A stretch of 64,000 nucleotides of DNA, taken from the NCBI RefSeq assembly GCF_030409875.1, contig NZ_JAUFQR010000003.1:124001-188000 (forward strand), written 5' to 3'. Source of the stretch: Chryseobacterium tructae. Lineage in GTDB: Bacteria; Bacteroidota; Bacteroidia; Flavobacteriales; Weeksellaceae. A program made the translations under genes and the position numbers. This document shows positions 1-64,000 of this stretch, one piece after another; the stretch's first letter is position 1; every line of letters begins with the position of its first letter. The notes beneath the pieces were generated by a model. The model was not told where the DNA came from. It was given only the letters and a program-made list of their open reading frames with translations, and did not search any database.

Positions 1-980
1 CTTTTTTCAATCTCGAGCTTAGCCTCCTGAATATTCCCTTTATTTCTGTCGAAGATGGGAAGATCTACTGAGACTCCTAATCCAATAAAATCTTTCATAA
101 TATTTCCGCCACGGTCATAGCCAATGGAAACGGCCACATCTGGAGTTTTCATTGCATTTTGAATTTCAAGATTTTTGCTGGCATGCTTCTCTTTATTTTT
201 AGAGATCATAATGTCCGGGCGATTTTCTTTTGCTTTTTCCAGCCATTGCGTAAGTTCAAGTTCTGAAAGCTGCTTTTCCGGCATGGTAAACGAATCCGAA
301 ATCATAAGGTAAGAATGAGCCGGAATCATCAGTAAAGCTTTTAGTTCCGCTTGTTGATCTTCAATTTCCTGCTTCAATGACACAAGCTTTTTCTTAAATT
401 CAATTTCTTGTGCCTTCAAACGGATATATTCAGCCTTACTGATATTTCCCAAGGTTAATTGGTTATTGTAAGACTTGGTTAATTTTTCGATGGAAGCGAT
501 CTGCCCCTGATATATCTTTTGCTGTTCTTGATTATATAAAATATCGGTAATTGAATTTCTCAAAGTTTTTTTCAGCTCACGCAATACTTCCTGTAATTCG
601 TATTTTTCGCCTTCTACTTCAATTTTCTGCAATTCAATATTTTTTCTTCGTTTCCCGGCAGTCTGAATGACCTGTTCTATTTCGGCAGAGATCTGGGTGT
701 TCTTTCCCCAATTTCCAATCAATGCGGGCTGCTCTTCAATATCATAAGTTCTCCAGAGGTTTACCTCACTAATGCTTAGCTTAGGATTAGGCCAGTATTT
801 TGCCTGAAGTGCTCTGGCTTCCGCCTGAGAAATCTCCAGTTTTTGGGCAATAATATCGAGGTTTTTGTCCAAAAAAATTGCCTCAGCTTCCTTTCTGCTG
901 ATCTTCAGAGTATCTGAAACCTGTGCCGAAAAAAAACTGAAACAATGAATATAAAAAAGTGTAAAAAAAATCTTCTTCAA
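1..980 (-). CDS. TolC-family outer membrane efflux protein (partial, C-terminus outside window)
   Basis: Outer-membrane channel component of a tripartite efflux pump, most like the CzcC branch of the TolC family. The reverse strand reads open from a TTG at 978-980 through position 1 with no stop. The start gives a Lys-Lys-Ile plus hydrophobic signal peptide ending SFFSAQ, followed by the long alpha-helical, Glu/Lys/Gln-rich segments of the outer-efflux fold (motifs such as SQAEARALQAKYWPNPKLS and ENRPDIMISKNKEKHASKN). I chose TTG because no ATG or GTG lies in frame near the signal peptide. About 326 codons are present against 400-450 usual for the family. The two-component genes just upstream on the same strand may control it. 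A metal substrate is inference; the adaptor and RND genes would lie outside the window. Confidence 0.85.
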   Translation of the reverse strand, partial: MKKIFFTLFYIHCFSFFSAQVSDTLKISRKEAEAIFLDKNLDIIAQKLEISQAEARALQAKYWPNPKLSISEVNLWRTYDIEEQPALIGNWGKNTQISAEIEQVIQTAGKRRKNIELQKIEVEGEKYELQEVLRELKKTLRNSITDILYNQEQQKIYQGQIASIEKLTKSYNNQLTLGNISKAEYIRLKAQEIEFKKKLVSLKQEIEDQQAELKALLMIPAHSYLMISDSFTMPEKQLSELELTQWLEKAKENRPDIMISKNKEKHASKNLEIQNAMKTPDVAVSIGYDRGGNIMKDFIGLGVSVDLPIFDRNKGNIQEAKLEIEK

Positions 981-1460
981 GGTCTCTTATTTTAAGACCA
1001 CAAAGCTATTCTCCTAATATTAGAGCCAATTTCGAATGAAATTAAAATTCAGTTAGGCTAACATTAGAGTTTGATTAGAATAGGTTGGGATTTATTTTAA
1101 GTCCCTCGCAGATTAGGGAGGTTATGCAGATCTTTTTTAACACAAATGCTCTTCACAAATAGCACAATTTTATATTGTTAAGAATTTACCTGTGAACATC
1201 TACGAGACCTCTGAAAAATAAACTTAATTAGCTTTTTAAGAAAATTGATGAACCACAAAAGTTTTTAAATACTTAAGTGATTTTAAGATAAATACATATC
1301 GTATAAGAAGTACACATCAGTTTTTGAAAATCGTTGATTTCCATATTCGAAAACATCTGCGGAATCTGCTAAATCCGCGAGAGATTAACATCAATAGAAA
1401 CGGACTTTAATCCACTTATATTTAAATTAGAATTCCAATGGCTTTAGCCAAAACCCAGTT
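981..1460. repeat. Intergenic region with members of a dispersed repeat family
   Basis: No gene is visible in these 480 bases. The stretch carries pieces that recur in other gaps of the window: an 'accacaaaagttttt...acttaagt' block near 1250, a near-palindrome GAAAATCGTTGATTTCC at 1326-1342, and a 'ctgcggaatctgctaaatcc' piece near 1364 that matches one near 50550. It separates the efflux gene from the histidine kinase. Confidence 0.5.
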
Positions 1461-2822
1461 TTAAAGAGTAACAGGAAATACAAGCATGACATTCGTCCCT
1501 ACATCTACTTTAGAATCAATTTTCATAGTAATATGATGGTGGTCAAAAATACTTTTAGACAAAGACAGTCCAATCCCGCTGCCTTTAACTCCATCTACGT
1601 TCTTTCCTCTGTAGAATGTTTCGGTAATTTTCGCCAGATCATCCGTAGGAATTCCTTTTCCTTGGTCTTTCACCTCAATATTCAGTTGATTATTCTTTTC
1701 AGACAAAATGATATCTACAGAATGGTCACGGGAATACTTAATTGCATTTTCTACAATATTATATAATGCTAAATAGAGAAGTGTTTCGTTCCCGGGAAAT
1801 TCTAATAGAGAAGATTTTGTGACTTGAAGCTGTATTTTAATATTGGAATGATTTTCCTTTGCTTTACCTTCCAGCTTTTCGTAAATCTTCCAAATCAATT
1901 CATCTATTCTTACCTGCTTATGAGAAGATTCAAGCTTGGTCATTCCTGACATCAGAAGAAGATTATTAAGAATATTTTCAATCTCATAAACATTATCCAG
2001 AGATTCTTTGGCTACTTTTTTATATTCTTCAGGAGTTCTGTCTTTTTGAGCAAATACTTCAAGGTTTCCGGAGATAGCAGCTAAAGGCGTTTTAAACTCA
2101 TGAGATACATAGTTGATGAAATTCTGCTGTAACAGTACATTTTCAGAAATTCTGCCCAATAATTTATTATAAGATTTGATCAGATCCTCAATTTCATCAT
2201 TGGTATTGGTGGAAGTAATGGCTGTAGAAATATTATTATACTCCACTTTATTGATTCTTTCTACCACATTAGAAATGGGTTTATAAACAATCTTTGACAG
2301 ATATCGGCTTAAAAAATAAATAGCCAGCAACCCAATAATCAACACAGAAAGCATAATGATAGAAAGCCTCCAAATCTGTGATTGAAATGAATCATTCGGA
2401 GATTTTACAAAAACCACAAAGTCCCCTTGATTATCAGGGTAAAAAATCCCGTAATAGAATTGATTACCAGACATAAACTGTGTTCCTTTATTATTTCTTG
2501 CCGCTTGTATATGAATGGGTTTGATATTTTCATCGTTCAGATTTTGCCCAAATGTCACCTCATTATTTTGATTATAAACTGCTACCTGATTATTTTGAAT
2601 AAGATGCTTATACTCCTGTTTAATCTGAGCATGTCTATCTTTTGGTAATTCATCTTTTTCAAGATAATAAATCGCAGAAATCAGAGCTGCATTTCTAAGC
2701 TTTTCAAAATAAAAGATCTTCGTACTGTCATAATAGGCAAAAAATATCACCGCAGATGTGATGATAGAAACAATCCCGAATGAAAGACTGGAAATAAGGG
2801 TAAACCTGTTCCTAAGTGTCAT
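1461..2822 (-). CDS. Two-component sensor histidine kinase
   Basis: Membrane sensor kinase that autophosphorylates on His and passes phosphate to the response regulator encoded directly upstream. The 453-residue protein has a first membrane helix at about 8-30, an extracytoplasmic sensor region to about 150, a second helix at about 152-173, a HAMP linker, a HisKA H-box with NYVSHEFKTPL (His241), an N-box (NIVENAIKYS near 358), a G1 box (DQGKGIP) and a G2 box (GSGIGLSL). All catalytic motifs are intact. The regulator's stop and this start are separated by one base, so the pair is co-transcribed. The position next to a TolC/CzcC-type gene resembles CzcRS/CusRS arrangements, but the sensed signal cannot be read from the sequence. 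Confidence 0.93.
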   Translation of the reverse strand: MTLRNRFTLISSLSFGIVSIITSAVIFFAYYDSTKIFYFEKLRNAALISAIYYLEKDELPKDRHAQIKQEYKHLIQNNQVAVYNQNNEVTFGQNLNDENIKPIHIQAARNNKGTQFMSGNQFYYGIFYPDNQGDFVVFVKSPNDSFQSQIWRLSIIMLSVLIIGLLAIYFLSRYLSKIVYKPISNVVERINKVEYNNISTAITSTNTNDEIEDLIKSYNKLLGRISENVLLQQNFINYVSHEFKTPLAAISGNLEVFAQKDRTPEEYKKVAKESLDNVYEIENILNNLLLMSGMTKLESSHKQVRIDELIWKIYEKLEGKAKENHSNIKIQLQVTKSSLLEFPGNETLLYLALYNIVENAIKYSRDHSVDIILSEKNNQLNIEVKDQGKGIPTDDLAKITETFYRGKNVDGVKGSGIGLSLSKSIFDHHHITMKIDSKVDVGTNVMLVFPVTL

Positions 2823-2823
2823 T

Positions 2824-3498
2824 TTAATCTTTAATTAAATATCCTGTTCCCTTAACGGTATGAATAATTTTCTGTTCTGTTTCATCAATTTTATTACGAA
2901 CGTAGGAAATATATACATCCACCACATTCGTAGTATTATCAAAATCAATTCCCCAAACATTATGCAAAATCTGGGTTCTGCTCACTACTTTATTTTTATT
3001 CTCCATCAGAAAAGTAAAAAGTTTGTATTCTGTAGGAGAAAATTCAATCTCTTTATCATTCTGCGTGACCTTATGAAGATCTGTATCTATGATGATACTT
3101 CCACAAGACAGATATTGATCCTCTTTTTGGTAACTGAGTTTATTTCTTCGTGTCAACGCCTTAATCCTTGAGATCAATTCTTCAAAATGAAAAGGTTTGG
3201 ACAAATAGTCATCTGCTCCCAGATCCAGCATTTTAATTTTATCATCTGGACTATTTAATGCACTTAATACCAAGATCGGAGTGTAATTCCCTTTAAACCT
3301 TATCATTTGAGTAAGTTGCATTCCATCCAACCCGGGAAGCATAATATCCATTAATATAATATCAAAATCATAAGTATGAAGAATTTCTCTGGCTTTTTCA
3401 CCGGAATCAGCAAGCGTCATATGATAACCGGCTTCGGAAAGTCCTTTCAACAGGAAGCTGCTAATTCTCTGATCGTCCTCTACCAATAAGATATTCAT
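2824..3498 (-). CDS. OmpR/PhoB-family response regulator
   Basis: DNA-binding response regulator, partner of the downstream kinase. The start is the ATG at 3496-3498 giving MNILLVEDD; a longer reading from 3618 adds 40 residues with no receiver homology. At 224 residues it has the usual family length. The receiver domain (1-115) shows the acidic pair in VEDD, phospho-acceptor Asp51 in LMDIMLPGLDG and the conserved Lys in YLSKPF. The C-terminal winged helix (about 125-222) has the LSPTEYKLF-like FSPTEYKLF start, RTQILHNVWG and VDVYISYVRNKID, ending in the HTVKGTGYLI hairpin. It is divergent from rmuC with a 162-base gap that should hold both promoters. Confidence 0.93.
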   Translation of the reverse strand: MNILLVEDDQRISSFLLKGLSEAGYHMTLADSGEKAREILHTYDFDIILMDIMLPGLDGMQLTQMIRFKGNYTPILVLSALNSPDDKIKMLDLGADDYLSKPFHFEELISRIKALTRRNKLSYQKEDQYLSCGSIIIDTDLHKVTQNDKEIEFSPTEYKLFTFLMENKNKVVSRTQILHNVWGIDFDNTTNVVDVYISYVRNKIDETEQKIIHTVKGTGYLIKD

Positions 3499-3660
3499 AA
3501 TGTTTCTGAAATTTCCCATAAATATAAGGATTCTTGCCGAAGAGAAGAAGCCAGAAGAAGGATGCACGAGTTTTTCCAGGCTTGAGTAAATGATAAGAAC
3601 CTTCTTCCGGAAATTCATAACTTGGTATTAACTTCCAGCCTTTTTTGCTAATTTTGAAGA

Positions 3661-5154
3661 ATGGAGATGACCTATTTAATTATTGGATGTATTGTTGGCG
3701 GAGCCTTGGGAGCCATTATCTTATACTTTGCCTTGAAATCGTCTATGGTTTCAAGAAGCTCTTATGATGAGCTTAACTTCTTACACATCAAAAACAAATC
3801 GGATCTTGAAAATGCAAACAAAAGAGTTCAGGAACTCGATCATAATCTCAACAAAGAAAAGGAACTCAATATCCAACATCAGGATCTTCTGAATGATCTG
3901 AAAAATGAATTTGCCAAACTTTCGGCACAACACTCTTCATTAAACAGTCAATTTCAGGAGCAAAAACAATTAACCTTAAAACAGGAATTTCAAATAGAGA
4001 CTCTTATTGCTGAAAAACAGGATTTTTTTGCTAAAAACTCAGAACTTTCTGCTCAGAATGAAAACCTTCAAAAGTTACTGGATACTCAAAAGGGAGAGAT
4101 CACCAAAATACAGGAAGAATCTAAACTGCAATTTGAAAATCTGGCCAATAAGATTTTAGAAGAAAAAACAGAAAAATTCACCACCTTAAATCAAAATAAT
4201 CTAAAAAACATTCTTGAACCTTTTCAGGAAAAAATCACTGATTTGAAAAACAGAGTGAATGAGGCTTATGAAAAGGAAAATAAAGAGCGTTTCTCTCTTG
4301 CTGAGAAAGTAAAAGAACTTGCGGAACTGAACCAGCAAATCTCTGAAGATGCAAAAAAATTAACCCGAGCCTTGAAAGGTGAAAGTAAAACCCAGGGAAA
4401 TTGGGGCGAAATGATTCTGGAAAGTATCCTGGAAAAATCAGGGTTGGTAAAAGGAAGGGAATATTTCCTGGAACATGAGCTTCGCGATGAAGATAACAAA
4501 GCATTATTCTCAGAATTTTCGGGTAAAAAAATGCGTCCTGATGCCGTCGTAAAATATCCGGATGAAAGAAATGTTATTATTGACTCTAAGGTTTCTCTTA
4601 CCGCTTTCACAGAATTGGTAGATGAAACCGATCAGGATGTTTATACCATGAAGCTTAATCAGCATTTGAGCTCTATCAAAAATCACATTATGCAGCTTAG
4701 TCAAAAAGCTTATGATGACTATGGCAAATCACTGGATTTTGTGATGATGTTCATCCCAAGTGAACCCGCTTATATTGCAGCTATGCAGGCAGACCAAAAT
4801 CTTTGGAACTATGCCTATGAAAGAAGAATTTTGTTATTAAATCCCAGCAATCTTATCACTTCTTTAAAACTGATTGCCGATCTTTGGAAACGGGAATATC
4901 AGAACAAAAATGCGCTTGAAATTGCTGACAGGGGAGCCCGATTATATGATAAATTTGTTGGATTTGTGGATAATCTTGAAAAAGTAGGCCGTAATCTCGA
5001 CCTTGCCAAAAATGTTTACAATGATGCTTACAAGCAACTTTACACTGGAAATGATAATCTTGTGATCCAGACTCAGAAACTGAAGTCATTAGGTATAAAA
5101 AATAAAAAAGATCTACCTCAAAGCCTTATTGACAACAGTAATATAATAGAATAA
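3661..5154 (+). CDS. rmuC: DNA recombination protein RmuC
   Basis: RmuC-family protein, named for limiting inversions between short inverted repeats; the mechanism is not settled, and the core domain has a nuclease-like fold. The 497-residue protein has one N-terminal membrane helix (about 4-24), a long coiled coil (about 40-230) and the RmuC core (about 235-450). The core has the signature GNWGEMILESILEKSGL, RPDAVVKYPDERNVIIDSKVSL, FVMMFIPSEPAY and NLITSLKLIADLWKREYQN, all intact. The next gene starts 12 bases downstream, so they are probably co-transcribed. The assignment rests on the full set of family motifs and normal length. Confidence 0.95.
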   Translation: MEMTYLIIGCIVGGALGAIILYFALKSSMVSRSSYDELNFLHIKNKSDLENANKRVQELDHNLNKEKELNIQHQDLLNDLKNEFAKLSAQHSSLNSQFQEQKQLTLKQEFQIETLIAEKQDFFAKNSELSAQNENLQKLLDTQKGEITKIQEESKLQFENLANKILEEKTEKFTTLNQNNLKNILEPFQEKITDLKNRVNEAYEKENKERFSLAEKVKELAELNQQISEDAKKLTRALKGESKTQGNWGEMILESILEKSGLVKGREYFLEHELRDEDNKALFSEFSGKKMRPDAVVKYPDERNVIIDSKVSLTAFTELVDETDQDVYTMKLNQHLSSIKNHIMQLSQKAYDDYGKSLDFVMMFIPSEPAYIAAMQADQNLWNYAYERRILLLNPSNLITSLKLIADLWKREYQNKNALEIADRGARLYDKFVGFVDNLEKVGRNLDLAKNVYNDAYKQLYTGNDNLVIQTQKLKSLGIKNKKDLPQSLIDNSNIIE

Positions 5155-5166
5155 AAAACAAATACT

Positions 5167-5583
5167 ATGAAAAAACCAACTCTCATCTTGTTAATATGTC
5201 TTATTCTTTATTTTACCTCACTTCCATTCACCGCTGTGTATGCTCAAGACCATGAAATGAGTGGATTTGCTTGTGCTCTTTTAGGCTGGGCAGAAATGGA
5301 TGGTGGCGGAATAGCCTGGATGGCCAATCCCCTGCTTTTCATCGGGGCATTCTTTTTACTACTGAAGAAAACAAAAATATCAGCAGTGATCAGCCTTATT
5401 GCATTTGGACTCACCTTTTGTTATTTATCCGTAGGTGAAATTACAGTGAATGAAGCAGGGCACAAATTCCCGATAACAGGATATGGCCCGGGATACTTTC
5501 TCTGGATCGCAAGTTGTTTTTCACTATTGATTGGAAGTATTATTCTTATCAAAACACCTGAGAAAATCCAGGAGCAGCATTAA
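5167..5583 (+). CDS. Small four-helix membrane protein, unknown function
   Basis: A 138-residue hydrophobic protein I cannot assign. The N-terminus looks like a cleavable signal peptide or membrane anchor (LILLICLILYF). Three further hydrophobic stretches follow, near residues 55-70, 78-93 and 113-128. The loop DHEMSGFACALLGWAEMDGGG is rich in Gly and carries a lone Cys, and there is a GHKFPITGYGPGYF segment before the last helix. It begins 12 bases after rmuC in the same direction, so it is probably the second gene of that transcript. Nothing in the motifs points to an enzymatic role. Confidence 0.75.
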   Translation: MKKPTLILLICLILYFTSLPFTAVYAQDHEMSGFACALLGWAEMDGGGIAWMANPLLFIGAFFLLLKKTKISAVISLIAFGLTFCYLSVGEITVNEAGHKFPITGYGPGYFLWIASCFSLLIGSIILIKTPEKIQEQH

Positions 5584-5694
5584 TGCTTTAAAAACCAAAA
5601 GAGGCAATCTTTTGTTCAACAAGAAATCTCTTCATTTGATAAGTAATTTTATATAATTTTACAAAAGCTGATATAAAATATTCAGGATGATCTC

Positions 5695-6543
5695 ATGAAA
5701 TATCTGCCTTCTTTAAAATCACATTCTTACCCCAAGTCTGAGTCGTTTGCAGAAATTCTACTCTCTTCATTTGGAGCAGGAATTATTGTATACCTTTTTC
5801 TGATTATATTTCAACCCTTTGGAACTGAAAGCTTCCACCATCCTCATAAATATCTCCTTCTTTTTCCTTACACGATCATTTTTGGAGCTGTATTTTTTAT
5901 TTCAAACCTTTACACTTCCCGTCTCAATGATTGGAATATAGGTTCAGAATTATTAAAAATACTGATCATATTATTCTTGGGATCTATCCTAGCCTATTTT
6001 TACAATTCATTAGTTATCAGCAGAGTTTCTCTTAGTTTTGAAAATTATGGATACATGTTCCTTTATTCCTTAGCAGTAGGCATTCCTATTTCTACTATTT
6101 ATGTCTTATCAAGGTATATCTATTTAAAGAAAAGCCATGAAAATATTGCTCGAAACATTGCCCCAATTTTAAATGACAACACTGGAAATTCAAAGGCTGA
6201 AATATTGACCATTCTGGTGAACAACACAGAAATAGCAATTTCTACAGCTGATTTCTTATGTGCTCAATCCATGGAAAACTATTGTACTTTATACTATTTA
6301 GAAAATGATGAAGTAAAAAAACGACTATTGAGAATAAGCTTATCCAATATTTTACAGCAAACAGAAACTGATCTCATCAAGAAATGCCACCGCTCTTATA
6401 TTATTAACCTTGAAAAAGTAAGAAATATAAAAGGTAACGCTCAGGGCTACAAACTAACATTACCCAAGATCGACTTTGAAGTTCCCGTTTCAAGAAGCTT
6501 CATATCTGCCATTATCCCTTTATTACAAGAGCTTAAGAAATAA
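5695..6543 (+). CDS. LytTR-type DNA-binding protein with N-terminal membrane domain
   Basis: Membrane-anchored transcription factor. The 282-residue protein has about four membrane helices in residues 25-150 (for example GAGIIVYLFLIIF and ILIILFLGSILAYFYN) and a cytoplasmic LytTR domain in residues 170-280. The domain shows ENYCTLYYLEND, the CHRSYIINLEKV core that carries the conserved His-Arg-Ser-Tyr-Ile-Ile-Asn element, and the closing VPVSRSF. There is no receiver domain, so it is not a classical response regulator; such membrane LytTR proteins are common in Bacteroidota. Its target genes are unknown. It stands alone, 150 bases from the upstream gene. Confidence 0.88.
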   Translation: MKYLPSLKSHSYPKSESFAEILLSSFGAGIIVYLFLIIFQPFGTESFHHPHKYLLLFPYTIIFGAVFFISNLYTSRLNDWNIGSELLKILIILFLGSILAYFYNSLVISRVSLSFENYGYMFLYSLAVGIPISTIYVLSRYIYLKKSHENIARNIAPILNDNTGNSKAEILTILVNNTEIAISTADFLCAQSMENYCTLYYLENDEVKKRLLRISLSNILQQTETDLIKKCHRSYIINLEKVRNIKGNAQGYKLTLPKIDFEVPVSRSFISAIIPLLQELKK

Positions 6544-6634
6544 AAGGTTGTCAATCGTCACTATTTCTTGACACCCATCACATTATTTTGATTCACTTTC
6601 CACAAAGCTCCACTTTTGCTCAAAAATATTTAAC

Positions 6635-7425
6635 ATGAGTAAAAACATTCGCTTCTTTTCTATCCTGATTTTAGGATTTATCATCTATTATTTCTTTGAT
6701 TTATTTTGTTTTAAAAGCATTCAGAATTTCACAAAGGATCTATTTCACAGTAAAGCTCTAGCCCATGTAGTAGCCTACTCTATAACTTTGATTCCATTAA
6801 TCATTACTTTAAAAATCCTATTTCCTAAAAAGAATATCCTTGATTTATTTTCCTTGAATCATTCAGTTGCTAAAGGTTTTTACTTAGCTTTTATCGGAAC
6901 CTTACCCATGCTGATCGGATATGCAATACATTTCAGAATAATCAGTACATTCAATTTTGAATCTCTATTCATCAATACGATCTCTTCTGCTTTTTTTGAA
7001 GAAATAATATTCAGAAGCTTTCTTATCGGTACATTATATAGATTTACCAGACTTGGGTTCTATCTTCAATACTATTAGGATCATTACTCTTTGCCCAGGT
7101 ACATTTATATCAAAGTCAAAATATCACAGAACTGATTGAAATATTTGCCATTACTTTTTTAGGCTCCGTATTTTTTGCATGGGTCTATTTTGAACAAAAT
7201 TTTAATATTTGGGCAGCTATATCTCTTCATTTCCTCATGAATCTGTATTGGGAACTCTTCAATGTTTCAGATAATGTTTCCGGAAATACTTTTGGTAATC
7301 TGTATAAGTTACTGTCTATTGTATTGATTATTGGGATTACGATTTACGATAAAAAGAAGAACAAAAAACAATTTCAGATCACATGGAAGACTCTTTTTGT
7401 TAAAAGCAGGGAAATTCAATCATAA
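6635..7425 (+). pseudogene. CPBP-family intramembrane metalloprotease, frameshifted
   Basis: CPBP (CAAX protease and bacteriocin-processing, Abi) membrane protease. The reading frame breaks near 7055-7057: the first part stops at 7078, and the remaining family sequence continues one frame over to 7425. Restoring one G in the GGG run gives LGVLSSILLGSLLFAQVHL and a single product of about 263 residues. All three family motifs are then present: EExxxR (FFEEIIFRSF), FxxxH (FAQVH) and HxxxN (HFLMN). The lesion is either a real frameshift or a homopolymer sequencing error; the intact second half favours error or a very recent mutation. The substrate is unknown. Confidence 0.8.
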
Positions 7426-7445
7426 ATTTTGCATAATTTTGCAAA

Positions 7446-8213
7446 ATGTTGATAGAAAGTTTTCAAAACGAAAAAGTAAAAAATGTCACTAAATTACTTA
7501 CTGACAATAGATTCCGTAAAAAATCAAACGTTTTTGTCGTAGAAGGGCAACAGGAAAATGCCAGAGCAATGCAATATGGCTTTGAACCTGTGGAATTCTT
7601 TATCTGTGAAAATATATTCAAAGAAAAACTTCCTGACGGAAGAATTCATTTCGTAAGTGACAAAGTGTATGAAAAAATAGCCTACAGAGGAAGTTCTGAA
7701 GGTATTATTGGAATATATCAGACAAAAGAAACGCCACTTTCATCTTACGTTCCAAAGGAAAACTCTACTATTATCATTGTTGAAGGAGTAGAAAAACCGG
7801 GTAATTTGGGGGCTATTTTGAGAAGTTGTGAAGCTTTTGGAATTGATGCTTTGATTGTTGCGGATGGAAAAACCGATTTTTATAATCCTAATGTGATCAG
7901 ATCCAGTGTAGGTTGCCTGTTCGGAATGGAGGTTTATCAGGCTGAAAATGAAGAAACATTAGAATTTCTTCAGAAAAACAACTTCAACATCTATACAACT
8001 TTGATGGATGAGACCGCTGAAGATCTTTACAAAAGAGATTTCACACAACGTTCCGCTGTATTATTTGGAACAGAACATTCCGGATTAAGTGATTTCTGGA
8101 TTGGAAAAGGTAAAAACACATTGATTCCGATGTCAGGAAGTATCGATTCATTGAATTTAAGTAATGCGGTAGCGATAACTTGTTATGAATCTTTAAAGCA
8201 AAAGAAAGGATAA
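7446..8213 (+). CDS. SpoU/TrmH-family RNA 2'-O-methyltransferase
   Basis: SAM-dependent methyltransferase that adds a 2'-O-methyl group to a tRNA or rRNA ribose. The 255-residue protein has an N-terminal substrate-binding domain (about 1-95, including RKKSNVFVVEGQQE) and a C-terminal SPOUT knot domain. The three SpoU motifs are visible: motif 1 EKPGNLGAILRSCEAFGI (Asn and Arg present), motif 2 VLFGTEHSGLS, and motif 3 LIPMSGSIDSLNLSNAVAI. Length and motif order are normal. It begins 20 bases after the CPBP gene in the same direction. Which RNA base it modifies cannot be told, so no symbol is given. Confidence 0.92.
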   Translation: MLIESFQNEKVKNVTKLLTDNRFRKKSNVFVVEGQQENARAMQYGFEPVEFFICENIFKEKLPDGRIHFVSDKVYEKIAYRGSSEGIIGIYQTKETPLSSYVPKENSTIIIVEGVEKPGNLGAILRSCEAFGIDALIVADGKTDFYNPNVIRSSVGCLFGMEVYQAENEETLEFLQKNNFNIYTTLMDETAEDLYKRDFTQRSAVLFGTEHSGLSDFWIGKGKNTLIPMSGSIDSLNLSNAVAITCYESLKQKKG

Positions 8214-8324
8214 GCACGAGAGTGCTGTCTTTGGGTAATTACTTTTGTTTTCTATACTATAGATTGCTTCACTTTCGGATTTGCAAGGACAGATAAGGGA
8301 GGTGTTGATAATAAAGCATAAAAA

Positions 8325-8352
8325 AACCGTTTCACTGGGAAACGGTTCTTTT
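8325..8352. terminator. Bidirectional rho-independent terminator
   Basis: A perfect 9-bp stem AACCGTTTC (8325-8333) / GAAACGGTT (8339-8347) with a 5-base loop. On the reverse strand it is followed by six T, and on the forward strand by CTTTTATTTTT. It lies between the convergent methyltransferase and Ala-rich lipoprotein genes and can serve both. Confidence 0.85.
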
Positions 8353-8373
8353 ATTTTTAAGCTTACGCTAGAA

Positions 8374-8703
8374 TTATTTCTTAGCAGCATCTTTAGCAGC
8401 ATCAGCAGCTCCTTTAGCAGCATCAGCAGCACCTTTAGCAGCGTCAGCAGCACCTTTAGCAGCATCTTTAGCAACTTCAGCTCCAGCAGCAGTAGTAGCA
8501 GCAGCAGCATCTTTAGTAGCTTCTACAGCAGTAGTTGCAGCAGAATCAACAACTTTAGCAGCAGAATCAGTAACTACAGCAGCAGAATCAGCTACGTTAG
8601 CAGCAGCAGAATCAGTTGTACCTTCAGTAGCTGTAGCGTCAGTTTTTTTACAAGCAACTAGAGAGATTGCAGCGATAGCAGCTACGAATAATGACTTTTT
8701 CAT
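8374..8703 (-). CDS. Ala-rich repetitive small lipoprotein
   Basis: A 109-residue protein with a signal peptide and lipobox (ISLVAC, Cys18), so probably a lipoprotein in the cell envelope. The mature part has very low complexity. The first half has repeated DSAA units (TDSAAANVADSAAVVTDSAA), and the second half has a heptad AAKGAAD repeated three times, then AAKDAAK. Such 7-residue Ala/Lys/Asp repeats should form an amphipathic helix, as in LEA-like or small Lpp-like proteins. No enzymatic function is suggested. The other strand is also open across much of this region, a by-product of GCA/GCT-rich repeats; I take the reverse frame as real because only it has a signal peptide and lipobox and is followed by a terminator. 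Confidence 0.8.
   Translation of the reverse strand: MKKSLFVAAIAAISLVACKKTDATATEGTTDSAAANVADSAAVVTDSAAKVVDSAATTAVEATKDAAAATTAAGAEVAKDAAKGAADAAKGAADAAKGAADAAKDAAKK
8385..8466. repeat. 21-bp tandem repeat inside the lipoprotein gene
   Basis: About four units of a 21-base repeat of the type tttagcagcatcagcagcacc, with small changes (gcatc/gcgtc, cacc/ctcc). Each unit encodes the heptad AKGAADA on the reverse strand. The copy number is a natural candidate for slippage variation between strains. Confidence 0.7.
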
Positions 8704-8886
8704 AATAAATTAAATTTAATTTTGTTAATATTGTTTTATAAAATTTTCTTCTGTTCTGTTATTTGAACAAGACAAAGGTATAGCAGTTAGGAAATTTGTT
8801 TATGAAAAATAATTGTAATACCTTTGTAAAATAGTTTTACAAAAAAAGACAACTGATAATCAACAATTTAATTATTTTAAAAAAAA

Positions 8887-10068
8887 TTGACAGATTTAGA
8901 TCTATTACACTTTGAACAACTAAAAAAGGACGTTCAGGGTCAATATTTAAAAGAACATACCCCTTCTCAGGATGACATATCCAAATGGAAGGGTATAGAT
9001 ATCATATATTTTCAGGAAGACCTGCGCAAAAAAGCCAAAGGAAACATCAGCGAAAAGTCATTTTATACCTATTTCAAAACTTCACCAGTTATCAAATTAC
9101 CCAGAATTGATATGCTCAATTTATTGAGTATTTATGCGGGTTACGACTCATGGTACGATTTCAAGAAACAACATCTTTTTGCTGGAGAATTGCTGCAGGA
9201 AATTGAAAATCTTGAGGAAGAAGAAATCAATGAATTAGAAAAAACAGTTTCTTCAGCTCCTGATCTTCCAAAAACTGAAATTCAGCCTCAAAAAACCGAA
9301 ATTCAGCCCATCGAAAATACTGATTTACAAAAATCAAACACTGAAAATCAACAAATTAAAAAAAATCCAATCAACTCAAGTGAAGTTGAAATTTCAACTG
9401 TTACAACGAAGAAAAATTTCTTCAAAAAGAACGCTTGGGCATTGATCACTTCCGTTTTAATTGCCATAACCGGTTTACTTGGGTTTAAAGATGTACTTTT
9501 TTCTAAAAGTTATACGTACTGTTTTATTGATAAAGACAGAGGTGTTTCTGTGATCAATACCTTAGAGATTATGGTGATCAAGGAAAATGAATCGCCATTG
9601 ATGTATAAAATAAAACCTGGAGAGTGTTTTTCATATTCTACGAAAGATAAAAATCTGAAAATGAAAATCAGCGCTCCTTTCTATGAACCATTGGAAGTCA
9701 ACAGAAATCTAGAAAATGCCCCTGAAGAAGAAAAAATAGAACTCAAGCCGGATGATTATAAAATGGCTGTTTATTATTTCTCCGTAAAAGATATTAAGAA
9801 TGGGAATCCTGAAGAGCAGGTAGCCCTGATCAAACAAAAGAGAAATCAACTGGAAAACCTGATCAGCAATAATGCCATCATTTATCAGGTTTATGACAAC
9901 AACACCTATGGTATTGAAAGACTAGACAAACAAAAGTATATTACCCTCGTTACCACTCCTACTACATCATTAAAAAATCTGAATGTAATAGAAATGAAAA
10001 AAGACAATAACGGTAAGATCATATCCATTAAATTCAAAATTACCACCACAGATGAAAAGAATAAATAA
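8887..10068 (+). CDS. Unknown membrane-anchored protein
   Basis: A 393-residue protein I do not recognise. It starts at a TTG (LTDLDLLHFEQLKKD). The N-terminal soluble domain of about 100 residues is helical and includes EKSFYTYFKTSPVIKLPRID and LLSIYAGYDSWYDF. It is followed by a charged, Gln/Glu-rich linker with a near-duplicated KTEIQP pair, one membrane helix at about residues 178-200 (WALITSVLIAITGLLGF), and a C-terminal domain of about 190 residues that would lie across the membrane. The last 17 bases overlap the next gene, which encodes a lipoprotein, so the two probably work together. The N-terminal region might bind DNA or a partner protein, but no known domain motif is evident. Confidence 0.7.
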   Translation: MTDLDLLHFEQLKKDVQGQYLKEHTPSQDDISKWKGIDIIYFQEDLRKKAKGNISEKSFYTYFKTSPVIKLPRIDMLNLLSIYAGYDSWYDFKKQHLFAGELLQEIENLEEEEINELEKTVSSAPDLPKTEIQPQKTEIQPIENTDLQKSNTENQQIKKNPINSSEVEISTVTTKKNFFKKNAWALITSVLIAITGLLGFKDVLFSKSYTYCFIDKDRGVSVINTLEIMVIKENESPLMYKIKPGECFSYSTKDKNLKMKISAPFYEPLEVNRNLENAPEEEKIELKPDDYKMAVYYFSVKDIKNGNPEEQVALIKQKRNQLENLISNNAIIYQVYDNNTYGIERLDKQKYITLVTTPTTSLKNLNVIEMKKDNNGKIISIKFKITTTDEKNK

Positions 10069-10630
10069 TTTTTTAATTTTCACGGTGCTCCTGACTTTAT
10101 TTGTTGCCTGTAATAAAAAAACGGAAGCAAGTGACCTTGACAAACTACGAAACAGCAATAATACAAAGAGCTACCCTGCCGTACAGATGGATAGTATGCA
10201 GGCTATTAACTCTATTACAAAACAAAAGGTTCAGGAACTCCTTGACCTGTCTACTCTATACATTAATGGTAATAGAAATACAGAAGTAGATAGTTTTATC
10301 TATTCCCAAATGGAAAGTTATTTCCACAAGCCTGATTCTATGACATTCAAAAGGATGTTTAAAGAACTGGACAGTATGAAAGTAAAAACGGCCAAAGTAA
10401 ATGACCTTAACGTTTATAAGGAATTCTACAAAAAAGATACACTCGATTATGCCAAGTTCAATGTTGAATATTTTGATGATAAAAACAAATCATTAGGCAA
10501 CTTTGAAAAGAATGCTCAGTATATATTGCTGTCAACATCAAAGCTAAAAAAGGAATTCAAGTTTTATTTCTTAGACTTCTATTCCAAACCACTTAAGAAA
10601 GACAGTACCTCGGTAGGGGTTACCAAATAG
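10052..10630 (+). CDS. Unknown lipoprotein
   Basis: A 192-residue protein with an N-terminal signal peptide and lipobox (LTLFVAC, Cys20), so probably membrane-anchored by lipid. The mature part is Lys- and Asp-rich with no recognised domain. Motifs such as DSFIYSQMESYFHKPDSMTFKRM suggest a helical fold. The start overlaps the upstream gene by 17 bases, implying translational coupling. Its 3' end overlaps the convergent formyl-THF cyclo-ligase gene by 52 bases, so the last 17 codons lie opposite the end of that gene; either stop codon could have drifted. Confidence 0.75.
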   Translation: MKRINNFLIFTVLLTLFVACNKKTEASDLDKLRNSNNTKSYPAVQMDSMQAINSITKQKVQELLDLSTLYINGNRNTEVDSFIYSQMESYFHKPDSMTFKRMFKELDSMKVKTAKVNDLNVYKEFYKKDTLDYAKFNVEYFDDKNKSLGNFEKNAQYILLSTSKLKKEFKFYFLDFYSKPLKKDSTSVGVTK

Positions 10631-11154
10631 TCTAGCGGAATATCATTTTCCCAGACATCATCAATATATTCATCGGGGTCAAAATAATTGACCCCGATTT
10701 TTTTTGTCTCCGGAGATACACTTTGAAAAAGGCCATCGTAGAAACCTTTTCCATAACCTACCCTATTCCCTTTTCTATCACAATACAAAAGCGGAGTAAT
10801 CACATAATCAAAATTTGTTTCTCCTGAATCTTCATTAGAAACAGGTTCTGAAATTCCCCAACTATTGGTTTCAAAGACAGTATCACTGAAGACTTCAATA
10901 TTAATAAGTTTATCAACGATAATCTTAGGCACAAAGACCCTGATATTATGCTCTAAAAAATATTGGATGAAGATTTGGGTATCAATCTCATTAAACTTCT
11001 CAATAGGGACGAAAATATGGATCTTTTGAGCGATCTGCGGCTCAAAGTAAGCCATGAAGTTTTGAAAGATCTTTTCAGATAACAAGAAAGCCTCATCACG
11101 AGACAAGGCTTTTCTTTTTTGCATATATTTTTTTCTAAGCTCAGCTTTCAACAT
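10579..11154 (-). CDS. 5-formyltetrahydrofolate cyclo-ligase
   Basis: Converts 5-formyl-THF to 5,10-methenyl-THF using ATP, recycling a storage form of the one-carbon cofactor in the cytoplasm. The 191-residue length is typical. The N-terminal KAELRKKYMQKRKALS is the family opening, and the C-terminal signature NRVGYGKGFYDGLF, which contains the phosphate- and folate-binding Gly-rich turn, is intact. The YCDRKGNRVGYG element before it also matches. The 3' end overlaps a convergent lipoprotein gene by 52 bases. It ends about 40 bases inside the neighbouring operon's space and probably has its own promoter in the 37-base gap after trhO or is read through from it. Confidence 0.92.
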   Translation of the reverse strand: MLKAELRKKYMQKRKALSRDEAFLLSEKIFQNFMAYFEPQIAQKIHIFVPIEKFNEIDTQIFIQYFLEHNIRVFVPKIIVDKLINIEVFSDTVFETNSWGISEPVSNEDSGETNFDYVITPLLYCDRKGNRVGYGKGFYDGLFQSVSPETKKIGVNYFDPDEYIDDVWENDIPLDYLVTPTEVLSFLSGLE

Positions 11155-11191
11155 AAGAGTATATTATTTTTACTGAACGAATTCTTTTAGA

Positions 11192-12561
11192 TTATACGTT
11201 TTCAGCAGGTTCAAGAATCTTATACAATTTATCAGATAAACGAACTCTAAACGGAATCTCAAAAGTGATTTGATCTCCCTGCTTTGCCGTTTCACAGGGT
11301 CCGCCATTTGCATAAATCTGAGTGATTGTAAGTTCCTGATCACCTGTTGTAGGTCCAGAGATCAACACCTTATCTCCTACTGACAGTTCTTTATTTTCAA
11401 TTAAAAACTGTCCGATTTTTGATTTTGAGAAATAATGTTCTGCTTTTCCAACCAAAACTTTTTTAACAGATATCTTCTGACGGATATTTTTAGTTTCTGC
11501 TTTTGCCAAAGGAGCCTTAGGTAAATCACCTGAGTTTTTAAACTTCAAAGCATCAGATTTTCCTTTTCTGAACACTTTATTCCCCACTTGTAAGCCCTTT
11601 CTTAATTGCACTTGTTCGTCCCAAGGTAAATGGATCGTATCCAAACATTCTGTAGAACAACAGTTTTCCATTGCAGCTTTACATTCGTCACACTGAATAA
11701 ATAACAAGTGACAAGCATCATTGGCACAATTGGTATGATTATCACAAGGTTTCCACATTGGTGGCATTGCGAAATAATGTCATCTGTAATTCTTTCTCCT
11801 AAACGGTGATCGAATACGAAATTCTTACCAATGAATTTACTTTCTATCCCTTCATCTTTAATCTGACGGGTATATTCAATGATTCCACCTTCTAATTGGA
11901 ATACATTTTTGAAACCTTGATGTTTGAAATACGCACTGGCTTTTTCACAACGGATACCTCCGGTACAATACATCAATAGATTCTTATCTTCTTTAAAATC
12001 TTGTAATTGTTCATTGATGATCGGTAAACTTTCTCTAAAGTTTTCCACATCAGGAGTAATGGCACCTTCAAAATGCCCTACTTCACTTTCGTAGTGATTT
12101 CTGAAATCCACTACAATCGTATTAGGATCATCAAGCATATTATTAAATTCCTGGGCTTTCAGGTGAACCCCTTTGTTGGTAACATCGAAAGTATCATCAT
12201 TAAGGCCGTCAGCAACAATTTTATGTCTTACTTTAATCGTTAACTTTAAAAAGGAATGATTGTCTTGCTCTACCGCAACATTCAAACGAATTCCTTGCAT
12301 AAAGTCGTAAACTTCTAATGTATCGCGGAAAGCCTCAAATTGATCCGCAGGAACACTCATCTGAGCATTAATACCTTCATGGGCAACATAAATACGGCCA
12401 AGGGCATCAAGGGCATTCCAGGCTAAGAATAAGTCGTCACGAAATTTTTTGGGATCTTCAATTTTAGCGTACGCATAGAAAGATAAAGTAAGACGTTCCT
12501 TACCAGCTTCATCAATAAGTCTAGCTCTTTCTTCTGCGCTTAAGGTGTTATACAGTTGCAT
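11192..12561 (-). pseudogene. trhO: tRNA uridine(34) hydroxylase TrhO (rhodanese family), frameshifted
   Basis: TrhO/YceA hydroxylates uridine 34 of certain tRNAs to 5-hydroxyuridine. The N-terminal part (12561 to about 11752) has the ferredoxin-like domain and the rhodanese domain with the catalytic loop YCTGGIRCEKA and the LEGGI motif. The C-terminal Cys-rich zinc-binding part (CDNHTNCANDACH, CDECKAAMENCCS) continues in another frame. Restoring one A at the run of three A (11750-11752 on the reverse strand) turns the junction into CHQCGKPCDNHTNC and gives a full-length protein of about 456 residues. The gene is otherwise undamaged, so a homopolymer sequencing error or a very recent frameshift is likely. 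The C-terminal extension past the Cys-rich region is longer than in E. coli TrhO. Confidence 0.85.
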
Positions 12562-12910
12562 GCTATAAACGTTTTAAGTGAGAAAAATATTTTTGCAAAG
12601 ATAAACATTTTCAAATTAACGGCTTTTTATCGGCTCAATGATAATTGACAATGATGGGTAACAAGGCAGGAATTGTATTTTATACTATCTTTATAAGGGC
12701 AACATTTTGTCATATTTCATTTAATTTTTTTTTAATTTTTGTTAATCTGAAGCTTAACAATTATGACATAATGCATAAAATGACACAATAGCCGTTAAAT
12801 TTTAGTTAAAATTGAAACATAGCATACTAATTGCTTACTTATTTAACATTAAATTTGTTTACTCAAAAACATAAAAATAGAAATTAATTAATAAACAAGA
12901 AAGATATACA
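12562..12910. other. Divergent intergenic region between trhO and degP
   Basis: This AT-rich 349-base gap holds the promoters of two divergent genes. A TAAATTTG box at 12850-12857 matches the flavobacterial -7 element (TAnnTTTG) for degP, but the nearest TTG upstream (12831-12833) leaves a spacer of only 16 bases. I therefore call the promoter only tentatively. No coding frame or hairpin stands out. Confidence 0.4.
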
Positions 12911-14443
12911 ATGAAGAGTACTTTAAAAAAACTATTACCATTTGCAGTAGTCGGAGTTATCTCAGGAGCTACTACCGTTGGAGCTATACAATATTTCGGA
13001 CATGGCTCCAATAATGGAGATCAATCTTATTTCACAACATCAGCCGCAAACACCTCCTTCGCAGGAATGAATACGGGTGCAGTAGGTGATGATTTTGTAA
13101 AGGCAGCTAAAACAACTGTTCCTGCTGTAGTTACCATTAAAAATTATCAAAGCAGAACAGCAAGCAGAGCCAGTGAACAGGATCTGTTCGACTATTTCTT
13201 CGGAGACCCGTTTGGAGGAAGAGGCCAGCAAAGACAAAAACAACAACAACAGGCTCCGGACAATATGCCTTCAGGGATGGGTTCAGGAGTAATTATCTCC
13301 CCGGACGGTTATATCATCTCGAATAATCACGTAGTAGCAGGTGCCAATAAACTTGAAGTGGTTCTGAGCAACAAAAAATCATATATCGCAACTTTAGTAG
13401 GTACTGACCCTAATACTGATATTTCTTTATTAAAAATTGAAGAAAAAGGACTTCCTTACTTAAACTTTGCTAACTCAGACAATATTGAAGTTGGACAATG
13501 GGTACTTGCCGTAGGAAATCCACTAGGATTAAATTCTACCGTAACAGCAGGTATTGTTTCTGCAAAAGGAAGAGGAATCGGTATCTTAGGAAGCCAAGGA
13601 AAAGCAAGCAATCCAATTGAAAGCTTTATTCAGACGGATGCTGCCATTAATCCGGGTAACTCCGGAGGAGCTTTGGTAAATACCAATGGTGAACTTATCG
13701 GAATCAACTCTGCAATCCAGTCTACAACAGGATATTATCAAGGATATGGATTCGCTGTTCCTGCCAACTTAGCAAGAAAAATTGTTGAAGATATTAAGAA
13801 GTTTGGTATCGTACAAAGAGGGTTCTTAGGTGTTTCATCATTAGATCTTTCCAATGACCAACAAGTTCAAGCTTATAATAAACAATTCAAAACCAATATC
13901 AAATCAGGTGCTGGTGTTTATGTAACAGGATTTGGTGACAACAGTGGTGCAGAAGATGCAGGTCTGAAAAAAGGAGATATCATTACCAAAATAGACAACT
14001 ACGACATCTCAGATTTTGCTGACCTTTCTATGTCTATCGGTAGTAAACGCCCTGGTGACAAAGTTCAGGTAACCTATTCTAGAAATGGTAAAGAAGCTAC
14101 AACCAATGTAACGCTAAGAGACCAAAAAGGAGGTACTTCTACCAGAACGAAAGCTGACCTTAGCGTAACTGAAAAAATCGGAGCTGAGTTTGATCCTCTT
14201 ACGGAAAGATTCAAAACTGAATATGGTCTGAATAGTGGCGTAGTGACTAAAAACGTAACAGAAGGAAGCGAAATGGCTAAAATCGGAATCGTAGACAACT
14301 ACATTATCATTGAAATCAATGGGAAACCGGTGAATTCACAAAAAGACATCGAAAATATCCTGAATAAGTATCAAGGGAATGTACAAGTGAAATTTGTAGA
14401 CGACTACGGAAGAATGTACACTAAAGGATTTAAAATGCCTTAA
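12911..14443 (+). CDS. degP: Do/DegP-family periplasmic serine protease
   Basis: Periplasmic trypsin-like protease and chaperone that degrades misfolded envelope proteins. The 510-residue protein has an N-terminal signal or anchor (LLPFAVVGVISGATTVGAI) and a trypsin-like domain with the triad His140 (ISNNHVV), Asp170 (NTDISLL) and Ser251 (NPGNSGGAL). Two PDZ domains follow, at about 300-400 (GFLGVSS, KKGDIITKIDN) and 410-505 (SEMAKIGIVDNYIIIEINGKPV). Residues 100-117 are a Gln-rich linker typical of DegP loop LA. All catalytic residues are intact. It is monocistronic and ends in a strong terminator. Confidence 0.95.
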   Translation: MKSTLKKLLPFAVVGVISGATTVGAIQYFGHGSNNGDQSYFTTSAANTSFAGMNTGAVGDDFVKAAKTTVPAVVTIKNYQSRTASRASEQDLFDYFFGDPFGGRGQQRQKQQQQAPDNMPSGMGSGVIISPDGYIISNNHVVAGANKLEVVLSNKKSYIATLVGTDPNTDISLLKIEEKGLPYLNFANSDNIEVGQWVLAVGNPLGLNSTVTAGIVSAKGRGIGILGSQGKASNPIESFIQTDAAINPGNSGGALVNTNGELIGINSAIQSTTGYYQGYGFAVPANLARKIVEDIKKFGIVQRGFLGVSSLDLSNDQQVQAYNKQFKTNIKSGAGVYVTGFGDNSGAEDAGLKKGDIITKIDNYDISDFADLSMSIGSKRPGDKVQVTYSRNGKEATTNVTLRDQKGGTSTRTKADLSVTEKIGAEFDPLTERFKTEYGLNSGVVTKNVTEGSEMAKIGIVDNYIIIEINGKPVNSQKDIENILNKYQGNVQVKFVDDYGRMYTKGFKMP

Positions 14444-14483
14444 TCAATAAAACTAAACAATAGTTATTTTCATATCAACAAAG

Positions 14484-14515
14484 AAAAACGCTGCAAATAT
14501 TTGCAGCGTTTTTTT
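14484..14515. terminator. Strong bidirectional terminator
   Basis: An 11-bp GC-containing stem AACGCTGCAAA (14487-14497) / TTTGCAGCGTT (14500-14510), preceded by A and followed by T on both strands. It lies between degP (+) and the convergent membrane-protein gene (-). Confidence 0.9.
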
Positions 14516-14520
14516 ATTAT

Positions 14521-14976
14521 TTATTTAGGTTTATTCATTTTCTCAGCGATTCTCTTTTGTTTATTTCGTTCATAAATGACTTCTACAATTTTACCACCAA
14601 TCCAGGAAAACGGAAAAAAGGTAAGAAAGATCGAAATCTTATAAAACGTTGGATGATAGGGAAAAATAATCACATCCAGCATAGCAATAAAAAGCATAAT
14701 GAAACCAATCAGAATAGCATAGGCCACTTTAGCGTATTTAACGATGATTGCCGTTGCTACTCCTCCAATAGTAGTTCCCAATCCGGAAATAAATAAAAGA
14801 AAGCCAAAAAAGGCCTTATCGTCTTTCATGCTGAAGAGAAATCTTTGCCAATGCTCAAACGGAGCAAAAGCTTCGAAAGTAACCCATTGCGGGAAAGCTC
14901 TTATACCAAGAGTAATTATAAGCCCTGTTATTCCAAGACCCATCAATACCGCAAATGTATTTCTTATAAAATTCAT
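14521..14976 (-). CDS. Four-helix membrane protein, unknown function
   Basis: A 151-residue inner-membrane protein with hydrophobic segments near 6-26, 56-80, 84-105 and 112-130, and a basic C-terminal tail (ERNKQKRIAEKMNKPK). It has Gly-rich helices (GLGTTIGGVATAII). I do not recognise a family. Its ATG overlaps the stop of ridA (TAATG), so it is translationally coupled to ridA and co-transcribed. A role in the same pathway cannot be inferred from the sequence. Confidence 0.75.
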   Translation of the reverse strand: MNFIRNTFAVLMGLGITGLIITLGIRAFPQWVTFEAFAPFEHWQRFLFSMKDDKAFFGFLLFISGLGTTIGGVATAIIVKYAKVAYAILIGFIMLFIAMLDVIIFPYHPTFYKISIFLTFFPFSWIGGKIVEVIYERNKQKRIAEKMNKPK

Positions 14977-15356
14977 TAATCCTGGTGTGCGATCATAGAG
15001 ATTTCAATATCCACATTTTTAGGCAAACAAGAAACCTGTACTGTTTCACGTGCAGGATAGCTTTCTGCGTCTAAATAAGAAGCGTAAATATCATTCATTA
15101 CAGCAAAGTCATCCATACTTTTAAGGAAGATCGTTGCTTTTACAACATTTTTAAAAGTCATTCCAGCTTCGGTAAGGATAGCCTCAAGGTTTTTCATTAC
15201 CTGATGTGTTTCCTTTTCAATTCCTTCTACCAACTTACCCGTTGCAGGATCTACAGGAATTTGTCCGGAAATGTATAAAACTCCGTTTGCCATATTAGCT
15301 TGTGAATAGGGGCCGATAGCTGCAGGTGCATTAACTGTATTGATTATTTGTTTCAT
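14976..15356 (-). CDS. ridA: RidA-family enamine/imine deaminase
   Basis: Small trimeric enzyme that hydrolyses reactive 2-aminoacrylate and related enamines released by PLP enzymes. I chose the ATG at 15354-15356 (MKQIINTVNAPAAIGPYSQ); an upstream ATG would add 12 residues with no family match. At 126 residues it is normal in length. The signature is visible: AIGPYSQAN, LYISGQIPVDPATG, the TIFLKSMDDF strand, YPARETVQVSCLP (with the key Arg) and VDIEISMIA. It sits upstream of a membrane-protein gene overlapping by one base. Confidence 0.95.
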   Translation of the reverse strand: MKQIINTVNAPAAIGPYSQANMANGVLYISGQIPVDPATGKLVEGIEKETHQVMKNLEAILTEAGMTFKNVVKATIFLKSMDDFAVMNDIYASYLDAESYPARETVQVSCLPKNVDIEISMIAHQD

Positions 15357-15485
15357 ATACGGATATTTATTTTTTGTAAAATTATCTTTCATTACCCATC
15401 ATAAGTTAAGCAATTTCATGATAATCTTGTTAGATTTATTTTGGTTGCAAATATAAAATTTATATTGTCAAATGCCAATCTGATA

Positions 15486-18071
15486 TTAGAAAGGTGAATT
15501 TGGCTGTGTAAAGCTTCTGTCTTTATACTTCAATGCGTCACTTAAGATATTGGCTTTGATCCCGATAAAGAAGTCATATACTTTATATTGTCCGAATGGC
15601 ACCCAGTTAAAATTAATGGTAAAACTTCGTTGATCTCTTGAAAATCCGATCCTTGTATATGCCAATTCTTTAGTCACCAAGTCATAGTGAGTACTTCCTG
15701 TAACATTCCAGTAAGGGGTAAGCTTAACGCTTCCTTCAAGACCTACAGAAGCAATTTTATTCCCTTCTCTTTTCAGCTGTCTGGAATACGCATAGTTGGC
15801 ATTCACGTTCAAAGTCCATGCTTGATCGAAACGTGCATAATGATCATCATCAAAATAATAGTTTTCATTTCGAATCTCACCTTTTGAGCTATACTTCTTA
15901 GCATAATCGGTTTTTTCGCCAAAGATTTCGCTGCTTAATGGATAAGATACCTGAATATTGAATCCTTGTACACTGAAACCACCAAATTGCTCTGTTCTTA
16001 TTCCCGTATCCTGTCCCGGAAGGAACTGAATTTTATAAGGATCAAGAGAAAGACTCGTATTAACCGTAAGTTTATTATTAAAGAAAGAAGATTGACCGTT
16101 GATCGTAAGAATAGACCAAGGGTGATCTTTAGCAGCAAAGTTGTAGCTTCCTGTAAGGTTTAAGGATTCAAAGATTTTAATTTTCTTTACTCCTGTAGAA
16201 TCGCTCTTAGACTTCACCTTCATTTCAATATTGTTCCCAATACTGAATCCCAACGCTCCTACTAATCCGCTTGACGGGCTTCCCACGATTCCTTTTTCAA
16301 AGATGGAATAAGGCGTAAGAGCACCTATTGCATTATAATAATTTTTATAATATCCGAAACCAGGACTTGAAAAATCCGGAGAATAAGTAAACCCGATACT
16401 AGGAGTCATCATATGTCTCACAGCTTCAATAGCAGATCCTTTTTTAAACTTCATCATTCCATATAAAGTCGTCTGAAGACTCGCAGTAGTAGAGAATGAA
16501 GAATATCCAGCAAACTTTTTGTTGATTTCATCTACGGTCAAATTCTTTACAGGATCATAGTATCTGTTCAACGTTTTTGTGGTTAAAGCATTATCAACAT
16601 TCGCACTTAAACTGAATGTAAAATATTTAGCTAAAGTAGTATTGGTTGCTAAAGAGATATTATTTTTAAGACCTGTCTGCATTTTATCCCACATTTCCTT
16701 TTTGAACAACTCATTTTCCTGAGTATTCACAAAGTTGGTAAGATTAAAACCAGTGTTTACTGTAATATTTTCAAGAAGCCCCTGTCTTACTCCTGTTTTT
16801 GATTTAAACAGATAAAATTGGTTTATTGCAACGTTCATTTGTGGAAGACGAAGATCCGCCAGCCCTGTTGCAAAGTTTTGAGAGTAAGATGCCGTTCCTG
16901 TAATGGTCATCGGAAGTTTCAGAAATCTTTTGGTAAGAGTTACCGTTGAATTCTGTTGGGTATTCAATACATTCTGGTTGAAAATATAATTATTGTTAAG
17001 CGGGTTGTTATAGAACTTGGTACTTACAATATCCACCGCAGCACTGAATGTCAGGAAAGGGTTAGCTTTTGAATCCTGAGCGTGTGTCCAGTTGATTCTA
17101 TAGGTACTGTTTCTGGTATAATCATCCAATCCTTTAATTCCTCTTACCATAGTTCCGACATCCGCATTAAAGCTTCCTGAATAGCGGTACTTTTTCTGGT
17201 AATTCATTTGTGGACGTAAGTTCCAGCTTCCTTTGGTATAAATATCCGCCAGTACTTTAAGGTCAAAATGCTCACCGATCGGCTGATAATACCCAATACC
17301 GTTTAGGAAAAACCCTACATCTTCTCGCTCCCCGAAACTCGGGATCAAAATACCCGCTGCTCGTTTGTCTGAGAACGGCAATATAGCAAAAGGCATAATA
17401 AGTGGTGTAGGAACCTGTTCTATATACATCTGAATAGGTCCGGCAACGATCTGAGATTTCGTCTTTGATTTAATCAGCTTGATATTGGAAGCTCTCATAA
17501 AGTAATCTGCCGCCGTATCTTTTTTCTTTACAAAATATTCATCGGTTGTATAATCCGCTTTTCTCATCGCGAATACCGAATCGTTGTATTTTTTAGTTTT
17601 CTGAGCTACAATAACCCCTTCACTTTCTTCTGTTCGTGCATTGAAAGCAATAGCCTGCTTGGTTTTTGTATTATAGCTGAATTCGTTGGTTTCATATTTT
17701 TTCCCAGCCTGTGTAGTAATTACAGGCTCTATGATTTTTCCTAAAGAATCTTGTTTCCCTCTGGCATAGATCAGATTTTTATTGTCATCAATGGAAATAT
17801 AATCCGCATCGATCTGCATATCTTGATATTTTACCTGGGCATTCTTGTTAAGGAATGTCATTTTTTTAGGGATATCTCGCCGCTGATCATCGGCTTTTGT
17901 ATGAAGTACATCATCTAAAGCTTCTTTTTTTGCAACAATGGTATCCTTTTTGGAAATAGTATCATTAACCGCATTTTTAGGCAATTTTTCAGGTGTTTTT
18001 TGTGCTAAAAAATTGTTAAAAATTAGGATAATTAAAATTTGTAATATATTTTTGAGGACGGTTTTGGCCAA
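15486..18071 (-). CDS. lptD: LptD-like LPS assembly outer membrane protein
   Basis: Probable outer-membrane protein that inserts lipopolysaccharide, based on the OstA-like N-terminal region and the large beta-barrel. The 861-residue protein has a signal peptide (ILQILIILIFNNFLAQ), a short charged linker, a beta-rich periplasmic OstA-like domain at about residues 70-210 (VKYQDMQIDADYISIDDNKN, RADYTTDEYFVKK), the motif PTPLIMPFAILPFSDKRAAGILIPSFG at the barrel start, and then alternating aromatic strands to the C-terminus (ending near FFIGIKANILSDALKY). Length and the order of segments fit Bacteroidota LptD-like proteins. It is divergent from the amidase gene with a 53-base gap. Confidence 0.85.
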   Translation of the reverse strand: MAKTVLKNILQILIILIFNNFLAQKTPEKLPKNAVNDTISKKDTIVAKKEALDDVLHTKADDQRRDIPKKMTFLNKNAQVKYQDMQIDADYISIDDNKNLIYARGKQDSLGKIIEPVITTQAGKKYETNEFSYNTKTKQAIAFNARTEESEGVIVAQKTKKYNDSVFAMRKADYTTDEYFVKKKDTAADYFMRASNIKLIKSKTKSQIVAGPIQMYIEQVPTPLIMPFAILPFSDKRAAGILIPSFGEREDVGFFLNGIGYYQPIGEHFDLKVLADIYTKGSWNLRPQMNYQKKYRYSGSFNADVGTMVRGIKGLDDYTRNSTYRINWTHAQDSKANPFLTFSAAVDIVSTKFYNNPLNNNYIFNQNVLNTQQNSTVTLTKRFLKLPMTITGTASYSQNFATGLADLRLPQMNVAINQFYLFKSKTGVRQGLLENITVNTGFNLTNFVNTQENELFKKEMWDKMQTGLKNNISLATNTTLAKYFTFSLSANVDNALTTKTLNRYYDPVKNLTVDEINKKFAGYSSFSTTASLQTTLYGMMKFKKGSAIEAVRHMMTPSIGFTYSPDFSSPGFGYYKNYYNAIGALTPYSIFEKGIVGSPSSGLVGALGFSIGNNIEMKVKSKSDSTGVKKIKIFESLNLTGSYNFAAKDHPWSILTINGQSSFFNNKLTVNTSLSLDPYKIQFLPGQDTGIRTEQFGGFSVQGFNIQVSYPLSSEIFGEKTDYAKKYSSKGEIRNENYYFDDDHYARFDQAWTLNVNANYAYSRQLKREGNKIASVGLEGSVKLTPYWNVTGSTHYDLVTKELAYTRIGFSRDQRSFTINFNWVPFGQYKVYDFFIGIKANILSDALKYKDRSFTQPNSPF

Positions 18072-18124
18072 TTTTATTCTATATAATTAAGGCTCAAAAT
18101 TAATATAATTTTTATAACTGTAAG

Positions 18125-19411
18125 ATGTACAAACAAAATTTTAAAATAATTTTATCATTTCTCCTTATCCTAATCAGCAACTTTTTTTTCTCTCAAAAGA
18201 AGTTTACTATAGTTCTTGATGCGGGACACGGAGGTAGTGACCATGGAGCCAACAGGTCTTATTCTGACATTGGAAGAATTGCAGAAAAGGACATTACATT
18301 GGCTATTACGCTAAAGGTAGGAGCCATGCTTGAAAAAAACAGAGACTTTAAGGTAATCTATACCCGAAAGATTGACGAGTACCCTTCTTTATCCGACAGA
18401 ACGAACCTGGCCAACAGGAGTAAAGCAGATTTATTTGTATCAATTCACTGTAATTCTTCTGCAAGACCTACAGCTTATGGTACGGAAACTTACGTACAGG
18501 GACCTAACCAGAACAACGAAAACCTGGAAGTTGCCAAAAGAGAGAATGACGTAATCTTTCTGGATGAAAAAGATAAGCAGACCTTCGGATCTTATAACCC
18601 GGAATCTCCGGAATCTTTAATTGCATTGAAACTTCAACAGAGTAAATACCTTGAATCCAGTCTTCTTTTAGGCGGATTGGTAGAGGATAACTTTGTGAAT
18701 AAGGATAAAAGATCTTCCAGAGGAGTTTTCCAGAAAAACCTACACGTTCTTCGTATGAACGCCATGCCTTCTGTTTTGATTGAAACAGGTTTCATCAACC
18801 ACCCGGAAGAAAGCCATTATATTGCTTCTGAGAAAGGTCAAAGCGAAATTGCAGAGAGTATCTATGATGCAATCATTGATTATAAAAAAGCGGTTGACAG
18901 AAAATCCGGAGGATCTATAGCTATGAAAAAGCAGGAACCGGAAAAACCGGCTGAAACTCCATTGAAGAATGATTTCAGAATATTACTGATGAGCTCTCCT
19001 ACAAAATACAACGAGAATGATCCGGCACTTAAAGGTCTGAATTATGTTCTTACCATCAAGGAAAACGGGCAATACAAATATTACTATGCTGTCACCAATA
19101 TGGCTTCTGTAAAAGACATTAATCTTAAAACAGCTAAGGATGCTGGATTCAGAAATGCATTTGCAGTAGGATTTATGCCTAACCAGCGAATCAGCATGGG
19201 ATATTATACCATAGAAGTCTATTCGGGAGAAAAACTGAACGGAAACTCATATATCCTGCAAAACCTTAAAGATGTAGAAAGAGAGAAAGACAGTGGTGTT
19301 TTCTATTATACTTATGGAAAGGTTTATACTTTAGAGGATGCTGCAAAGTTACAGAAAGAACTTGAAGGTAAAGGAATTAAGAATACCGTGATCCAAAAAG
19401 TATACAAATAG
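18125..19411 (+). CDS. N-acetylmuramoyl-L-alanine amidase (Amidase_3) with C-terminal SPOR-like domain
   Basis: Cell-wall hydrolase that cleaves the amide bond between MurNAc and L-Ala, probably acting in cell separation. The 428-residue protein has a signal peptide to about 23 (FLLILISNFFFSQ). A zinc-dependent amidase domain spans residues 27-255, with the zinc ligands in VLDAGHGGSD, EKDITL, VSIHCNSS and the catalytic Glu in LIETGFINHPEE. The remaining region (about 280-428) is beta-alpha-rich with YYAVTNMASVKDINLKTAKDAG and resembles a SPOR-type peptidoglycan-binding module. It is followed by a tRNA-Glu gene with its own promoter. Confidence 0.92.
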   Translation: MYKQNFKIILSFLLILISNFFFSQKKFTIVLDAGHGGSDHGANRSYSDIGRIAEKDITLAITLKVGAMLEKNRDFKVIYTRKIDEYPSLSDRTNLANRSKADLFVSIHCNSSARPTAYGTETYVQGPNQNNENLEVAKRENDVIFLDEKDKQTFGSYNPESPESLIALKLQQSKYLESSLLLGGLVEDNFVNKDKRSSRGVFQKNLHVLRMNAMPSVLIETGFINHPEESHYIASEKGQSEIAESIYDAIIDYKKAVDRKSGGSIAMKKQEPEKPAETPLKNDFRILLMSSPTKYNENDPALKGLNYVLTIKENGQYKYYYAVTNMASVKDINLKTAKDAGFRNAFAVGFMPNQRISMGYYTIEVYSGEKLNGNSYILQNLKDVEREKDSGVFYYTYGKVYTLEDAAKLQKELEGKGIKNTVIQKVYK

Positions 19412-19423
19412 TTAAAAAATAAT

Positions 19424-19454
19424 TTTGAAGTTTCAAAAGCTTTTTTTACTTTTG
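19424..19454 (+). promoter_or_regulatory. Flavobacterial promoter for tRNA-Glu
   Basis: TTTG at 19424-19427, a 19-base spacer and TACTTTTG at 19447-19454, a match to the Bacteroidota consensus TTTG-N19-21-TAnnTTTG. The tRNA starts 15 bases later. Confidence 0.75.
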
Positions 19455-19469
19455 CAACCTCAAAATTCA

Positions 19470-19541
19470 GGCCTATTCGTCTAGTGGTCAGGACTCAAGA
19501 TTTTCATTCTTGCAACAGGGGTTCGATTCCCCTATAGGCTA
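19470..19541 (+). tRNA. tRNA-Glu (anticodon TTC), variant copy
   Basis: A complete 72-nt cloverleaf. The acceptor stem GGCCTAT / ATAGGCT pairs at seven positions with one G-U. The D arm is GTCT / GGAC, the anticodon arm CAAGA-TTTTCAT-TCTTG has anticodon TTC, and the T arm is AGGGG-TTCGATT-CCCCT. It differs from the three copies near 25.1-25.5 kb in the acceptor, D-loop and anticodon stem. It is followed by a terminator. CCA is not encoded. Confidence 0.95.
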
Positions 19542-19547
19542 CTCATT

Positions 19548-19590
19548 AAAACCTTTAACGGCTTGAAAATTAGCTGGTTAAAGGTTTTTA
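19548..19590 (+). terminator. Terminator after tRNA-Glu
   Basis: A 12-bp stem AAAACCTTTAAC (19548-19559) / GTTAAAGGTTTT (19577-19588) followed by a T-rich tail. It ends the single tRNA transcript. Confidence 0.8.
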
Positions 19591-19979
19591 TTTTATACAT
19601 TTTCCCACTTTTATCCCACTTTAAAAAAAACATATCTCACTTTAGAAAATCTCTAAAACTTCAAAGTTAGCTTACTGCTACAAATCACAGAAAATTCTTA
19701 ATTCAAAAAGAGGGGGCACTACCAAGACTGAAACAACGGAGGGGGCTTGTTATTCATATGGTAGCTTGAATTACGTAAATAAAGTGGTTTCAGTAGTAAA
19801 ATAGGGCTTTACATTCTGGATAAAACCAAAGTTCTCTTAATATGGTTTTAGCTATCTTAACGATTAAAACTCAATCGTAGTTCTACTACACTTTTAAAAA
19901 TTTAACAAAAAACATTATATCTGGCATGATATTTTATCTACCTTTAGTGATATAACATCAAAAACACACAGATATACAA
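19591..19979. other. Intergenic region between tRNA-Glu and the VgrG cassette
   Basis: No coding frame is evident in these 389 bases. There is a repeated TCCCAC/TTTATCCCAC pattern just after the tRNA terminator and a G-rich patch (aagagggggcac, cggagggggc) near 19709-19748 that differs from the surroundings. A TACCTTTA box near 19939 may be a weak -7 element for vgrG. I see no integrase and no clear repeat of the tRNA end that would mark an attachment site. Confidence 0.35.
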
Positions 19980-22189
19980 ATGAAAAAAAATGTCTCAAAT
20001 TCTGAGAGGATTTCCGAGAACCATATTGCAGGCATTAACCGTGTGGTTAAGCTTGACATTGTGGTTAATGGAAACCTATCAGACACTTTAAACACTTCCG
20101 TTTACAGCAGAGTGCCAGAAAACACCACTACTTTGAACTTACTTTAGCACATGACTCTCTTGATGAAGTACAGAGCCATAACTTAGAACAGGCACAGCAA
20201 TTTCTAGGAAAACGTCTGACAGTTACTTTTAAATACAAAGATGCTGAAAACGAAAGCCCCGAAAGAACGTTTGTTGGTGTTGTTACGAAAGTGGCATTCA
20301 GTCAGGAAAAAATGAGCTTAGGCAATATTGTACTCAAAGGATATAGCCCAACTATACTAATGGATTCAGCCCCACATACTCAGAGTTTTGGAGGTACTCA
20401 GTCTGTCAACACTTCCATTATTGCTGACAATATCATTAAAGAGACACTGGGAACAATTCAATTTGATTTCAGAATAGATACCCAGAATAAAAGCTACATT
20501 AATTACAGTGCTCAATATTGTGAAACTCATTACAATTACCTGACAAGATTAGCAGAAGCCTACGGAGAGCAATTTTACTATGATGGGGATGTGCTACACT
20601 TTGGCAAGCTCCCCCCTCATGAAAAGCCCATCCAACTTATTTATGGAAGCAATGTTAATGATGTACAGGTAGAGTTAAAAGCAGTTCACACAAAACCCGA
20701 ATACTTTGGTTATAACAGCAGTAGCCATGCTAAAATGAATGGCTCTAACAATGAGATTAAGCATTTAGGAGACCTATCATCCAAAGCCTATGAGCTGAAT
20801 AACAATATTTTTAAAACCCGTTCACTTACACCCACTCCCATCAATGCCAATATGTTTCTGGATGTGGACGATTCCCAAAAGAGTGCAAGAGGAAGTAAAG
20901 CAGTAGAAGTTTTTACCGTTTCAGGAAGCACAACAGTTCCTTTCTTATTCATAGGTTGTGTGGCAGATATAGACATGAGAAAACAGGATAGTAATGAGAC
21001 CTCTCACTTTACAACTTTGATGATAACAGAGGTTAATCACGAAGTTGATGCAAGAGGATATTACACTGGAAGTTTTGAAGCTATAGCTGAAGGAACAGGT
21101 TTCATGCCTAAACCAGCTTTTATAACGCCTAAAGCAGAACCACAGGTGGCAACGGTTATCTCCAATGTAGACCCTTTGAACCAAGGCAGAATACAAGTGC
21201 AGTTTGACTGGCAATTAAATGATACCACCCATTTTATCCGAATGATGAGCCCCGATGCAGGGGGAACAGATGCTATAAGCCAGAACAGAGGTTTTGTAGC
21301 TGTTCCAGAAATTGGAGACCAAGTAATGGTAAACTTTGAATACCATAATCCAGATTTTCCTTTTGCAATGGGTGGAATGTTTCACGGTGGTGTAGGCTTG
21401 GGAGGTGGTATGGATAACCGTGTAAAATCCCTACAGACCCGAAGTGGGCACAGATTAGTATTTACAGAAGATGAAAGTATTTTATTGACCGATAAAAGTG
21501 GAAATGAGCTGAGATTTGATACAGAGGGAAGCAATATCACCATTACTGCTCCTGAAACCATTACCATAAAATCAAAGAACCTGAAGTTTGATATTGAAGA
21601 GAATATCAAAACCAAAGCAGGAAAGAACATGGATACCAATGTTGGGCAGAACATTAAGATTATTGCCAAGCAAGAGATTAGCCAAGACAGTGGTAAGAAA
21701 ACTATTATCAATGCTGGAACTAATACTGAAATATCAGCAAAAGCACACCTAGACCTTTATGGTAAAGAAAAATTCATAGGCTATACCGATGGACAGACTG
21801 AGTTCGGAGCAAAGGACAGAATGCATGTGTATGGTGCTAACTCATTACTGACAGCTAAGGATAAAATTGAGTATAAAGCTCCACAAATGAATAAGCTTCC
21901 TCAAAATGGTGAGTTTGATTATACTAAAGAAAAGCAAATAGTGAGTGCTCAATGGATGGATGCAGATATGAATAAAGAAATTGCAATAGCATCTTATGAT
22001 GAAGAAATAAGTTTATTGGTTTATACCAGAAACTATGAAGAGGGGGAATCAATTACACTAACTGTATACGAAGTAGATGATAAAGACATAAATAATGGAG
22101 AAAAGGAAATAACTCTTACGGGGAATGTTAAAAAAGATGGCTTTGCAGAGTTAAAGAGAAGTGTAAAAGTAGAAAAACAACAAGCTTAA
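19980..22189 (+). pseudogene. vgrG: Type VI secretion VgrG spike protein, frameshifted near its N-terminus
   Basis: VgrG forms the tip of the type VI secretion spike and carries effectors. The reading frame from ATG 19980 breaks at the TTT of 20087-20089. Restoring one T gives DTFKHFRLQQSARKHHYFEL and joins the first 36 codons to the rest of the family sequence, about 736 residues in total. The gp27-like region (HYFELTLAHDSLDEVQSHN, KRLTVTFKYKDAENE) and the gp5-like OB fold follow (NVDPLNQGRIQVQFDW, NRGFVAVPEIGDQVMVNFEY). Next come a beta-helix needle with repeated polar residues (TITAPETITIKSKNL, AGKNMDTNVGQNIKIIAKQE) and a short C-terminal extension. The cassette downstream fits a cargo module. 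The frame break is probably a homopolymer error, because the rest of the gene is well preserved. Confidence 0.85.
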
Positions 22190-22199
22190 TTGTAAAGTC

Positions 22200-23213
22200 A
22201 TGGGAGATACTAAAAAATTAGCTATACGGGAATTAAAAGATTCTAAATCCGTTAAGATTGTACAAAGAGAAATCTATTTAACCTTTGATGATGGAATACA
22301 GGCAGGAACAGAAGAAGTCTTACAATTATTAAAGGAAAAAGGAATTAAAGGAACATTTTTCTTAACGGGGATACATTTATATTACTTTATTGAGAAAAGT
22401 AAGGATAGAAAAAGATCTTTAGATGTATTAAAAGATATATATGAAAATCACGCTATAGGTAACCATAGCTATTCACATGTAAATGATTTTTATAAAAATG
22501 CCTATAAGGAAGGGATTAAATATAAAGGAGATGGAAGTAAACCGGAAGATAAAAGAAGTGTATTTACTGATTTTACAAAGTGTAAAGAACAAATTTTATA
22601 TTACTTAGATGAAATTTATGGAAAAGGAGCTATAAAGAATAGGAATGTTCCTTTATCTAAAAATCAGACTGTCCCATTGGCTAGATTTCCAGGAAGAAAT
22701 ACTTGGCACACTAAAGAGTTTGTAGATATTGATTCCGATAATAGTAAGGATACAAAAGATGAAGCCAAAGAATTATTTGAAAAAAGAGAATATCAAGTGT
22801 ACGGTTGGGACTGTGAATGGAATATTAAGAGTTGGGATTTTAAAAATGCTTCTGTTGCAAAGGTTCAGGAAAAAGTTACTAATAAAACTATGGATTTTGG
22901 CAATGATGATGATGTCCATCCTTATTATGATATGTACTCGAAACAGTATATTGGATTTGATAGGGTTTCAGAATCTTGGGAAACTGTTCGTGATGAACTA
23001 TTAGATATGTCGTATTATGGAGGTTTATGGGATGCTGTTGGAAAGAAAAATGGAAAAGTTATTTTGTTAATGCACGAAAGAGCATTTAGAAATGGAAAAT
23101 TAGTTAATGGAGTTGTAGATTTGAAAAACAAAGATGAAATAAACAAATTGGGACAACTTATTGATTATTTTCAAAAACGAAAAGCTGATTTTAAAACATT
23201 AGATAAATACTAA
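22200..23213 (+). CDS. NodB-type polysaccharide deacetylase, probable type VI effector
   Basis: Metal-dependent carbohydrate esterase 4 (NodB) fold that removes acetyl groups from GlcNAc or MurNAc. All five NodB motifs are visible in the 337-residue protein: TFDDG (Asp30-Asp31), NHSYSH (His89 and His93), the third motif ARFPGRNTW near 161, the fourth motif YGWDCEWNIKSWD near 201, and LLMHE near 296. There is no signal peptide, which would be odd for a self-acting wall enzyme but fits export by the spike encoded 10 bases upstream. The next gene begins 2 bases downstream and encodes a small membrane protein. The effector role is inference from this arrangement. A long insert between motifs 2 and 3 is unusual. 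Confidence 0.8.
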   Translation: MGDTKKLAIRELKDSKSVKIVQREIYLTFDDGIQAGTEEVLQLLKEKGIKGTFFLTGIHLYYFIEKSKDRKRSLDVLKDIYENHAIGNHSYSHVNDFYKNAYKEGIKYKGDGSKPEDKRSVFTDFTKCKEQILYYLDEIYGKGAIKNRNVPLSKNQTVPLARFPGRNTWHTKEFVDIDSDNSKDTKDEAKELFEKREYQVYGWDCEWNIKSWDFKNASVAKVQEKVTNKTMDFGNDDDVHPYYDMYSKQYIGFDRVSESWETVRDELLDMSYYGGLWDAVGKKNGKVILLMHERAFRNGKLVNGVVDLKNKDEINKLGQLIDYFQKRKADFKTLDKY

Positions 23214-23215
23214 CT

Positions 23216-23476
23216 ATGAAAAAAATATTCTTAAGAATGTTATTACTTCTTTGTACTGTTTTATTTATTGTAGGATTGTATTTTTATCCTTTTGAAACTA
23301 ATAGACATTGTGGAGAACTCTCATTATGCTGGGTTAAATTTGGCGTATATGAGTATGATTATGACTCAGAGGCGGGAAATCCTTATTTTGGTAAAGATAT
23401 CCAGTTTTATAGAAAGGTTGGAGGTTTCTGGGAGTATGTGGGATTGAAAGAAATAGATTGTCATAAAAAACAATAA
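23216..23476 (+). CDS. Small single-helix membrane protein, candidate immunity protein
   Basis: An 86-residue protein with one N-terminal membrane helix (FLRMLLLLCTVLFIVGLYFY) and a short beta-rich domain facing the periplasm with four Cys (RHC, SLC, and the final DCHKKQ) and several aromatic residues. It lies between the deacetylase and the PAAR-like gene with gaps of 2 and 4 bases. Small membrane-anchored periplasmic proteins next to an effector often neutralise it, so an immunity role is my inference. It matches no family I know. Confidence 0.6.
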   Translation: MKKIFLRMLLLLCTVLFIVGLYFYPFETNRHCGELSLCWVKFGVYEYDYDSEAGNPYFGKDIQFYRKVGGFWEYVGLKEIDCHKKQ

Positions 23477-23480
23477 AAGA

Positions 23481-23810
23481 ATGTCTCAATATATAACAGA
23501 TACCACCCAGCTAAAATGTGATAAAGGAGCTTCATCAACGCCACTCACAGTAACTAGTCAATCCTTTATGAACATTGATGGAAAACTACAGGCTACAGAA
23601 GAAGATAAGCAACCTAATACTAACATTAAACCTTTTGGTTTATGTAGTGTTTTAAGGTCTTCCTGTACACCTTCACCTGTTAAATGGGACAATACCTCTA
23701 ATTTTAAAATTGAGGGTAAAAAAGAGCTATTAGATAGCTCTACATGCCAGTGTTCCGTTGGTGGTAAAATATCAGTTGTAAAGTCAGCCCAGAACTTTGT
23801 TCAGGAGTAA
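23481..23810 (+). CDS. PAAR-like (DUF4280) spike-tip protein
   Basis: A 109-residue Cys-containing protein of the PAAR-like, DUF4280 type that caps the VgrG spike and may bind a metal. Features include an N-terminal region SQYITDTTQLKCDKGASSTPL and conserved Cys at KCDKG, GLCSVLRSSC and STCQCSVGG. It has the short length of this family. The cassette order VgrG, deacetylase, small membrane protein, PAAR-like is compact and co-directional, which supports a single operon. No signal peptide is present, as expected. Confidence 0.75.
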   Translation: MSQYITDTTQLKCDKGASSTPLTVTSQSFMNIDGKLQATEEDKQPNTNIKPFGLCSVLRSSCTPSPVKWDNTSNFKIEGKKELLDSSTCQCSVGGKISVVKSAQNFVQE

Positions 23811-24464
23811 AAAGAGTCTGGTTTTTAGCTAAAAACCTAATCTGCCTTTTGTTTTTAACAACTAACTGAAAATCATTTTATTAAAATGTAAAATAATGAC
23901 TTTATGTTATTACGTATATAGAGATGTAAAAAGAGACAGTATCATTTCTCCTTTTTTTATTTTATACAATCCCCTATTATACTCTTCTTTTGAAAAGTAT
24001 TGTCTAATACCTCTGTAGCTAAGCATTCTTTTCAACTCATGTACTTGAAACCTTTTTCCTATAAATAAGTGATCTTTTAATATGAATTATGTTCAATCTT
24101 TATGTCCAATTTGGGGTTAGAAAAAGAAGCTTTCATTTATAAATTGGACGTAACACCACCTGTTTTTTCCCTTTTCAATCCTTAATTCTTTGTTGTTTCG
24201 TTCCAATTCTTGTCTTCAGCCATAAAAATCATTAAATTATAGAATACTGATACACTGATATTTATTATTACACCCATAAAAATATCATCACTTTTTCTCT
24301 AAAAAATCATTCTATTTACGATATATCTCACAAAAGCCTTATATTTGCAAAAATTTTTTAATAAATTTAACCGTAATTGATCAGTCAAATATGGTTACAC
24401 TGATGAAAAATATTATTGATAAACCCATGTCTGTAGTGATCTACGGGCTATCAAATTTTATATC
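23811..24464. other. Intergenic region after the VgrG cassette
   Basis: A 654-base AT-rich gap. I see no conserved coding frame; a 28-codon frame at 24391-24477 ends inside the next gene and is not convincing. No clear terminator follows the PAAR-like gene; an imperfect repeat in 23826-23860 is weak. A promoter-like pair occurs at 24315-24347. No integrase or direct repeat marks a right end of the cassette. Confidence 0.35.
24315..24347 (+). promoter_or_regulatory. Putative promoter for the small gene at 24465
   Basis: TTTA at 24315-24318, a 21-base spacer and TATATTTG at 24340-24347, a match to TAnnTTTG with an imperfect upstream box. The untranslated leader would be about 110 bases. Confidence 0.45.
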
Positions 24465-24785
24465 ATGCCGGATTTAAAAATACAAGAAGCGAAATTGCTT
24501 TTTAAGAAAATCCACTCTAACCCAAAAAGTTATGATTTACAAATCAATGAAGACGGGATTGCAGGCAAGGATGATAAAATAAGTTTCAGACTTTATAGGA
24601 CCGGAGAAAGGGTTGCTTTTGAAGTAACAATAGACAGACTTACTTTCACCAACACCACTGGAGAATGGAACAACGCACTGATCATGCTAGGAAATACGAT
24701 CAAAAAAATAGAAAAAGAACAAGAAAATTTAAAAATAGAACAAGCAATAGATAAGCTTAGAAAGTACCTTTCAGAAGAAAATTAA
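24465..24785 (+). CDS. Small hypothetical protein
   Basis: A 106-residue soluble protein I do not recognise. The first 75 residues look beta-rich (YDLQINEDGIAGKDDKISF, VAFEVTIDRLTFTNTTGEW) and end in a helix with a run of charged residues (KKIEKEQENLKIEQAIDKLRK). There is no signal peptide. It lies 66 bases before rpsT, which has its own promoter. The 5' leader contains an overlapping 28-codon frame that I do not count as a gene. Confidence 0.65.
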   Translation: MPDLKIQEAKLLFKKIHSNPKSYDLQINEDGIAGKDDKISFRLYRTGERVAFEVTIDRLTFTNTTGEWNNALIMLGNTIKKIEKEQENLKIEQAIDKLRKYLSEEN

Positions 24786-24801
24786 AATTTTTCAAAATAA
24801 A

Positions 24802-24833
24802 TTTGGTAGTTTAAAAAAAAGTTTATAGTTTTG
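24802..24833 (+). promoter_or_regulatory. Promoter of rpsT
   Basis: TTTG at 24802-24805, a 20-base spacer and TAGTTTTG at 24826-24833, an excellent match to the Bacteroidota consensus. The rpsT start codon is 19 bases downstream, so transcription starts close to the ATG with a very short leader. The same transcript may extend into the tRNA-Glu genes. Confidence 0.8.
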
Positions 24834-24851
24834 CACTCACATTTGAACGAT

Positions 24852-25106
24852 ATGGCAAATCATAAATCAGCACTAAAGAGAATCAGACAGAACGAAACTA
24901 GAAGACTTCGTAATAGATATTATCACAAGACTGCTAGAACAGCATTGAAAGCCTTAAGAAATGAGGAAAACAAAGCTGCTGCAACAGAGCAACTGCCAAA
25001 AGTTATCGCTTTATTGGATAAATTAGCTAAGAAAAATATTATCCACAAAAACAAAGCGGCTAACTTAAAAAGCAAATTGACAAAGCACGTTAATAAATTA
25101 GCGTAA
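24852..25106 (+). CDS. rpsT: 30S ribosomal protein S20
   Basis: Small ribosomal subunit protein that binds 16S rRNA. I chose the ATG at 24852 ([21 protein letters not shown]); a longer reading would begin before the promoter's probable start point. The 84-residue length is typical, and the basic helical sequence ends [16 protein letters not shown] as in the family. It is followed 10 bases later by a tRNA-Glu gene and is probably co-transcribed with it. Confidence 0.95.
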
Positions 25107-25116
25107 TAAGTATAGC

Positions 25117-25188
25117 GGCCCGTTCGTCTATCGGTTAGGACCTCAGATTTTCATTCTGGTAAGAGGGGTTCGATTCCCCTACGGGCTA
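25117..25188 (+). tRNA. tRNA-Glu (anticodon TTC), copy 2
   Basis: A 72-nt cloverleaf with acceptor GGCCCGT / ACGGGCT, D arm GTCT / GGAC, anticodon arm with loop TTTTCAT (anticodon TTC) and T arm AGGGG-TTCGATT-CCCCT. It is identical to the copies at 25271 and 25408. Confidence 0.95.
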
Positions 25189-25197
25189 CTTAATTTT

Positions 25198-25232
25198 TAA
25201 AAGCCACTGAAATTTTTACAGTGGTTTTTAAA
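25198..25232 (+). terminator. Terminator between tRNA-Glu copies 2 and 3
   Basis: A stem AAAAGCCACTG / CAGTGGTTTTT (one G-U pair) around an AT-rich loop, with a T-rich 3' side. It may end the rpsT-tRNA transcript, though the next tRNA lies only 40 bases on. Confidence 0.6.
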
Positions 25233-25270
25233 AACAAAGTTGCAAAGCTAATACTTAAATACATCTAACC

Positions 25271-25342
25271 GGCCCGTTCGTCTATCGGTTAGGACCTCAG
25301 ATTTTCATTCTGGTAAGAGGGGTTCGATTCCCCTACGGGCTA
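25271..25342 (+). tRNA. tRNA-Glu (anticodon TTC), copy 3
   Basis: Identical 72-nt sequence to the copies at 25117 and 25408, with the same anticodon TTC. A separate promoter is not obvious. Confidence 0.95.
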
Positions 25343-25407
25343 CAAACTAAGAGTTGACACTTATAAAAACAAATACTAACACATTGCTTAGGTAATGGAA
25401 GATAGAG

Positions 25408-25479
25408 GGCCCGTTCGTCTATCGGTTAGGACCTCAGATTTTCATTCTGGTAAGAGGGGTTCGATTCCCCTACGGGCTA
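25408..25479 (+). tRNA. tRNA-Glu (anticodon TTC), copy 4
   Basis: Identical 72-nt sequence to the two preceding copies. It is directly followed by a strong terminator. Confidence 0.95.
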
Positions 25480-25481
25480 CC

Positions 25482-25510
25482 AAAAAGGACTTTTTCGAAA
25501 GTCCTTTTTT
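25482..25510 (+). terminator. Terminator of the tRNA-Glu cluster
   Basis: A 12-bp stem AAAAAGGACTTT (25482-25493) / AAAGTCCTTTTT (25498-25509) with a TTCG tetraloop and a T tail. It closes the tRNA cluster. Confidence 0.85.
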
Positions 25511-25990
25511 CGTTTTTATACTTCTAGCTTATCTTTTTAGGGATTTTTTCACTTCATTTATAGATCATAAGAATGTATTTTGGATGAAATTACCTTCCTA
25601 GTTTTAAAAATTCTAAAAGCGGTAAGATCTCCACTATTCTTTCATTTGCGTTTCAAATAACTGTTTTTATATCTGATCTGATATTCTAATTTTTCTCCAT
25701 TGTCTACTGTCATCCCATAGCAACCTAAGCGACTAAAGGGAAATACAGACCTCCTATATAATATTGCCGAGATCCCTGCGGAATGATAAAGAAAAAGGGT
25801 AAAGAAGTATTCCTTATGATTACATTTCTTTTATATACTATTTATGATACTTCAAATTTGTACTTAAGTTCATTTATTTTGAGCAATATTAAATTTTATT
25901 AAAAAAATCACCAAAAATGGAAATATTATTTTTCGCTTCTTCTTTTATTCCTTAAATTTGGATAAAACTATTCATCCAAAAATCAATAAC
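25511..25990. other. Intergenic region before the CxxC-repeat surface-protein genes
   Basis: No gene is seen in these 480 bases. A TAAATTTG box at 25953-25960, with a weaker TTTC 18 bases upstream, may be the promoter of the first surface-protein gene. There is no clear hairpin or repeat. Confidence 0.35.
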
Positions 25991-26760
25991 ATGAAATTTA
26001 ATTTACTTTTGAGAAATGATTTCTCTTTTAAAGGTGCTCTAGTTGCATTGCTTTTATTCTCCACTCAATTTTTATTTGGTCAAAACAGGATCTATGCTCA
26101 TGCACAAAGTTCAGGTGTATTTGGAGTTGCATGCTTAGGCTGCCGAGTAGACAATCCATTAAATGCCGTTGGAGGAAATGAAGATGATTATTCCACAATG
26201 GTATTAGGAACAGCATTATTGGGAGGAATTCAGCAAACATTAATTTTTCCGGATCTAAGAGCAGACACAAGACTTGTGGTAGGTATCGGAACGGATAACA
26301 TTCCTTTATCTGTACAATTATTAAGTGGTGTAACCCTTGAAACTATGAACGGAGGAACATCTAATGAAGATCGAAGAACAATAGACATAAGTCTTTTAAA
26401 ACTGGGAGCAACTCCTAACAGAGGTACAGTAGAATTTAAACCTGCAAAACCTTATGATGGAATCAGAATTGGATTAACCGGAGGAGTATTAAGTCTTGGT
26501 GGTGGATTCAGAATTTATTATGCTTATCAAGATCCTCTGATTCAATTATTGGCCCATAGCCAGAATGGACAAGTAACTTTAAGTGGAAATGTAAATGTAG
26601 AAGGTTCTGAAATTGCTTTAACTAACACTTCAGGAAAAGAGGTTTACCGTTCAAACTTAGAAGCAATACATTTGAGTCTAACCAGCCTGGAGGGGTCTAC
26701 ATCATGACTGTACAGACTAAAGAAGGAAAAACTTATTCTAAAAAAATTATTATTAAATAA
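25991..26760 (+). pseudogene. Secreted CxxC-repeat surface protein 1, T9SS-type tail, frameshifted
   Basis: First of three related genes. The start at 25991 (MKFNLLLRNDF) gives a signal peptide ending QFLFGQN, then the repeat domain (about 145 residues) with VACLGC, an NPLNAVGGNEDDYST segment, EQT/QQTLIFPDL, GTSNEDRR and GGVLSLGGGFRIYYAYQDP. The C-terminal tail, of the beta-rich kind recognised by type IX secretion, is cut by a frameshift near 26665-26666. Restoring one A gives LEANTFESNQPGGVYI and a tail that ends KTYSKKIIIK at 26760. The function is unknown. A homopolymer error is likely because the tail is well preserved. Confidence 0.75.
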
Positions 26761-26771
26761 CATAACCGATC

Positions 26772-26811
26772 AAAAAACCGGCAGTCTTTTTAAAAGCTGC
26801 CGGTTTTTTTT
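26772..26811 (+). terminator. Terminator after surface protein 1
   Basis: An 11-bp stem AAAACCGGCAG (26774-26784) / CTGCCGGTTTT (26797-26807) followed by a T run. Confidence 0.85.
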
Positions 26812-26964
26812 GCTTACAAGACATAATAATATTAATTTATATATAATATTTTTAATTTATATAAACAAATTATTAATACATATCAAAATTAACAAATAAA
26901 ATAAGCAACATAATTATTTTATTTATAAATTTACATCAAACTAGAAAACCAAAATTTTTTATAT

Positions 26965-27744
26965 ATGAAAACTAATTTATTATTGAGTTCGCGCGCGGTG
27001 AAAGCCGTTGTTTTTGCTTCATTGCTATTTTTGGCAGGCGGAAAATCTTTCGCTCAGATCGTAAAATACTATGCTAACGCCCAGGAAAGTAAAGTATATG
27101 GTGTATGTATAGGCTGTGGAGTAGTAAATCCATTGAATGCCATTGGCTCTAATGAAACTGATTATTCTGTTCTACAGGTTTCAATTGGTGTATTAGCTCG
27201 TACTGAACAAACCTTGATCTTCCCTAACAGTGCTTACACAAACAAATTGGTTGTAGGTATTGGTTCTAATGGAACTCCTCTAAGCGCACAAGTATTAGGA
27301 GGTGTATCTATTGAGACATTCAATGGAAATGTTTCCAACAACGATTACCAAAACCTAAACAACGACATTTTAAAGCTTGGGGCTGGTGATCCAAGCAAAG
27401 GTGAAATTGAACTTACCATGAACAAGCCTTATGACCGTATTAAGATTAGTGTAAATGGTGGTTTACTGAGTTTAGGAGGAGAATTTAGAGTTTATTACGG
27501 ATATCAGTACAGAGATCCTTTCATCAGCTTAATGGCTCATGCTGAAAACGGGCAGATCACACTGGATAAAAATTTAGTATTGGACGGTTCAGAAGTAAGT
27601 CTTATCAATACTTCCGGAAAAGAGGTATTCCGTTCCAAACTAAAATCCAATACGTTTGAAACAAGGCAGCCGGGTGGTCTCTACATCCTCAACCTTCAGA
27701 CCAAAGAAGGCAAAACTTATTCTCGAAAAATTATGATCAAATAA
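26965..27744 (+). CDS. Secreted CxxC-repeat surface protein 2 with T9SS-type tail
   Basis: The intact member of the family, 259 residues. The signal peptide ends KSFAQ (about 31). The repeat domain spans about 32-190: VCIGCGVVNPLNAIGSNETDY, EQTLIFPNSA, KLVVGIGSNGTPLSAQVLGG, GNVSNNDYQNLNNDILKLG and GGLLSLGGEFRVYYGYQ. The C-terminal 70 residues match a T9SS type A sorting domain (ENGQITLDKNLVLDGSEVSL, INTSGKEVF, GLYILNLQTKEGKTYSRKIMIK). It is probably exported to the cell surface and attached there. I cannot assign a function. It has its own terminator. Confidence 0.8.
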   Translation: MKTNLLLSSRAVKAVVFASLLFLAGGKSFAQIVKYYANAQESKVYGVCIGCGVVNPLNAIGSNETDYSVLQVSIGVLARTEQTLIFPNSAYTNKLVVGIGSNGTPLSAQVLGGVSIETFNGNVSNNDYQNLNNDILKLGAGDPSKGEIELTMNKPYDRIKISVNGGLLSLGGEFRVYYGYQYRDPFISLMAHAENGQITLDKNLVLDGSEVSLINTSGKEVFRSKLKSNTFETRQPGGLYILNLQTKEGKTYSRKIMIK

Positions 27745-27757
27745 CAAAAACATATAG

Positions 27758-27790
27758 CCAGCAGACTTTAAGTCTGCTGGTTTTATTTTG
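27758..27790 (+). terminator. Terminator after surface protein 2
   Basis: A 9-11-bp stem CCAGCAGAC (27758-27766) / GTCTGCTGG (27772-27780) followed by TTTTATTTT. Confidence 0.85.
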
Positions 27791-27853
27791 TACCTATCCC
27801 TACGAATGCACATTGCTTTATTTTTTAATATCATCACTTTAAATATTAATTCT

Positions 27854-29745
27854 ATGAAAAAAACGGCTTTACAAGACATGATACAGAAAACATGGCTTGC
27901 TATTTTACTATTCATCACTCCTATATTGGTGAATGCTCAGAATAAAACCTACGCAAGCAGTCAGATTACCAAAGTCATTAATACTTGCCAGCAATGCTCC
28001 ATCCAAGCTCCCCAAAATGTGATAGGAAGTAACGAAAACGACTATACAACAATAAAAGTTCCCTACAATAGCAACGGTATGGTTGAACAAACATTAATTT
28101 TTCCTACTTCTAAAGAGGCTCATTTTAATAAAGCAGTCGTTGGTATTGAAGTTGAAAATATGCCTATACACGTTTTAGCATTGGGAGGAGTTTATATAGA
28201 ATCTTTTTTAGGAGATACCTCTAATGGCGACCAGATACAGGTTAATCAAAATATGCTAAAACCCATAGAAGGCACAGCGAAAGGAAATATTGAATTTATT
28301 CCTTATAAACGTTATGATCGAATTAAAATCTATTTCCATGATGTAGTGGATGACAGTGCTCGTAAAATATATTATGCTTATCAAACCCCTACTCCTAAAA
28401 CCTATGCAACATCTCAAACAAATCAAACTTTGGGGGTTTGTCTATTATGCTCTATAAAAGACCAACAAAATGCTGTAGGAAGCAACGAATATGATTTTAC
28501 CTCCATAAAAATTCCGGTTGGGATCGCAGGAAGAATTGTACAAACCTTAATATATCCAGCAGTCACTCCCACGAACTTCAAAAAAATAGTAATAGGAATA
28601 GGAACAAATAAAGATGCCCTGAATCTTCAATTGCTCGGTGGAATGTATGTAGAAACATTTCTTGGCAATACATCCAATAATGATTATAAAAAGGTAGACA
28701 ACAGCATGTTGAAACTTCTCCCCAATTCTCAAACAGGTTCTATAGAGTTCACTTCTCCCAAACGTTTTGATAGAGTAAAAGTATACTTTTACAGTGGGTT
28801 GCTCGGATTAGATGATGAGCTTAGAATATACTATACTTATTACACCCTTGGAACATTCACAACATGTGGCACTTTACCACTCGATCCTGTTTCTTATTAT
28901 CCATTCAATGGAGATGCAAAAGATGTTATTAATGGTCTTGATTTAAATGAAATATCAAATAACACTAAGGCATTCCCCGATGGAATAATCTGTAATAAAA
29001 CTATAACCTCAGGACACTTATCAACCTCTGTACAACATGATTCCTTACAACAATCCAAAACAATTGCATTTTGGGGACGCACGGACGGAACTTCATCAGG
29101 CGTGGAAGTACAAGCCTTCAATACTATAACCCGTATTAATAATGAAGAAGTCAAGTCTCACCCAGCAGCTATTAATCCTAGTAAAGATATAGAAGAGCTC
29201 ACTATACACTCCACAAGCCTTCTTAATCAATGGAATCATTATACGATAACCTATTTTGATACTGGATATTATACTCACCAATGTCTGTACAAAAATGGAA
29301 ACTATATCGGTTGTACAGATCCTGAAGAAAGAATTCCTACCGCCAATGCTCAGATCGTAATCCGACTTCCAAATAATGGCTCTGAAATTGATGAACTTCT
29401 TTTTTATAATCGAATACTTGCTCCTGATGAGATCTCATATCTTGCACAATCCTATAATCAACCATCAACTTTAACTCATCCCCGACACTAAAAGCAACCG
29501 TTCAAGATTATATATTCACCATATCTCCCAATCCTACTTCCGGTCAGATCACTCTTGATGGCAATATCCTTATGATCGGTTCTGAAATTTCCATCAGAAA
29601 TACCTCAGGAACAGAAGTATACCATTCTCTTTTCAGATCAAAAACATTTGATCTTCCCTCTTCATTACCTGCAGGAGTTTATATGCTGACATTACAGACA
29701 AAGGATAAAAAGGTCTATACCCGTAAAATTATTCTGAACCGATAA
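27854..29745 (+). pseudogene. Secreted surface protein 3: two CxxC repeats, LamG-like domain, T9SS tail, frameshifted
   Basis: The start at 27854 (MKKTALQDMIQKTW) gives a signal peptide ending ILVNAQN. Two copies of the repeat domain follow, marked by TCQQCS and VCLLCS. A LamG/concanavalin-like region comes next (YYPFNGDAKDVINGLDL, TIAFWGR, NQWNHYTITYF, IDELLFYNRILAPDEI). The frame breaks at the CCCC of 29480-29483, and a T9SS-type tail continues in another frame to 29745 (ISPNPTSGQITLDG, AGVYMLTLQTKDKKVYTRKIILNR). Restoring one C rejoins them into a protein of about 630 residues. The function is unknown; the LamG part suggests carbohydrate or adhesive binding. Confidence 0.75.
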
Positions 29746-29768
29746 AAGATTCCTTGTACAACAAAAAG

Positions 29769-29800
29769 AAGCCGGCTCCAAAATGGAGCCGGCTTTTTAT
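29769..29800. terminator. Bidirectional terminator
   Basis: A 12-bp GC-rich stem AAGCCGGCTCCA (29769-29780) / TGGAGCCGGCTT (29784-29795) with A and T on the flanks. It lies between convergent surface-protein genes. Confidence 0.85.
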
Positions 29801-29821
29801 CTATTTAATTTTTTTTAAATT

Positions 29822-30379
29822 TTAACGAATTCTCACCGGAATTGTACATGTTGCGCCACCTCCTACCAAGGTAAAATTGACATCTCCTGATGCAGTAGGA
29901 GTTCCCACGGCATCCAATGTAAACACAACACTCCCGGAACTTACCCCTTGAGCTCCGATAAACCTAACCCCATTTATGGTATTGGTCTGCAAACTTACAG
30001 CACCCGGTTCGCTTACCGTAAGGACGACTTGAATAAATCCTGTAGCTGGCTTATTGACTGTTAAATAATTACTACTGACAATTGAAGTACAATCCATGGT
30101 AAAAACAGCTGGTTTCACTGACAGGAAATTTCGCCATTGTGTTCCATTCCAAAAATTGGCTATTTTCGTATCTGTATTCATAATCCACATACTGCTTTCC
30201 GGTGCTCCCATAGTCATTGCATTTCTGGTAACAAGGTTGATCTTTGGGAACATCATTCCTTTATTACTTGCGTTTACGTCAAGTACCGATTTTAGATTAG
30301 GAGATACGGTGCCCACTCCTACCTGAGCGCTGAAAAAATGACATCCAGCCATTCCTATTAATAATAAAAGCCTTTTCAT
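29822..30379 (-). CDS. Secreted surface protein with QVG-x-GT N-terminus (short)
   Basis: A 185-residue exported protein of unknown function. The signal peptide ends HFFSAQ, followed by the recurrent flavobacterial N-terminal module VGVGTVSPNLKSVLDVNASNKGMMFPKI, which is similar to those of the two genes upstream. A beta-rich region follows with a long Thr/Ser/Gly stretch and two Cys (MDC and ATC) that could form a disulfide. It is transcribed just after the gene at 30394 (14-base gap), so the two form an operon. No T9SS tail is visible. Confidence 0.7.
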   Translation of the reverse strand: MKRLLLLIGMAGCHFFSAQVGVGTVSPNLKSVLDVNASNKGMMFPKINLVTRNAMTMGAPESSMWIMNTDTKIANFWNGTQWRNFLSVKPAVFTMDCTSIVSSNYLTVNKPATGFIQVVLTVSEPGAVSLQTNTINGVRFIGAQGVSSGSVVFTLDAVGTPTASGDVNFTLVGGGATCTIPVRIR

Positions 30380-30393
30380 ACAACAAATGGTTT

Positions 30394-31671
30394 TTAATTA
30401 ACAGGTCCCGTTTTAATTGCCCACTCAAAAATGTTCATATACATTTTTCCAAAAATATTAGTGGCCGTAAGGGTAGAATTACCTGCCCAGTCAATATTTC
30501 CTAAAATAATGAAGTTGTCTTTCAGAACAATTAAAGCCACTGTATTATTAACACCACTTCCATAGGCCAATATTTTCCCATCTCCCAGTACGGCTGACTG
30601 ATTGGCACCTGAACTTGCTGCAGGAAATATCTGTGATCTTAAGTCTCCAAAACTACCGTTAAGAGGGATCTCATTTTCAGTGGTAAATACTCCCGGTTGA
30701 TTTCCAAAGAATGGTCCTGCATATCCTAGAATATTGGCAAAAATAGCGTGGTCACTGTCATCTGCATGAAAAATAGCCACTCCTTTTTTATTATCAATCC
30801 ATGCTTTTATGGCTTGTATTTTATCATTAGCTGTACGCCAATCATTGGTTTGAGGCCATCCACACCATAGAATATCAGCGGAGTTAAGTTTAGCTGTAAA
30901 AGTTGCTAAACTTTCGCTTGCCGTCCCTTCTGTGTAATTGAATCCAGCAATTTTAACGGTTCCCGCCGGAGAAAAGTTATTAGCCAATGCGCCTTTCAAA
31001 TTAGAAACAAATGAAGTAGAAGTTGGCCCTAATGAAGAGCTCCAGTATTCCGGTATTAAACTCATTACCGTATAAACTTTAGTACTACGGTCTATAATTT
31101 TAACGGTAACAGAACAGGTACTTGGCGGAGTCTGAGTATCCGTAAAAGTAAACACAGCCGCATTATTGGCAGCTGTAGGCGTTCCTATGGCTGTTACACG
31201 AATGACCTGAGGACCGGGAGCGGTAATATTTCCTGCCCCAGTATAGCGTACTCCTGAGACCGTGTTACTTATCAAGCTCCATGTTCCGGTAGTGGATGCA
31301 TTAATTTCCAGAGAGATTGTAGACTTTGCGGGTTCACCTACCACAAGATTGGAAGATACTGAAGCGGTACTACAATTGATACTAAAAATACTCTGCCCTT
31401 CTACATTTCCGCAGGCATCATACCATTGGCTTCCATTCCAGATATTATAACATTTTGAGGTGGTATTAAAAACAGTAAGTCCTATCTCAGTAGCTCCAAG
31501 ACCTGTGATATTGCTGATATCTGCTGTAGAAAGTCTTGGCAACAAGACTCCTTTATCAGTAGCAACCACATCCAGTATGGATTTGGGATTAGGCGTAGCT
31601 GTATTAACTCCTACCTGGGAACTTAAGATACAATACAGAGCAGTAAAGATCAATAATAAGGTTTTTTTCAT
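30394..31671 (-). CDS. Secreted protein with QVG-x-GT N-terminus and a GATase/ThuA-like C-terminal region
   Basis: A 425-residue exported protein. The signal peptide ends YCILSSQ and is followed by VGVNTATPNPKSILDVVATD. A beta-rich Thr-rich region with two Cys (INCSTASVSS and SSTCSVTV) leads to a C-terminal domain from about residue 205. This has alternating hydrophobic strands (LNSADILWCGWP, GVAIFHADDSDHAIFANIL, KILAYGSG, NNTVALIVLKDNFIILGNIDW) that suggest a class I glutamine amidotransferase-like or ThuA-like alpha/beta fold. The related gene at 32280 has a similar C-terminal half. Catalytic activity cannot be shown; a binding role is as likely. Confidence 0.65.
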   Translation of the reverse strand: MKKTLLLIFTALYCILSSQVGVNTATPNPKSILDVVATDKGVLLPRLSTADISNITGLGATEIGLTVFNTTSKCYNIWNGSQWYDACGNVEGQSIFSINCSTASVSSNLVVGEPAKSTISLEINASTTGTWSLISNTVSGVRYTGAGNITAPGPQVIRVTAIGTPTAANNAAVFTFTDTQTPPSTCSVTVKIIDRSTKVYTVMSLIPEYWSSSLGPTSTSFVSNLKGALANNFSPAGTVKIAGFNYTEGTASESLATFTAKLNSADILWCGWPQTNDWRTANDKIQAIKAWIDNKKGVAIFHADDSDHAIFANILGYAGPFFGNQPGVFTTENEIPLNGSFGDLRSQIFPAASSGANQSAVLGDGKILAYGSGVNNTVALIVLKDNFIILGNIDWAGNSTLTATNIFGKMYMNIFEWAIKTGPVN

Positions 31672-32279
31672 GTTTTTATCATTTTAAAATTAGTACACTT
31701 TTATTCAAAATAAATTTGTTTTATATATAGGATTCAGAAAGCATACATCCATGTGTATTCCACTAAAAATCAACAACATTACATCAAAAAAATCATGCTT
31801 AATAAGAAGAAAAAGAATAGCAAAATTGTGTATTAAAAATATTTCCCACATTAAAGATGTAATTTATTTTTAAACTATATTTTATAAAATCCATAACAAT
31901 AATTTCATTTAAACTACATCATTGATTATTTTTATTAGCTATTGCATGCAAAAGTATATTTTGCTTTCCCCACTCCCAAAAATCGACCTATCCCATAGCT
32001 ACCTCAAAGGCATGACAAACTTGAAGTACATATCCTACATAAATCCTACACAATTTCCTAACAATCATTCTAATGGAGTGTAATGCACGATCAATGCTAT
32101 TCAACACGTAATAATTGGATCGTCAACAAATACCTATAAACAAAAAATAAGACAGGTTACTAGAACCTGTCTTATCTGCACTTGTGTACAATTAAAATAG
32201 ACTTGTGATGTTAAACCAAAACTGTTTTAAAATTTTCAGTGCCCAAACAAATATTAAACTAGAAATATAAATTCATGAT
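31672..32279. other. Intergenic region with a terminator
   Basis: A 608-base AT-rich gap upstream of the operon at 29.8-31.7 kb. The left part probably holds its promoter, but no clear TTTG/TAnnTTTG pair stands out. I see no coding frame. The right part contains the hairpin listed separately. Confidence 0.4.
32148..32176 (-). terminator. Terminator of the gene at 32280
   Basis: A perfect 12-bp stem ATAAGACAGGTT / AACCTGTCTTAT with the loop ACTAG, followed on the reverse strand by a T run (TTATTTTTTGT). It lies about 100 bases after the stop of the gene at 32280 on that strand. Confidence 0.75.
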
Positions 32280-33641
32280 TTACTGCATCATCCACGCTAC
32301 TGCATTAGCATATACAATGCTATTATAGACTGCTGAGGAAGCTGAAGTACCTGTACCAAAATTATTTTTTGGAATAGGTCTAGCAGATGCATCTACCCCC
32401 GCCGGATATGATGTTGTCGAAGTATTAGCAGCTGCTCCTAGCGGAAACCCACCATCACCCCAGAAGAATAATTTATAGGTTTTATGAACGAAACCGACTA
32501 TCTGACCATTTTTTGTGGATAAAATGTCAACATTGGAACTGTTGATATTCGCATTGGTATAAGAACTAGAGTCGTCATTGTCGTCTCCTACCAACTTTCC
32601 TCTTGCATCTCCAAAAGGACCATTAAGAATAGGATGACTGAGATCGGCTATGGGCTTAACAAGCCCAGTCCCTGTAGCTGCATTATTGGTGGTGGTTCCC
32701 CCAAAGATCTGATTCAGCAACTGATTAGGCTGCGCCTGCTGAAGAAAGATCATCGCCCGACCTCCTTTATCGAGATAATTTTTAAGGGCAACAGCATCTG
32801 CTGCGTTAGATGTGTAATTCCAAGTAAAAATAATCATGTAAGGATTGTACGTAGCTATGTTTGTGGCAAGATTTCCCTGTGCTGTTCCTACAGTCTTGAT
32901 ATCAAATCCTTGGGAAGGAACCGTTCCTGTTGGGCCAAAATTCGCTAATGACTGTAATATACTTGTAGGGGCGGTTGTATTCCCAGGATTGGGCGTATAC
33001 ATACCTCCACCCAGAGATAAAATCATTCTTTTGGGAATCACCCCTGCATTTACATTCACAGAAAAACTACAAGATTGACCTGCAATATTAATTGTAAAAG
33101 AAGCAAGCCCCGATCCCGATGGAGTTCCCGAAATATTGAGAGAAATACTTCCGTTCCCATTGGCTAAGGTTCCCGCACCTGCTGAAGCCATAAGACCTGA
33201 AACTCCTGAAGAAGCAGAGGCTATCGCCGGATAAGATTGTCCTGTTGCGTTGGTATAATTAATTATTTTGGTGCCATTGGATTGAGTACCAGCTGTAAAA
33301 GTCCCACTAAGAGAACCACTGGAACAATCTAAAGTAAAACCAGGGCCGGGAGTAGGCCCACATTGGTCACATAAACAATTGGACCATCCTGTAGGTTTAA
33401 AAACTCTTACACAACTGAGTGTGGAGTCATACATTATTGTTCCTATCGCAATATCACCTCCTTTAGGATTGATCATGTTTTTAGGATCTGCATTGGTAGG
33501 AAGGACCAACCCCATATTATTGGTGGTTTCTTTATTGATATCTAATGCTCCTCTGGGATTGGCTGTACCTATACCTACTTGGGAAAATAAAATATTTGCA
33601 AAGAATATCAAGGGTAATACATAATTTTTTCTGCTTTTCAT
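32280..33641 (-). CDS. Secreted protein with QVG-x-GT N-terminus and a GATase-like C-terminal region
   Basis: A 453-residue exported protein. I chose the ATG at 33641 (MKSRKNYVLPLIFFANILFSQ) because an upstream start only adds sequence without a signal peptide. The N-terminal module VGIGTANPRGALDINKETT is shared with the two genes downstream. The middle is a beta-rich Ser/Gly/Thr region with paired Cys (CDQCG and TLDCSSGS, QSCSFSV). The last 220 residues form an alpha/beta domain like that of the gene at 30394: RMILSLGGGMYTPNPGN, YNPYMIIFTWNY, KGGRAMIFLQQAQPNQLL and IADLSHPILNGPFGDARG. The function is unknown. Confidence 0.65.
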   Translation of the reverse strand: MKSRKNYVLPLIFFANILFSQVGIGTANPRGALDINKETTNNMGLVLPTNADPKNMINPKGGDIAIGTIMYDSTLSCVRVFKPTGWSNCLCDQCGPTPGPGFTLDCSSGSLSGTFTAGTQSNGTKIINYTNATGQSYPAIASASSGVSGLMASAGAGTLANGNGSISLNISGTPSGSGLASFTINIAGQSCSFSVNVNAGVIPKRMILSLGGGMYTPNPGNTTAPTSILQSLANFGPTGTVPSQGFDIKTVGTAQGNLATNIATYNPYMIIFTWNYTSNAADAVALKNYLDKGGRAMIFLQQAQPNQLLNQIFGGTTTNNAATGTGLVKPIADLSHPILNGPFGDARGKLVGDDNDDSSSYTNANINSSNVDILSTKNGQIVGFVHKTYKLFFWGDGGFPLGAAANTSTTSYPAGVDASARPIPKNNFGTGTSASSAVYNSIVYANAVAWMMQ

Positions 33642-33887
33642 TTGGTTTGATTTTGCAGCAAAAGTATATTTAAGGTACTTCAACCTCCAAAAAAACACAT
33701 ACGCCTTATATACAACAGTGCTAATATCCATCGTACTCCAGACATTCTACATGTATTCTACAACCTCAATAGATAAAAGGGTATAACCTTATATTTTTTT
33801 ATGATTGCTTATCTGCGATTTCTAGTGAAGAAACATAAAATTTTCACTTTTTCTATAACATACTCAGTAAAATATGTTCCTTTTTGC

Positions 33888-33917
33888 GAAAAAAACCCGA
33901 CCAATATATGGCCGGGT
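33888..33917 (-). terminator. Terminator of the B12 operon
   Basis: A stem ACCCGGCC / GGTCGGGT (one G-U pair) on the reverse strand followed by seven T. It is directly downstream of the last gene of the B12 operon. Confidence 0.85.
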
Positions 33918-33948
33918 CAGGGTGAAACAAAAATTAGCTATGCTAAAA

Positions 33949-36231
33949 TTAATTTTTAATTAGCTTTTGTTGGTATACAGCTTTATCTGTTACTGCTTTT
34001 AGAATGTACATTCCTTTTGGTAAGCTGCTTACATTTACCTGTCCATTATTGAATTGGGTATTGATAAGCTTACCTGAAATATCATAAATGGCAACGCTTA
34101 CTACTTTCTCCTGTGTTTTGATATACAAAATATCTGTAACAGGGTTTGGATAGATACCGAATTCCAGTTTTTTCACCTCAGCAGTTGCTAATGTAGAAGT
34201 AGTACTGTTTACTCTAAGAGTTCTTTCTACTACTTTTCCATTAGAGTTGAAGCTAATTACAATATCTGATGTTCCTGAAGCTATTGGGGTAAGTACCAAT
34301 TCTTCATTAGCATTGATATCAGCAATAACTACCGATGGATTAGAGTTTGATTTTACAGATTTTACAATAGATGATCCAAAGCTGTCTTCATCAGAAACCA
34401 TTGTCTTGAGATCAATAGATGTAGTTCCAGTGGCATTAACCTGTGATGGGAAGGTATTGTTTACAACCGGCGCTGTATTATCCGGGAACACTGCTAATGA
34501 AGGGAACCAGTAATAATCAGCCAATGTTTTAGTATCAATAAGATTCCCATTGTTATCAAATGTATGGATCCAGTTTTTCTGATAATGCGCTCCAAATCCA
34601 CTTTCTGTAGTATTCAAAATAAGATTCCCTGTAGCCGGGTTTACACGAAGTGCTGCACCGTAAGGAATCTGTTTATAAGTGCCTGTTTGCCCTGGTAATG
34701 TAATAAAGCTTTCATTAAATACTTTTGTAGTAACATCAAATTTTACAACCTGATTTCCCGGGTTAAATCCAGTTCCGGCTTTGATCCAATACAATGTATT
34801 TTCTGTATTACTTGCGGTAAAGCTTCCTGCATTCCAAGCCCCCCATGTATCAGAATATTTTGTAGTTGGAATATTATAATATTGTACAGCAAGAGTTGTA
34901 GGATCAATATTTGCCAGTTTCTGATTCTGAATCGCCCAAATACTTCCGTCTTTTGCTTGAGTAACAGAAATAAAAGCTCCGGCAATAGTATTCACAACAG
35001 TGTCTGTAGTTGGATCAATCACTAAAATCCCTGCAGTCTGTTTTACGGCAAAAACATATTTTGAAGTACGGATCATATTTCCGATCTGTCCGGCATACTG
35101 GCTTCCACCACCAGTTGCTGCAATCATATTCCCAACTTGTAGATTTGCAATATCAAATAAGAAAATACCATTGGAAGCTCCAATATATCCCTTGTTCTCA
35201 TTGACTCCTAAGAATGATCTTCCGTCTCCACCTCCAATGGTATTAAAGGTTGCGATTTTCTGCATGGTCTGTGCATTGGCAATAACTAATCTACCGCCAG
35301 GAGTATACTGAGAATCTCCGCCGTCTGCGGCTTGCTTGGATACAAAGTAGAATTTATCACCATAGATTGTTCCAAATTGAGTTGTTGCTCCAAAAGCATG
35401 ATTGTTATTGGCATTGCTGTAAACACGGTAATTGATTTGTCCGTTATTCTCTATAAAGTTGACAGATCCGTTAGTATGTCCAAACCATTCTTCATTCACC
35501 ATAAAGAACCCGTTGGTAAAGTTAGTGGAACTTACATAAGGTGAAACTGGTGTTAAGGTAGATGAAATAGGAACTCCTCCTGAAGACGGGCTAAAATTCC
35601 ATACATCCCATGAACCGTTTTGAAGAACACGAGAAGAAGCTCCTAACCCTGAATATCCAAAATCAGGATCAGTAGGATCTTTCACCCAATAAGACCAATA
35701 CCCGTTATACCACGCAGATGTCCAGTGATCGTTGACATCTTTTGCAACATAATCATCAAAATCATACGCTGTTGTATTGACAATACCATTAACGGGATAT
35801 AAAGGATAGGTTGCATTACCGCTTTTAATAAGTGCATTTGAATCCTGACCATTCAGATCAAACCCCAATCCTCCTACTGCTGTTCCGAACTGTGTTCCCT
35901 GGTAAAGCAATGTAAAGAATCTTTTGTCTGCCTTTGCAATCGCTTTAAGCATATCTTCGCCTGTAGCATTTCCGTCCCATTTGAAACCCCATACCAAAGC
36001 ATCCGGATTTTTACTATCATTCCACTGTACTACGAATGCAGCCTGGTTAGAACCTGTCCCCACCCAATACTGAATATCAGAAAAACTGATGTTCGTTGTA
36101 ATATTCTTATTGATGGTATTCAATTGGGTATTCCCCGAAACATCATTTCGTGGGACACCCTGCACTTTTATCTGAGCATTCGTGAAAAATGCAAACAGAA
36201 AAAGCAGCGTAAAAAGGTAAAACTTTTTCAT
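33949..36231 (-). CDS. Large DUF5074-type surface protein with T9SS sorting tail
   Basis: A 760-residue exported protein, the last gene of the B12 operon. The signal peptide ends AFFTNAQ. The N-terminal region (about 45-280) is rich in aromatic residues (DIQYWVGTGSNQAAFVVQWN, DALVWGFKWDG). The middle region contains repeated beta-propeller-like strands (ANAQTMQKIATFNTIGG, GILVIDPTTDTVVNTIAG, NIDPTTLAVQYYN) typical of DUF5074/YncE propellers. The tail (FGIYPNPVTDILYIK, GMYILKAVTDKAVYQQKLIKN) is a type IX sorting domain. Together with the BtuG-like gene it probably binds cobalamin or a related ligand at the surface; this is inference from position and fold. Confidence 0.78.
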   Translation of the reverse strand: MKKFYLFTLLFLFAFFTNAQIKVQGVPRNDVSGNTQLNTINKNITTNISFSDIQYWVGTGSNQAAFVVQWNDSKNPDALVWGFKWDGNATGEDMLKAIAKADKRFFTLLYQGTQFGTAVGGLGFDLNGQDSNALIKSGNATYPLYPVNGIVNTTAYDFDDYVAKDVNDHWTSAWYNGYWSYWVKDPTDPDFGYSGLGASSRVLQNGSWDVWNFSPSSGGVPISSTLTPVSPYVSSTNFTNGFFMVNEEWFGHTNGSVNFIENNGQINYRVYSNANNNHAFGATTQFGTIYGDKFYFVSKQAADGGDSQYTPGGRLVIANAQTMQKIATFNTIGGGDGRSFLGVNENKGYIGASNGIFLFDIANLQVGNMIAATGGGSQYAGQIGNMIRTSKYVFAVKQTAGILVIDPTTDTVVNTIAGAFISVTQAKDGSIWAIQNQKLANIDPTTLAVQYYNIPTTKYSDTWGAWNAGSFTASNTENTLYWIKAGTGFNPGNQVVKFDVTTKVFNESFITLPGQTGTYKQIPYGAALRVNPATGNLILNTTESGFGAHYQKNWIHTFDNNGNLIDTKTLADYYWFPSLAVFPDNTAPVVNNTFPSQVNATGTTSIDLKTMVSDEDSFGSSIVKSVKSNSNPSVVIADINANEELVLTPIASGTSDIVISFNSNGKVVERTLRVNSTTSTLATAEVKKLEFGIYPNPVTDILYIKTQEKVVSVAIYDISGKLINTQFNNGQVNVSSLPKGMYILKAVTDKAVYQQKLIKN

Positions 36232-36260
36232 TTTTATAAATTAAATTTATTGTTCGTTCT

Positions 36261-37478
36261 TTATTTTTTTAAATGTAAATCGTAGGCTCCTGCTACTTCC
36301 GTAGAAACCTCTCCCAGCCATCCGGCTTCCTGATTGACCCCTGTGTACACTTTTACGAAATCAATTCCAGGGAGCTTTACATATTTCCCATTTCTGTCCA
36401 CTGCCCATGAAATATCAATATTGGAAGCTTCATCATTATTAGGAGCATTATCTGCATATCCAAATTCATAAGATTTTCCTACCCAATAGTTTCCTACTCC
36501 ACTCTGATCGTAATAATTATCTTTAAGCCTTGTTCCTGTAAAGCCGTAAGAAGCATCTGAAAACCATAAAGGATAATAGCTTTGTGAATGAAAGGCATTT
36601 CTTGTTTTAAATCCTGTGTTTCCTTGGTTATCCTGCCATTTGATATATTCTATATCGGTCTGCCATGGATTGTTGCCAGGAACCGGAGTTTTATTTTCAT
36701 TAGGTTTGAAATAGGTAATGTTGTAATTCTTTACAGTTGTATTTTTAAAATATTCGCTTCCGGCAATTTCATACCATTCGTCATCATCAGGTTTTCCGTT
36801 TTTATTTTTATCATACGCTACCATAATAATTCCCGGTTCACAGTTTCCGGAACGTGGATCATTGGCTTCATTTCCAAAGAAGGCATTTCCCAGGATCTTA
36901 AAATCTCTTCCTTCCATATTGGGAATGGTATGATCAAAACCAAATACTACATATCCCCCGAAGCCTCCAAGACTTACCATAGAAGGATTAGAACCCACGA
37001 GATAATCATTGGCTTTCTTGATCATATTTGCGGTTGTATTTCCCTGTTCGAATTCAGGAATCTCATTCATAAACTGTCCTACAGCCGGGCGGAAATCAAA
37101 TACTTTGGAAATATATTGACTCAACGTTCCTTTTTCTTTAGTGACAACAATTTTGGAATGAAATACTTTATCAGTACCTACTTTTAGTGTTAAAGGATAA
37201 GTGGCTTTTTTAGTACTGATAAATTCCAGTTCGGAATTTTTAGAAATAATAGAATCATTAATACTCCAGGTAATGTTTCCTGAAATATTGGTAGGAATGC
37301 TTAATACCCTGAATCGTTCAATAGTATAAGCTGTATCTAAACCTTTAAATGTAGGAGGTATTACTTCAGTAACAGGAGGAACTACCTCATCATCGTCATG
37401 TTTACAAGAGGCTATGACCCCTGCAAACAGAAGAGACAGAATACCGGTTGTTAAATAATTAATCGTTCTTTTATGCAT
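36261..37478 (-). CDS. Surface lipoprotein of the B12 operon
   Basis: A 405-residue lipoprotein: the lipobox FAGVIASC puts the lipidated Cys at 25. An N-terminal Ig-like region follows the acidic linker (HDDDEVVPP). The remaining domain contains GGFGGYVVFGFDHTIPN, the calcium-loop-like DKNKNGKPDDDEWYEIAGSEY and YAPLWF-type aromatic runs (SYYPLWFSDASYGF). Such cell-surface proteins are found next to btuB/btuG-like genes in Bacteroidota. The reading from 37478 to 36261 follows the BtuG-like gene by 14 bases. The exact ligand is not shown by the sequence. Confidence 0.75.
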   Translation of the reverse strand: MHKRTINYLTTGILSLLFAGVIASCKHDDDEVVPPVTEVIPPTFKGLDTAYTIERFRVLSIPTNISGNITWSINDSIISKNSELEFISTKKATYPLTLKVGTDKVFHSKIVVTKEKGTLSQYISKVFDFRPAVGQFMNEIPEFEQGNTTANMIKKANDYLVGSNPSMVSLGGFGGYVVFGFDHTIPNMEGRDFKILGNAFFGNEANDPRSGNCEPGIIMVAYDKNKNGKPDDDEWYEIAGSEYFKNTTVKNYNITYFKPNENKTPVPGNNPWQTDIEYIKWQDNQGNTGFKTRNAFHSQSYYPLWFSDASYGFTGTRLKDNYYDQSGVGNYWVGKSYEFGYADNAPNNDEASNIDISWAVDRNGKYVKLPGIDFVKVYTGVNQEAGWLGEVSTEVAGAYDLHLKK

Positions 37479-37492
37479 GTTCTCAGTTTTTA

Positions 37493-38629
37493 TTATTTAT
37501 ATAAAAAAGCAAAATGGGCAGGGATATTTCCGCCTTCAGTTTTCCATTTAAAATGTCCGTTTTTATCAAAACAGTATACAAATCCCATCGATACATAGTT
37601 TCGGGCATCTGTCATATAGATGTCTTCAGTAATTGGATTTACTGCAATTCCGTAAGGTGTTTTAATGATTGATTCATACTCCTTATCCATAATTTTATTG
37701 GAAATAACCTGCTCGGTTTTTACATCTATGATTCCAAATGTTTTTACATAAGCATGGGTGTTATAGTTGAATTCATTTCCATAGTAATACAGTTTATCAT
37801 TCACAATGGTCATTTCACTCACAGCAATATGAAAGTCTTTCTTGATCACTCCTGTTGCTGCATCTACCAGGTATAAATTGGAAGGAACATTATAATAATC
37901 TCCTCTTGAACTCACATAAAGATCTCCGTAGTTATCTTTTTTAAGACGGTGAAGGTTGATGGCTACATCAATTTTTTTCTTTTCAGTAAAAGTGTTCAGA
38001 TCAATTACTGAAACGGTTCTGTCATAATTTGGTACCATATATCCTCCGGAATTGGCAACAAATAATTGATTCCCTACAATTTCCATTTCTTCCGGCTGAT
38101 ATCCTACTGTTGCAGTTCGCTGAATGGTAAGGGATACCGTATCTATTTCTGCTACTTTTCCTTTGGGAGCCAGCGGGTTGATATCTACAGGTCCTGCATA
38201 ACTGCTGGCATATGCTTTTCCATCTTTAAAGGTCATGTATCTGCAATTCTGTAAATAAATTGATTTGATATGCTTGGCGGTTTTGGCCTCCAGCACTTCG
38301 ATAGTATTGGAAACATTAACTACAATGTATAGTTTACTTCCGTAGATTTTAATATCATTTCCTACATCCCCCAGTTCTTTTAAAACATTGGGATTGATCT
38401 CTGAATAGATATTTCTAAAATAGGTTCCTTTGGTATAATCAAAAAAATCAAGAGTGCATTTGTTGCTGCCCATATTTCCTTCATTCAATACATAGAATCC
38501 TTTTATTGCCGTATTCTCAACAGGGTTAAGCCCTTCCACAACTTCCATAGGAATAATGACATCATCGGTACGACAGGAAACAAGCGCAATCAATGTCAAA
38601 AACAGAAAATAAATATTTAGCTTTTTCAT
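37493..38629 (-). CDS. btuG: BtuG-like YncE/DUF5074 beta-propeller lipoprotein
   Basis: Probable surface cobalamin-binding lipoprotein, like BtuG of Bacteroides, which passes B12 to BtuB. The 378-residue protein has a lipobox (TLIALVSC, Cys19) and a seven-bladed-propeller-like sequence: KGFYVLNEGNMGSNKCTLDFFDY, GNDIKIYGSKLYIVVN, QPEEMEIVGNQLFVANSGGY, TVSVIDLNTFTEKKKIDVAINLHRL and PYGIAVNPITEDIYMTDARNY. It overlaps the end of btuB by four bases (ATGA), and the operon has a cobalamin riboswitch. This context makes the assignment strong, although ligand residues cannot be checked here. Confidence 0.85.
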   Translation of the reverse strand: MKKLNIYFLFLTLIALVSCRTDDVIIPMEVVEGLNPVENTAIKGFYVLNEGNMGSNKCTLDFFDYTKGTYFRNIYSEINPNVLKELGDVGNDIKIYGSKLYIVVNVSNTIEVLEAKTAKHIKSIYLQNCRYMTFKDGKAYASSYAGPVDINPLAPKGKVAEIDTVSLTIQRTATVGYQPEEMEIVGNQLFVANSGGYMVPNYDRTVSVIDLNTFTEKKKIDVAINLHRLKKDNYGDLYVSSRGDYYNVPSNLYLVDAATGVIKKDFHIAVSEMTIVNDKLYYYGNEFNYNTHAYVKTFGIIDVKTEQVISNKIMDKEYESIIKTPYGIAVNPITEDIYMTDARNYVSMGFVYCFDKNGHFKWKTEGGNIPAHFAFLYK

Positions 38630-40680
38630 AAATTAAAGTTTAAAGTGAGTCTGAAGTTTCTTCCCGGCATAGGATAATTGAGTACCACATCATAATACTG
38701 GTTAAAAACATTATTCATTTCCAGATTGATTTTAAAAGGATGTCCGGCCAGGCTCAGTTTTCTCTGAATAGAAAGATCGTGGGTATACCAAGGCTGAATA
38801 AAATTATACTGAATATTATCCAGCTGCCCGTCATATCTTTTTCCTACGTAGATTGTACTGTAATTGAAGCTCCAGTCTTTATAATCAGCCATTAGGGTAA
38901 AGGATCCGCTATGCCATGGTGTATAAGGGATCTGTTCTCCATAATAAGTTTCTTTCTCTCCGGCATTATTTGTTATGTCCTGAGCCTTCTGATAGGTATA
39001 CGATAATAATGGTCTAATTTTCACATTCCCCAACATCATTTCAGCCTGTACGTTTACATCCGCTCCAATGATTTCAACCTTCCCAAGGTTCACCATCATC
39101 CAACGAAACATATTGGTGGTTGGCACAGCCACAATTTTATCTTTTACTCTGTTATAATAGCCGTCTACTTTTACATAAAGACCTTTAAATAGGGAATGAT
39201 CATATTTTTTCTGATAGGTAAACCCCACGTCATATTGATGAGTAAACTCAGGTTGCAGATAGGTATTTCCAACACTCGTATAGTACAGGTCATTAAAGGT
39301 GGGTAATCTGAAAATATTTTTATAGAAAGCTCTAAGGGTCAGCTCTGGTATTGCTTCCGGCTGATAGCTCATAAAGAAAGCGGGTGTCCATTCTCTCCTG
39401 TCATCAGGGCGCTTATTCATTTTTACTTCCTCAAAGGTAAATGTCCCTAAAAGGCTTCCTAAAAACTTAAACCTGTTCCATTGATAGGTAGAAGCTAAAG
39501 CTACAAGCGTAGTATAGCGGGTAGGATATGAAAAATTATACAAATTAGCATCCAGATTATTGTACTGAAAATCTCCATTCAGACTGACATCCCAATTAGG
39601 ATTGATGGAGTATACATTGGAAGAGGAAAGATAAACCTCCCGTTGAATATAAGTATTGATGGCGGGCATCGCAGACTGAGACAATACAGTATCATTAAAA
39701 TAAGTATAATCATAAGCAAACTTTGCCTTCAGCTGAGTTTCAAGCTTAGGAAACAGCTTTTTTCTGAAATTGGCCTGCACAAAATAATTTTCATCAAGCA
39801 TTCTTGCTCCTCTTGCTTTGAAACGGTTCTTCACAATAGGTGCCGGAATACCTCGATTTGAAATATATCCATACCCACGTATATTCCAGCTTCCGTTATT
39901 TAAAGTTCCATTAAGAGCAGTTTCAAAGCGCTTTGCTTTAATGTCGGAGTCATATCTTTTGGAAATGGTATCAGAAGCAGTAGCTCCATTAGGATATTTC
40001 CTGCTATAATGGAATTTATAAAGACCATCACTTTGAAGGAATTCTGCACTGACACTTGCTGAAATTCTTTTGGAAATCTTTTGCTCTAAACGGAAAGAAG
40101 GATTAAATAAATCAATAGAAGCACTTTTTGCTCTGATCAAAAGATTGGTTTTCTTATTTCCTGTGAATACAGGCGTTTTGGGTTGCAAATAAATAGATCC
40201 TGATGATCCGAAGTCTTTTGCGGGCTGAAAAATTTCACTTTTCTGACCATTGTACAAGGAGATCTCTTCCAGATCATCCAGAGAGTACCTTCCCAAATCT
40301 ACCAATCCGTTTTGAGCATTCCCCAACTGGATTCCATCATAGAAAACACCTACATGCTGGCTTCCCATACTTCGAATGTTGACCGTCTTCAAACCTCCCA
40401 TGCCGCCATAATCTTTAATCTGGACACCGGAAAAATACCGTAAGGCATCAGCAACAGAATGACTGTTGAGCCTTTCGAGCTCTTCACCCTGTAAGACCTG
40501 CGCAGGCAAGATTTCTTTAAAGTTCTTTTTGTAAATATTGACCGTCTTTATGGCTTCTCCTTTAATACTGTCTTTTTTCCTGGTTTGGGAAAATAGAATT
40601 TGAGAAGTCAACACGAATACCGTGAAAACAGTTTTATGGAATTGAAATGTAGTTAGTTTTGCTATCATTAGCTCATTCAT
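38626..40680 (-). CDS. btuB: TonB-dependent vitamin B12 receptor BtuB
   Basis: Outer-membrane TonB-dependent transporter for cobalamin. The 684-residue protein has a signal peptide ending ILFSQ, a plug domain at about 45-160 (PAQVLQGEELERLNSHSVADALRYFSGVQIKDYGGMGGLKTVNIRSMGSQHVGVFYDG) and a beta-barrel with alternating aromatic strands, closing in the C-terminal aromatic FRLTLNFNL typical of Bacteroidota receptors. A cobalamin riboswitch precedes it, which identifies the substrate better than the sequence itself. The next gene overlaps its stop by four bases. Confidence 0.92.
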   Translation of the reverse strand: MNELMIAKLTTFQFHKTVFTVFVLTSQILFSQTRKKDSIKGEAIKTVNIYKKNFKEILPAQVLQGEELERLNSHSVADALRYFSGVQIKDYGGMGGLKTVNIRSMGSQHVGVFYDGIQLGNAQNGLVDLGRYSLDDLEEISLYNGQKSEIFQPAKDFGSSGSIYLQPKTPVFTGNKKTNLLIRAKSASIDLFNPSFRLEQKISKRISASVSAEFLQSDGLYKFHYSRKYPNGATASDTISKRYDSDIKAKRFETALNGTLNNGSWNIRGYGYISNRGIPAPIVKNRFKARGARMLDENYFVQANFRKKLFPKLETQLKAKFAYDYTYFNDTVLSQSAMPAINTYIQREVYLSSSNVYSINPNWDVSLNGDFQYNNLDANLYNFSYPTRYTTLVALASTYQWNRFKFLGSLLGTFTFEEVKMNKRPDDRREWTPAFFMSYQPEAIPELTLRAFYKNIFRLPTFNDLYYTSVGNTYLQPEFTHQYDVGFTYQKKYDHSLFKGLYVKVDGYYNRVKDKIVAVPTTNMFRWMMVNLGKVEIIGADVNVQAEMMLGNVKIRPLLSYTYQKAQDITNNAGEKETYYGEQIPYTPWHSGSFTLMADYKDWSFNYSTIYVGKRYDGQLDNIQYNFIQPWYTHDLSIQRKLSLAGHPFKINLEMNNVFNQYYDVVLNYPMPGRNFRLTLNFNL

Positions 40681-40797
40681 GGATCATGATGACGCTAATG
40701 GATATAAGAAAAGCAACGACAAAGCACAGCTGTCACTGCACAGAATCATTGTTGTCCTAAGCTTTATTCCACGAAAGCGTCAAACGTTTATTATTTC

Positions 40798-40966
40798 TGG
40801 CAGGTCTTCTGACTTACTCCATTTTTGAAATCCTTCCCATTCCTAAAAACAGTGGATGTATTCTTCAAAAACTTTGGTGCGGAGCTTACAGCAGCGGGTC
40901 TGTTCCGGATTTTCACCGGATTCCCTTTTAAGAGCTTATTATGGCTCACCAAATTCCGGCAAAGAT
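40798..40966 (-). promoter_or_regulatory. Cobalamin (B12) riboswitch
   Basis: On the reverse strand the leader shows the conserved B12 riboswitch core: GAATCCGGTGAAAATCCGGA followed by ACAGACCCGCTGCTGT, and a 3' element AGTCAGAAGACCTGCC, which is the classic B12 box. The aptamer begins near GCCGGAATTTGGTG and ends about 115 bases before btuB. Binding of cobalamin should reduce expression of the uptake operon. The expression platform lies in 40681-40797, but I cannot tell termination from translation control by eye. Confidence 0.92.
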
Positions 40967-41025
40967 ATAAAATTCCCCCCAGATACGATGGTATGCAGAA
41001 TAAAATGATTATCAATCAGTAAACA

Positions 41026-41056
41026 TGAAAAATCCCGCCATAATGTGACGGGATTT
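41026..41056 (-). terminator. Terminator of the copper-region operon
   Basis: An 8-bp stem AAATCCCG / CGGGATTT around an 11-base loop; the reverse strand ends GGCGGGATTTTTC. It lies 43 bases after the stop of the di-haem peroxidase gene. Confidence 0.8.
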
Positions 41057-41098
41057 AGACAATCAATTTTTGTTGAATTTTTCTGTTTTTAGCAATGA

Positions 41099-42118
41099 TT
41101 ATTTTTTCACAAATTCACGATCGCTCAGCGTTTTCATAAATAGGATCAGATTGGTCTTTTCCTGTTCTGAGAGAGGAATTCTGTTTCCATTATTTTTAAA
41201 AACAGGATCAAGATTATCTGCAGATAAGACTCCTTTATCAAAATAATCAAGAACCGCTCTTAGTGTTGGGAATTGTCCATAGCTTCCATAGGGTGCAGTA
41301 TATTCTACATTTCGTAAAGAAGGAACCCGAAAACTCATATAATCTGCTGGGATTCCTGTAACTCTTCCCCGTCCGGCTTCATTGGTATCCGGATTTACAG
41401 GAAACCCGATATTTCTGAAACTTTGATCGGTAAACAATTCTGTACTATGACAACTCACACATTTCTGTTGAAAAGTCTGATATCCCAATGCTTCGTTTTC
41501 CGTGAAATTTTCTCCTTCTTTTCTTTTTACCTTATCATATTTGCTATTGGCAGAAATCAAAGTGTATTCATATTGGGCTATACTTTTATAAATTCTTTCA
41601 GCAGTAATGGTTTCGTCTCCAAAGGCTTTTCGAAAAAGATCTTTATACATCATATCATCTCTTATTTTTCCTATCACTTCCAGAATAGAAGACCCCATTT
41701 CTTCATGAGTGATAATAGGAACCAATGGCTGATTTTCCAATTGAAGAATATTGCCATCCCAATTATAAAACTTCATAAACAACATATTCTGAATAGCAGG
41801 TACATTTCGCAATCCTACTCTATTCTGAATTCCTATTCCCCGTGCATTATGATCTGCAAAGGCATTTCCCTGGATATGACAACTGGAGCAGGAAATACTA
41901 TTATCTGCACTCAGCCTTTTCTCATTAAATAATTTTTCCCCCAACTCTATCCCATATTTTGTAGGTCTGTTAGAGTTCACCGAATTGTTTAGTTCCGGAA
42001 ATCCAGACGGAATATTGAGCGAGACCTGTGGATTATCGCCAGAAATAGGTTCGTAACGATCGTTATTACAAGATATTAATAGAATAATAATGGCTAAAAT
42101 GCTTAATCCTTTTTTCAT
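41099..42118 (-). CDS. Di-haem cytochrome c peroxidase-like (MbnH-type) lipoprotein
   Basis: Periplasmic MauG/CcpA-like di-haem enzyme. I chose the ATG at 42118 (MKKGLSILAIIILLISCNN), which gives a lipobox; an upstream in-frame start extends it by 11 residues. Two CxxCH haem sites are present, SCSSCH and KCVSCH. Further family blocks are RLSADNSISCSSCH, GLRNVPAIQNMLF, GSSILEVIG, GYQTFQQKCVSCH and PSLRNVEYTAPYG. The upstream gene is an MbnP-like protein. In methanotrophs MbnH oxidises a Trp of MbnP to kynurenine, so the pair probably forms a copper-binding system here. The substrate is inference. Confidence 0.85.
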   Translation of the reverse strand: MKKGLSILAIIILLISCNNDRYEPISGDNPQVSLNIPSGFPELNNSVNSNRPTKYGIELGEKLFNEKRLSADNSISCSSCHIQGNAFADHNARGIGIQNRVGLRNVPAIQNMLFMKFYNWDGNILQLENQPLVPIITHEEMGSSILEVIGKIRDDMMYKDLFRKAFGDETITAERIYKSIAQYEYTLISANSKYDKVKRKEGENFTENEALGYQTFQQKCVSCHSTELFTDQSFRNIGFPVNPDTNEAGRGRVTGIPADYMSFRVPSLRNVEYTAPYGSYGQFPTLRAVLDYFDKGVLSADNLDPVFKNNGNRIPLSEQEKTNLILFMKTLSDREFVKK

Positions 42119-42134
42119 TGCAGCAGAAAGAAGT

Positions 42135-43001
42135 TTAGTTTTCAACAGCACTCACTGAAAACATTCCGGAAATATCGCTTGAGCCGTTTCCACCGAGGTT
42201 ATCAACAAATTTTACCATTTGGTTAGCAGTATGAATATTCGGAGTAGCATTGCCATCTGATCCTGTTCCCGTAACCAATACAATCGTATTGATTTTCCCC
42301 GTCAACAGTTTATCAAAATCTGCTTTAATAATAATTTTAGGCGCTTTGCTATCCACAATCGCATGTTGGGAAAGATCTAAAGTGACATCTCTATATGCAT
42401 CTACTCCCTGGGTAAAGTTTCCTTCCGATCCTTTTATGGTACTTCCGGTGTGAATGGACATCTGTTTGTTATCTGTTCCATAAAAGCCTTCAATTTTTGT
42501 AAAACGATACCCGGCTCCCCATTCCCACATCATTTGGGTATCGTTAGATCCTGCAGTGGCATAGAACTTTGGAAATCTCACCTGATCCAAAACATTCAGA
42601 TCTTTTTTTACTCCTAGTCCGAATTTGATTTTTTTATACTCTCCGGCAGGTATATTACTCAATAAGTAACGAAGCGTTTCCGGTTTTGATTGGTCAATCA
42701 CGGTAGCACCCTGATCCAGATCATTAACTTTATATGGAATTTCATTCCCATCTGCTTTTACCAGACGAATATTACTGATTACATATTTCAATTCTGAGAA
42801 ATGATGAACCTGCCCTTCTGCTGAGGTATTGATGGTAGCTGTATTTGAAGTAGCACCTCCGAGAACAATCGTTTCACTTTTAAATGTATTCTTGAATTCA
42901 AGGGTAACATTATTGGCAACAGGATTTTCATCACTGTTCTGGCAAGAAATTACACCTAATGAAAAAGCGGATAATAGTAGATATTGTTTTAAGTTTTGCA
43001 T
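42135..43001 (-). CDS. MbnP-like copper-associated lipoprotein
   Basis: A 288-residue protein that resembles the MbnP family. I chose the ATG at 43001 (MQNLKQYLLLSAFSLGVISC), which gives a lipobox. The family pattern includes LEFKNTF, HHFSELKYVISNIRLVKADG, GATVIDQ, IPAGEYKKIKFGLGV and the Trp-rich MMWEWGAGYRFTKIEGFY, whose Trp residues are candidates for the kynurenine site. His-rich turns (HHF, IHTGSTI) are possible copper ligands. The paired MbnH-like gene follows after 16 bases, and a TonB receptor precedes it. The identification is by motif and pairing. Confidence 0.85.
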   Translation of the reverse strand: MQNLKQYLLLSAFSLGVISCQNSDENPVANNVTLEFKNTFKSETIVLGGATSNTATINTSAEGQVHHFSELKYVISNIRLVKADGNEIPYKVNDLDQGATVIDQSKPETLRYLLSNIPAGEYKKIKFGLGVKKDLNVLDQVRFPKFYATAGSNDTQMMWEWGAGYRFTKIEGFYGTDNKQMSIHTGSTIKGSEGNFTQGVDAYRDVTLDLSQHAIVDSKAPKIIIKADFDKLLTGKINTIVLVTGTGSDGNATPNIHTANQMVKFVDNLGGNGSSDISGMFSVSAVEN

Positions 43002-43045
43002 TTTAAAAATTTTAGTTGTTGTTTTAATTAAAGTTTCTAGCATCT

Positions 43046-45025
43046 TTAAAAGTTGAATTTTAAAGACGTATAAATATTACGACCCATTCTTGGGATATTT
43101 CCCCAATCTGCATAGGTGCTGTAATATTTGTTTAACAGGTTTTCGGCTCCTACCTGAAAAACGGTTCTAAGTTTTTTGATTCTGAAAGTATAATCCATGG
43201 AAAAGTTCCATATGGTATAGGCTGGCGTCTGATCTTCACCATACTCAGGACTGTAATTGAGCTGGATAAAATCTCCATTTACAGAAGTCTGAATTCCAAA
43301 ATTGCCATGGGTATAATGTAAAGAGGTCAGATAGCTTAAAGGACGGATGAAAGGCAGATTTTTTCCTTTATCATCCCTTCCTCTTGCATACGTCAGCGTT
43401 CCTTTCCAGTGTAAATCCGGCATAATGCTGTAATTGGCATTCAGAGACATATTAAAGAGTGTGGCATGATCCAGTGAAGTATAAGCCTTCACTCCTACCG
43501 ATTGGTAATTCATAGGACTTCCAAGACTCAGAATTCTTCCGATAATATAATTCTGAATATAGAAGTAATTTACTTTGGCTTCAATACTCATTTTTTCATT
43601 CTTAAAACCTGCACTGGCATTGGTTTCATAAGAAATTTCATTTTTTAGGTCAGGATTTCCGATATAGTCATAGCGGTCAAAACTGTTGTAGATATAATAG
43701 CCATACCCTTCTGAAACGGAAGGCGCTCTATGACCGTAGCCCGTTCCTACAGAAAAATTAAAATGATGATTGGTAAATTGATATCCTGCATGCAGGCTGG
43801 GAAGAATTCTTGTTTTTTCCTGGGATGCTCCCGGATGGAAGATCCAGTTGAATTCAGGATATTTAGACTCATTATAATTCAGCCCTAATGATCCTCCGAA
43901 ACTCAAACGGCTTCTATCAGAGATATCCCATTTATTATTCATCGAAAAACTGGCAAAACGCGTCGTCACCCAAGGCCAACTATACGCAAACATAGTTCTG
44001 TTCTTTCTATCCTGAGGATACATGCGCATTTCTGCAATCGATGTGTTGTTGTAGGCATTAAGTTCTATGTCTGAGGTATACCATTCTTTTGTGAGATTCA
44101 TTGAAGAAACAAGTCCATAGGTAGTACTCCATCCCGGCATATCCATGTGTACCAGATTCTCAGGACGCTTTGTATCATCCATATAATGCTCGATGGTATT
44201 GAAATAGATTTTTGTATCCCAGGATTTAATTAATCCTTCTTTAAACAATTGTCTATAAGATGCTGAGGTAATCATGGCTCTGGAAAGCCATAAATCCATT
44301 GGTAATGCAGGAAATCCGACATTTTTCGCCATATCAAAGATTGCATCCACTTTCACTGAAGATAAAGAACTTGTTTTGTAAGCGATTCCAATTCCCGTAT
44401 TGAACTTATTATATTGAGAGTGATTTACTTCAACATCATTCCCATCATAATAATTACCTGCTTTCCGGAAGGAAATACTTCCGTCTACCACAAGCTTCTT
44501 CCCGGAATAGGATATATTTCCAAGGTTAAAAAACTGTTTATTATTGAATTCAAAACCTGTCTGATAGACTCCATTCCATTTTTTTTCAAGATCAAAAGGG
44601 GTACTTTTTCTTTTCAAGTCAATACTTCCGGCTACTGTTGCTCCATGCGAGCTTCCTTCCTGGCCTGATTTTATATCTATCCCCGAAAGGTTATTGCTTT
44701 CCATATAGGAGGTAACCGGATCCATTTTATCAGTACATGCTCCAAAGATGCGCATCCCATCAAGCGTAATGACAGATCTTTCCGTACTCATGTTGTTGAG
44801 CAACGGTTCCCAAGCATACGCTCCACGCTTTATAAAACTGATTTTATCTGAAGATGCCAGAAATTCATCCACTGAAACGGCCATTTTCATTTCCGTTTCG
44901 ATCTTCTTTTTATTGCTTTTTACTTTTACCTCAGCGATATGAGCAATACTGTCTTTTTTTACTTTTCGGTGTTGTGCATTGATAACAACGCCCAAAAAGA
45001 TCAATATAATTCCGAGCTGCTTCAT
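43046..45025 (-). CDS. TonB-dependent receptor, probably copper or chalkophore uptake
   Basis: A 659-residue outer-membrane receptor. I chose the ATG at 45025 (MKQLGIILIFLGVVINAQ), which gives a signal peptide; an upstream frame would overlap the previous gene. The plug region (KIETEMKMAVSVDEFLASSDKISFIKRGAYAWEPLLNNMST, TLDGMRIFGACTDKMDP) and the barrel with aromatic strands to the C-terminal NIYTSLKFNF are typical. The plug has the CTDKMDP motif with Cys and Met, which may touch a metal. It is the third gene of the probable copper operon. The substrate is inferred from the MbnP/MbnH neighbours. Confidence 0.85.
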   Translation of the reverse strand: MKQLGIILIFLGVVINAQHRKVKKDSIAHIAEVKVKSNKKKIETEMKMAVSVDEFLASSDKISFIKRGAYAWEPLLNNMSTERSVITLDGMRIFGACTDKMDPVTSYMESNNLSGIDIKSGQEGSSHGATVAGSIDLKRKSTPFDLEKKWNGVYQTGFEFNNKQFFNLGNISYSGKKLVVDGSISFRKAGNYYDGNDVEVNHSQYNKFNTGIGIAYKTSSLSSVKVDAIFDMAKNVGFPALPMDLWLSRAMITSASYRQLFKEGLIKSWDTKIYFNTIEHYMDDTKRPENLVHMDMPGWSTTYGLVSSMNLTKEWYTSDIELNAYNNTSIAEMRMYPQDRKNRTMFAYSWPWVTTRFASFSMNNKWDISDRSRLSFGGSLGLNYNESKYPEFNWIFHPGASQEKTRILPSLHAGYQFTNHHFNFSVGTGYGHRAPSVSEGYGYYIYNSFDRYDYIGNPDLKNEISYETNASAGFKNEKMSIEAKVNYFYIQNYIIGRILSLGSPMNYQSVGVKAYTSLDHATLFNMSLNANYSIMPDLHWKGTLTYARGRDDKGKNLPFIRPLSYLTSLHYTHGNFGIQTSVNGDFIQLNYSPEYGEDQTPAYTIWNFSMDYTFRIKKLRTVFQVGAENLLNKYYSTYADWGNIPRMGRNIYTSLKFNF

Positions 45026-45029
45026 TACT

Positions 45030-45953
45030 TTAGAATAAGGTATCGATAAAAAGTTCACTTTTAGCTCCCGGAACACCTGGGGTAAAGTCTGTGGAAACCT
45101 TAGTACCTTTAATGATCTTACCATTTTTATTCAGCATGATAAAATTTAAAGTCCAGTTTCCTGTCATGGTATAGTTGACAATCCCATGATACAATCCGTC
45201 ATTTCCCTGGATTAAATCCTGATTATTGGGAGAAGAATGGTTTCCCATGGATGGTTCCGGCATTCTCGGATCCAATTGCAACGTATATCCTTTCACTTCC
45301 GAATAAGAAAACTGTGAAGGATCTGGAAAACTTCCGGATGAAGCAGTAGGTTTATTGTATTTATAAATTCCAGCGACCAGTTTATTTTCTGCCACTCTGG
45401 GTTTTTGAGGGGCAATAAGTGCAATATAATATTGTTCGCCATCATTTCCTGTAAACAAAGTCATATTAAGGTTTTTATTACTCTGTTCATTCACCATAAT
45501 ATCTTTATTGACCGTATATGTTTCCTCTTTCACTTTGAAACTCATATAAAGTTTCCAGCTTACTGTAGAATTGCTTTTATCAGTAAATACAGAATATCCT
45601 GAATAATATTTACCCTCCGGTTTGTAATCCAAAGCGTATTGATAAGGACATGAAGTCTTACTTCCATCAGCTTTTGTCATGATGGGTAAAAAAGTAATGT
45701 TCGAAGCATTAATATTTTCGTTGGTCTGAGTATTGATCATCTTTACTCTGATTTCATTATATCCCTGATAAAATGTTCCGTTTAAGGTCTCAATGCTTAT
45801 TTTATATTGATCTTTATTGAGAGCCGCCGCTTCTTTAAATTCATAGTGTTCCGGAACGGCTGTATTGATTTCGCTTTCATAATCAGTTTTGTCGAGGGTG
45901 CAGGAAACAGCCATCAACAGTAAACTCATGATGAAAAGTTGATACATTTTCAT
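45030..45953 (-). CDS. YtkA/FixH-like lipoprotein of the copper region
   Basis: A 307-residue lipoprotein. I chose the ATG at 45953 (MKMYQLFIMSLLLMAVSC), which gives the lipobox LMAVSC; other starts just upstream or a few codons inside are possible. Two tandem beta domains of the YtkA/FixH type are suggested by PIMTKADGSKTSCPYQY and by PRMPEPSMGNHSSPNN with YHGIVNYTMTGNWTLNFIML. Met- and His-rich loops in such domains bind copper. The TonB receptor follows after 4 bases. The role in handing metal to the receptor or to an enzyme is inference. Confidence 0.72.
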   Translation of the reverse strand: MKMYQLFIMSLLLMAVSCTLDKTDYESEINTAVPEHYEFKEAAALNKDQYKISIETLNGTFYQGYNEIRVKMINTQTNENINASNITFLPIMTKADGSKTSCPYQYALDYKPEGKYYSGYSVFTDKSNSTVSWKLYMSFKVKEETYTVNKDIMVNEQSNKNLNMTLFTGNDGEQYYIALIAPQKPRVAENKLVAGIYKYNKPTASSGSFPDPSQFSYSEVKGYTLQLDPRMPEPSMGNHSSPNNQDLIQGNDGLYHGIVNYTMTGNWTLNFIMLNKNGKIIKGTKVSTDFTPGVPGAKSELFIDTLF

Positions 45954-46018
45954 TGTTGATTTTTTTAGTTGGTGAATACAATAGAAATACTTTGAATGCG
46001 GAAACATTCAATATTTTT

Positions 46019-46200
46019 TACCACAAAAGGCACAAAAGGTTTTATAACACTTAAGTTATTTTAAAGCTGACCAATAAACCGTTTAGAAGTACACTTAAGC
46101 TTTTTGAAAATCTTTGATTTTCAAGTTTTGTGAGCTTTTACACCTACATATTTTAGCTTACTTAAACTCTCTTAAATAAACTTCTGTGACTTTTGTGGGT
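46019..46200. repeat. Intergenic repeat element
   Basis: No gene is seen. It contains 'accacaaaaggcacaaaagg', 'acttaagttattttaaag', and the palindrome GAAAATC-TTT-GATTTTC at 46106-46122, plus a shorter terminal echo 'cttctgtgacttttgtggg'. Related pieces lie at 1.0-1.4, 51.2-51.5 and 55.9-56.1 kb. Confidence 0.6.
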
Positions 46201-46219
46201 AGTATTTTATAGGAAAAAC

Positions 46220-46591
46220 TTAAAAAACCGGTGGTTTGAAAATGTGATTCAGAAACAGAAAAGAATAAGCTGTTTCATAGATAAAGTTGAAATTGAAAAA
46301 AGTAATTTTTCCAGTAAGAGTAACCTCTGTAATCTCAGGCAGTGTATAGATATCAAGAATTTTCTGCCCTGAGTTTTTTATTTTGTTGAAAGGAGTAGAT
46401 TCTGTCTCGTTATTAGCTTTTGCCAACTCTTTGCTCAGGTAACATTTTCCGTTACAATGAAGCTCAGGTTTAGTTTTATTGACACAAAGGGTATTAACGA
46501 TATAATCATAATTTACAGCATACTCAGCCAGTGGTATCAGAGGTCTGAACACCATATAGCCTATAAAAAGTATGCTGTAAATGAATTTCAT
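46220..46591 (-). CDS. Small exported Cys protein, paralogue A
   Basis: A 123-residue protein with an N-terminal hydrophobic segment (YSILFIGYMVFRPLIPL), then NYDYIVNTLC and the pattern C-x9-C-x3-C (LCVNKTKPELHCNGKCY), and a basic region. It ends in a short hydrophobic FKPPVF. The gene at 48559 encodes a paralogue with the same N-terminal and Cys pattern and FHPPLV at its end. It follows the superoxide dismutase gene by three bases and is therefore in the same operon. The Cys could bind copper; I do not recognise a named family. Confidence 0.7.
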   Translation of the reverse strand: MKFIYSILFIGYMVFRPLIPLAEYAVNYDYIVNTLCVNKTKPELHCNGKCYLSKELAKANNETESTPFNKIKNSGQKILDIYTLPEITEVTLTGKITFFNFNFIYETAYSFLFLNHIFKPPVF

Positions 46592-46594
46592 GAA

Positions 46595-47269
46595 TTATTT
46601 TTTGCTTAAAGCAGCCTCATATCTTTTGCTGACTTCTTTCCAGTTTAACACATTCCAGATCGCTGAAAGATAATCTGCTCTTTTGTTCTGATATTTCAGG
46701 TAATAAGCGTGCTCCCAAACATCGATTCCCAAAATAGGAGTTCCTTTTTCTTCTACGATATCCATCAAAGGATTGTCCTGATTAGGCGTAGAAGAAACGA
46801 AAAGTTTTCCGTTTTTATCCACAGAAAGCCAAGCCCATCCTGATCCGAAACGGTCTGCACCCGCTTTACTCATTTTTTCTTTAAAAGCATCCAGGCTTCC
46901 AAAAGCTTCGTTAATCGCCTTTGCTAATTTTGCTGAAGGCTGAGTATTCTTCTCCGGAGTAAGGATCGTCCAGAAAAGCTCGTGGTTGTAATGTCCGCCG
47001 GCATTATTTCTCACCGCAGGGCTTAATTTGGAAGTTTCGGAAAGGATTTGAATCAATGTTTCCTTTTCCTGTGGAGTTCCGGCAATGGCCTTATTCAAAT
47101 TGGCAGCATACGCTGCACCGTGCTTTGAATAGTGAATCTCCATAGTCTGTGCATCTATTGATCCTTCCAATGCATTGTAAGCATACGGTAAAGGGGTTTG
47201 CTTAAACTGAGCCAGTGTAAACTGAGCCGCAAATACTGCTCCTAAAGCAGCTATTTTCATAATCTTCAT
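46595..47269 (-). CDS. Exported Fe/Mn superoxide dismutase
   Basis: Converts superoxide to oxygen and hydrogen peroxide. The 224-residue protein has a signal peptide ([14 protein letters not shown]) before the usual N-terminal [13 protein letters not shown], so it is probably in the periplasm; most Fe/Mn SODs are cytoplasmic. The metal ligands are visible in [17 protein letters not shown] and [11 protein letters not shown], and Gly-rich FGSGWAWL matches the family. The gene after it encodes the small Cys protein A. It shares no operon with SCO, as 183 bases separate them. Confidence 0.92.
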
Positions 47270-47452
47270 AATGTTTTGTTATATGGTTTAACAATATTTT
47301 TTTGAAGGATGGAAGTTTGAGGATGGAAGATCGAAGTTATGTAAGTCCCAATATTAAAGCCTTTCCTTTTCTACACTTATTACTTTTTAGAAGACTGATA
47401 TTATTACAGTAAACTATAAGTACTTCCAGCTTCCCTCTTCCTGTCTTCCCTC

Positions 47453-48130
47453 CTAATTCAATAATTTCTTAATGTCCTCAATCAGAATCTCTCTGTCCGG
47501 GTGATACTTTCCGGTTAACTTTGGAGTTTTTCCTTCCGGATCTTCATAGTTTAATCCTGAATAATAAAGGATCGGCATATTTTCTTTATTGTATCTGCAT
47601 CGGATATTTCCTTTTTCATCTACAAGAGCGATCATACCGCTGTGATTAAGACTTTCTGCATCATCTTCCTTATCTCCAACGTAGATATTGAAGTGATCAG
47701 CAAGTTGACCAATATAGGATCTATCCCCTGTTAGGAAATGCCAATTGGGAGATGTAGCTCCAATTCTTTTGGCATGTTCTTTTAACGCTTCCGGAGTATC
47801 ATTTTCCGGATCGATACTGATGGAGATAATTCCAAAATCAGGAGTATTGACCTGGTTTTGAATCGCCTTCATATTGGTATTCATTACCGGACATATCGTA
47901 GGACATTTACTGAAGAAAAACTCTACCAGATATACTTTTCCCAGCATATCTTTATTGGTAATCTTTTTCCCATTTTGATCCGTCAATTCAAAATCAGGAA
48001 CTTTCATCACCGTATAAAGATTCTTTTTAAAATAACCCATCCCTACTCCTATTCCCAGGAATAATAAGGCCATAACAGCAATCGGGATAATGACCTTACT
48101 CTTGTTATTAGTCTGTTTATTTTTGGACAT
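47453..48130 (-). CDS. SCO1/SenC-family copper chaperone
   Basis: Periplasmic copper and thiol chaperone for the Cu-A or Cu-B site of cytochrome oxidase. I chose the ATG at 48130 (MSKNKQTNNKSKVIIPIAVM); an upstream frame would add 18 residues. At 225 residues it has one membrane helix near 14-32 and a thioredoxin-like fold with CxxxC (FFFSKCPTICPVM), and the distal His in LNHSGMIALVDEKG. The start overlaps the end of the YHS gene by 14 bases. Its presence supports a copper role for this region. Confidence 0.92.
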   Translation of the reverse strand: MSKNKQTNNKSKVIIPIAVMALLFLGIGVGMGYFKKNLYTVMKVPDFELTDQNGKKITNKDMLGKVYLVEFFFSKCPTICPVMNTNMKAIQNQVNTPDFGIISISIDPENDTPEALKEHAKRIGATSPNWHFLTGDRSYIGQLADHFNIYVGDKEDDAESLNHSGMIALVDEKGNIRCRYNKENMPILYYSGLNYEDPEGKTPKLTGKYHPDREILIEDIKKLLN

Positions 48131-48389
48131 AACTTGCAGGATTTTTCTTGAATTCATCTTTACAGTAAGAGCTGCAGAAGCCATATATTTTATTTTTATA
48201 TACTGCAGTATCTTTTATAAATCCGGCTGTTTTCATATGACAAATTGGATCTTCTTCATTAACGACTTGCACGTTCTTTATATTCTCTCCGGAAGAGTCC
48301 ATTTTATTTGTATGTTTTACCTGCGGTTCTTTGGCACAGGAAAATAAGGTAATCGACAGCAAAGCCATCAAAATAATTGGAGATTTCAT
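48117..48389 (-). CDS. YHS-domain lipoprotein
   Basis: A 90-residue lipoprotein with lipobox (SITLFSC, Cys18). The YHS domain is in the second half: DPICHMKTAGFIKDTAVYKNKIYGFCSSYCKDEFKKNP. The Cys and His residues suggest metal binding; YHS domains are found near copper systems and in P-type ATPases. It overlaps the SCO gene by 14 bases, so the two are translationally coupled. It is probably a periplasmic metal carrier. Confidence 0.85.
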   Translation of the reverse strand: MKSPIILMALLSITLFSCAKEPQVKHTNKMDSSGENIKNVQVVNEEDPICHMKTAGFIKDTAVYKNKIYGFCSSYCKDEFKKNPASYVQK

Positions 48390-48558
48390 TTTAATAATAA
48401 ATTGAAATTAATACTATTGATAAAATTACGGGATTAAACAATACATCAAAATAAATTATACGACACATTGAAATCGCATAGAAGATTTCCTTCTAAATCT
48501 GCAATGAATTGTTTATATAGACCTTATCTAAAACTAAAATCTTAGTTCAATATTAAAA

Positions 48559-48921
48559 TTAAACTAAAGGAGGGTGAAATATTCTGGAAAAATAATCTGA
48601 AGAATGGGAATCAAAGTAACCTGAATCTGAAACTTTTACCAGCGGTTCAGGATCTTTTTTGTTTGAAAAAGAAAGAATTTCATGAGAGATAAAAACATCC
48701 AGTCCGGCAATTTTTACTGTCTGTGAAGTATTGGACTGTTTTTCTGTTTTTGCCAGTTCTTTCTCCACATAACACTTCCCTTTACAGGTAGCCTGTGGGA
48801 TGTCTCTTTTTTCACAAAGGTTTTTTACAATATAATCATAGTTTACCGCATAGTTTACCAGTGGCAAAACGGGACGTATTGCAACCGTAAAAATGATAAA
48901 TATGGATATGAATAACCTCAA
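48559..48921 (-). CDS. Small exported Cys protein, paralogue B
   Basis: A 120-residue protein with the hydrophobic start FISIFIIFTVAIRPVLPL, then NYAVNYDYIVKNLCEKRD and the same C-x9-C-x3-C pattern (LCEKRDIPQATCKGKCY) as the protein encoded at 46220. It ends SRIFHPPLV. It precedes the YHS and SCO genes (gap 169 bases) and is probably transcribed from a nearby promoter. The two paralogues differ in the middle, so this is an older duplication. The role is unknown, but the Cys pattern and location suggest copper binding. Confidence 0.72.
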   Translation of the reverse strand: MRLFISIFIIFTVAIRPVLPLVNYAVNYDYIVKNLCEKRDIPQATCKGKCYVEKELAKTEKQSNTSQTVKIAGLDVFISHEILSFSNKKDPEPLVKVSDSGYFDSHSSDYFSRIFHPPLV

Positions 48922-48959
48922 TTCTTCAGTTCTGTGTTACAAATATACTACTTCAAAAT

Positions 48960-49184
48960 TGTTTTCTGTTGTATTTATGATGAATGTCATTGATGGTTTT
49001 TCCTATTTTGTTGGAATACATAAAGCCACAGAGAGCTTTTAAGATTACGTCTTTAACGTACGAAGACTTTATCTGCTATAAACATGAATGCTGGATATTA
49101 ATGGCCACGAATGCACGAATAAATTTATTTGGCTTACAACCTATGTGTCTATGTGGTTTAAATTTTTTCTAACCACATAGATTT
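48960..49184. repeat. Intergenic repeat pieces at the IS110 3' end
   Basis: No gene is seen. It contains 'aagccacagagagcttttaag', the piece GCCACGAATGCACGAATA at 49104-49121, and an inverted repeat CTATGTGGTT / AACCACATAG near 49151-49180. The first piece recurs inverted at 50479-50496. Confidence 0.55.
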
Positions 49185-50233
49185 CTATGTTAATAAGCAA
49201 GTATTATAAGTGTTTTTTATTGATAAAAATTCTTCTTTTGGAAAAAATGGCTGTTTTCGTTTGATTACGGCCATTATTCGATGTACTAATTTGTTTCTTA
49301 TAGCATTAAGAACACTCATTTTATTTTTACCCTCTTCTACTTTTCTCAGAAAATAGGTCTTTAATTCCTTGTCTGCTCGTATACTTGCCATGGCAGATAA
49401 ATGAAGCAGCTTTTTCAGTTTTTGATTCGCCATTTTCGATACACGTTCTTTTTTTACGATGGTTCCTGATTGATTTTTGAACGGAACAACTCCTGCATAA
49501 CAAGCAAGGTGTTTAGCATTATCAAACGATTTGAAGTTATTGGTAATGATGATCAAATTAAGAGCACATTGAGTTCCGATTCCAGGAATGGAAATCAAAA
49601 GTTCTTTGTTTTTCTTAATCTCATCTTGGATTTCCATAAGTTCTGAAAGCTGATTTTCTATTGTTTTTATAGATGTGGTAAGAGTTTTCAGCGTTTTTGA
49701 AAAGGCTTGGGTCAATAGCTTAAACACATACACATCGTGACTTTTGGCTTCCCTTAATTGATTTTCCAAAGCCGTTTTTTGCAATAGTAAAGTATCACGG
49801 GATTTAGCCAGCACGTTCATTCGTTGTATAACTTCCTCTGATTCCTCATAAGGCATTATTTTATCGTGATAGCGAACAGCGTATTCTGCAATTCTTCTGG
49901 CATCTTTTTCGATCATCTTTTTCCTCTTAAATCACTGGCTGCTTTTTTTGATTTTTAACAGGATGTTCCACCCAAAAGCAGATACTCTGATTTTTGAACA
50001 AAAACTTCTCTAATGGTCGGTTATAAATTCCAGTATTTTTCGCAGCAAATCAAAAGGTCTTCTTTGGTTATTTTTCAGAAGCTTTAAAAATACCTTTCAA
50101 AAAAATGAAGATATTCCTTTCTCTGTGTTGGGAATGATCTGCTCACATTGGATCTTATACTCAGAATCCATTATAGCACAATCTAATTTTTGATTTGGAA
50201 ATATCAATGCCGATAACGTACTTTTTGTCTCAT
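49185..50233 (-). pseudogene. IS110-family transposase, N-terminal half disrupted
   Basis: Bridge-RNA-guided recombinase of the IS110 family. The C-terminal half (49916-49185) is open over 243 codons and has the Transposase_20 signature LISIPGIGTQCALNLIII, CYAGVVPFKNQSGT and KLLHLSAMASIRADKELKTYF. The N-terminal DEDD domain is readable upstream from ATG 50233: KYVIGIDISKSKLDCAIMD, LICCENTGIYNRPLEKFL, FWVEHPVK and DLRGKDDRKDARRIAEY. The frame shifts repeatedly at A or T runs of five or more: I count at least eight length changes in about 330 bases, and no other damage. The catalytic Asp (IDIS) and ENTG residues remain. The gene is inactive as written, but this could be sequencing error in a multicopy element. 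Confidence 0.85.
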
Positions 50234-50254
50234 AACTTTTTTTGAGGTTATCAT

Positions 50255-50400
50255 TCACATTGAGAATCGTGTCTAAGCCCTTGATAATAGGTCTCGAACC
50301 TAAATTTCTATAATGACCTTATTCTCAAAGAAACAGGGTTCATAATCTATGTATAGGCCTCGAATCCTTGGACACATAATGGTTCACCCTGTTTCTTGTG
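50255..50400 (-). ncRNA. Candidate IS110 bridge RNA
   Basis: The region just upstream of the transposase start on its strand can fold into two hairpins. The first has a perfect 12-bp stem (50328-50339 / 50386-50397; AAGAAACAGGGT / ACCCTGTTTCTT) with a 46-base loop. The second has an outer stem GAGAAT / ATTCTC (50262-50267 / 50321-50326) and an inner hairpin AGGT-CTCGA-ACCT at 50289-50301. Both loops contain CTCGAA on the forward strand (GCCTCGAATCC and GTCTCGAACCT). IS110 elements are known to encode a bridge RNA with two loops here, one pairing with target and one with donor DNA. The assignment is by position and fold only. Confidence 0.6.
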
Positions 50401-50675
50401 AATGCTTTTATTTTGTAAACTTAATTTCTTTTTACAAACTAAAGGGTACATAGAAAATATTCTAAAGTATAATCTTTCTATTCGTGCATTCGTGGCAAAA
50501 TAATTAATGACAGATCGCACAGATGATTGTGGATAAAAATCTGCGTAATCAGCAAAATCTGCGAGAGTTCTTATCTCTTTACAACAATCTGTTACCTATA
50601 AAATTAATAAAACTGTATCTGTTATCATTCTCATATTATAACGAACTTTGATTACAAGGCTTCAGAATCTATATC

Positions 50676-51194
50676 ATGATCCAGATAAGAACCGCTACTG
50701 CAGAAGATGCCCAACATATTGCATTGCTGGGAAGGTTAACTTTCACAGAAACATTCTCGGAACACTTCCGGGATCCAAAAGATTTGTTTGATTATTTTGA
50801 AAGAACCTTCAGTGTTGATAAAATCAGGAGCAGTATACAAAATCCTAATAATAAATTCTGGATGGCCTTTTGGAATGAACTTCCAATTGGATATGCAAAA
50901 CTAAAAGTGAATTCACCTACTGATTTTATTGATTCAGCTGATGTTTCTCAACTACAGAAGATCTACGTTCTTAAAGAATTTTTGGAGAAAAAAGCAGGAA
51001 AAGCATTGATGGATGAACTAATGGCTTCTTTCGAAAATTCTGGTCAGAAACATATCTGGTTATCCGTTTTAAACTCCAATGAGAGAGCGTTACAGTTTTA
51101 TGATAAAAACGGTTTTTCCAAAGTTGGAGAACATCAATTCAGTATTGGAAAAGAGGATTTTGATTTCTTTGCCTTATCAAAACAGAAAATTTAG
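50676..51194 (+). CDS. GNAT-family N-acetyltransferase
   Basis: A 172-residue acetyltransferase using acetyl-CoA. The N-terminal MIQIRTATAEDAQHIALLGRLTFTETF is a typical GNAT start. Motif A, at about 100-125, reads SQLQKIYVLKEFLEKKAGKALMDEL, with the pyrophosphate-binding loop slightly altered (EKKAGKAL for the usual Q/R-x-x-G-x-G/A). The C-terminal ALQFYDKNGFSKVGEHQF is motif B. The substrate is unknown. It is a single gene between the IS110 relic and repeat-rich DNA. Confidence 0.88.
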   Translation: MIQIRTATAEDAQHIALLGRLTFTETFSEHFRDPKDLFDYFERTFSVDKIRSSIQNPNNKFWMAFWNELPIGYAKLKVNSPTDFIDSADVSQLQKIYVLKEFLEKKAGKALMDELMASFENSGQKHIWLSVLNSNERALQFYDKNGFSKVGEHQFSIGKEDFDFFALSKQKI

Positions 51195-51607
51195 TTCTTT
51201 ATAAAAGTTTAATCTTGTTAAGCTCTGTTGTTTTTCGGCAGGGCTTTTTCTTTGTTGCTATTGCTGTTGGAATGCGCAAGGGCGCTAAGAATTTTTAAAA
51301 GACTAATATTTTTAAGACGCTAGGATTTTATCTGCGATAAAATTAGAGACTGCTTATTTGTGGCTAAGATCATTTTCATGGAAAAAGTTGTTAAAACCTT
51401 ATAGGTTTATACTGAACGGTTCAAACAAAATAATTACAAATTAGTACCGAAAATCTTTGATTTTCTTGCGCCTTAAAAACAGTATATATTCAAAAAGCCT
51501 TGCGCCCTTGCGTATTCCAACAAACATTTTATTAATATTTATAAAAAAGACTCCGCTGTAACCAGCAGAGCCTTCATTAATATAATATAGTTGTATGTTA
51601 TTCAATT
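51195..51607. repeat. Intergenic region with repeat pieces
   Basis: A 413-base gap with no gene. It holds an inverted pair 'cgcaagggcgctaag' near 51277 and 'ccttgcgcccttgcg' near 51500, and the palindrome GAAAATC-TTT-GATTTTC at 51449-51465. These recur in other gaps of the window. Confidence 0.6.
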
Positions 51608-53599
51608 TTAAAACTTCATTCGCTGAATTCTTACTGCATTTAAGATTGCCAGCAAAGCAACTCCAACATCTGCAAAAACGGCTTCCCACATCGTTGCCAG
51701 ACCTCCTGCTCCAAGTACAAGTACAACTGCTTTTACCGCAAAGGCCAGGATAATATTCTGCCAAACAATTTTTTTCGTTTGTTTACCAATATTGATCGCC
51801 ATTGGAATTTTACTTGGTTTATCATCCTGAATAACGACATCCGCAGTTTCAATCGTAGCATCACTTCCTAAACCTCCCATTGCAATTCCCACGTCACTTA
51901 AAGCAACTACCGGAGCATCATTCACACCATCCCCTACAAAGGCAACGGTTTGATTTTTTGCTTTGATCTCTTTTACTTTATTCACTTTATCTTCCGGAAG
52001 AAGATCTCCAAATGCATTATCAATTCCCAACTGATCGGCTACATATTTTACTACGGTTCCTTTATCTCCACTCAACATAGTAGCTTTCACTCCCATTTTG
52101 TGAAGATTATCAACGGTTTCTTTTGCATCTGCTTTAATACTGTCTGCGATGGTAATATATCCTGCGAATTTTTTATCATACGCAACAGCAATAAGGGTAT
52201 ACACAATATTAGCATGATTGATATCGTAGCTGATATTGAATTTATCCATTAATTTAAAGTTCCCTACCAGCAATTCTTTTCCATTAACTGCTGCTTTCAA
52301 TCCGTGACCTGCAATTTCTTCTACATCATCCATCGGAATGGAATAATTAATATCTCCTACATAATTGTGAATGGCAGTAGCTACCGGGTGTGTACTTTTA
52401 CTTTCCAGCAGATTGACCAACTGCATGATTTCATCTTTATTGAATTCAGAGCTCATGCTTACTTCCTGAACTTTGAAAACTCCTTCCGTCATGGTTCCGG
52501 TTTTATCCATCACTACATTCTGAATCTCTGCAATGCTATCGAGAAAATTGCTTCCTTTAAATAAAATTCCGTTTCTACTGGCTGCTCCGATTCCTCCAAA
52601 GTATCCTAGCGGAATAGAAATTACTAAGGCACAAGGGCATGAAATTACAAGGAAGATCAATGCTCTGTACAACCAATCTCTAAACAGATAATCGCTGACA
52701 AAGAAGTAAGGCAAGAAAGTAATTCCTATCGCCAGAAATACGACAATCGGCGTGTATACTTTTGCAAATTTTCTGATGAATAATTCTGTAGGCGCTTTCT
52801 GAGCGGTTGCGTTTTGAACCAACTCCAATATTTTACTTAATTTACTGTCTTCATAAGCAGTAGTTACTTTTACCAAAGCAATACTATTCATATTAATCAT
52901 CCCCGCCAAAACAACTTCACCTTTATTTTTGGTATCCGGTTTACTTTCCCCGGTCAAAGCTGCGGTATTGAATGAAGCTGAATCGGAAATCAGTTCTCCA
53001 TCCAGTGCCAGCTTTTCACCAGGTTTTAACTGGATCACATCTCCTATTTTGGTTTCTTTAGCTTTAATGGTTTTAGGCTGATTATTTTCCATAATAGTAA
53101 CCTCATCAGGTCGTTGATCTAATAAAGCTTTGATATTTCCTTTCGCTCTGGTTACCGCCATAGACTGAAAAACCTCTCCTACTGCATAAAAAAGCATTAC
53201 CGCAACTCCTTCAGGATATTCTCCGATCGCAAAGGCTCCAATGGTGGCAATACTCATCAGAAAGAATTCTGAAAAGACATCACCTTTCATAATGCTTTTA
53301 AAAGCATCTTTCAATACTGGGAATCCCACAGGGATATAAGCTGCCAGGAACCATACTAATCGTACCCAGCCAGTAAACCATGCTGGTTTTATATAGTTAT
53401 CAAAAGCAATTCCTAATAATAAGATCACAAAAGATATAATCGCGGGCAAAAACATTTGAAAGGTGGTCTGATCGCCAGTGTCATGAGAATGACCATGGTC
53501 ATCATGATCGTGGTCATGGTTATGCCCATCTCCTTCTGAATGATTATGAGTATGTCCTTTCGGATCTTTTTCCGGGGTTGTACTACAGCATTTTTCCAT
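51608..53599 (-). CDS. zntA: Zn/Cd/Pb-type P1B ATPase
   Basis: Exports divalent metal ions with ATP. I chose the ATG at 53599 (MEKCCSTTPEKDPKG) because a longer start adds 14 residues before the Cys-Cys pair. The 663-residue protein has a His-rich N-terminal tail (HTHNHSEGDGHNHDHDHDDHG) and no classic GMxCxxC domain. The ATPase core has the CPC membrane motif (SCPCALVIS), the phosphorylation site DKTGTMT, the HP motif (STHPVATAI), and GDGVNDAPV. The C-terminal helices carry Lys and Asp typical of Zn/Cd pumps. It is the last gene of a four-gene metal efflux cluster. Confidence 0.9.
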   Translation of the reverse strand: MEKCCSTTPEKDPKGHTHNHSEGDGHNHDHDHDDHGHSHDTGDQTTFQMFLPAIISFVILLLGIAFDNYIKPAWFTGWVRLVWFLAAYIPVGFPVLKDAFKSIMKGDVFSEFFLMSIATIGAFAIGEYPEGVAVMLFYAVGEVFQSMAVTRAKGNIKALLDQRPDEVTIMENNQPKTIKAKETKIGDVIQLKPGEKLALDGELISDSASFNTAALTGESKPDTKNKGEVVLAGMINMNSIALVKVTTAYEDSKLSKILELVQNATAQKAPTELFIRKFAKVYTPIVVFLAIGITFLPYFFVSDYLFRDWLYRALIFLVISCPCALVISIPLGYFGGIGAASRNGILFKGSNFLDSIAEIQNVVMDKTGTMTEGVFKVQEVSMSSEFNKDEIMQLVNLLESKSTHPVATAIHNYVGDINYSIPMDDVEEIAGHGLKAAVNGKELLVGNFKLMDKFNISYDINHANIVYTLIAVAYDKKFAGYITIADSIKADAKETVDNLHKMGVKATMLSGDKGTVVKYVADQLGIDNAFGDLLPEDKVNKVKEIKAKNQTVAFVGDGVNDAPVVALSDVGIAMGGLGSDATIETADVVIQDDKPSKIPMAINIGKQTKKIVWQNIILAFAVKAVVLVLGAGGLATMWEAVFADVGVALLAILNAVRIQRMKF

Positions 53600-53693
53600 A
53601 ACTGATATTTTTATACAAATGTAAGGGTGAGACTGATGCAATGCTATTGCAAACTTTCAAGACAATTTTCACAGATTCCTTTAGCAAAGAGTC

Positions 53694-54062
53694 TTATTTC
53701 ATCAATTCGGAAATTGGTTTGTATATTTCCGGAAAGGAAATATCCTCTTTACAGGTGGTCTGTTTGCATATTTTACAATAGAAATGGAGATGCCAGTCTT
53801 TATGTGTTTTTTCATCACAATCGTCATCACATAACTTGTATTTTGTGGTGGTATTTTCCTGGATGCTGTGAACGATTCCCTTTTCTTCAAAGGTTTTTAA
53901 TGTTCTGTAAATGGTAATTCGGTCTGCATTCTCAAAGTGATTTTCTATTTCAGACAAAGACAATGCTGCGTCTTGTGAGCTTAAAAAATCATACACCAAA
54001 ATCCTCATACTGGTAGGCTTGGTATTTTTATCGATGAGTTTGTTTTCTATATCTTTTTTCAT
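53694..54062 (-). CDS. Fur-family transcriptional regulator
   Basis: A 122-residue metal-sensing repressor. The N-terminal winged helix (about 1-75) has LSLSEIENHFENADRITIYRTLKTFEEKGIVHSI, and the C-terminal part has metal-binding residues (DDDCDE, HKDWHLHFYCKICKQTTC) including the CxxC zinc site. The length is near that of short Fur proteins. It lies 94 bases upstream of the P-type ATPase gene and 18 bases after the CDF gene, so it probably controls this cluster. The metal is not clear: Zur- and PerR-like readings are both possible. Confidence 0.9.
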   Translation of the reverse strand: MKKDIENKLIDKNTKPTSMRILVYDFLSSQDAALSLSEIENHFENADRITIYRTLKTFEEKGIVHSIQENTTTKYKLCDDDCDEKTHKDWHLHFYCKICKQTTCKEDISFPEIYKPISELMK

Positions 54063-54080
54063 TTTTAGTCTTTTAAAATA

Positions 54081-54984
54081 TTACAGATGTACTTCATTTT
54101 CTTCGTACCCTTCTTCCTCTATCTGAAATGTTGTATGGTTTATTTTAAAATTTTCAACAGTGGTATCTGTCAGTGTTTTTAACAATTGATTCTGGGAAAC
54201 TCCGTTATCTTTAACCACGTGAGCACTCATCGCATTGACACTTGAAGTCAGTGACCATACATGTAGATCATGCACATTTTTCACGCCCTGAACCTGCTCC
54301 AATGATTTTCTTAATGTATGAATATCCACATCCGCCGGAGTTCCTTCTAATAATACATTGATTGCTTCTTTTAACAGTCTCCATGTTCTAGGGAATATTA
54401 ATAATCCAATCGCTGCTGAAATCAATGGATCGGCATAATACCAGCCTGTTGTCAGCATAATAATACCAGCAATCATTACCCCTACGGAAGTCAGCATATC
54501 GGAAAGTACTTCAAAATAAGCGCCTTTCATATTCAAACTTCCTTCTGAATCTTTTCTAAGAATCATCATCCCGACAATATTGACCAATAACCCAATTCCT
54601 GCTACAATCAACATAGATTTACTCTGTACTTCCGGCGGATTCTGAAATCGCTTATACGCTTCAAACAGTACATATATCGAAATTCCCAACAAAACGACAG
54701 CATTGATAACTGCTGCTAATATTTCGGTACGATAATATCCATACGTTCTGGAAGGATCTGCTTTTTTCTCGCCTATTTTTATGGCTATAAATGCCAGCAA
54801 GAGTCCTACTACATCAGTCAGCATGTGAGCAGCATCTGCCAATAATGCAAGACTGTTAGTTACAATTCCGCCTATGACCTCAGCAATAAGATAGGTTCCG
54901 CTAAGGCAAAGTACGATCAGCAAGTTTTTTTTTATGTCTGCTTGCTGCGGAGGGAGTTTGTATTTGTGTTTGGGTATTTTCCAT
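54081..54984 (-). CDS. czcD: CDF-family cation efflux protein, N-terminal frame uncertain
   Basis: Cation diffusion facilitator that exports Zn, Co or Cd in exchange for protons. The body shows six membrane helices with the HxxxD metal motif LLADAAHMLTDV, a second DPLISAAIG segment and the C-terminal domain with VHDLHVWSLTSSVNAMSAHV. The natural start is probably the ATG at 54984 (MENTQTQIQTPSAASRHKK), but a run of nine A (54925-54933 on the forward strand, as T) shifts the frame. With one base fewer it reads HKKNLLIVLCLSGTYLIAE. The body as written opens only at a TTG at 54923. The run length is a likely sequencing error. It overlaps nothing and precedes the Fur gene by 18 bases. Confidence 0.82.
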
Positions 54985-54998
54985 AGTTAATGGCTTAT

Positions 54999-55877
54999 TT
55001 ACATTTCATAATAAGATGTATTTTCTTTTTTCAAAGGCACGTTTTGTTCTCCTATCATTTGTCTGATATTGATTTCTATGGTTTGAGCCAGAGAAGTCAC
55101 CGGAGTATCCACAGGTCTGTTTTCAAATGGATCCTGCATCATAATGGAAGTTTTTTCTATGGCAATGAATACAATCGGAACCAGGAAAGTAACGAGAATC
55201 TCTACAATCAGCTGAGAATCATCCAGTCCAAATGGAAGTATTATTGCAAATACATAGATTAAGGTATGAACCAGAATGCTGTAAGCTCTTGGAAAAACGG
55301 TATTTTTTAATCTTTCACATTTCCCCATGCTGTCGCAAAGTCTTGTCACCATATCATTCAACTGCATTTGCTGAAAATCTGTCAATTTTGAAGATCCAAT
55401 TTCTTTAAGTTGCTTTGAATGTGCATCCAGAAGAGCATTGGGAATATTAACAGCTTTGATTTGATTTTCATTCAAATAGTTCTGAACTTTATCTGAAAAA
55501 GGTAATTTCCTCAATGATTCTCCCAAAGCATAAGTCCAGATGATCTGCCGTTCTGCAAATTCTCTAACCGTTTTATGATCTTCAGCGGGTAAAAACTGGA
55601 TGACCTGTCTTACAAAGCTTCTGGAATCATTCACAATAGCACCCCAAACCGTTCTTGCTTCCCACCATCTTTCATAAGATTGGGAGGTTCTGAATGCCAG
55701 TAGTAATGATACTGCTGTTCCTAAAAGTGCAGGGATATTCAATGGAAGTGAAATTTTCCGAAACCATGGCAGCATATCCAAAAGTCCGATGGCTACCGCA
55801 AATATTCCTATAAACAGAATTTGAGATTTTATTTCACGGATGAAATACCAGACTGATATTTTTTTGTTTAATAGCAT
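54999..55877 (-). CDS. Bestrophin-family (UPF0187) channel protein
   Basis: A 292-residue membrane protein with the bestrophin-like signature: an N-terminal helix (FIREIKSQILFIGIF), LPLNIPALLGTAVSLLLAFRTSQSYERWWEARTVWGAIVNDSR, and a further helix pair with AYSILVHTLIYVFAIILPFGL. Bacterial homologues can form cation or anion channels. It lies in the metal cluster (14 bases before the CDF gene), an unusual neighbour, so it may be co-transcribed with the efflux genes. Its job there is unknown. Confidence 0.88.
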   Translation of the reverse strand: MLLNKKISVWYFIREIKSQILFIGIFAVAIGLLDMLPWFRKISLPLNIPALLGTAVSLLLAFRTSQSYERWWEARTVWGAIVNDSRSFVRQVIQFLPAEDHKTVREFAERQIIWTYALGESLRKLPFSDKVQNYLNENQIKAVNIPNALLDAHSKQLKEIGSSKLTDFQQMQLNDMVTRLCDSMGKCERLKNTVFPRAYSILVHTLIYVFAIILPFGLDDSQLIVEILVTFLVPIVFIAIEKTSIMMQDPFENRPVDTPVTSLAQTIEINIRQMIGEQNVPLKKENTSYYEM

Positions 55878-56178
55878 AATAGGTCATGTATTACATAGTA
55901 TAAAAACATTATTTTTTTAACCACAAAAGTCACAAAAGCTTTTATTCTAAACACTTTAGTTCACTTAAGCAAGTATAAAATGAAACCTTATAAAGTTCAC
56001 ATAAGGTGAAAATCAAAGATTTTATAGTTCAAAAACATCTGATATTTTTATTCAAAAAAACATTCAAATGACATTGTAAGATAATCTTTACTTTCCTCAG
56101 TCGGTTTTTATAATAAGTCCGTAAACAGTTCTAATTTACGTATAAAAATCGACATTTTATTGATCCCAATCACCTCCA
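55878..56178. repeat. Intergenic region with repeat pieces
   Basis: A 301-base gap with no gene. It carries 'taaccacaaaagtcacaaaagc', 'acttaagcaag', and the palindrome GAAAATC-AAA-GATTTTA at 56008-56024. These pieces match the family in the other gaps. Confidence 0.6.
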
Positions 56179-57408
56179 TTAGTGTTCGTGTTCTCCTGAA
56201 TTTACTAGTTTAGCATTCACAAAAAAGGCTCCTTTTACTACAATTTTAGCATTGTCCGGAATATTCCCAACAGGGGTAATGGCAGTATAGCCCATATCTG
56301 AAGTTCCCTTCACGATTTCTATTTTCTCGAAGTTTAAAGTTTTCGGATGAGGTTTTCCTTTTTCATCATGTTCTTCCTCTGCTTTTTTATCGGTTTGAAT
56401 AAAGACATAGAATTTTCCGTCTGCTTCTACAATAGCTTCTGTAGGAACTGCAGGTGTAACACTTTTATCAAGGCTTACGATCCCTGTGATATTCATTCCA
56501 TCAATCAATCCCGTTTTATTTCCAATCACTTCGCAGTGCATTGAAATGGTTTTACTTTCGTTTTCAAAAGAGGATCCAATACTGTAAATCTTGGCATCAT
56601 ATTCTGTCTCAGGATTATTCGTCAGTTTGAAATGAACAATCTGCCCTACTCTCATTTTTGGAAGATCTTTTTCAAACACCTGAAGATCCAGGTGAATAGA
56701 ACCGTTATCAATTACCGTGGCCACAGGAGAAGAAATATCCACATAACTTCCAATCTGTGCAGTGATTCCACTAATGGTACCACTGATTGGAGCTGTAATG
56801 ACCAAACCGGATCTCATATTACCATTGTTTACATTTCCGGGATTGATTCCCATCATCTGAAGCTGCTTTAAAAGAGAGGCTCTTTTCGTTTTTAGGGTTT
56901 TCAATTCAGCATCAGCATTCTGAAGATTCTTTTTAGCCCCTGCATCATTATCAAAAAGCTCTCTTTGTCTTCTGAATTCCTGTTCAGCATAAGTAATTCT
57001 GCTGTTGGTGGTTAAATAATCCTCCTGAAGCTGTATGTATTCCGGGTTGGCAATAGTGGCAATTACCTGTCCTTTTTTTACAATGCTTCCTACCTGAATG
57101 TTTATGGTTTTAATAATTCCCCCGTACAAAGAAGTGATGGTTGCTTTATTGCTGTTAGGAACACTCAAAAGACCATTGGCTTTAATCGTTGAGGTCAGTT
57201 CTTTCATTTCTACCGATCCCAATGCAACACCTACAGATTTCATTTGTTCTTCCGTTAGGGAAGCAATGGTTTGCGGTTCTTCTTCATGTGCCTGTTCTTT
57301 CTGCTCTGTCTTTTCAGGAGCTTTTTCTTTGGCTGCTTCTTTTTTCCCACAGCTTACTGCGAACAGAGAAATGAATACAAGGGCTATGATGTTATATTTG
57401 AGTTTCAT
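56179..57408 (-). CDS. czcB: RND efflux periplasmic adaptor (CzcB-like)
   Basis: Membrane fusion protein linking the inner-membrane pump to the outer-membrane channel. I chose the ATG at 57408 (MKLKYNIIALVFISLFAVSC); an upstream start adds 15 residues and hides the lipobox (LFAVSC, Cys20). A Lys/Glu-rich linker is followed by the barrel-sandwich hybrid domain (SLYGGIIKTINIQVGSIVKKGQVIATIANPEY), a coiled coil (about 120-190), and beta domains (GTISGITAQIGSYVDISSPVATVID, KIYSIGSSFENESKTI). A His- and Glu-rich patch (KAEEEHDEKGKPH) and a C-terminal HEH are possible metal sites. It is directly downstream of the CzcA fusion gene. Confidence 0.9.
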   Translation of the reverse strand: MKLKYNIIALVFISLFAVSCGKKEAAKEKAPEKTEQKEQAHEEEPQTIASLTEEQMKSVGVALGSVEMKELTSTIKANGLLSVPNSNKATITSLYGGIIKTINIQVGSIVKKGQVIATIANPEYIQLQEDYLTTNSRITYAEQEFRRQRELFDNDAGAKKNLQNADAELKTLKTKRASLLKQLQMMGINPGNVNNGNMRSGLVITAPISGTISGITAQIGSYVDISSPVATVIDNGSIHLDLQVFEKDLPKMRVGQIVHFKLTNNPETEYDAKIYSIGSSFENESKTISMHCEVIGNKTGLIDGMNITGIVSLDKSVTPAVPTEAIVEADGKFYVFIQTDKKAEEEHDEKGKPHPKTLNFEKIEIVKGTSDMGYTAITPVGNIPDNAKIVVKGAFFVNAKLVNSGEHEH

Positions 57409-57454
57409 ATTTGAATTTTTATTGAGTCTAAGGTCGTACACAATCGACTTCATA

Positions 57455-60400
57455 TTATTTATTAATGATTGAATTAATGGTTACTACAGCTTGGTTCACC
57501 TGCTGAATAGATTCCAGGTATTTTAACTGAATATTCGTTGCCGTTTGCAGAGCAAAAAGATATTCTACATAGGAAATCTCTCCTGTTTTATATCCTAACT
57601 GAGCTGCTTTTACAATTTTCTCAGCATTGGGTAATGCCTGATTGGTGTAATAATCATATTGTTGGATATCCTGCTGATACTGATTGAAAGCATTTTCCAA
57701 TTGGGCTGTAAGCTGTTTCTTTTGCATTTTCGCATTCGTTTCTGCTACCAGTTTATCATATTCCAATGCCTGCATTCTGGCTTTTGTAGCTCCAAAGGTT
57801 AATGGAATGGCCACACCTACTGTTGCTGACTGAAAACGTTTTCCCGAACCATAAAAATTCTCCTGCCCGTTGATGGTGTGAAGACCTATCAATGACTGGT
57901 TGGTATATCCCAAACTAAAATCGGGTAACCCTGTAGCTTTTTCAACCTTTTTATTCTTCTCCGCTATTTCCATTTCCTGATAGAAAGCTTTTACGGTAGG
58001 ATTATTGGCTACAACCATACTGTCTAAGACATTTTCGGCTTTTAAAGGTTCATAGTTGGTATTGAATGGTACTTCGAGATTCTCTGAAGTATTCAGAAGG
58101 GTTTTCAAATTTTTATAGGCATTGTTCAGATAGACTTCATTTTGTCTCAATAGCAAATCAATTTCCCCTTTTTGAGTTTCTGCAGTATTGATCTCAATTT
58201 TTTTGATATCCCCTGCTTTAAATCTCACCGTTGCAATTCTGATAAATTCTTCATAAAAACCAGCCAGACTGGTCAGTTTTTCTTTATTGTACTGAAGGTA
58301 TTCAATCTGATAATAATAAGTACGAACGTCTTTTATCAATTCATTGGTCGTAATCTCTTTATCGATCTGTTTGCTTTTAATATTTTCATTAATGAGTTCT
58401 TTTCTGGCTTTAAATAAAGTCGGGAAAGGAATACTTTGTGAAATGGCAAAAGACTGGTCAAATTTTGGACTGTTGTATTGCCCCAGCTGGGCATCAAAAC
58501 TTAATTTGGGAAGCTCCTTAGCCGTTGGACGCAGAGCCTCTGCTGACTTAATGCTTAAATCTTTTGATTGTAAGGTCAGATTATTATTGATTGCCATCTG
58601 CACTGCTTCTTCAGCAGAAATAGGTCTGGACTGCGCTTTAAAAGTCTGTCCAAGCATCATTAATCCCAATACAAGAACGATGGTAAATGATTGCATATTA
58701 TTATTTTTTCTTTTCAAAATCTTTGTATTAAAAATAATATATAACATTGGCAGCACAAATAATGTAAGGAATGTAGCCGTTACCAATCCACCAATAACTA
58801 CAGTTGCCAAAGGCTTTTGTACTTCTGCTCCTGCTCCTGTAGAAATGGCCATTGGTAAAAATCCGAGGGAAGCTACGGTTGCGGTCATCAGAACAGGTCT
58901 TAGTCTGGTTTTTGTCCCTTCAAAAACTCGTTTTAAAATATCGTTTTCGCCTTCTTTTTCAAGCTGATTGAAGGTTCCGATCAGTACAATTCCGTTAAGA
59001 ACCGCGACCCCAAAGAGGGCAATAAATCCGATTCCGGCACTGATACTGAATGGCATATCTCTCACAACAAGCGCAAATACTCCTCCAATAGCACTCATCG
59101 GAATGGCTGTAAAGATCAGGGCGGCTTGCTTGAATGATTTGAATGTAAAATACAACAGCATAAAAATAAGCAGCAATGAAGCCGGAACAGCAATCATCAG
59201 ACGCTTGCTGGCTTCCTGAAGATTTTCAAACTGTCCGCCATAGGTAAAGTAATATCCGGATGGTAATTTCACTTTATTCAATTTGGTCTGAATATCTTTG
59301 ACCACACTTTCCACATCACGCCCTTTCACATTGAATCCTATTACGATTCTTCGTTTTCCCTGTTCACGGCTGATCTGTGCAGGACCAAGTTTATAACTCA
59401 CATTCGCAACCTGTGACAACGGGATCTGAGCTCCTGTAGCTGAGGTGATCATCAGGTTATTCACATCAGAAATATCAGTTCTGTGAAGACTGTCTAAACG
59501 AACTACCAAGTCAAAGCGTCTTTCGTTTTCAAAAACCTGTCCGGCAGATTTTCCTGCAAAGGCTGTACTTACCGCATTGTTGACATCTTCTATATTTAAC
59601 CCGTAATTGGCAATTCTTGTTCTGTCATATTGTACGTTGATCTGCGGAAGGCCGCTTACCCTTTCAATCTGAGGAGCCGTTGCTCCATCCACGGTCTGAA
59701 TGATCTTTCCAACCTTATCAGCATACACCGCCAATGAATCCAGGTTTTCTCCAAATATCTTTACGGCAACATCCTGTCTTATCCCTGTCATCAATTCATT
59801 AAAACGCATCTGAATAGGCTGGTTTTTTTCAAAAAACACTCCGGGAATGGTTTCCAGTTTTTCACTGATCTCATCCGCCAGCTCATTGTACGATTTTTTA
59901 GTCTTCCATTCGCTTTGTGGTTTCAATACTACAATCATATCGGTGGCTTCAGGCGGCATCGGGTCTGTAGGAACTTCGGCAGATCCTGTTTTTCCAACAA
60001 CCATTTTCACCTCATCAAATTGTTTGATCAATCTGGAAGCCTGCATTGAGGTTTCGATACTTTGGCTGAGTGAACTTCCCTGTGGTAATATACAGTGGAA
60101 AGCAAAGTCGCCTTCCTGCAATTGGGGAATAAATTCACCCCCCATATTTTTGAAGACAAATCCTGCAATCAAAAAAACTGCGGCTGTTGCTGAAACAATA
60201 ATATATTTTACTTTAATGGCTTTCTTTAATAATGGCTGATAAATTTTCTGAAGATAATTCATCATCTTATCAGAGAAAGTTTCTTTGTGTGATGCTTTTT
60301 TAGATAAGAATAAAGCACTCATCATCGGAATGTAAGTCAGGGAAAGAATCAATGCTCCAAGAATGGCGAATCCAACCGTTTTTGCCATTGGGGTAAACAT

Positions 60401-61814
60401 TTTTCCTTCTACACCAGCCAAAGTAAGAATCGGGATATATACAATCAGGATGATGATTTCCCCGAAAGCGGCACTACTTCTGATCTTTGAGGCAGAAAGG
60501 AATACTTCTTCATCCATTTCAGACTGTGTTAAAGTCCGCATTGATTTTCTTACACCTAAATGATGGAGTGTTGCCTCAACAATGATGACTGCTCCATCTA
60601 CAATTAATCCAAAGTCTATAGCTCCAAGACTCATCAGGTTGGCACTTACTCCAAAAACATTCATCATTCCTAAAGCAAATAACAAGGAAAGCGGAATGGC
60701 TGACGCCACAATAAGCCCAGCTCTAAGGTTTCCAAGGAAAACGACAAGGACGAAAATAACGATCAGAGCTCCTTCGATCAGGTTCTTTTCAACAGTATTG
60801 ATTGCTCTGTCTACCAAATCTGTTCTGTCTAAAAACGGCTCTATCACCACATCATCAGGCAATGACTTCTGAATGGTAGGAATTTCGCTTTGATATTGCT
60901 CACCACTTCATTACTGTTTGCTCCCTTAAGCATCATCACTACTCCACCTACAGCATCCACTTTTCCATCATAGGTTAAAGCCCCATAACGCATTGCGCTT
61001 CCAAAACGAACATCAGCAACGTCTTTGATGAAAATTGGAACGCTTCCGGTTTCATTTTTAACGGCAATATTTTTAATATCTTCCAGGGAAGTTACCAGTC
61101 CGATTCCACGGATAAAGTAAGCATTGGGCTTTTTATCAATATAAGCTCCTCCTGTATTTTGATTATTTTTTTCAAGGGCTGTAAATATTTCGGTAATACT
61201 TGTTCCCATTGCCTTTAATCGGTTGGGATCAATAGCCACTTCATATTGTTTTAATTCGCCTCCAAAACTATTGATCTCAGCGACTCCCGGAGTTCCGTTA
61301 AGCTGTCTTCTAACGATCCAGTCCTGCATCGTTCTCAGTTCCTTGGCATTATATTTCTTTTCACTTCCTTTTTTAGGGTGAAGAATATATTGGTATACTT
61401 CACCAAGACCTGTACTTACGGGCGCTAATTCAGGAGTACCAACTCCTTTGGGAATTTCTTCCACAGCATTTTTCAGCTGTTCATTGATAAGCTGCCTGGC
61501 AAAGTAAACATCCACATTTTCTTTGAACACTACGGTAATAACAGACAGTCCGAATCTTGAAATACTTCTTGTTTCCTGAATATCCGGAACATTGGCTATA
61601 CTTTGTTCAATGGGAAAGGTGACCAATTGCTCTACCTCCTGCCCTGCTAATGTAGGACATGCAGTAATGATCTGAACCTGATTGTTGGTAATATCCGGTA
61701 CGGCATCTATAGGCAATTTGGTTGCACTCCATGTTCCCCAAATAACCAACACCAAGGTCATAATACCAATGACAGCCTTGTTCTTGATACTGAATTTATG
61801 ATTTTATCTAACAC
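57455..61814 (-). pseudogene. czcA: CzcA-type RND metal pump fused to a TolC-family domain, two frame breaks
   Basis: Proton-driven pump exporting divalent metals. The pump portion has the heavy-metal signature DFGLIVDGAVIIVE, typical of Zn/Co/Cd pumps, plus PQLQEGDFAFHCILPQGSS, GLPQINVQYDRTRIANYG and the C-terminal RND helices. After a linker (TKILKRKNNNMQSF) a complete TolC-family domain follows in frame to 57455 (ISAEEAVQMAINNNLTLQSKD ... QVNQAVVTINSIINK), so pump and channel are one protein of about 1450 residues. Two frame breaks occur. One is near 61793-61797, between start GTG 61814 (LDKIINFSIKNKAVIGIMT) and the main N-terminal part. The other is at the TTT of 60883-60885, where one extra A gives KAKIPTIQKSLPDDVVIEPF. 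Each is one missing base in a short run. Confidence 0.85.
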
Positions 61815-61950
61815 GATTTTATTGAATTTTATTGAAAATATAGGCGTACAGTATAGAATACTGCAGCAAAAATATCATGAAAACCTCTGCAATGGTATTG
61901 CAAAGTTTCACGCAGGCGTAGAAAGCATAACTTTCTAACAGTCAATAAAA

Positions 61951-62274
61951 TTAAATCTTGGGTGGCTGCCAGATAGGATCGTATATCTGGTAAGCAAAGT
62001 CGTTTTTATGAAATAAGATCTTCTTTGAAAAATAAGCAGGAATCTGTTCCGGAATCTCCAATAAGGGATCCATTTTAAATGCTGAAACCGTCATCTGACA
62101 ACAGCTGCAAGCACATAATGGTGAACAAATATCTCCTTTGTCAGTAGAATGAGTCTCAGAAATACTTAAAGAAATTTTTTTGTTGCCCGAATTTAATGGA
62201 TGAGATACGTCTTCACATGGCATCAGTGATAACGCCATGAAATAAATTGCCAGTATCCATCTTAACAGGTTCAT
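61951..62274 (-). CDS. Small exported Cys protein of the metal efflux cluster
   Basis: A 107-residue protein with the N-terminal hydrophobic segment RWILAIYFMALSLMP and a Cys at LMPCEDV. A Cys cluster ICSPLCACSCCQMTV (five Cys within about 12 residues) follows, then a beta-rich end that closes in PIWQPPKI. It precedes the CzcA fusion gene on the same strand. I think it is similar to the DUF6660 type small proteins found by heavy-metal RND genes. The Cys cluster is a strong candidate metal site. The PP-ending resembles the paralogues at 46220 and 48559. Confidence 0.7.
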   Translation of the reverse strand: MNLLRWILAIYFMALSLMPCEDVSHPLNSGNKKISLSISETHSTDKGDICSPLCACSCCQMTVSAFKMDPLLEIPEQIPAYFSKKILFHKNDFAYQIYDPIWQPPKI

Positions 62275-62442
62275 TGCTACAAAGGTAAAGTTTTTTTCTA
62301 AAATGGGTGAATCCTCTTGATTGAATTATTACATTCTCCAAAACAGATGCCATTTTAATATTATATTTCAATCTAAAGTATTCATTAATGCTGCTTATGA
62401 AAAACGGTTACCTATATTTGAAAATATTTTTTTAAGGTCACG

Positions 62443-62876
62443 ATGATACACAAAGGAACTATAGAAGGAAACGATTTAGAATATGACTTAGCATACATTG
62501 GATACACTTTAACCGTCGAACAAATACTATTTGTCATGAAGGTAATGAGTCCTGATTTGTTCAGGTTAACAGCAATATCTACTTACTTTCACATTTTAAT
62601 GGATATGGTCAGGAAGAAGAAAACAGATTTGACAATACCCCGCAGGGAAGGGAAAAATATATAAATAATCTTTCTATCTCGGATGTATTTTATTTTTCTG
62701 AAGACATCAAATCTCACGAACCGGAAGCTCAGAAAAAGATAGGACTATATATTCTGGAATTTTGGAAGATGAGACTTTATCATCTATTTCCAGATAAAGA
62801 ATTTGATTTTATTTTATCAGAAAATGGACTCTTTGATGAAAGTGGGATCTGTATTACTTTTTCTCAAGGTGTATAA
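62443..62876 (+). pseudogene. Unknown small protein, frameshifted
   Basis: The first frame (MIHKGTIEGNDLEYDLAYIG) stops at 62664. A second frame continues with an acidic, aromatic-rich sequence (HFNGYGQEEENRFDNTPQG, KYINNLSISDVFYFSED, LYHLFPDKEFDFILSENG) to a TAA at 62876. Adding one base near 62556-62565 joins them (SPDLFQVNSNIYLLSHF) to give about 144 residues. I do not recognise a family. It lies between the divergent metal cluster and the convergent SusD gene. As with other frame breaks here, a homopolymer error is likely. Confidence 0.6.
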
Positions 62877-62887
62877 CAATTCAATAC

Positions 62888-62912
62888 AAAAAAACCACCG
62901 CAAAAGCGGTGG
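62888..62912 (-). terminator. Terminator of the susD gene
   Basis: A 7-bp GC-rich stem CCACCGC (62895-62901) / GCGGTGG (62906-62912) with an A-rich loop; on the reverse strand it is followed by a run of seven T. It lies 33 bases after the stop of the SusD gene. Confidence 0.85.
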
Positions 62913-62945
62913 CTAAAAAATCAAATCTAATTATTGGACTGTAGA

Positions 62946-64000
62946 TTATAAATTGGGGTTATTTTCAATCTCCTTCAATGGAATACTGAATAAATAATAA
63001 GAACTGTTCGGAACAAACTGAGTCTTATTTGGAAAATCAAAAACCGTATGACCTTTTCCATCTACTGTTTTTATCGTTCCATTAGAGGTTGTAATCTGAA
63101 CTTTGATCGGCTTTCCTTCTGTATCTACAAATGGTTTTCTCACCACTGTTCCCTGTGTTCTGATAATATCTGAAAGAGAAAATCCTTCTCCAAATAATTC
63201 TTTTCTTCTTTCAATCAAGATTTCATTCACTACATCATTTTGTGTTAATGAACCTGTGTAAGCGTTAGCCTTTCTTGCAGCTCTTAATTGATTTAAAACC
63301 GTTACTGCCTGAGTTACATTCCCATTTCTTGCTTCTGATTCTGCTTCAATCAGATACATTTCAGCAGCTCTCATATAGACAATATCTGCAATAAGTGTTG
63401 ACTTAAATTTAAATTTAGCATATCTCAACAACCCTTCTCTTGATGGAAGATTATCCCATGAGAACAATTGAGTTCTGATATCATTGGTATCAAACAATTT
63501 CTGAAAGTAAGGATCTGCCATAAAGCTGTAATAATAACTTCCTGATGAAGACACATCCAGATAGTGGAAAGCATAGCTCCCATCAGATTGTTCCTGAGTT
63601 TGTCTGCTTCCCCAGATCCATTCTTCATTATTAATATCATTGAATCCATCTTTATACTTTTCCGGAGCCATCAAAGGAAAACCTTCTCTTGCCGTTTTTG
63701 CCGCAACAGCAGCTTTACTCCACTCTCCTGTATTCAGATAAACCCTTGCCAGGATACCGTTTACAACGTTACGGTTGATCTTATCTTTATAATTTCTTGT
63801 ATAGTTCTTTAACAAATTATCTGCATCCGTAAGATCACTTTTAATCAAAGTATAAATATCTTCAAGACTGGATTTCTTCTTTGCTATACTACTTGTTGTT
63901 GAAGGCTCTATATAGATCGGAGCCGTTAACGCACTCTTATCTTTAAGGTAACTGAATTGATAAAAGCTGGCAATATTCAGATAACAGAAAGCACGCAATG
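62946..64000 (-). CDS. SusD/RagB-family nutrient-binding lipoprotein (partial, N-terminus outside window)
   Basis: Surface glycan- or nutrient-binding partner of a SusC-type TonB receptor. The reading frame runs off the right end, so the start and signal sequence are not visible. About 350 residues are present: TPR-like helices (RAFCYLNIASFYQFSYLKD, NGILARVYLNTGEWSKAAVAAKTARE), the SusD-typical DIVYMRAAEMYLIEAESEARNG and NEILIERRKELFGEGFSLSDIIRTQG, and the C-terminal end PLKEIENNPNL. The length fits a SusD of about 500 residues. A susC gene should lie beyond 64000. The substrate cannot be read from this fragment. Confidence 0.9.
   Translation of the reverse strand, partial: LRAFCYLNIASFYQFSYLKDKSALTAPIYIEPSTTSSIAKKKSSLEDIYTLIKSDLTDADNLLKNYTRNYKDKINRNVVNGILARVYLNTGEWSKAAVAAKTAREGFPLMAPEKYKDGFNDINNEEWIWGSRQTQEQSDGSYAFHYLDVSSSGSYYYSFMADPYFQKLFDTNDIRTQLFSWDNLPSREGLLRYAKFKFKSTLIADIVYMRAAEMYLIEAESEARNGNVTQAVTVLNQLRAARKANAYTGSLTQNDVVNEILIERRKELFGEGFSLSDIIRTQGTVVRKPFVDTEGKPIKVQITTSNGTIKTVDGKGHTVFDFPNKTQFVPNSSYYLFSIPLKEIENNPNL

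Follow-up and report, generated by a model that had tools for sequence, protein, structure and literature searches.

A predicted bridge RNA of an IS110-group insertion sequence in Chryseobacterium tructae, carried by two differently targeted sister groups

Results

An IS110-type element within a host inverted repeat

The window analysed here, a 64,000-nt stretch of the Chryseobacterium tructae genome (positions 124,001 to 188,000 of contig NZ_JAUFQR010000003.1), carries a whole IS110-type element of 1265 bp at 49180..50444 of the minus strand, with boundaries common to the copies in the genome, running from CTTTAG at the left end to AAATC, the core C counted in, at the right end. Features below lie on the minus strand and are given in window coordinates unless stated otherwise. 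The transposase gene (Transposase_20, DEDD_Tnp_IS110) occupies 49185..50233, and its frame is broken in the window copy. A 243-aa fragment from the window matched PF02371 (Transposase_20) with an E value of 3.6e-23 and PF01548 (DEDD_Tnp_IS110) with an E value of 7.5e-5, the latter at 23.0 bits, under the cut-off of 29, and covering only the domain end; the gene thus contains the DEDD RuvC-like and Transposase_20 domains of the IS110 family. L030, a congeneric relative with an open frame and 77% identity, aligned to the PDB recombinases IS621 (E 5.3e-24) and ISCro4 (E 2.5e-25), with the IS621 alignment spanning residues 7-328 of 346.

An undisturbed full-length transposase frame was found in none of the nine copies in the genome, the longest being that of L010 with 343 open codons and without the usual start, and open frames were found in the relatives G050, G143, G134 and G118. 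The nine copies (49185-50233 and L009-L017) differ in homopolymer lengths within the transposase gene, and their first ~200 alignment columns are almost free of homopolymer differences (one case, L015), a pattern that would fit either assembly error in repeats or recent decay.

At the insertion site, the left target (positions 1-9, CTATGTACC) lies at 50445..50453 with the core CC at 50445-50446, and the right target TATGT at 49175..49179. The element entered a host inverted repeat whose remaining part (CTATGTGG ... CCACATAGACACATAG), recognized from its sequence and from related genomic sites, lies at 49141..49180. This repeat carries CTATGTG half-sites. With at most one mismatch, CTATGTNCCTATGTGG occurs at 26 places in the genome, 12 of which form six close inverted pairs, and the reversed control at none; the target is therefore a partly palindromic repeat that is scattered over the genome. 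Searching the same genome with a narrow pattern for CTTTGCG in tandem gave only 4 places. The landing sites of the window's element appear to be dispersed repeats, some of them inverted pairs, built of tandem CTATGTG half-sites. Another copy, L010, sits in one unit of a tandem duplication, the other unit of which is uninterrupted in nearly the same context and contains the unoccupied target CTATGTACC/TATGTGG (the slash marks the junction here and below). Constant ends in nine copies, insertion beside a short core and the unoccupied target beside L010 all accord with the IS110 family.

A predicted structured RNA precedes the transposase gene

The original prediction placed a candidate bridge RNA at 50255..50400, as two stacked hairpins directly upstream of the transposase and on its strand, and both hairpins were present as described: a perfect 12-bp stem AAGAAACAGGGT/ACCCTGTTTCTT (50386-50397 with 50328-50339) closing a 46-nt loop (50340-50385), and an outer stem GAGAAT/ATTCTC (50321-50326 with 50262-50267) around an inner hairpin. 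The feature reaches past the predicted limits, and its body (50252..50404) is closed by CATTCAC (50398-50404) paired with GTGAATG (50252-50258). The first hairpin corresponds to the predicted target-binding loop (50328..50397) and the second to the predicted donor-binding loop (50262..50326), followed by the usual transposase start codon at 50231-50233 on the same strand, 18 nt past the last paired base. A possible 5′ stem-loop, TTTGTAAA...TTTACAAA (50412..50438), was seen in the fold of a 211-nt piece.

On the minus strand, the 146 nt of 50255-50400 folded at −41 kcal/mol against a shuffle mean of −29.1 (z −3.2, 0 of 200 shuffles), and the plus-strand fold of the same interval was weaker (z −2.0, 6 of 200 shuffles). 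The 211-nt piece (50236-50446), which includes the closing stem and the 5′ hairpin, gave a z of −4.6 (0 of 200 shuffles). When the piece between the −7 box described below and the closing stem was folded for 10 sequence types, 3 of the 10 were at or below 0.05 with mononucleotide shuffles; the row for the window copy included host flank and gave no fair test for that copy. No family in Rfam 15 matched the structure at the gathering score, and a search of 49150-50500 at a relaxed threshold returned three chance-level matches, all outside the structure.

In an alignment of 10 sequences, 97.1% of 350 cells were paired, a share that is favoured because the structure was derived from the same 10 sequences; the stronger point is that 11 of the 35 pairs changed on both sides, compared with a shuffled mean of 3.3 (0 of 500 shuffles) and 0-2 pairs in slid controls. 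The covariation with other IS110 leaders on which the original prediction had been made to depend was therefore found. RNAalifold additionally proposed a pairing between the left and right target guides (columns 30-35 with 56-61), which was left out of the model because the target half-sites are repeats and the pairing follows from them.

A covariance model (R1) built from the 10 distinct sequences matched in 16 of 173 genomes of the genus (E<=0.001) and in 6 of 395 genomes across the phylum (E<=1e-4), the own genome included in both counts. Among 67 relative loci found by protein search in named genomes, R1 matched 36 (E<=0.01), all upstream of the gene on the transposase strand, and the matches reached down to 32% transposase identity (L073), so that the covariance search proposed with the original prediction recovered the RNA upstream of distant IS110 transposases. 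Of the 31 loci lacking a match at this threshold, 23 have hardly any sequence on the upstream side of the gene fragment that was matched; the other eight have upstream sequence and no match at E<=0.01, and five of these have a weak one (0.02-0.09). Protein searches at E<=1e-70 in 320 family and 395 order genomes returned no relatives outside the genus, and those outside the genus were found by a scan of genome contigs.

Two of the loci have unusual ends. L034 (G167) is an internally deleted element with 895 bp between its ends, in which both ends and apparently the whole bridge RNA are preserved, and it resembles a non-autonomous derivative. L044 has a second CTTTAG left-end-like start 79 bp upstream of its left end, after CTCTATGATAC, perhaps a nested or old insertion.

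The first loop matches the target flanks

The right target guide region (50344..50352) consists of the guide ACATA (50348-50352), a core-pairing GA (50346-50347) and a handshake TT (50344-50345), and the left target guide is TTATGTGTC (50371..50379, register 2). The roles of GA and TT, the latter of which could pair with the donor AA, are assigned by analogy with IS621. For comparison across relatives, element ends were set by fixed motifs (CTTTAG left, ATAG[AT]AATC right) independently of the guides.

In the target loop, the 5-nt stretch preceding the core-pairing GAT was set against the first 5 nt beyond the right end. Agreement reached 134 of 155 bases in 31 of 48 loci, 17 of which were perfect, compared with a permuted mean of 61.6 (sd 7.6; 0 of 10000). 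When each distinct guide was represented by a single locus, 65 of 75 bases agreed in 15 loci (permuted mean 27.5, 0 of 10000), and a flank shifted by 1, 2 and 3 nt gave 51, 43 and 25. Nine guide types had at least one perfect flank, namely TATGT, TTTGC, GAAAT, GAAGT, GAACT, GATTT, AAGAT, CCTAA and GGGGG. Poor fits were given by L033 and L058 (2 of 5 each), and L058 is one base out of alignment in A4.

For the left guide, four fixed registers were compared in 33 of the 48 loci. Register 1, which ends one base before the inner stem, was best with 171 of 297 against 106.6 permuted (0 of 5000); register 0 gave 98 against 71.0 (0 of 5000), register 2 gave 94 against 75.3 (28 of 5000) and register 3 gave 89 against 88.7, registers 2 and 3 alone thus giving little or nothing over all loci. 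When 30 distinct left guides were each taken at the best of the four registers, in real and permuted data alike and with the core excluded, 154 of 210 agreed against 95.9 (0 of 10000). The window's left guide fits 2 of 9 positions at the overall best register and 6 of 9 exactly at register 2, one base further from the inner stem, and that of L030 fits only at register 0; individual loci therefore differ in register, and 0-2 all occur. The first loop is in this way complementary to both strands of the target.

The second loop matches the element ends

The left donor guide ATAGAAATT (50303..50311) matches the left donor ATAGAAATC at the right end of the element (49180..49188), and most elements have these same two sequences. 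An element's own left donor guide, eight bases followed by C, was found exactly at its right end in 38 of 48 loci, and guide variants changed with the right ends in 9 of 9 cases (ATGGAAAT 5/5, ATAGTAAT 2/2, TTAGAAAT 2/2). No exact match was found at the right end in the other 10 loci, of which 3 have no sequence there and 7 fail, all three ATAATAAT loci being among the 7. The donor loop is thus complementary to the element's right end, and the comparison of loops with flanks and ends suggested in the original prediction assigned one loop to the target flanks and the other to the element ends.

The right donor guide region, TATTATCAAGG plus a handshake GC, lies at 50277..50289 in a pairing layout derived from the sequence. 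Within it, AAGG (50279-50282) can pair with the core C and the CTT of the left end (CCTT); both sides hardly vary, and this pairing is therefore a reading off the sequence. The donor-loop bases after AAGG are Watson-Crick complements of the target at position 8 in 24 of 33 loci and at position 7 in as many, compared with 15.3 and 11.7 after permutation (0 of 10000), and position 6 gave no signal (15 of 33 against 14.2 permuted). The handshake bases of the target loop are invariant. At positions 8 and 7, this predicted pairing is of the handshake kind described for IS621 in PMC11208158.

The original prediction had also noted CTCGAA in both loops and had read it as a shared core. The word is present in both, at 50359-50364 and 50293-50298 of the plus strand, and its role as a recombination core was rejected: on the RNA it reads UUCGAG and belongs to the apical hairpins of the two loops rather than to the guides, the first TTCGAG (50359..50364) in the apical part of the target-binding loop and the second (50293..50298) in that of the donor-binding loop. 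Of the 10 sequence types in the alignment, the window's own has it at these places and the other nine do not, so that among the types compared these apical words are peculiar to the group of the window copy (group A below).

Two sister groups in one genome sort by their own guides

The genome contains nine full copies in two sister groups, five in group A, which includes the window copy, and four in group B. The group A copies lie at different places and share an identical 201-nt leader, the group B copies are 88-89% identical to the query, and all nine have the same outer ends (right ...ACTTGCTTATTAACATAGAAATC, left CTTTAGTTTGTA). Group A has CTATGTNCC as its left flank and TATGTGG as its right flank; in group B the left flank is CTTAGCGTC, TTTTGCGCC or CTTTGCGTC and the right flank TTTGCG, TTAGCG or TTTGTG. 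The target loop correspondingly reads TTATGTGTC ... ACATA in group A and GTTTGCGCC ... GCAAA in group B, placing a TATGTG guide at CTATGTG sites and a TTTGCG guide at CTTTGCG-like sites.

We scored the fit within this genome at 14 positions, placing the left guide at register 2. With G-U pairs allowed, A sites match the A guide at 13 or 14 of 14 positions and B sites match the B guide at 10 to 12; under this scoring 8 of the 9 insertions agree better with the guide of their own group than with that of the sister group, with L016 tied, and by exact matches all nine do, L016 just by 11 to 10. If the ends of the two groups are interchangeable, this sorting of copies by their own guides would imply a cis preference of the bridge RNA. 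Trans action of a bridge RNA works in laboratory assays. We offer as a tentative and somewhat doubtful idea that, provided the ends are interchangeable, a bridge RNA works chiefly on its own encoding circle. In the same reading, the lineage was retargeted naturally between sites made of direct half-sites, whose two guides can pair with each other and might keep the loop closed before it encounters a target.

The junction core and a promoter-like sequence in the circle

The left junction reads NC/CTTTAG, with CC in all five group A copies and TC in three and CC in one of group B, and the right junction reads AAATC/T in the nine own copies. Together with the empty site CC/T, these junctions fit an exchange beside a shared C, with TC as the probable donor core and NC as the probable target core. 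A CT core as in IS621 was considered and rejected: it would give CTATGTGC-CT-TTAG, and L010-L012 show CTATGTGC-CC-TTTAG, leaving one C unexplained. The CT core is described as highly conserved in IS621 and related orthologues (PMC11208158), and with a core of NC the element is therefore placed outside the IS621-orthologue subgroup and still within the family.

Joining the ends in a circle would bring together two elements of a proposed promoter, a −7 box TAGTTTG at the left end (50435..50441), one base shorter than TANNTTTG, and a −33 element TTG at the right end (49198..49200), which in the circle would lie 21 nt from the −7 box. Of the 30 elements for which both ends are present, 25 have a right-end TTG that would lie 20 or 21 bases before a left-end TAG(N)TTTG or TAGACTTG, a count that overstates independence because the sequences are related; shuffled right ends gave this spacing in 2.0 elements (maximum 8), and the left box of the remaining 5 does not fit the −7 motif. 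The published Bacteroidota promoter consists of TTTG and TANNTTTG, and in F. johnsoniae G is nearly absent from the inner −7 positions and the −33 motif is weak (PMC6847099). The TAGATTTG of other groups fits TANNTTTG, and the box of the window's group is the one that falls a base short. The circle junction thus likely assembles a Bacteroidota-type promoter-like sequence, a reading held to this strength because G is rare inside the −7 motif, the −33 motif is weak and the window's box is one base short.

Discussion

Taking the covariation and the matches of guides to flanks and ends together, the structure is almost certainly the bridge RNA (seekRNA) of an IS110-group insertion sequence, with one target-binding and one donor-binding loop as originally predicted. 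In the mechanism that we propose, the joined ends of the excised circle would form a promoter that transcribes the RNA, the recombinase would bind the RNA, and the two loops would hold target and circle. Strand exchange next to the shared C would then yield LT-NC/CTTTAG ... AAATC/RT, after which the bases beside each guide would pair with the partner DNA in the handshake.

A strongly structured leader directly upstream of a start codon could also suggest a cis-regulatory element, an attenuator or a set of translation-blocking hairpins that limits transposase expression and has no guide function. Such a leader does not predict loop bases that change together with host flanks and element ends, and as a replacement for the guide role it is very improbable, although regulation by the leader and guiding are compatible with each other. 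The hairpins might also be features of the DNA, serving as transposase binding sites, with guide matches that stem from flanks copied into the element; the window copy indeed lies inside an inverted repeat, and its target is made of repeated half-sites. We give this hardly any credence, given that five copies at different places carry one identical leader, that compensatory changes keep the RNA pairs, and that the right guide is the reverse complement of its flank and the left guide is not, as in IS621.

A different question is whether the guide RNA is real and its lineage dead in this strain, the nine copies being relics, which would be compatible with a bridge RNA and would account for the broken transposase frames throughout the genome. 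Against this stand the open frames of the four relatives named above and the identical leader of the five group A copies, which in a MAFFT alignment show 24 columns with substitutions and differ mostly in the lengths of homopolymers within the gene, a pattern that suggests recent spread or assembly error. We consider a dead lineage rather unlikely.

The bridge RNA system itself is known from IS621 and ISEc21. As described for IS621, the RNA lies in the left end upstream of the recombinase gene with the target loop preceding the donor loop (PMC11208160, PMC11208158), the left guides repeat the top strand and the right guides are antisense, the right donor guide is discontiguous, here as read off the sequence, and a promoter is rebuilt at the circle junction, here as a promoter-like sequence only (PMC11208160); targets in extragenic palindromes and handshake pairing after exchange are likewise shared (PMC11208160, PMC11208158). 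By contrast, the core of IS621 is CT with an almost invariant T (PMC11208160, PMC11208158), whereas here an invariant C follows a variable base. Also unlike the IS621 described in PMC11208160, a 7-bp stem closes both loops, the promoter-like sequence is of the Bacteroidota rather than the sigma-70 type, and the target of the window's group consists of two tandem half-sites, so that its two target guides are largely complementary to each other.

The element shares with ISEc21, its seekRNA and the redirected relative ISMch6 (PMC11187229) the IS110 type with an upstream non-coding region, a bottom-strand match 5′ of a top-strand match, and a guide and target changed naturally between relatives. 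Natural redirection was thus already reported for ISMch6 (PMC11187229); in contrast to the case described there, two redirected groups of five and four copies reside in one genome and differ in both target guides. With the IS1111 group the element has the recombinase family and the RNA principle in common (PMC11208160), and it falls outside that group by the position of its RNA, which is upstream of the gene rather than downstream; IS1111 members are described as having subterminal inverted repeats of 7-17 bp (PMC11208160).

Among the titles and abstract openings listed from the bridge RNA, seekRNA, IS110 and IS1111 literature, none reports a bridge RNA from Chryseobacterium; the published covariation set, with its thousands of elements, may already include some of this kind. 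What is new, as read from the sequences, is a Bacteroidota lineage with its own predicted core base and promoter-like junction, a tandem half-site target with largely complementary putative guides, and two apparently redirected groups that share one genome and have identical outer ends. The lineage offers a natural set of Bacteroidota bridge RNAs that is rich in guide-target pairs and follows a different core rule from IS621; the sister elements of this genome are a pair suited to the question of cis versus trans action. For annotators, a bridge RNA explains a structured leader that matches no Rfam 15 family.

Elsewhere in the window, Rfam models located a cobalamin riboswitch at 40782-40968 on the minus strand and three tRNA genes in a row, with equal scores, at 25117-25479.
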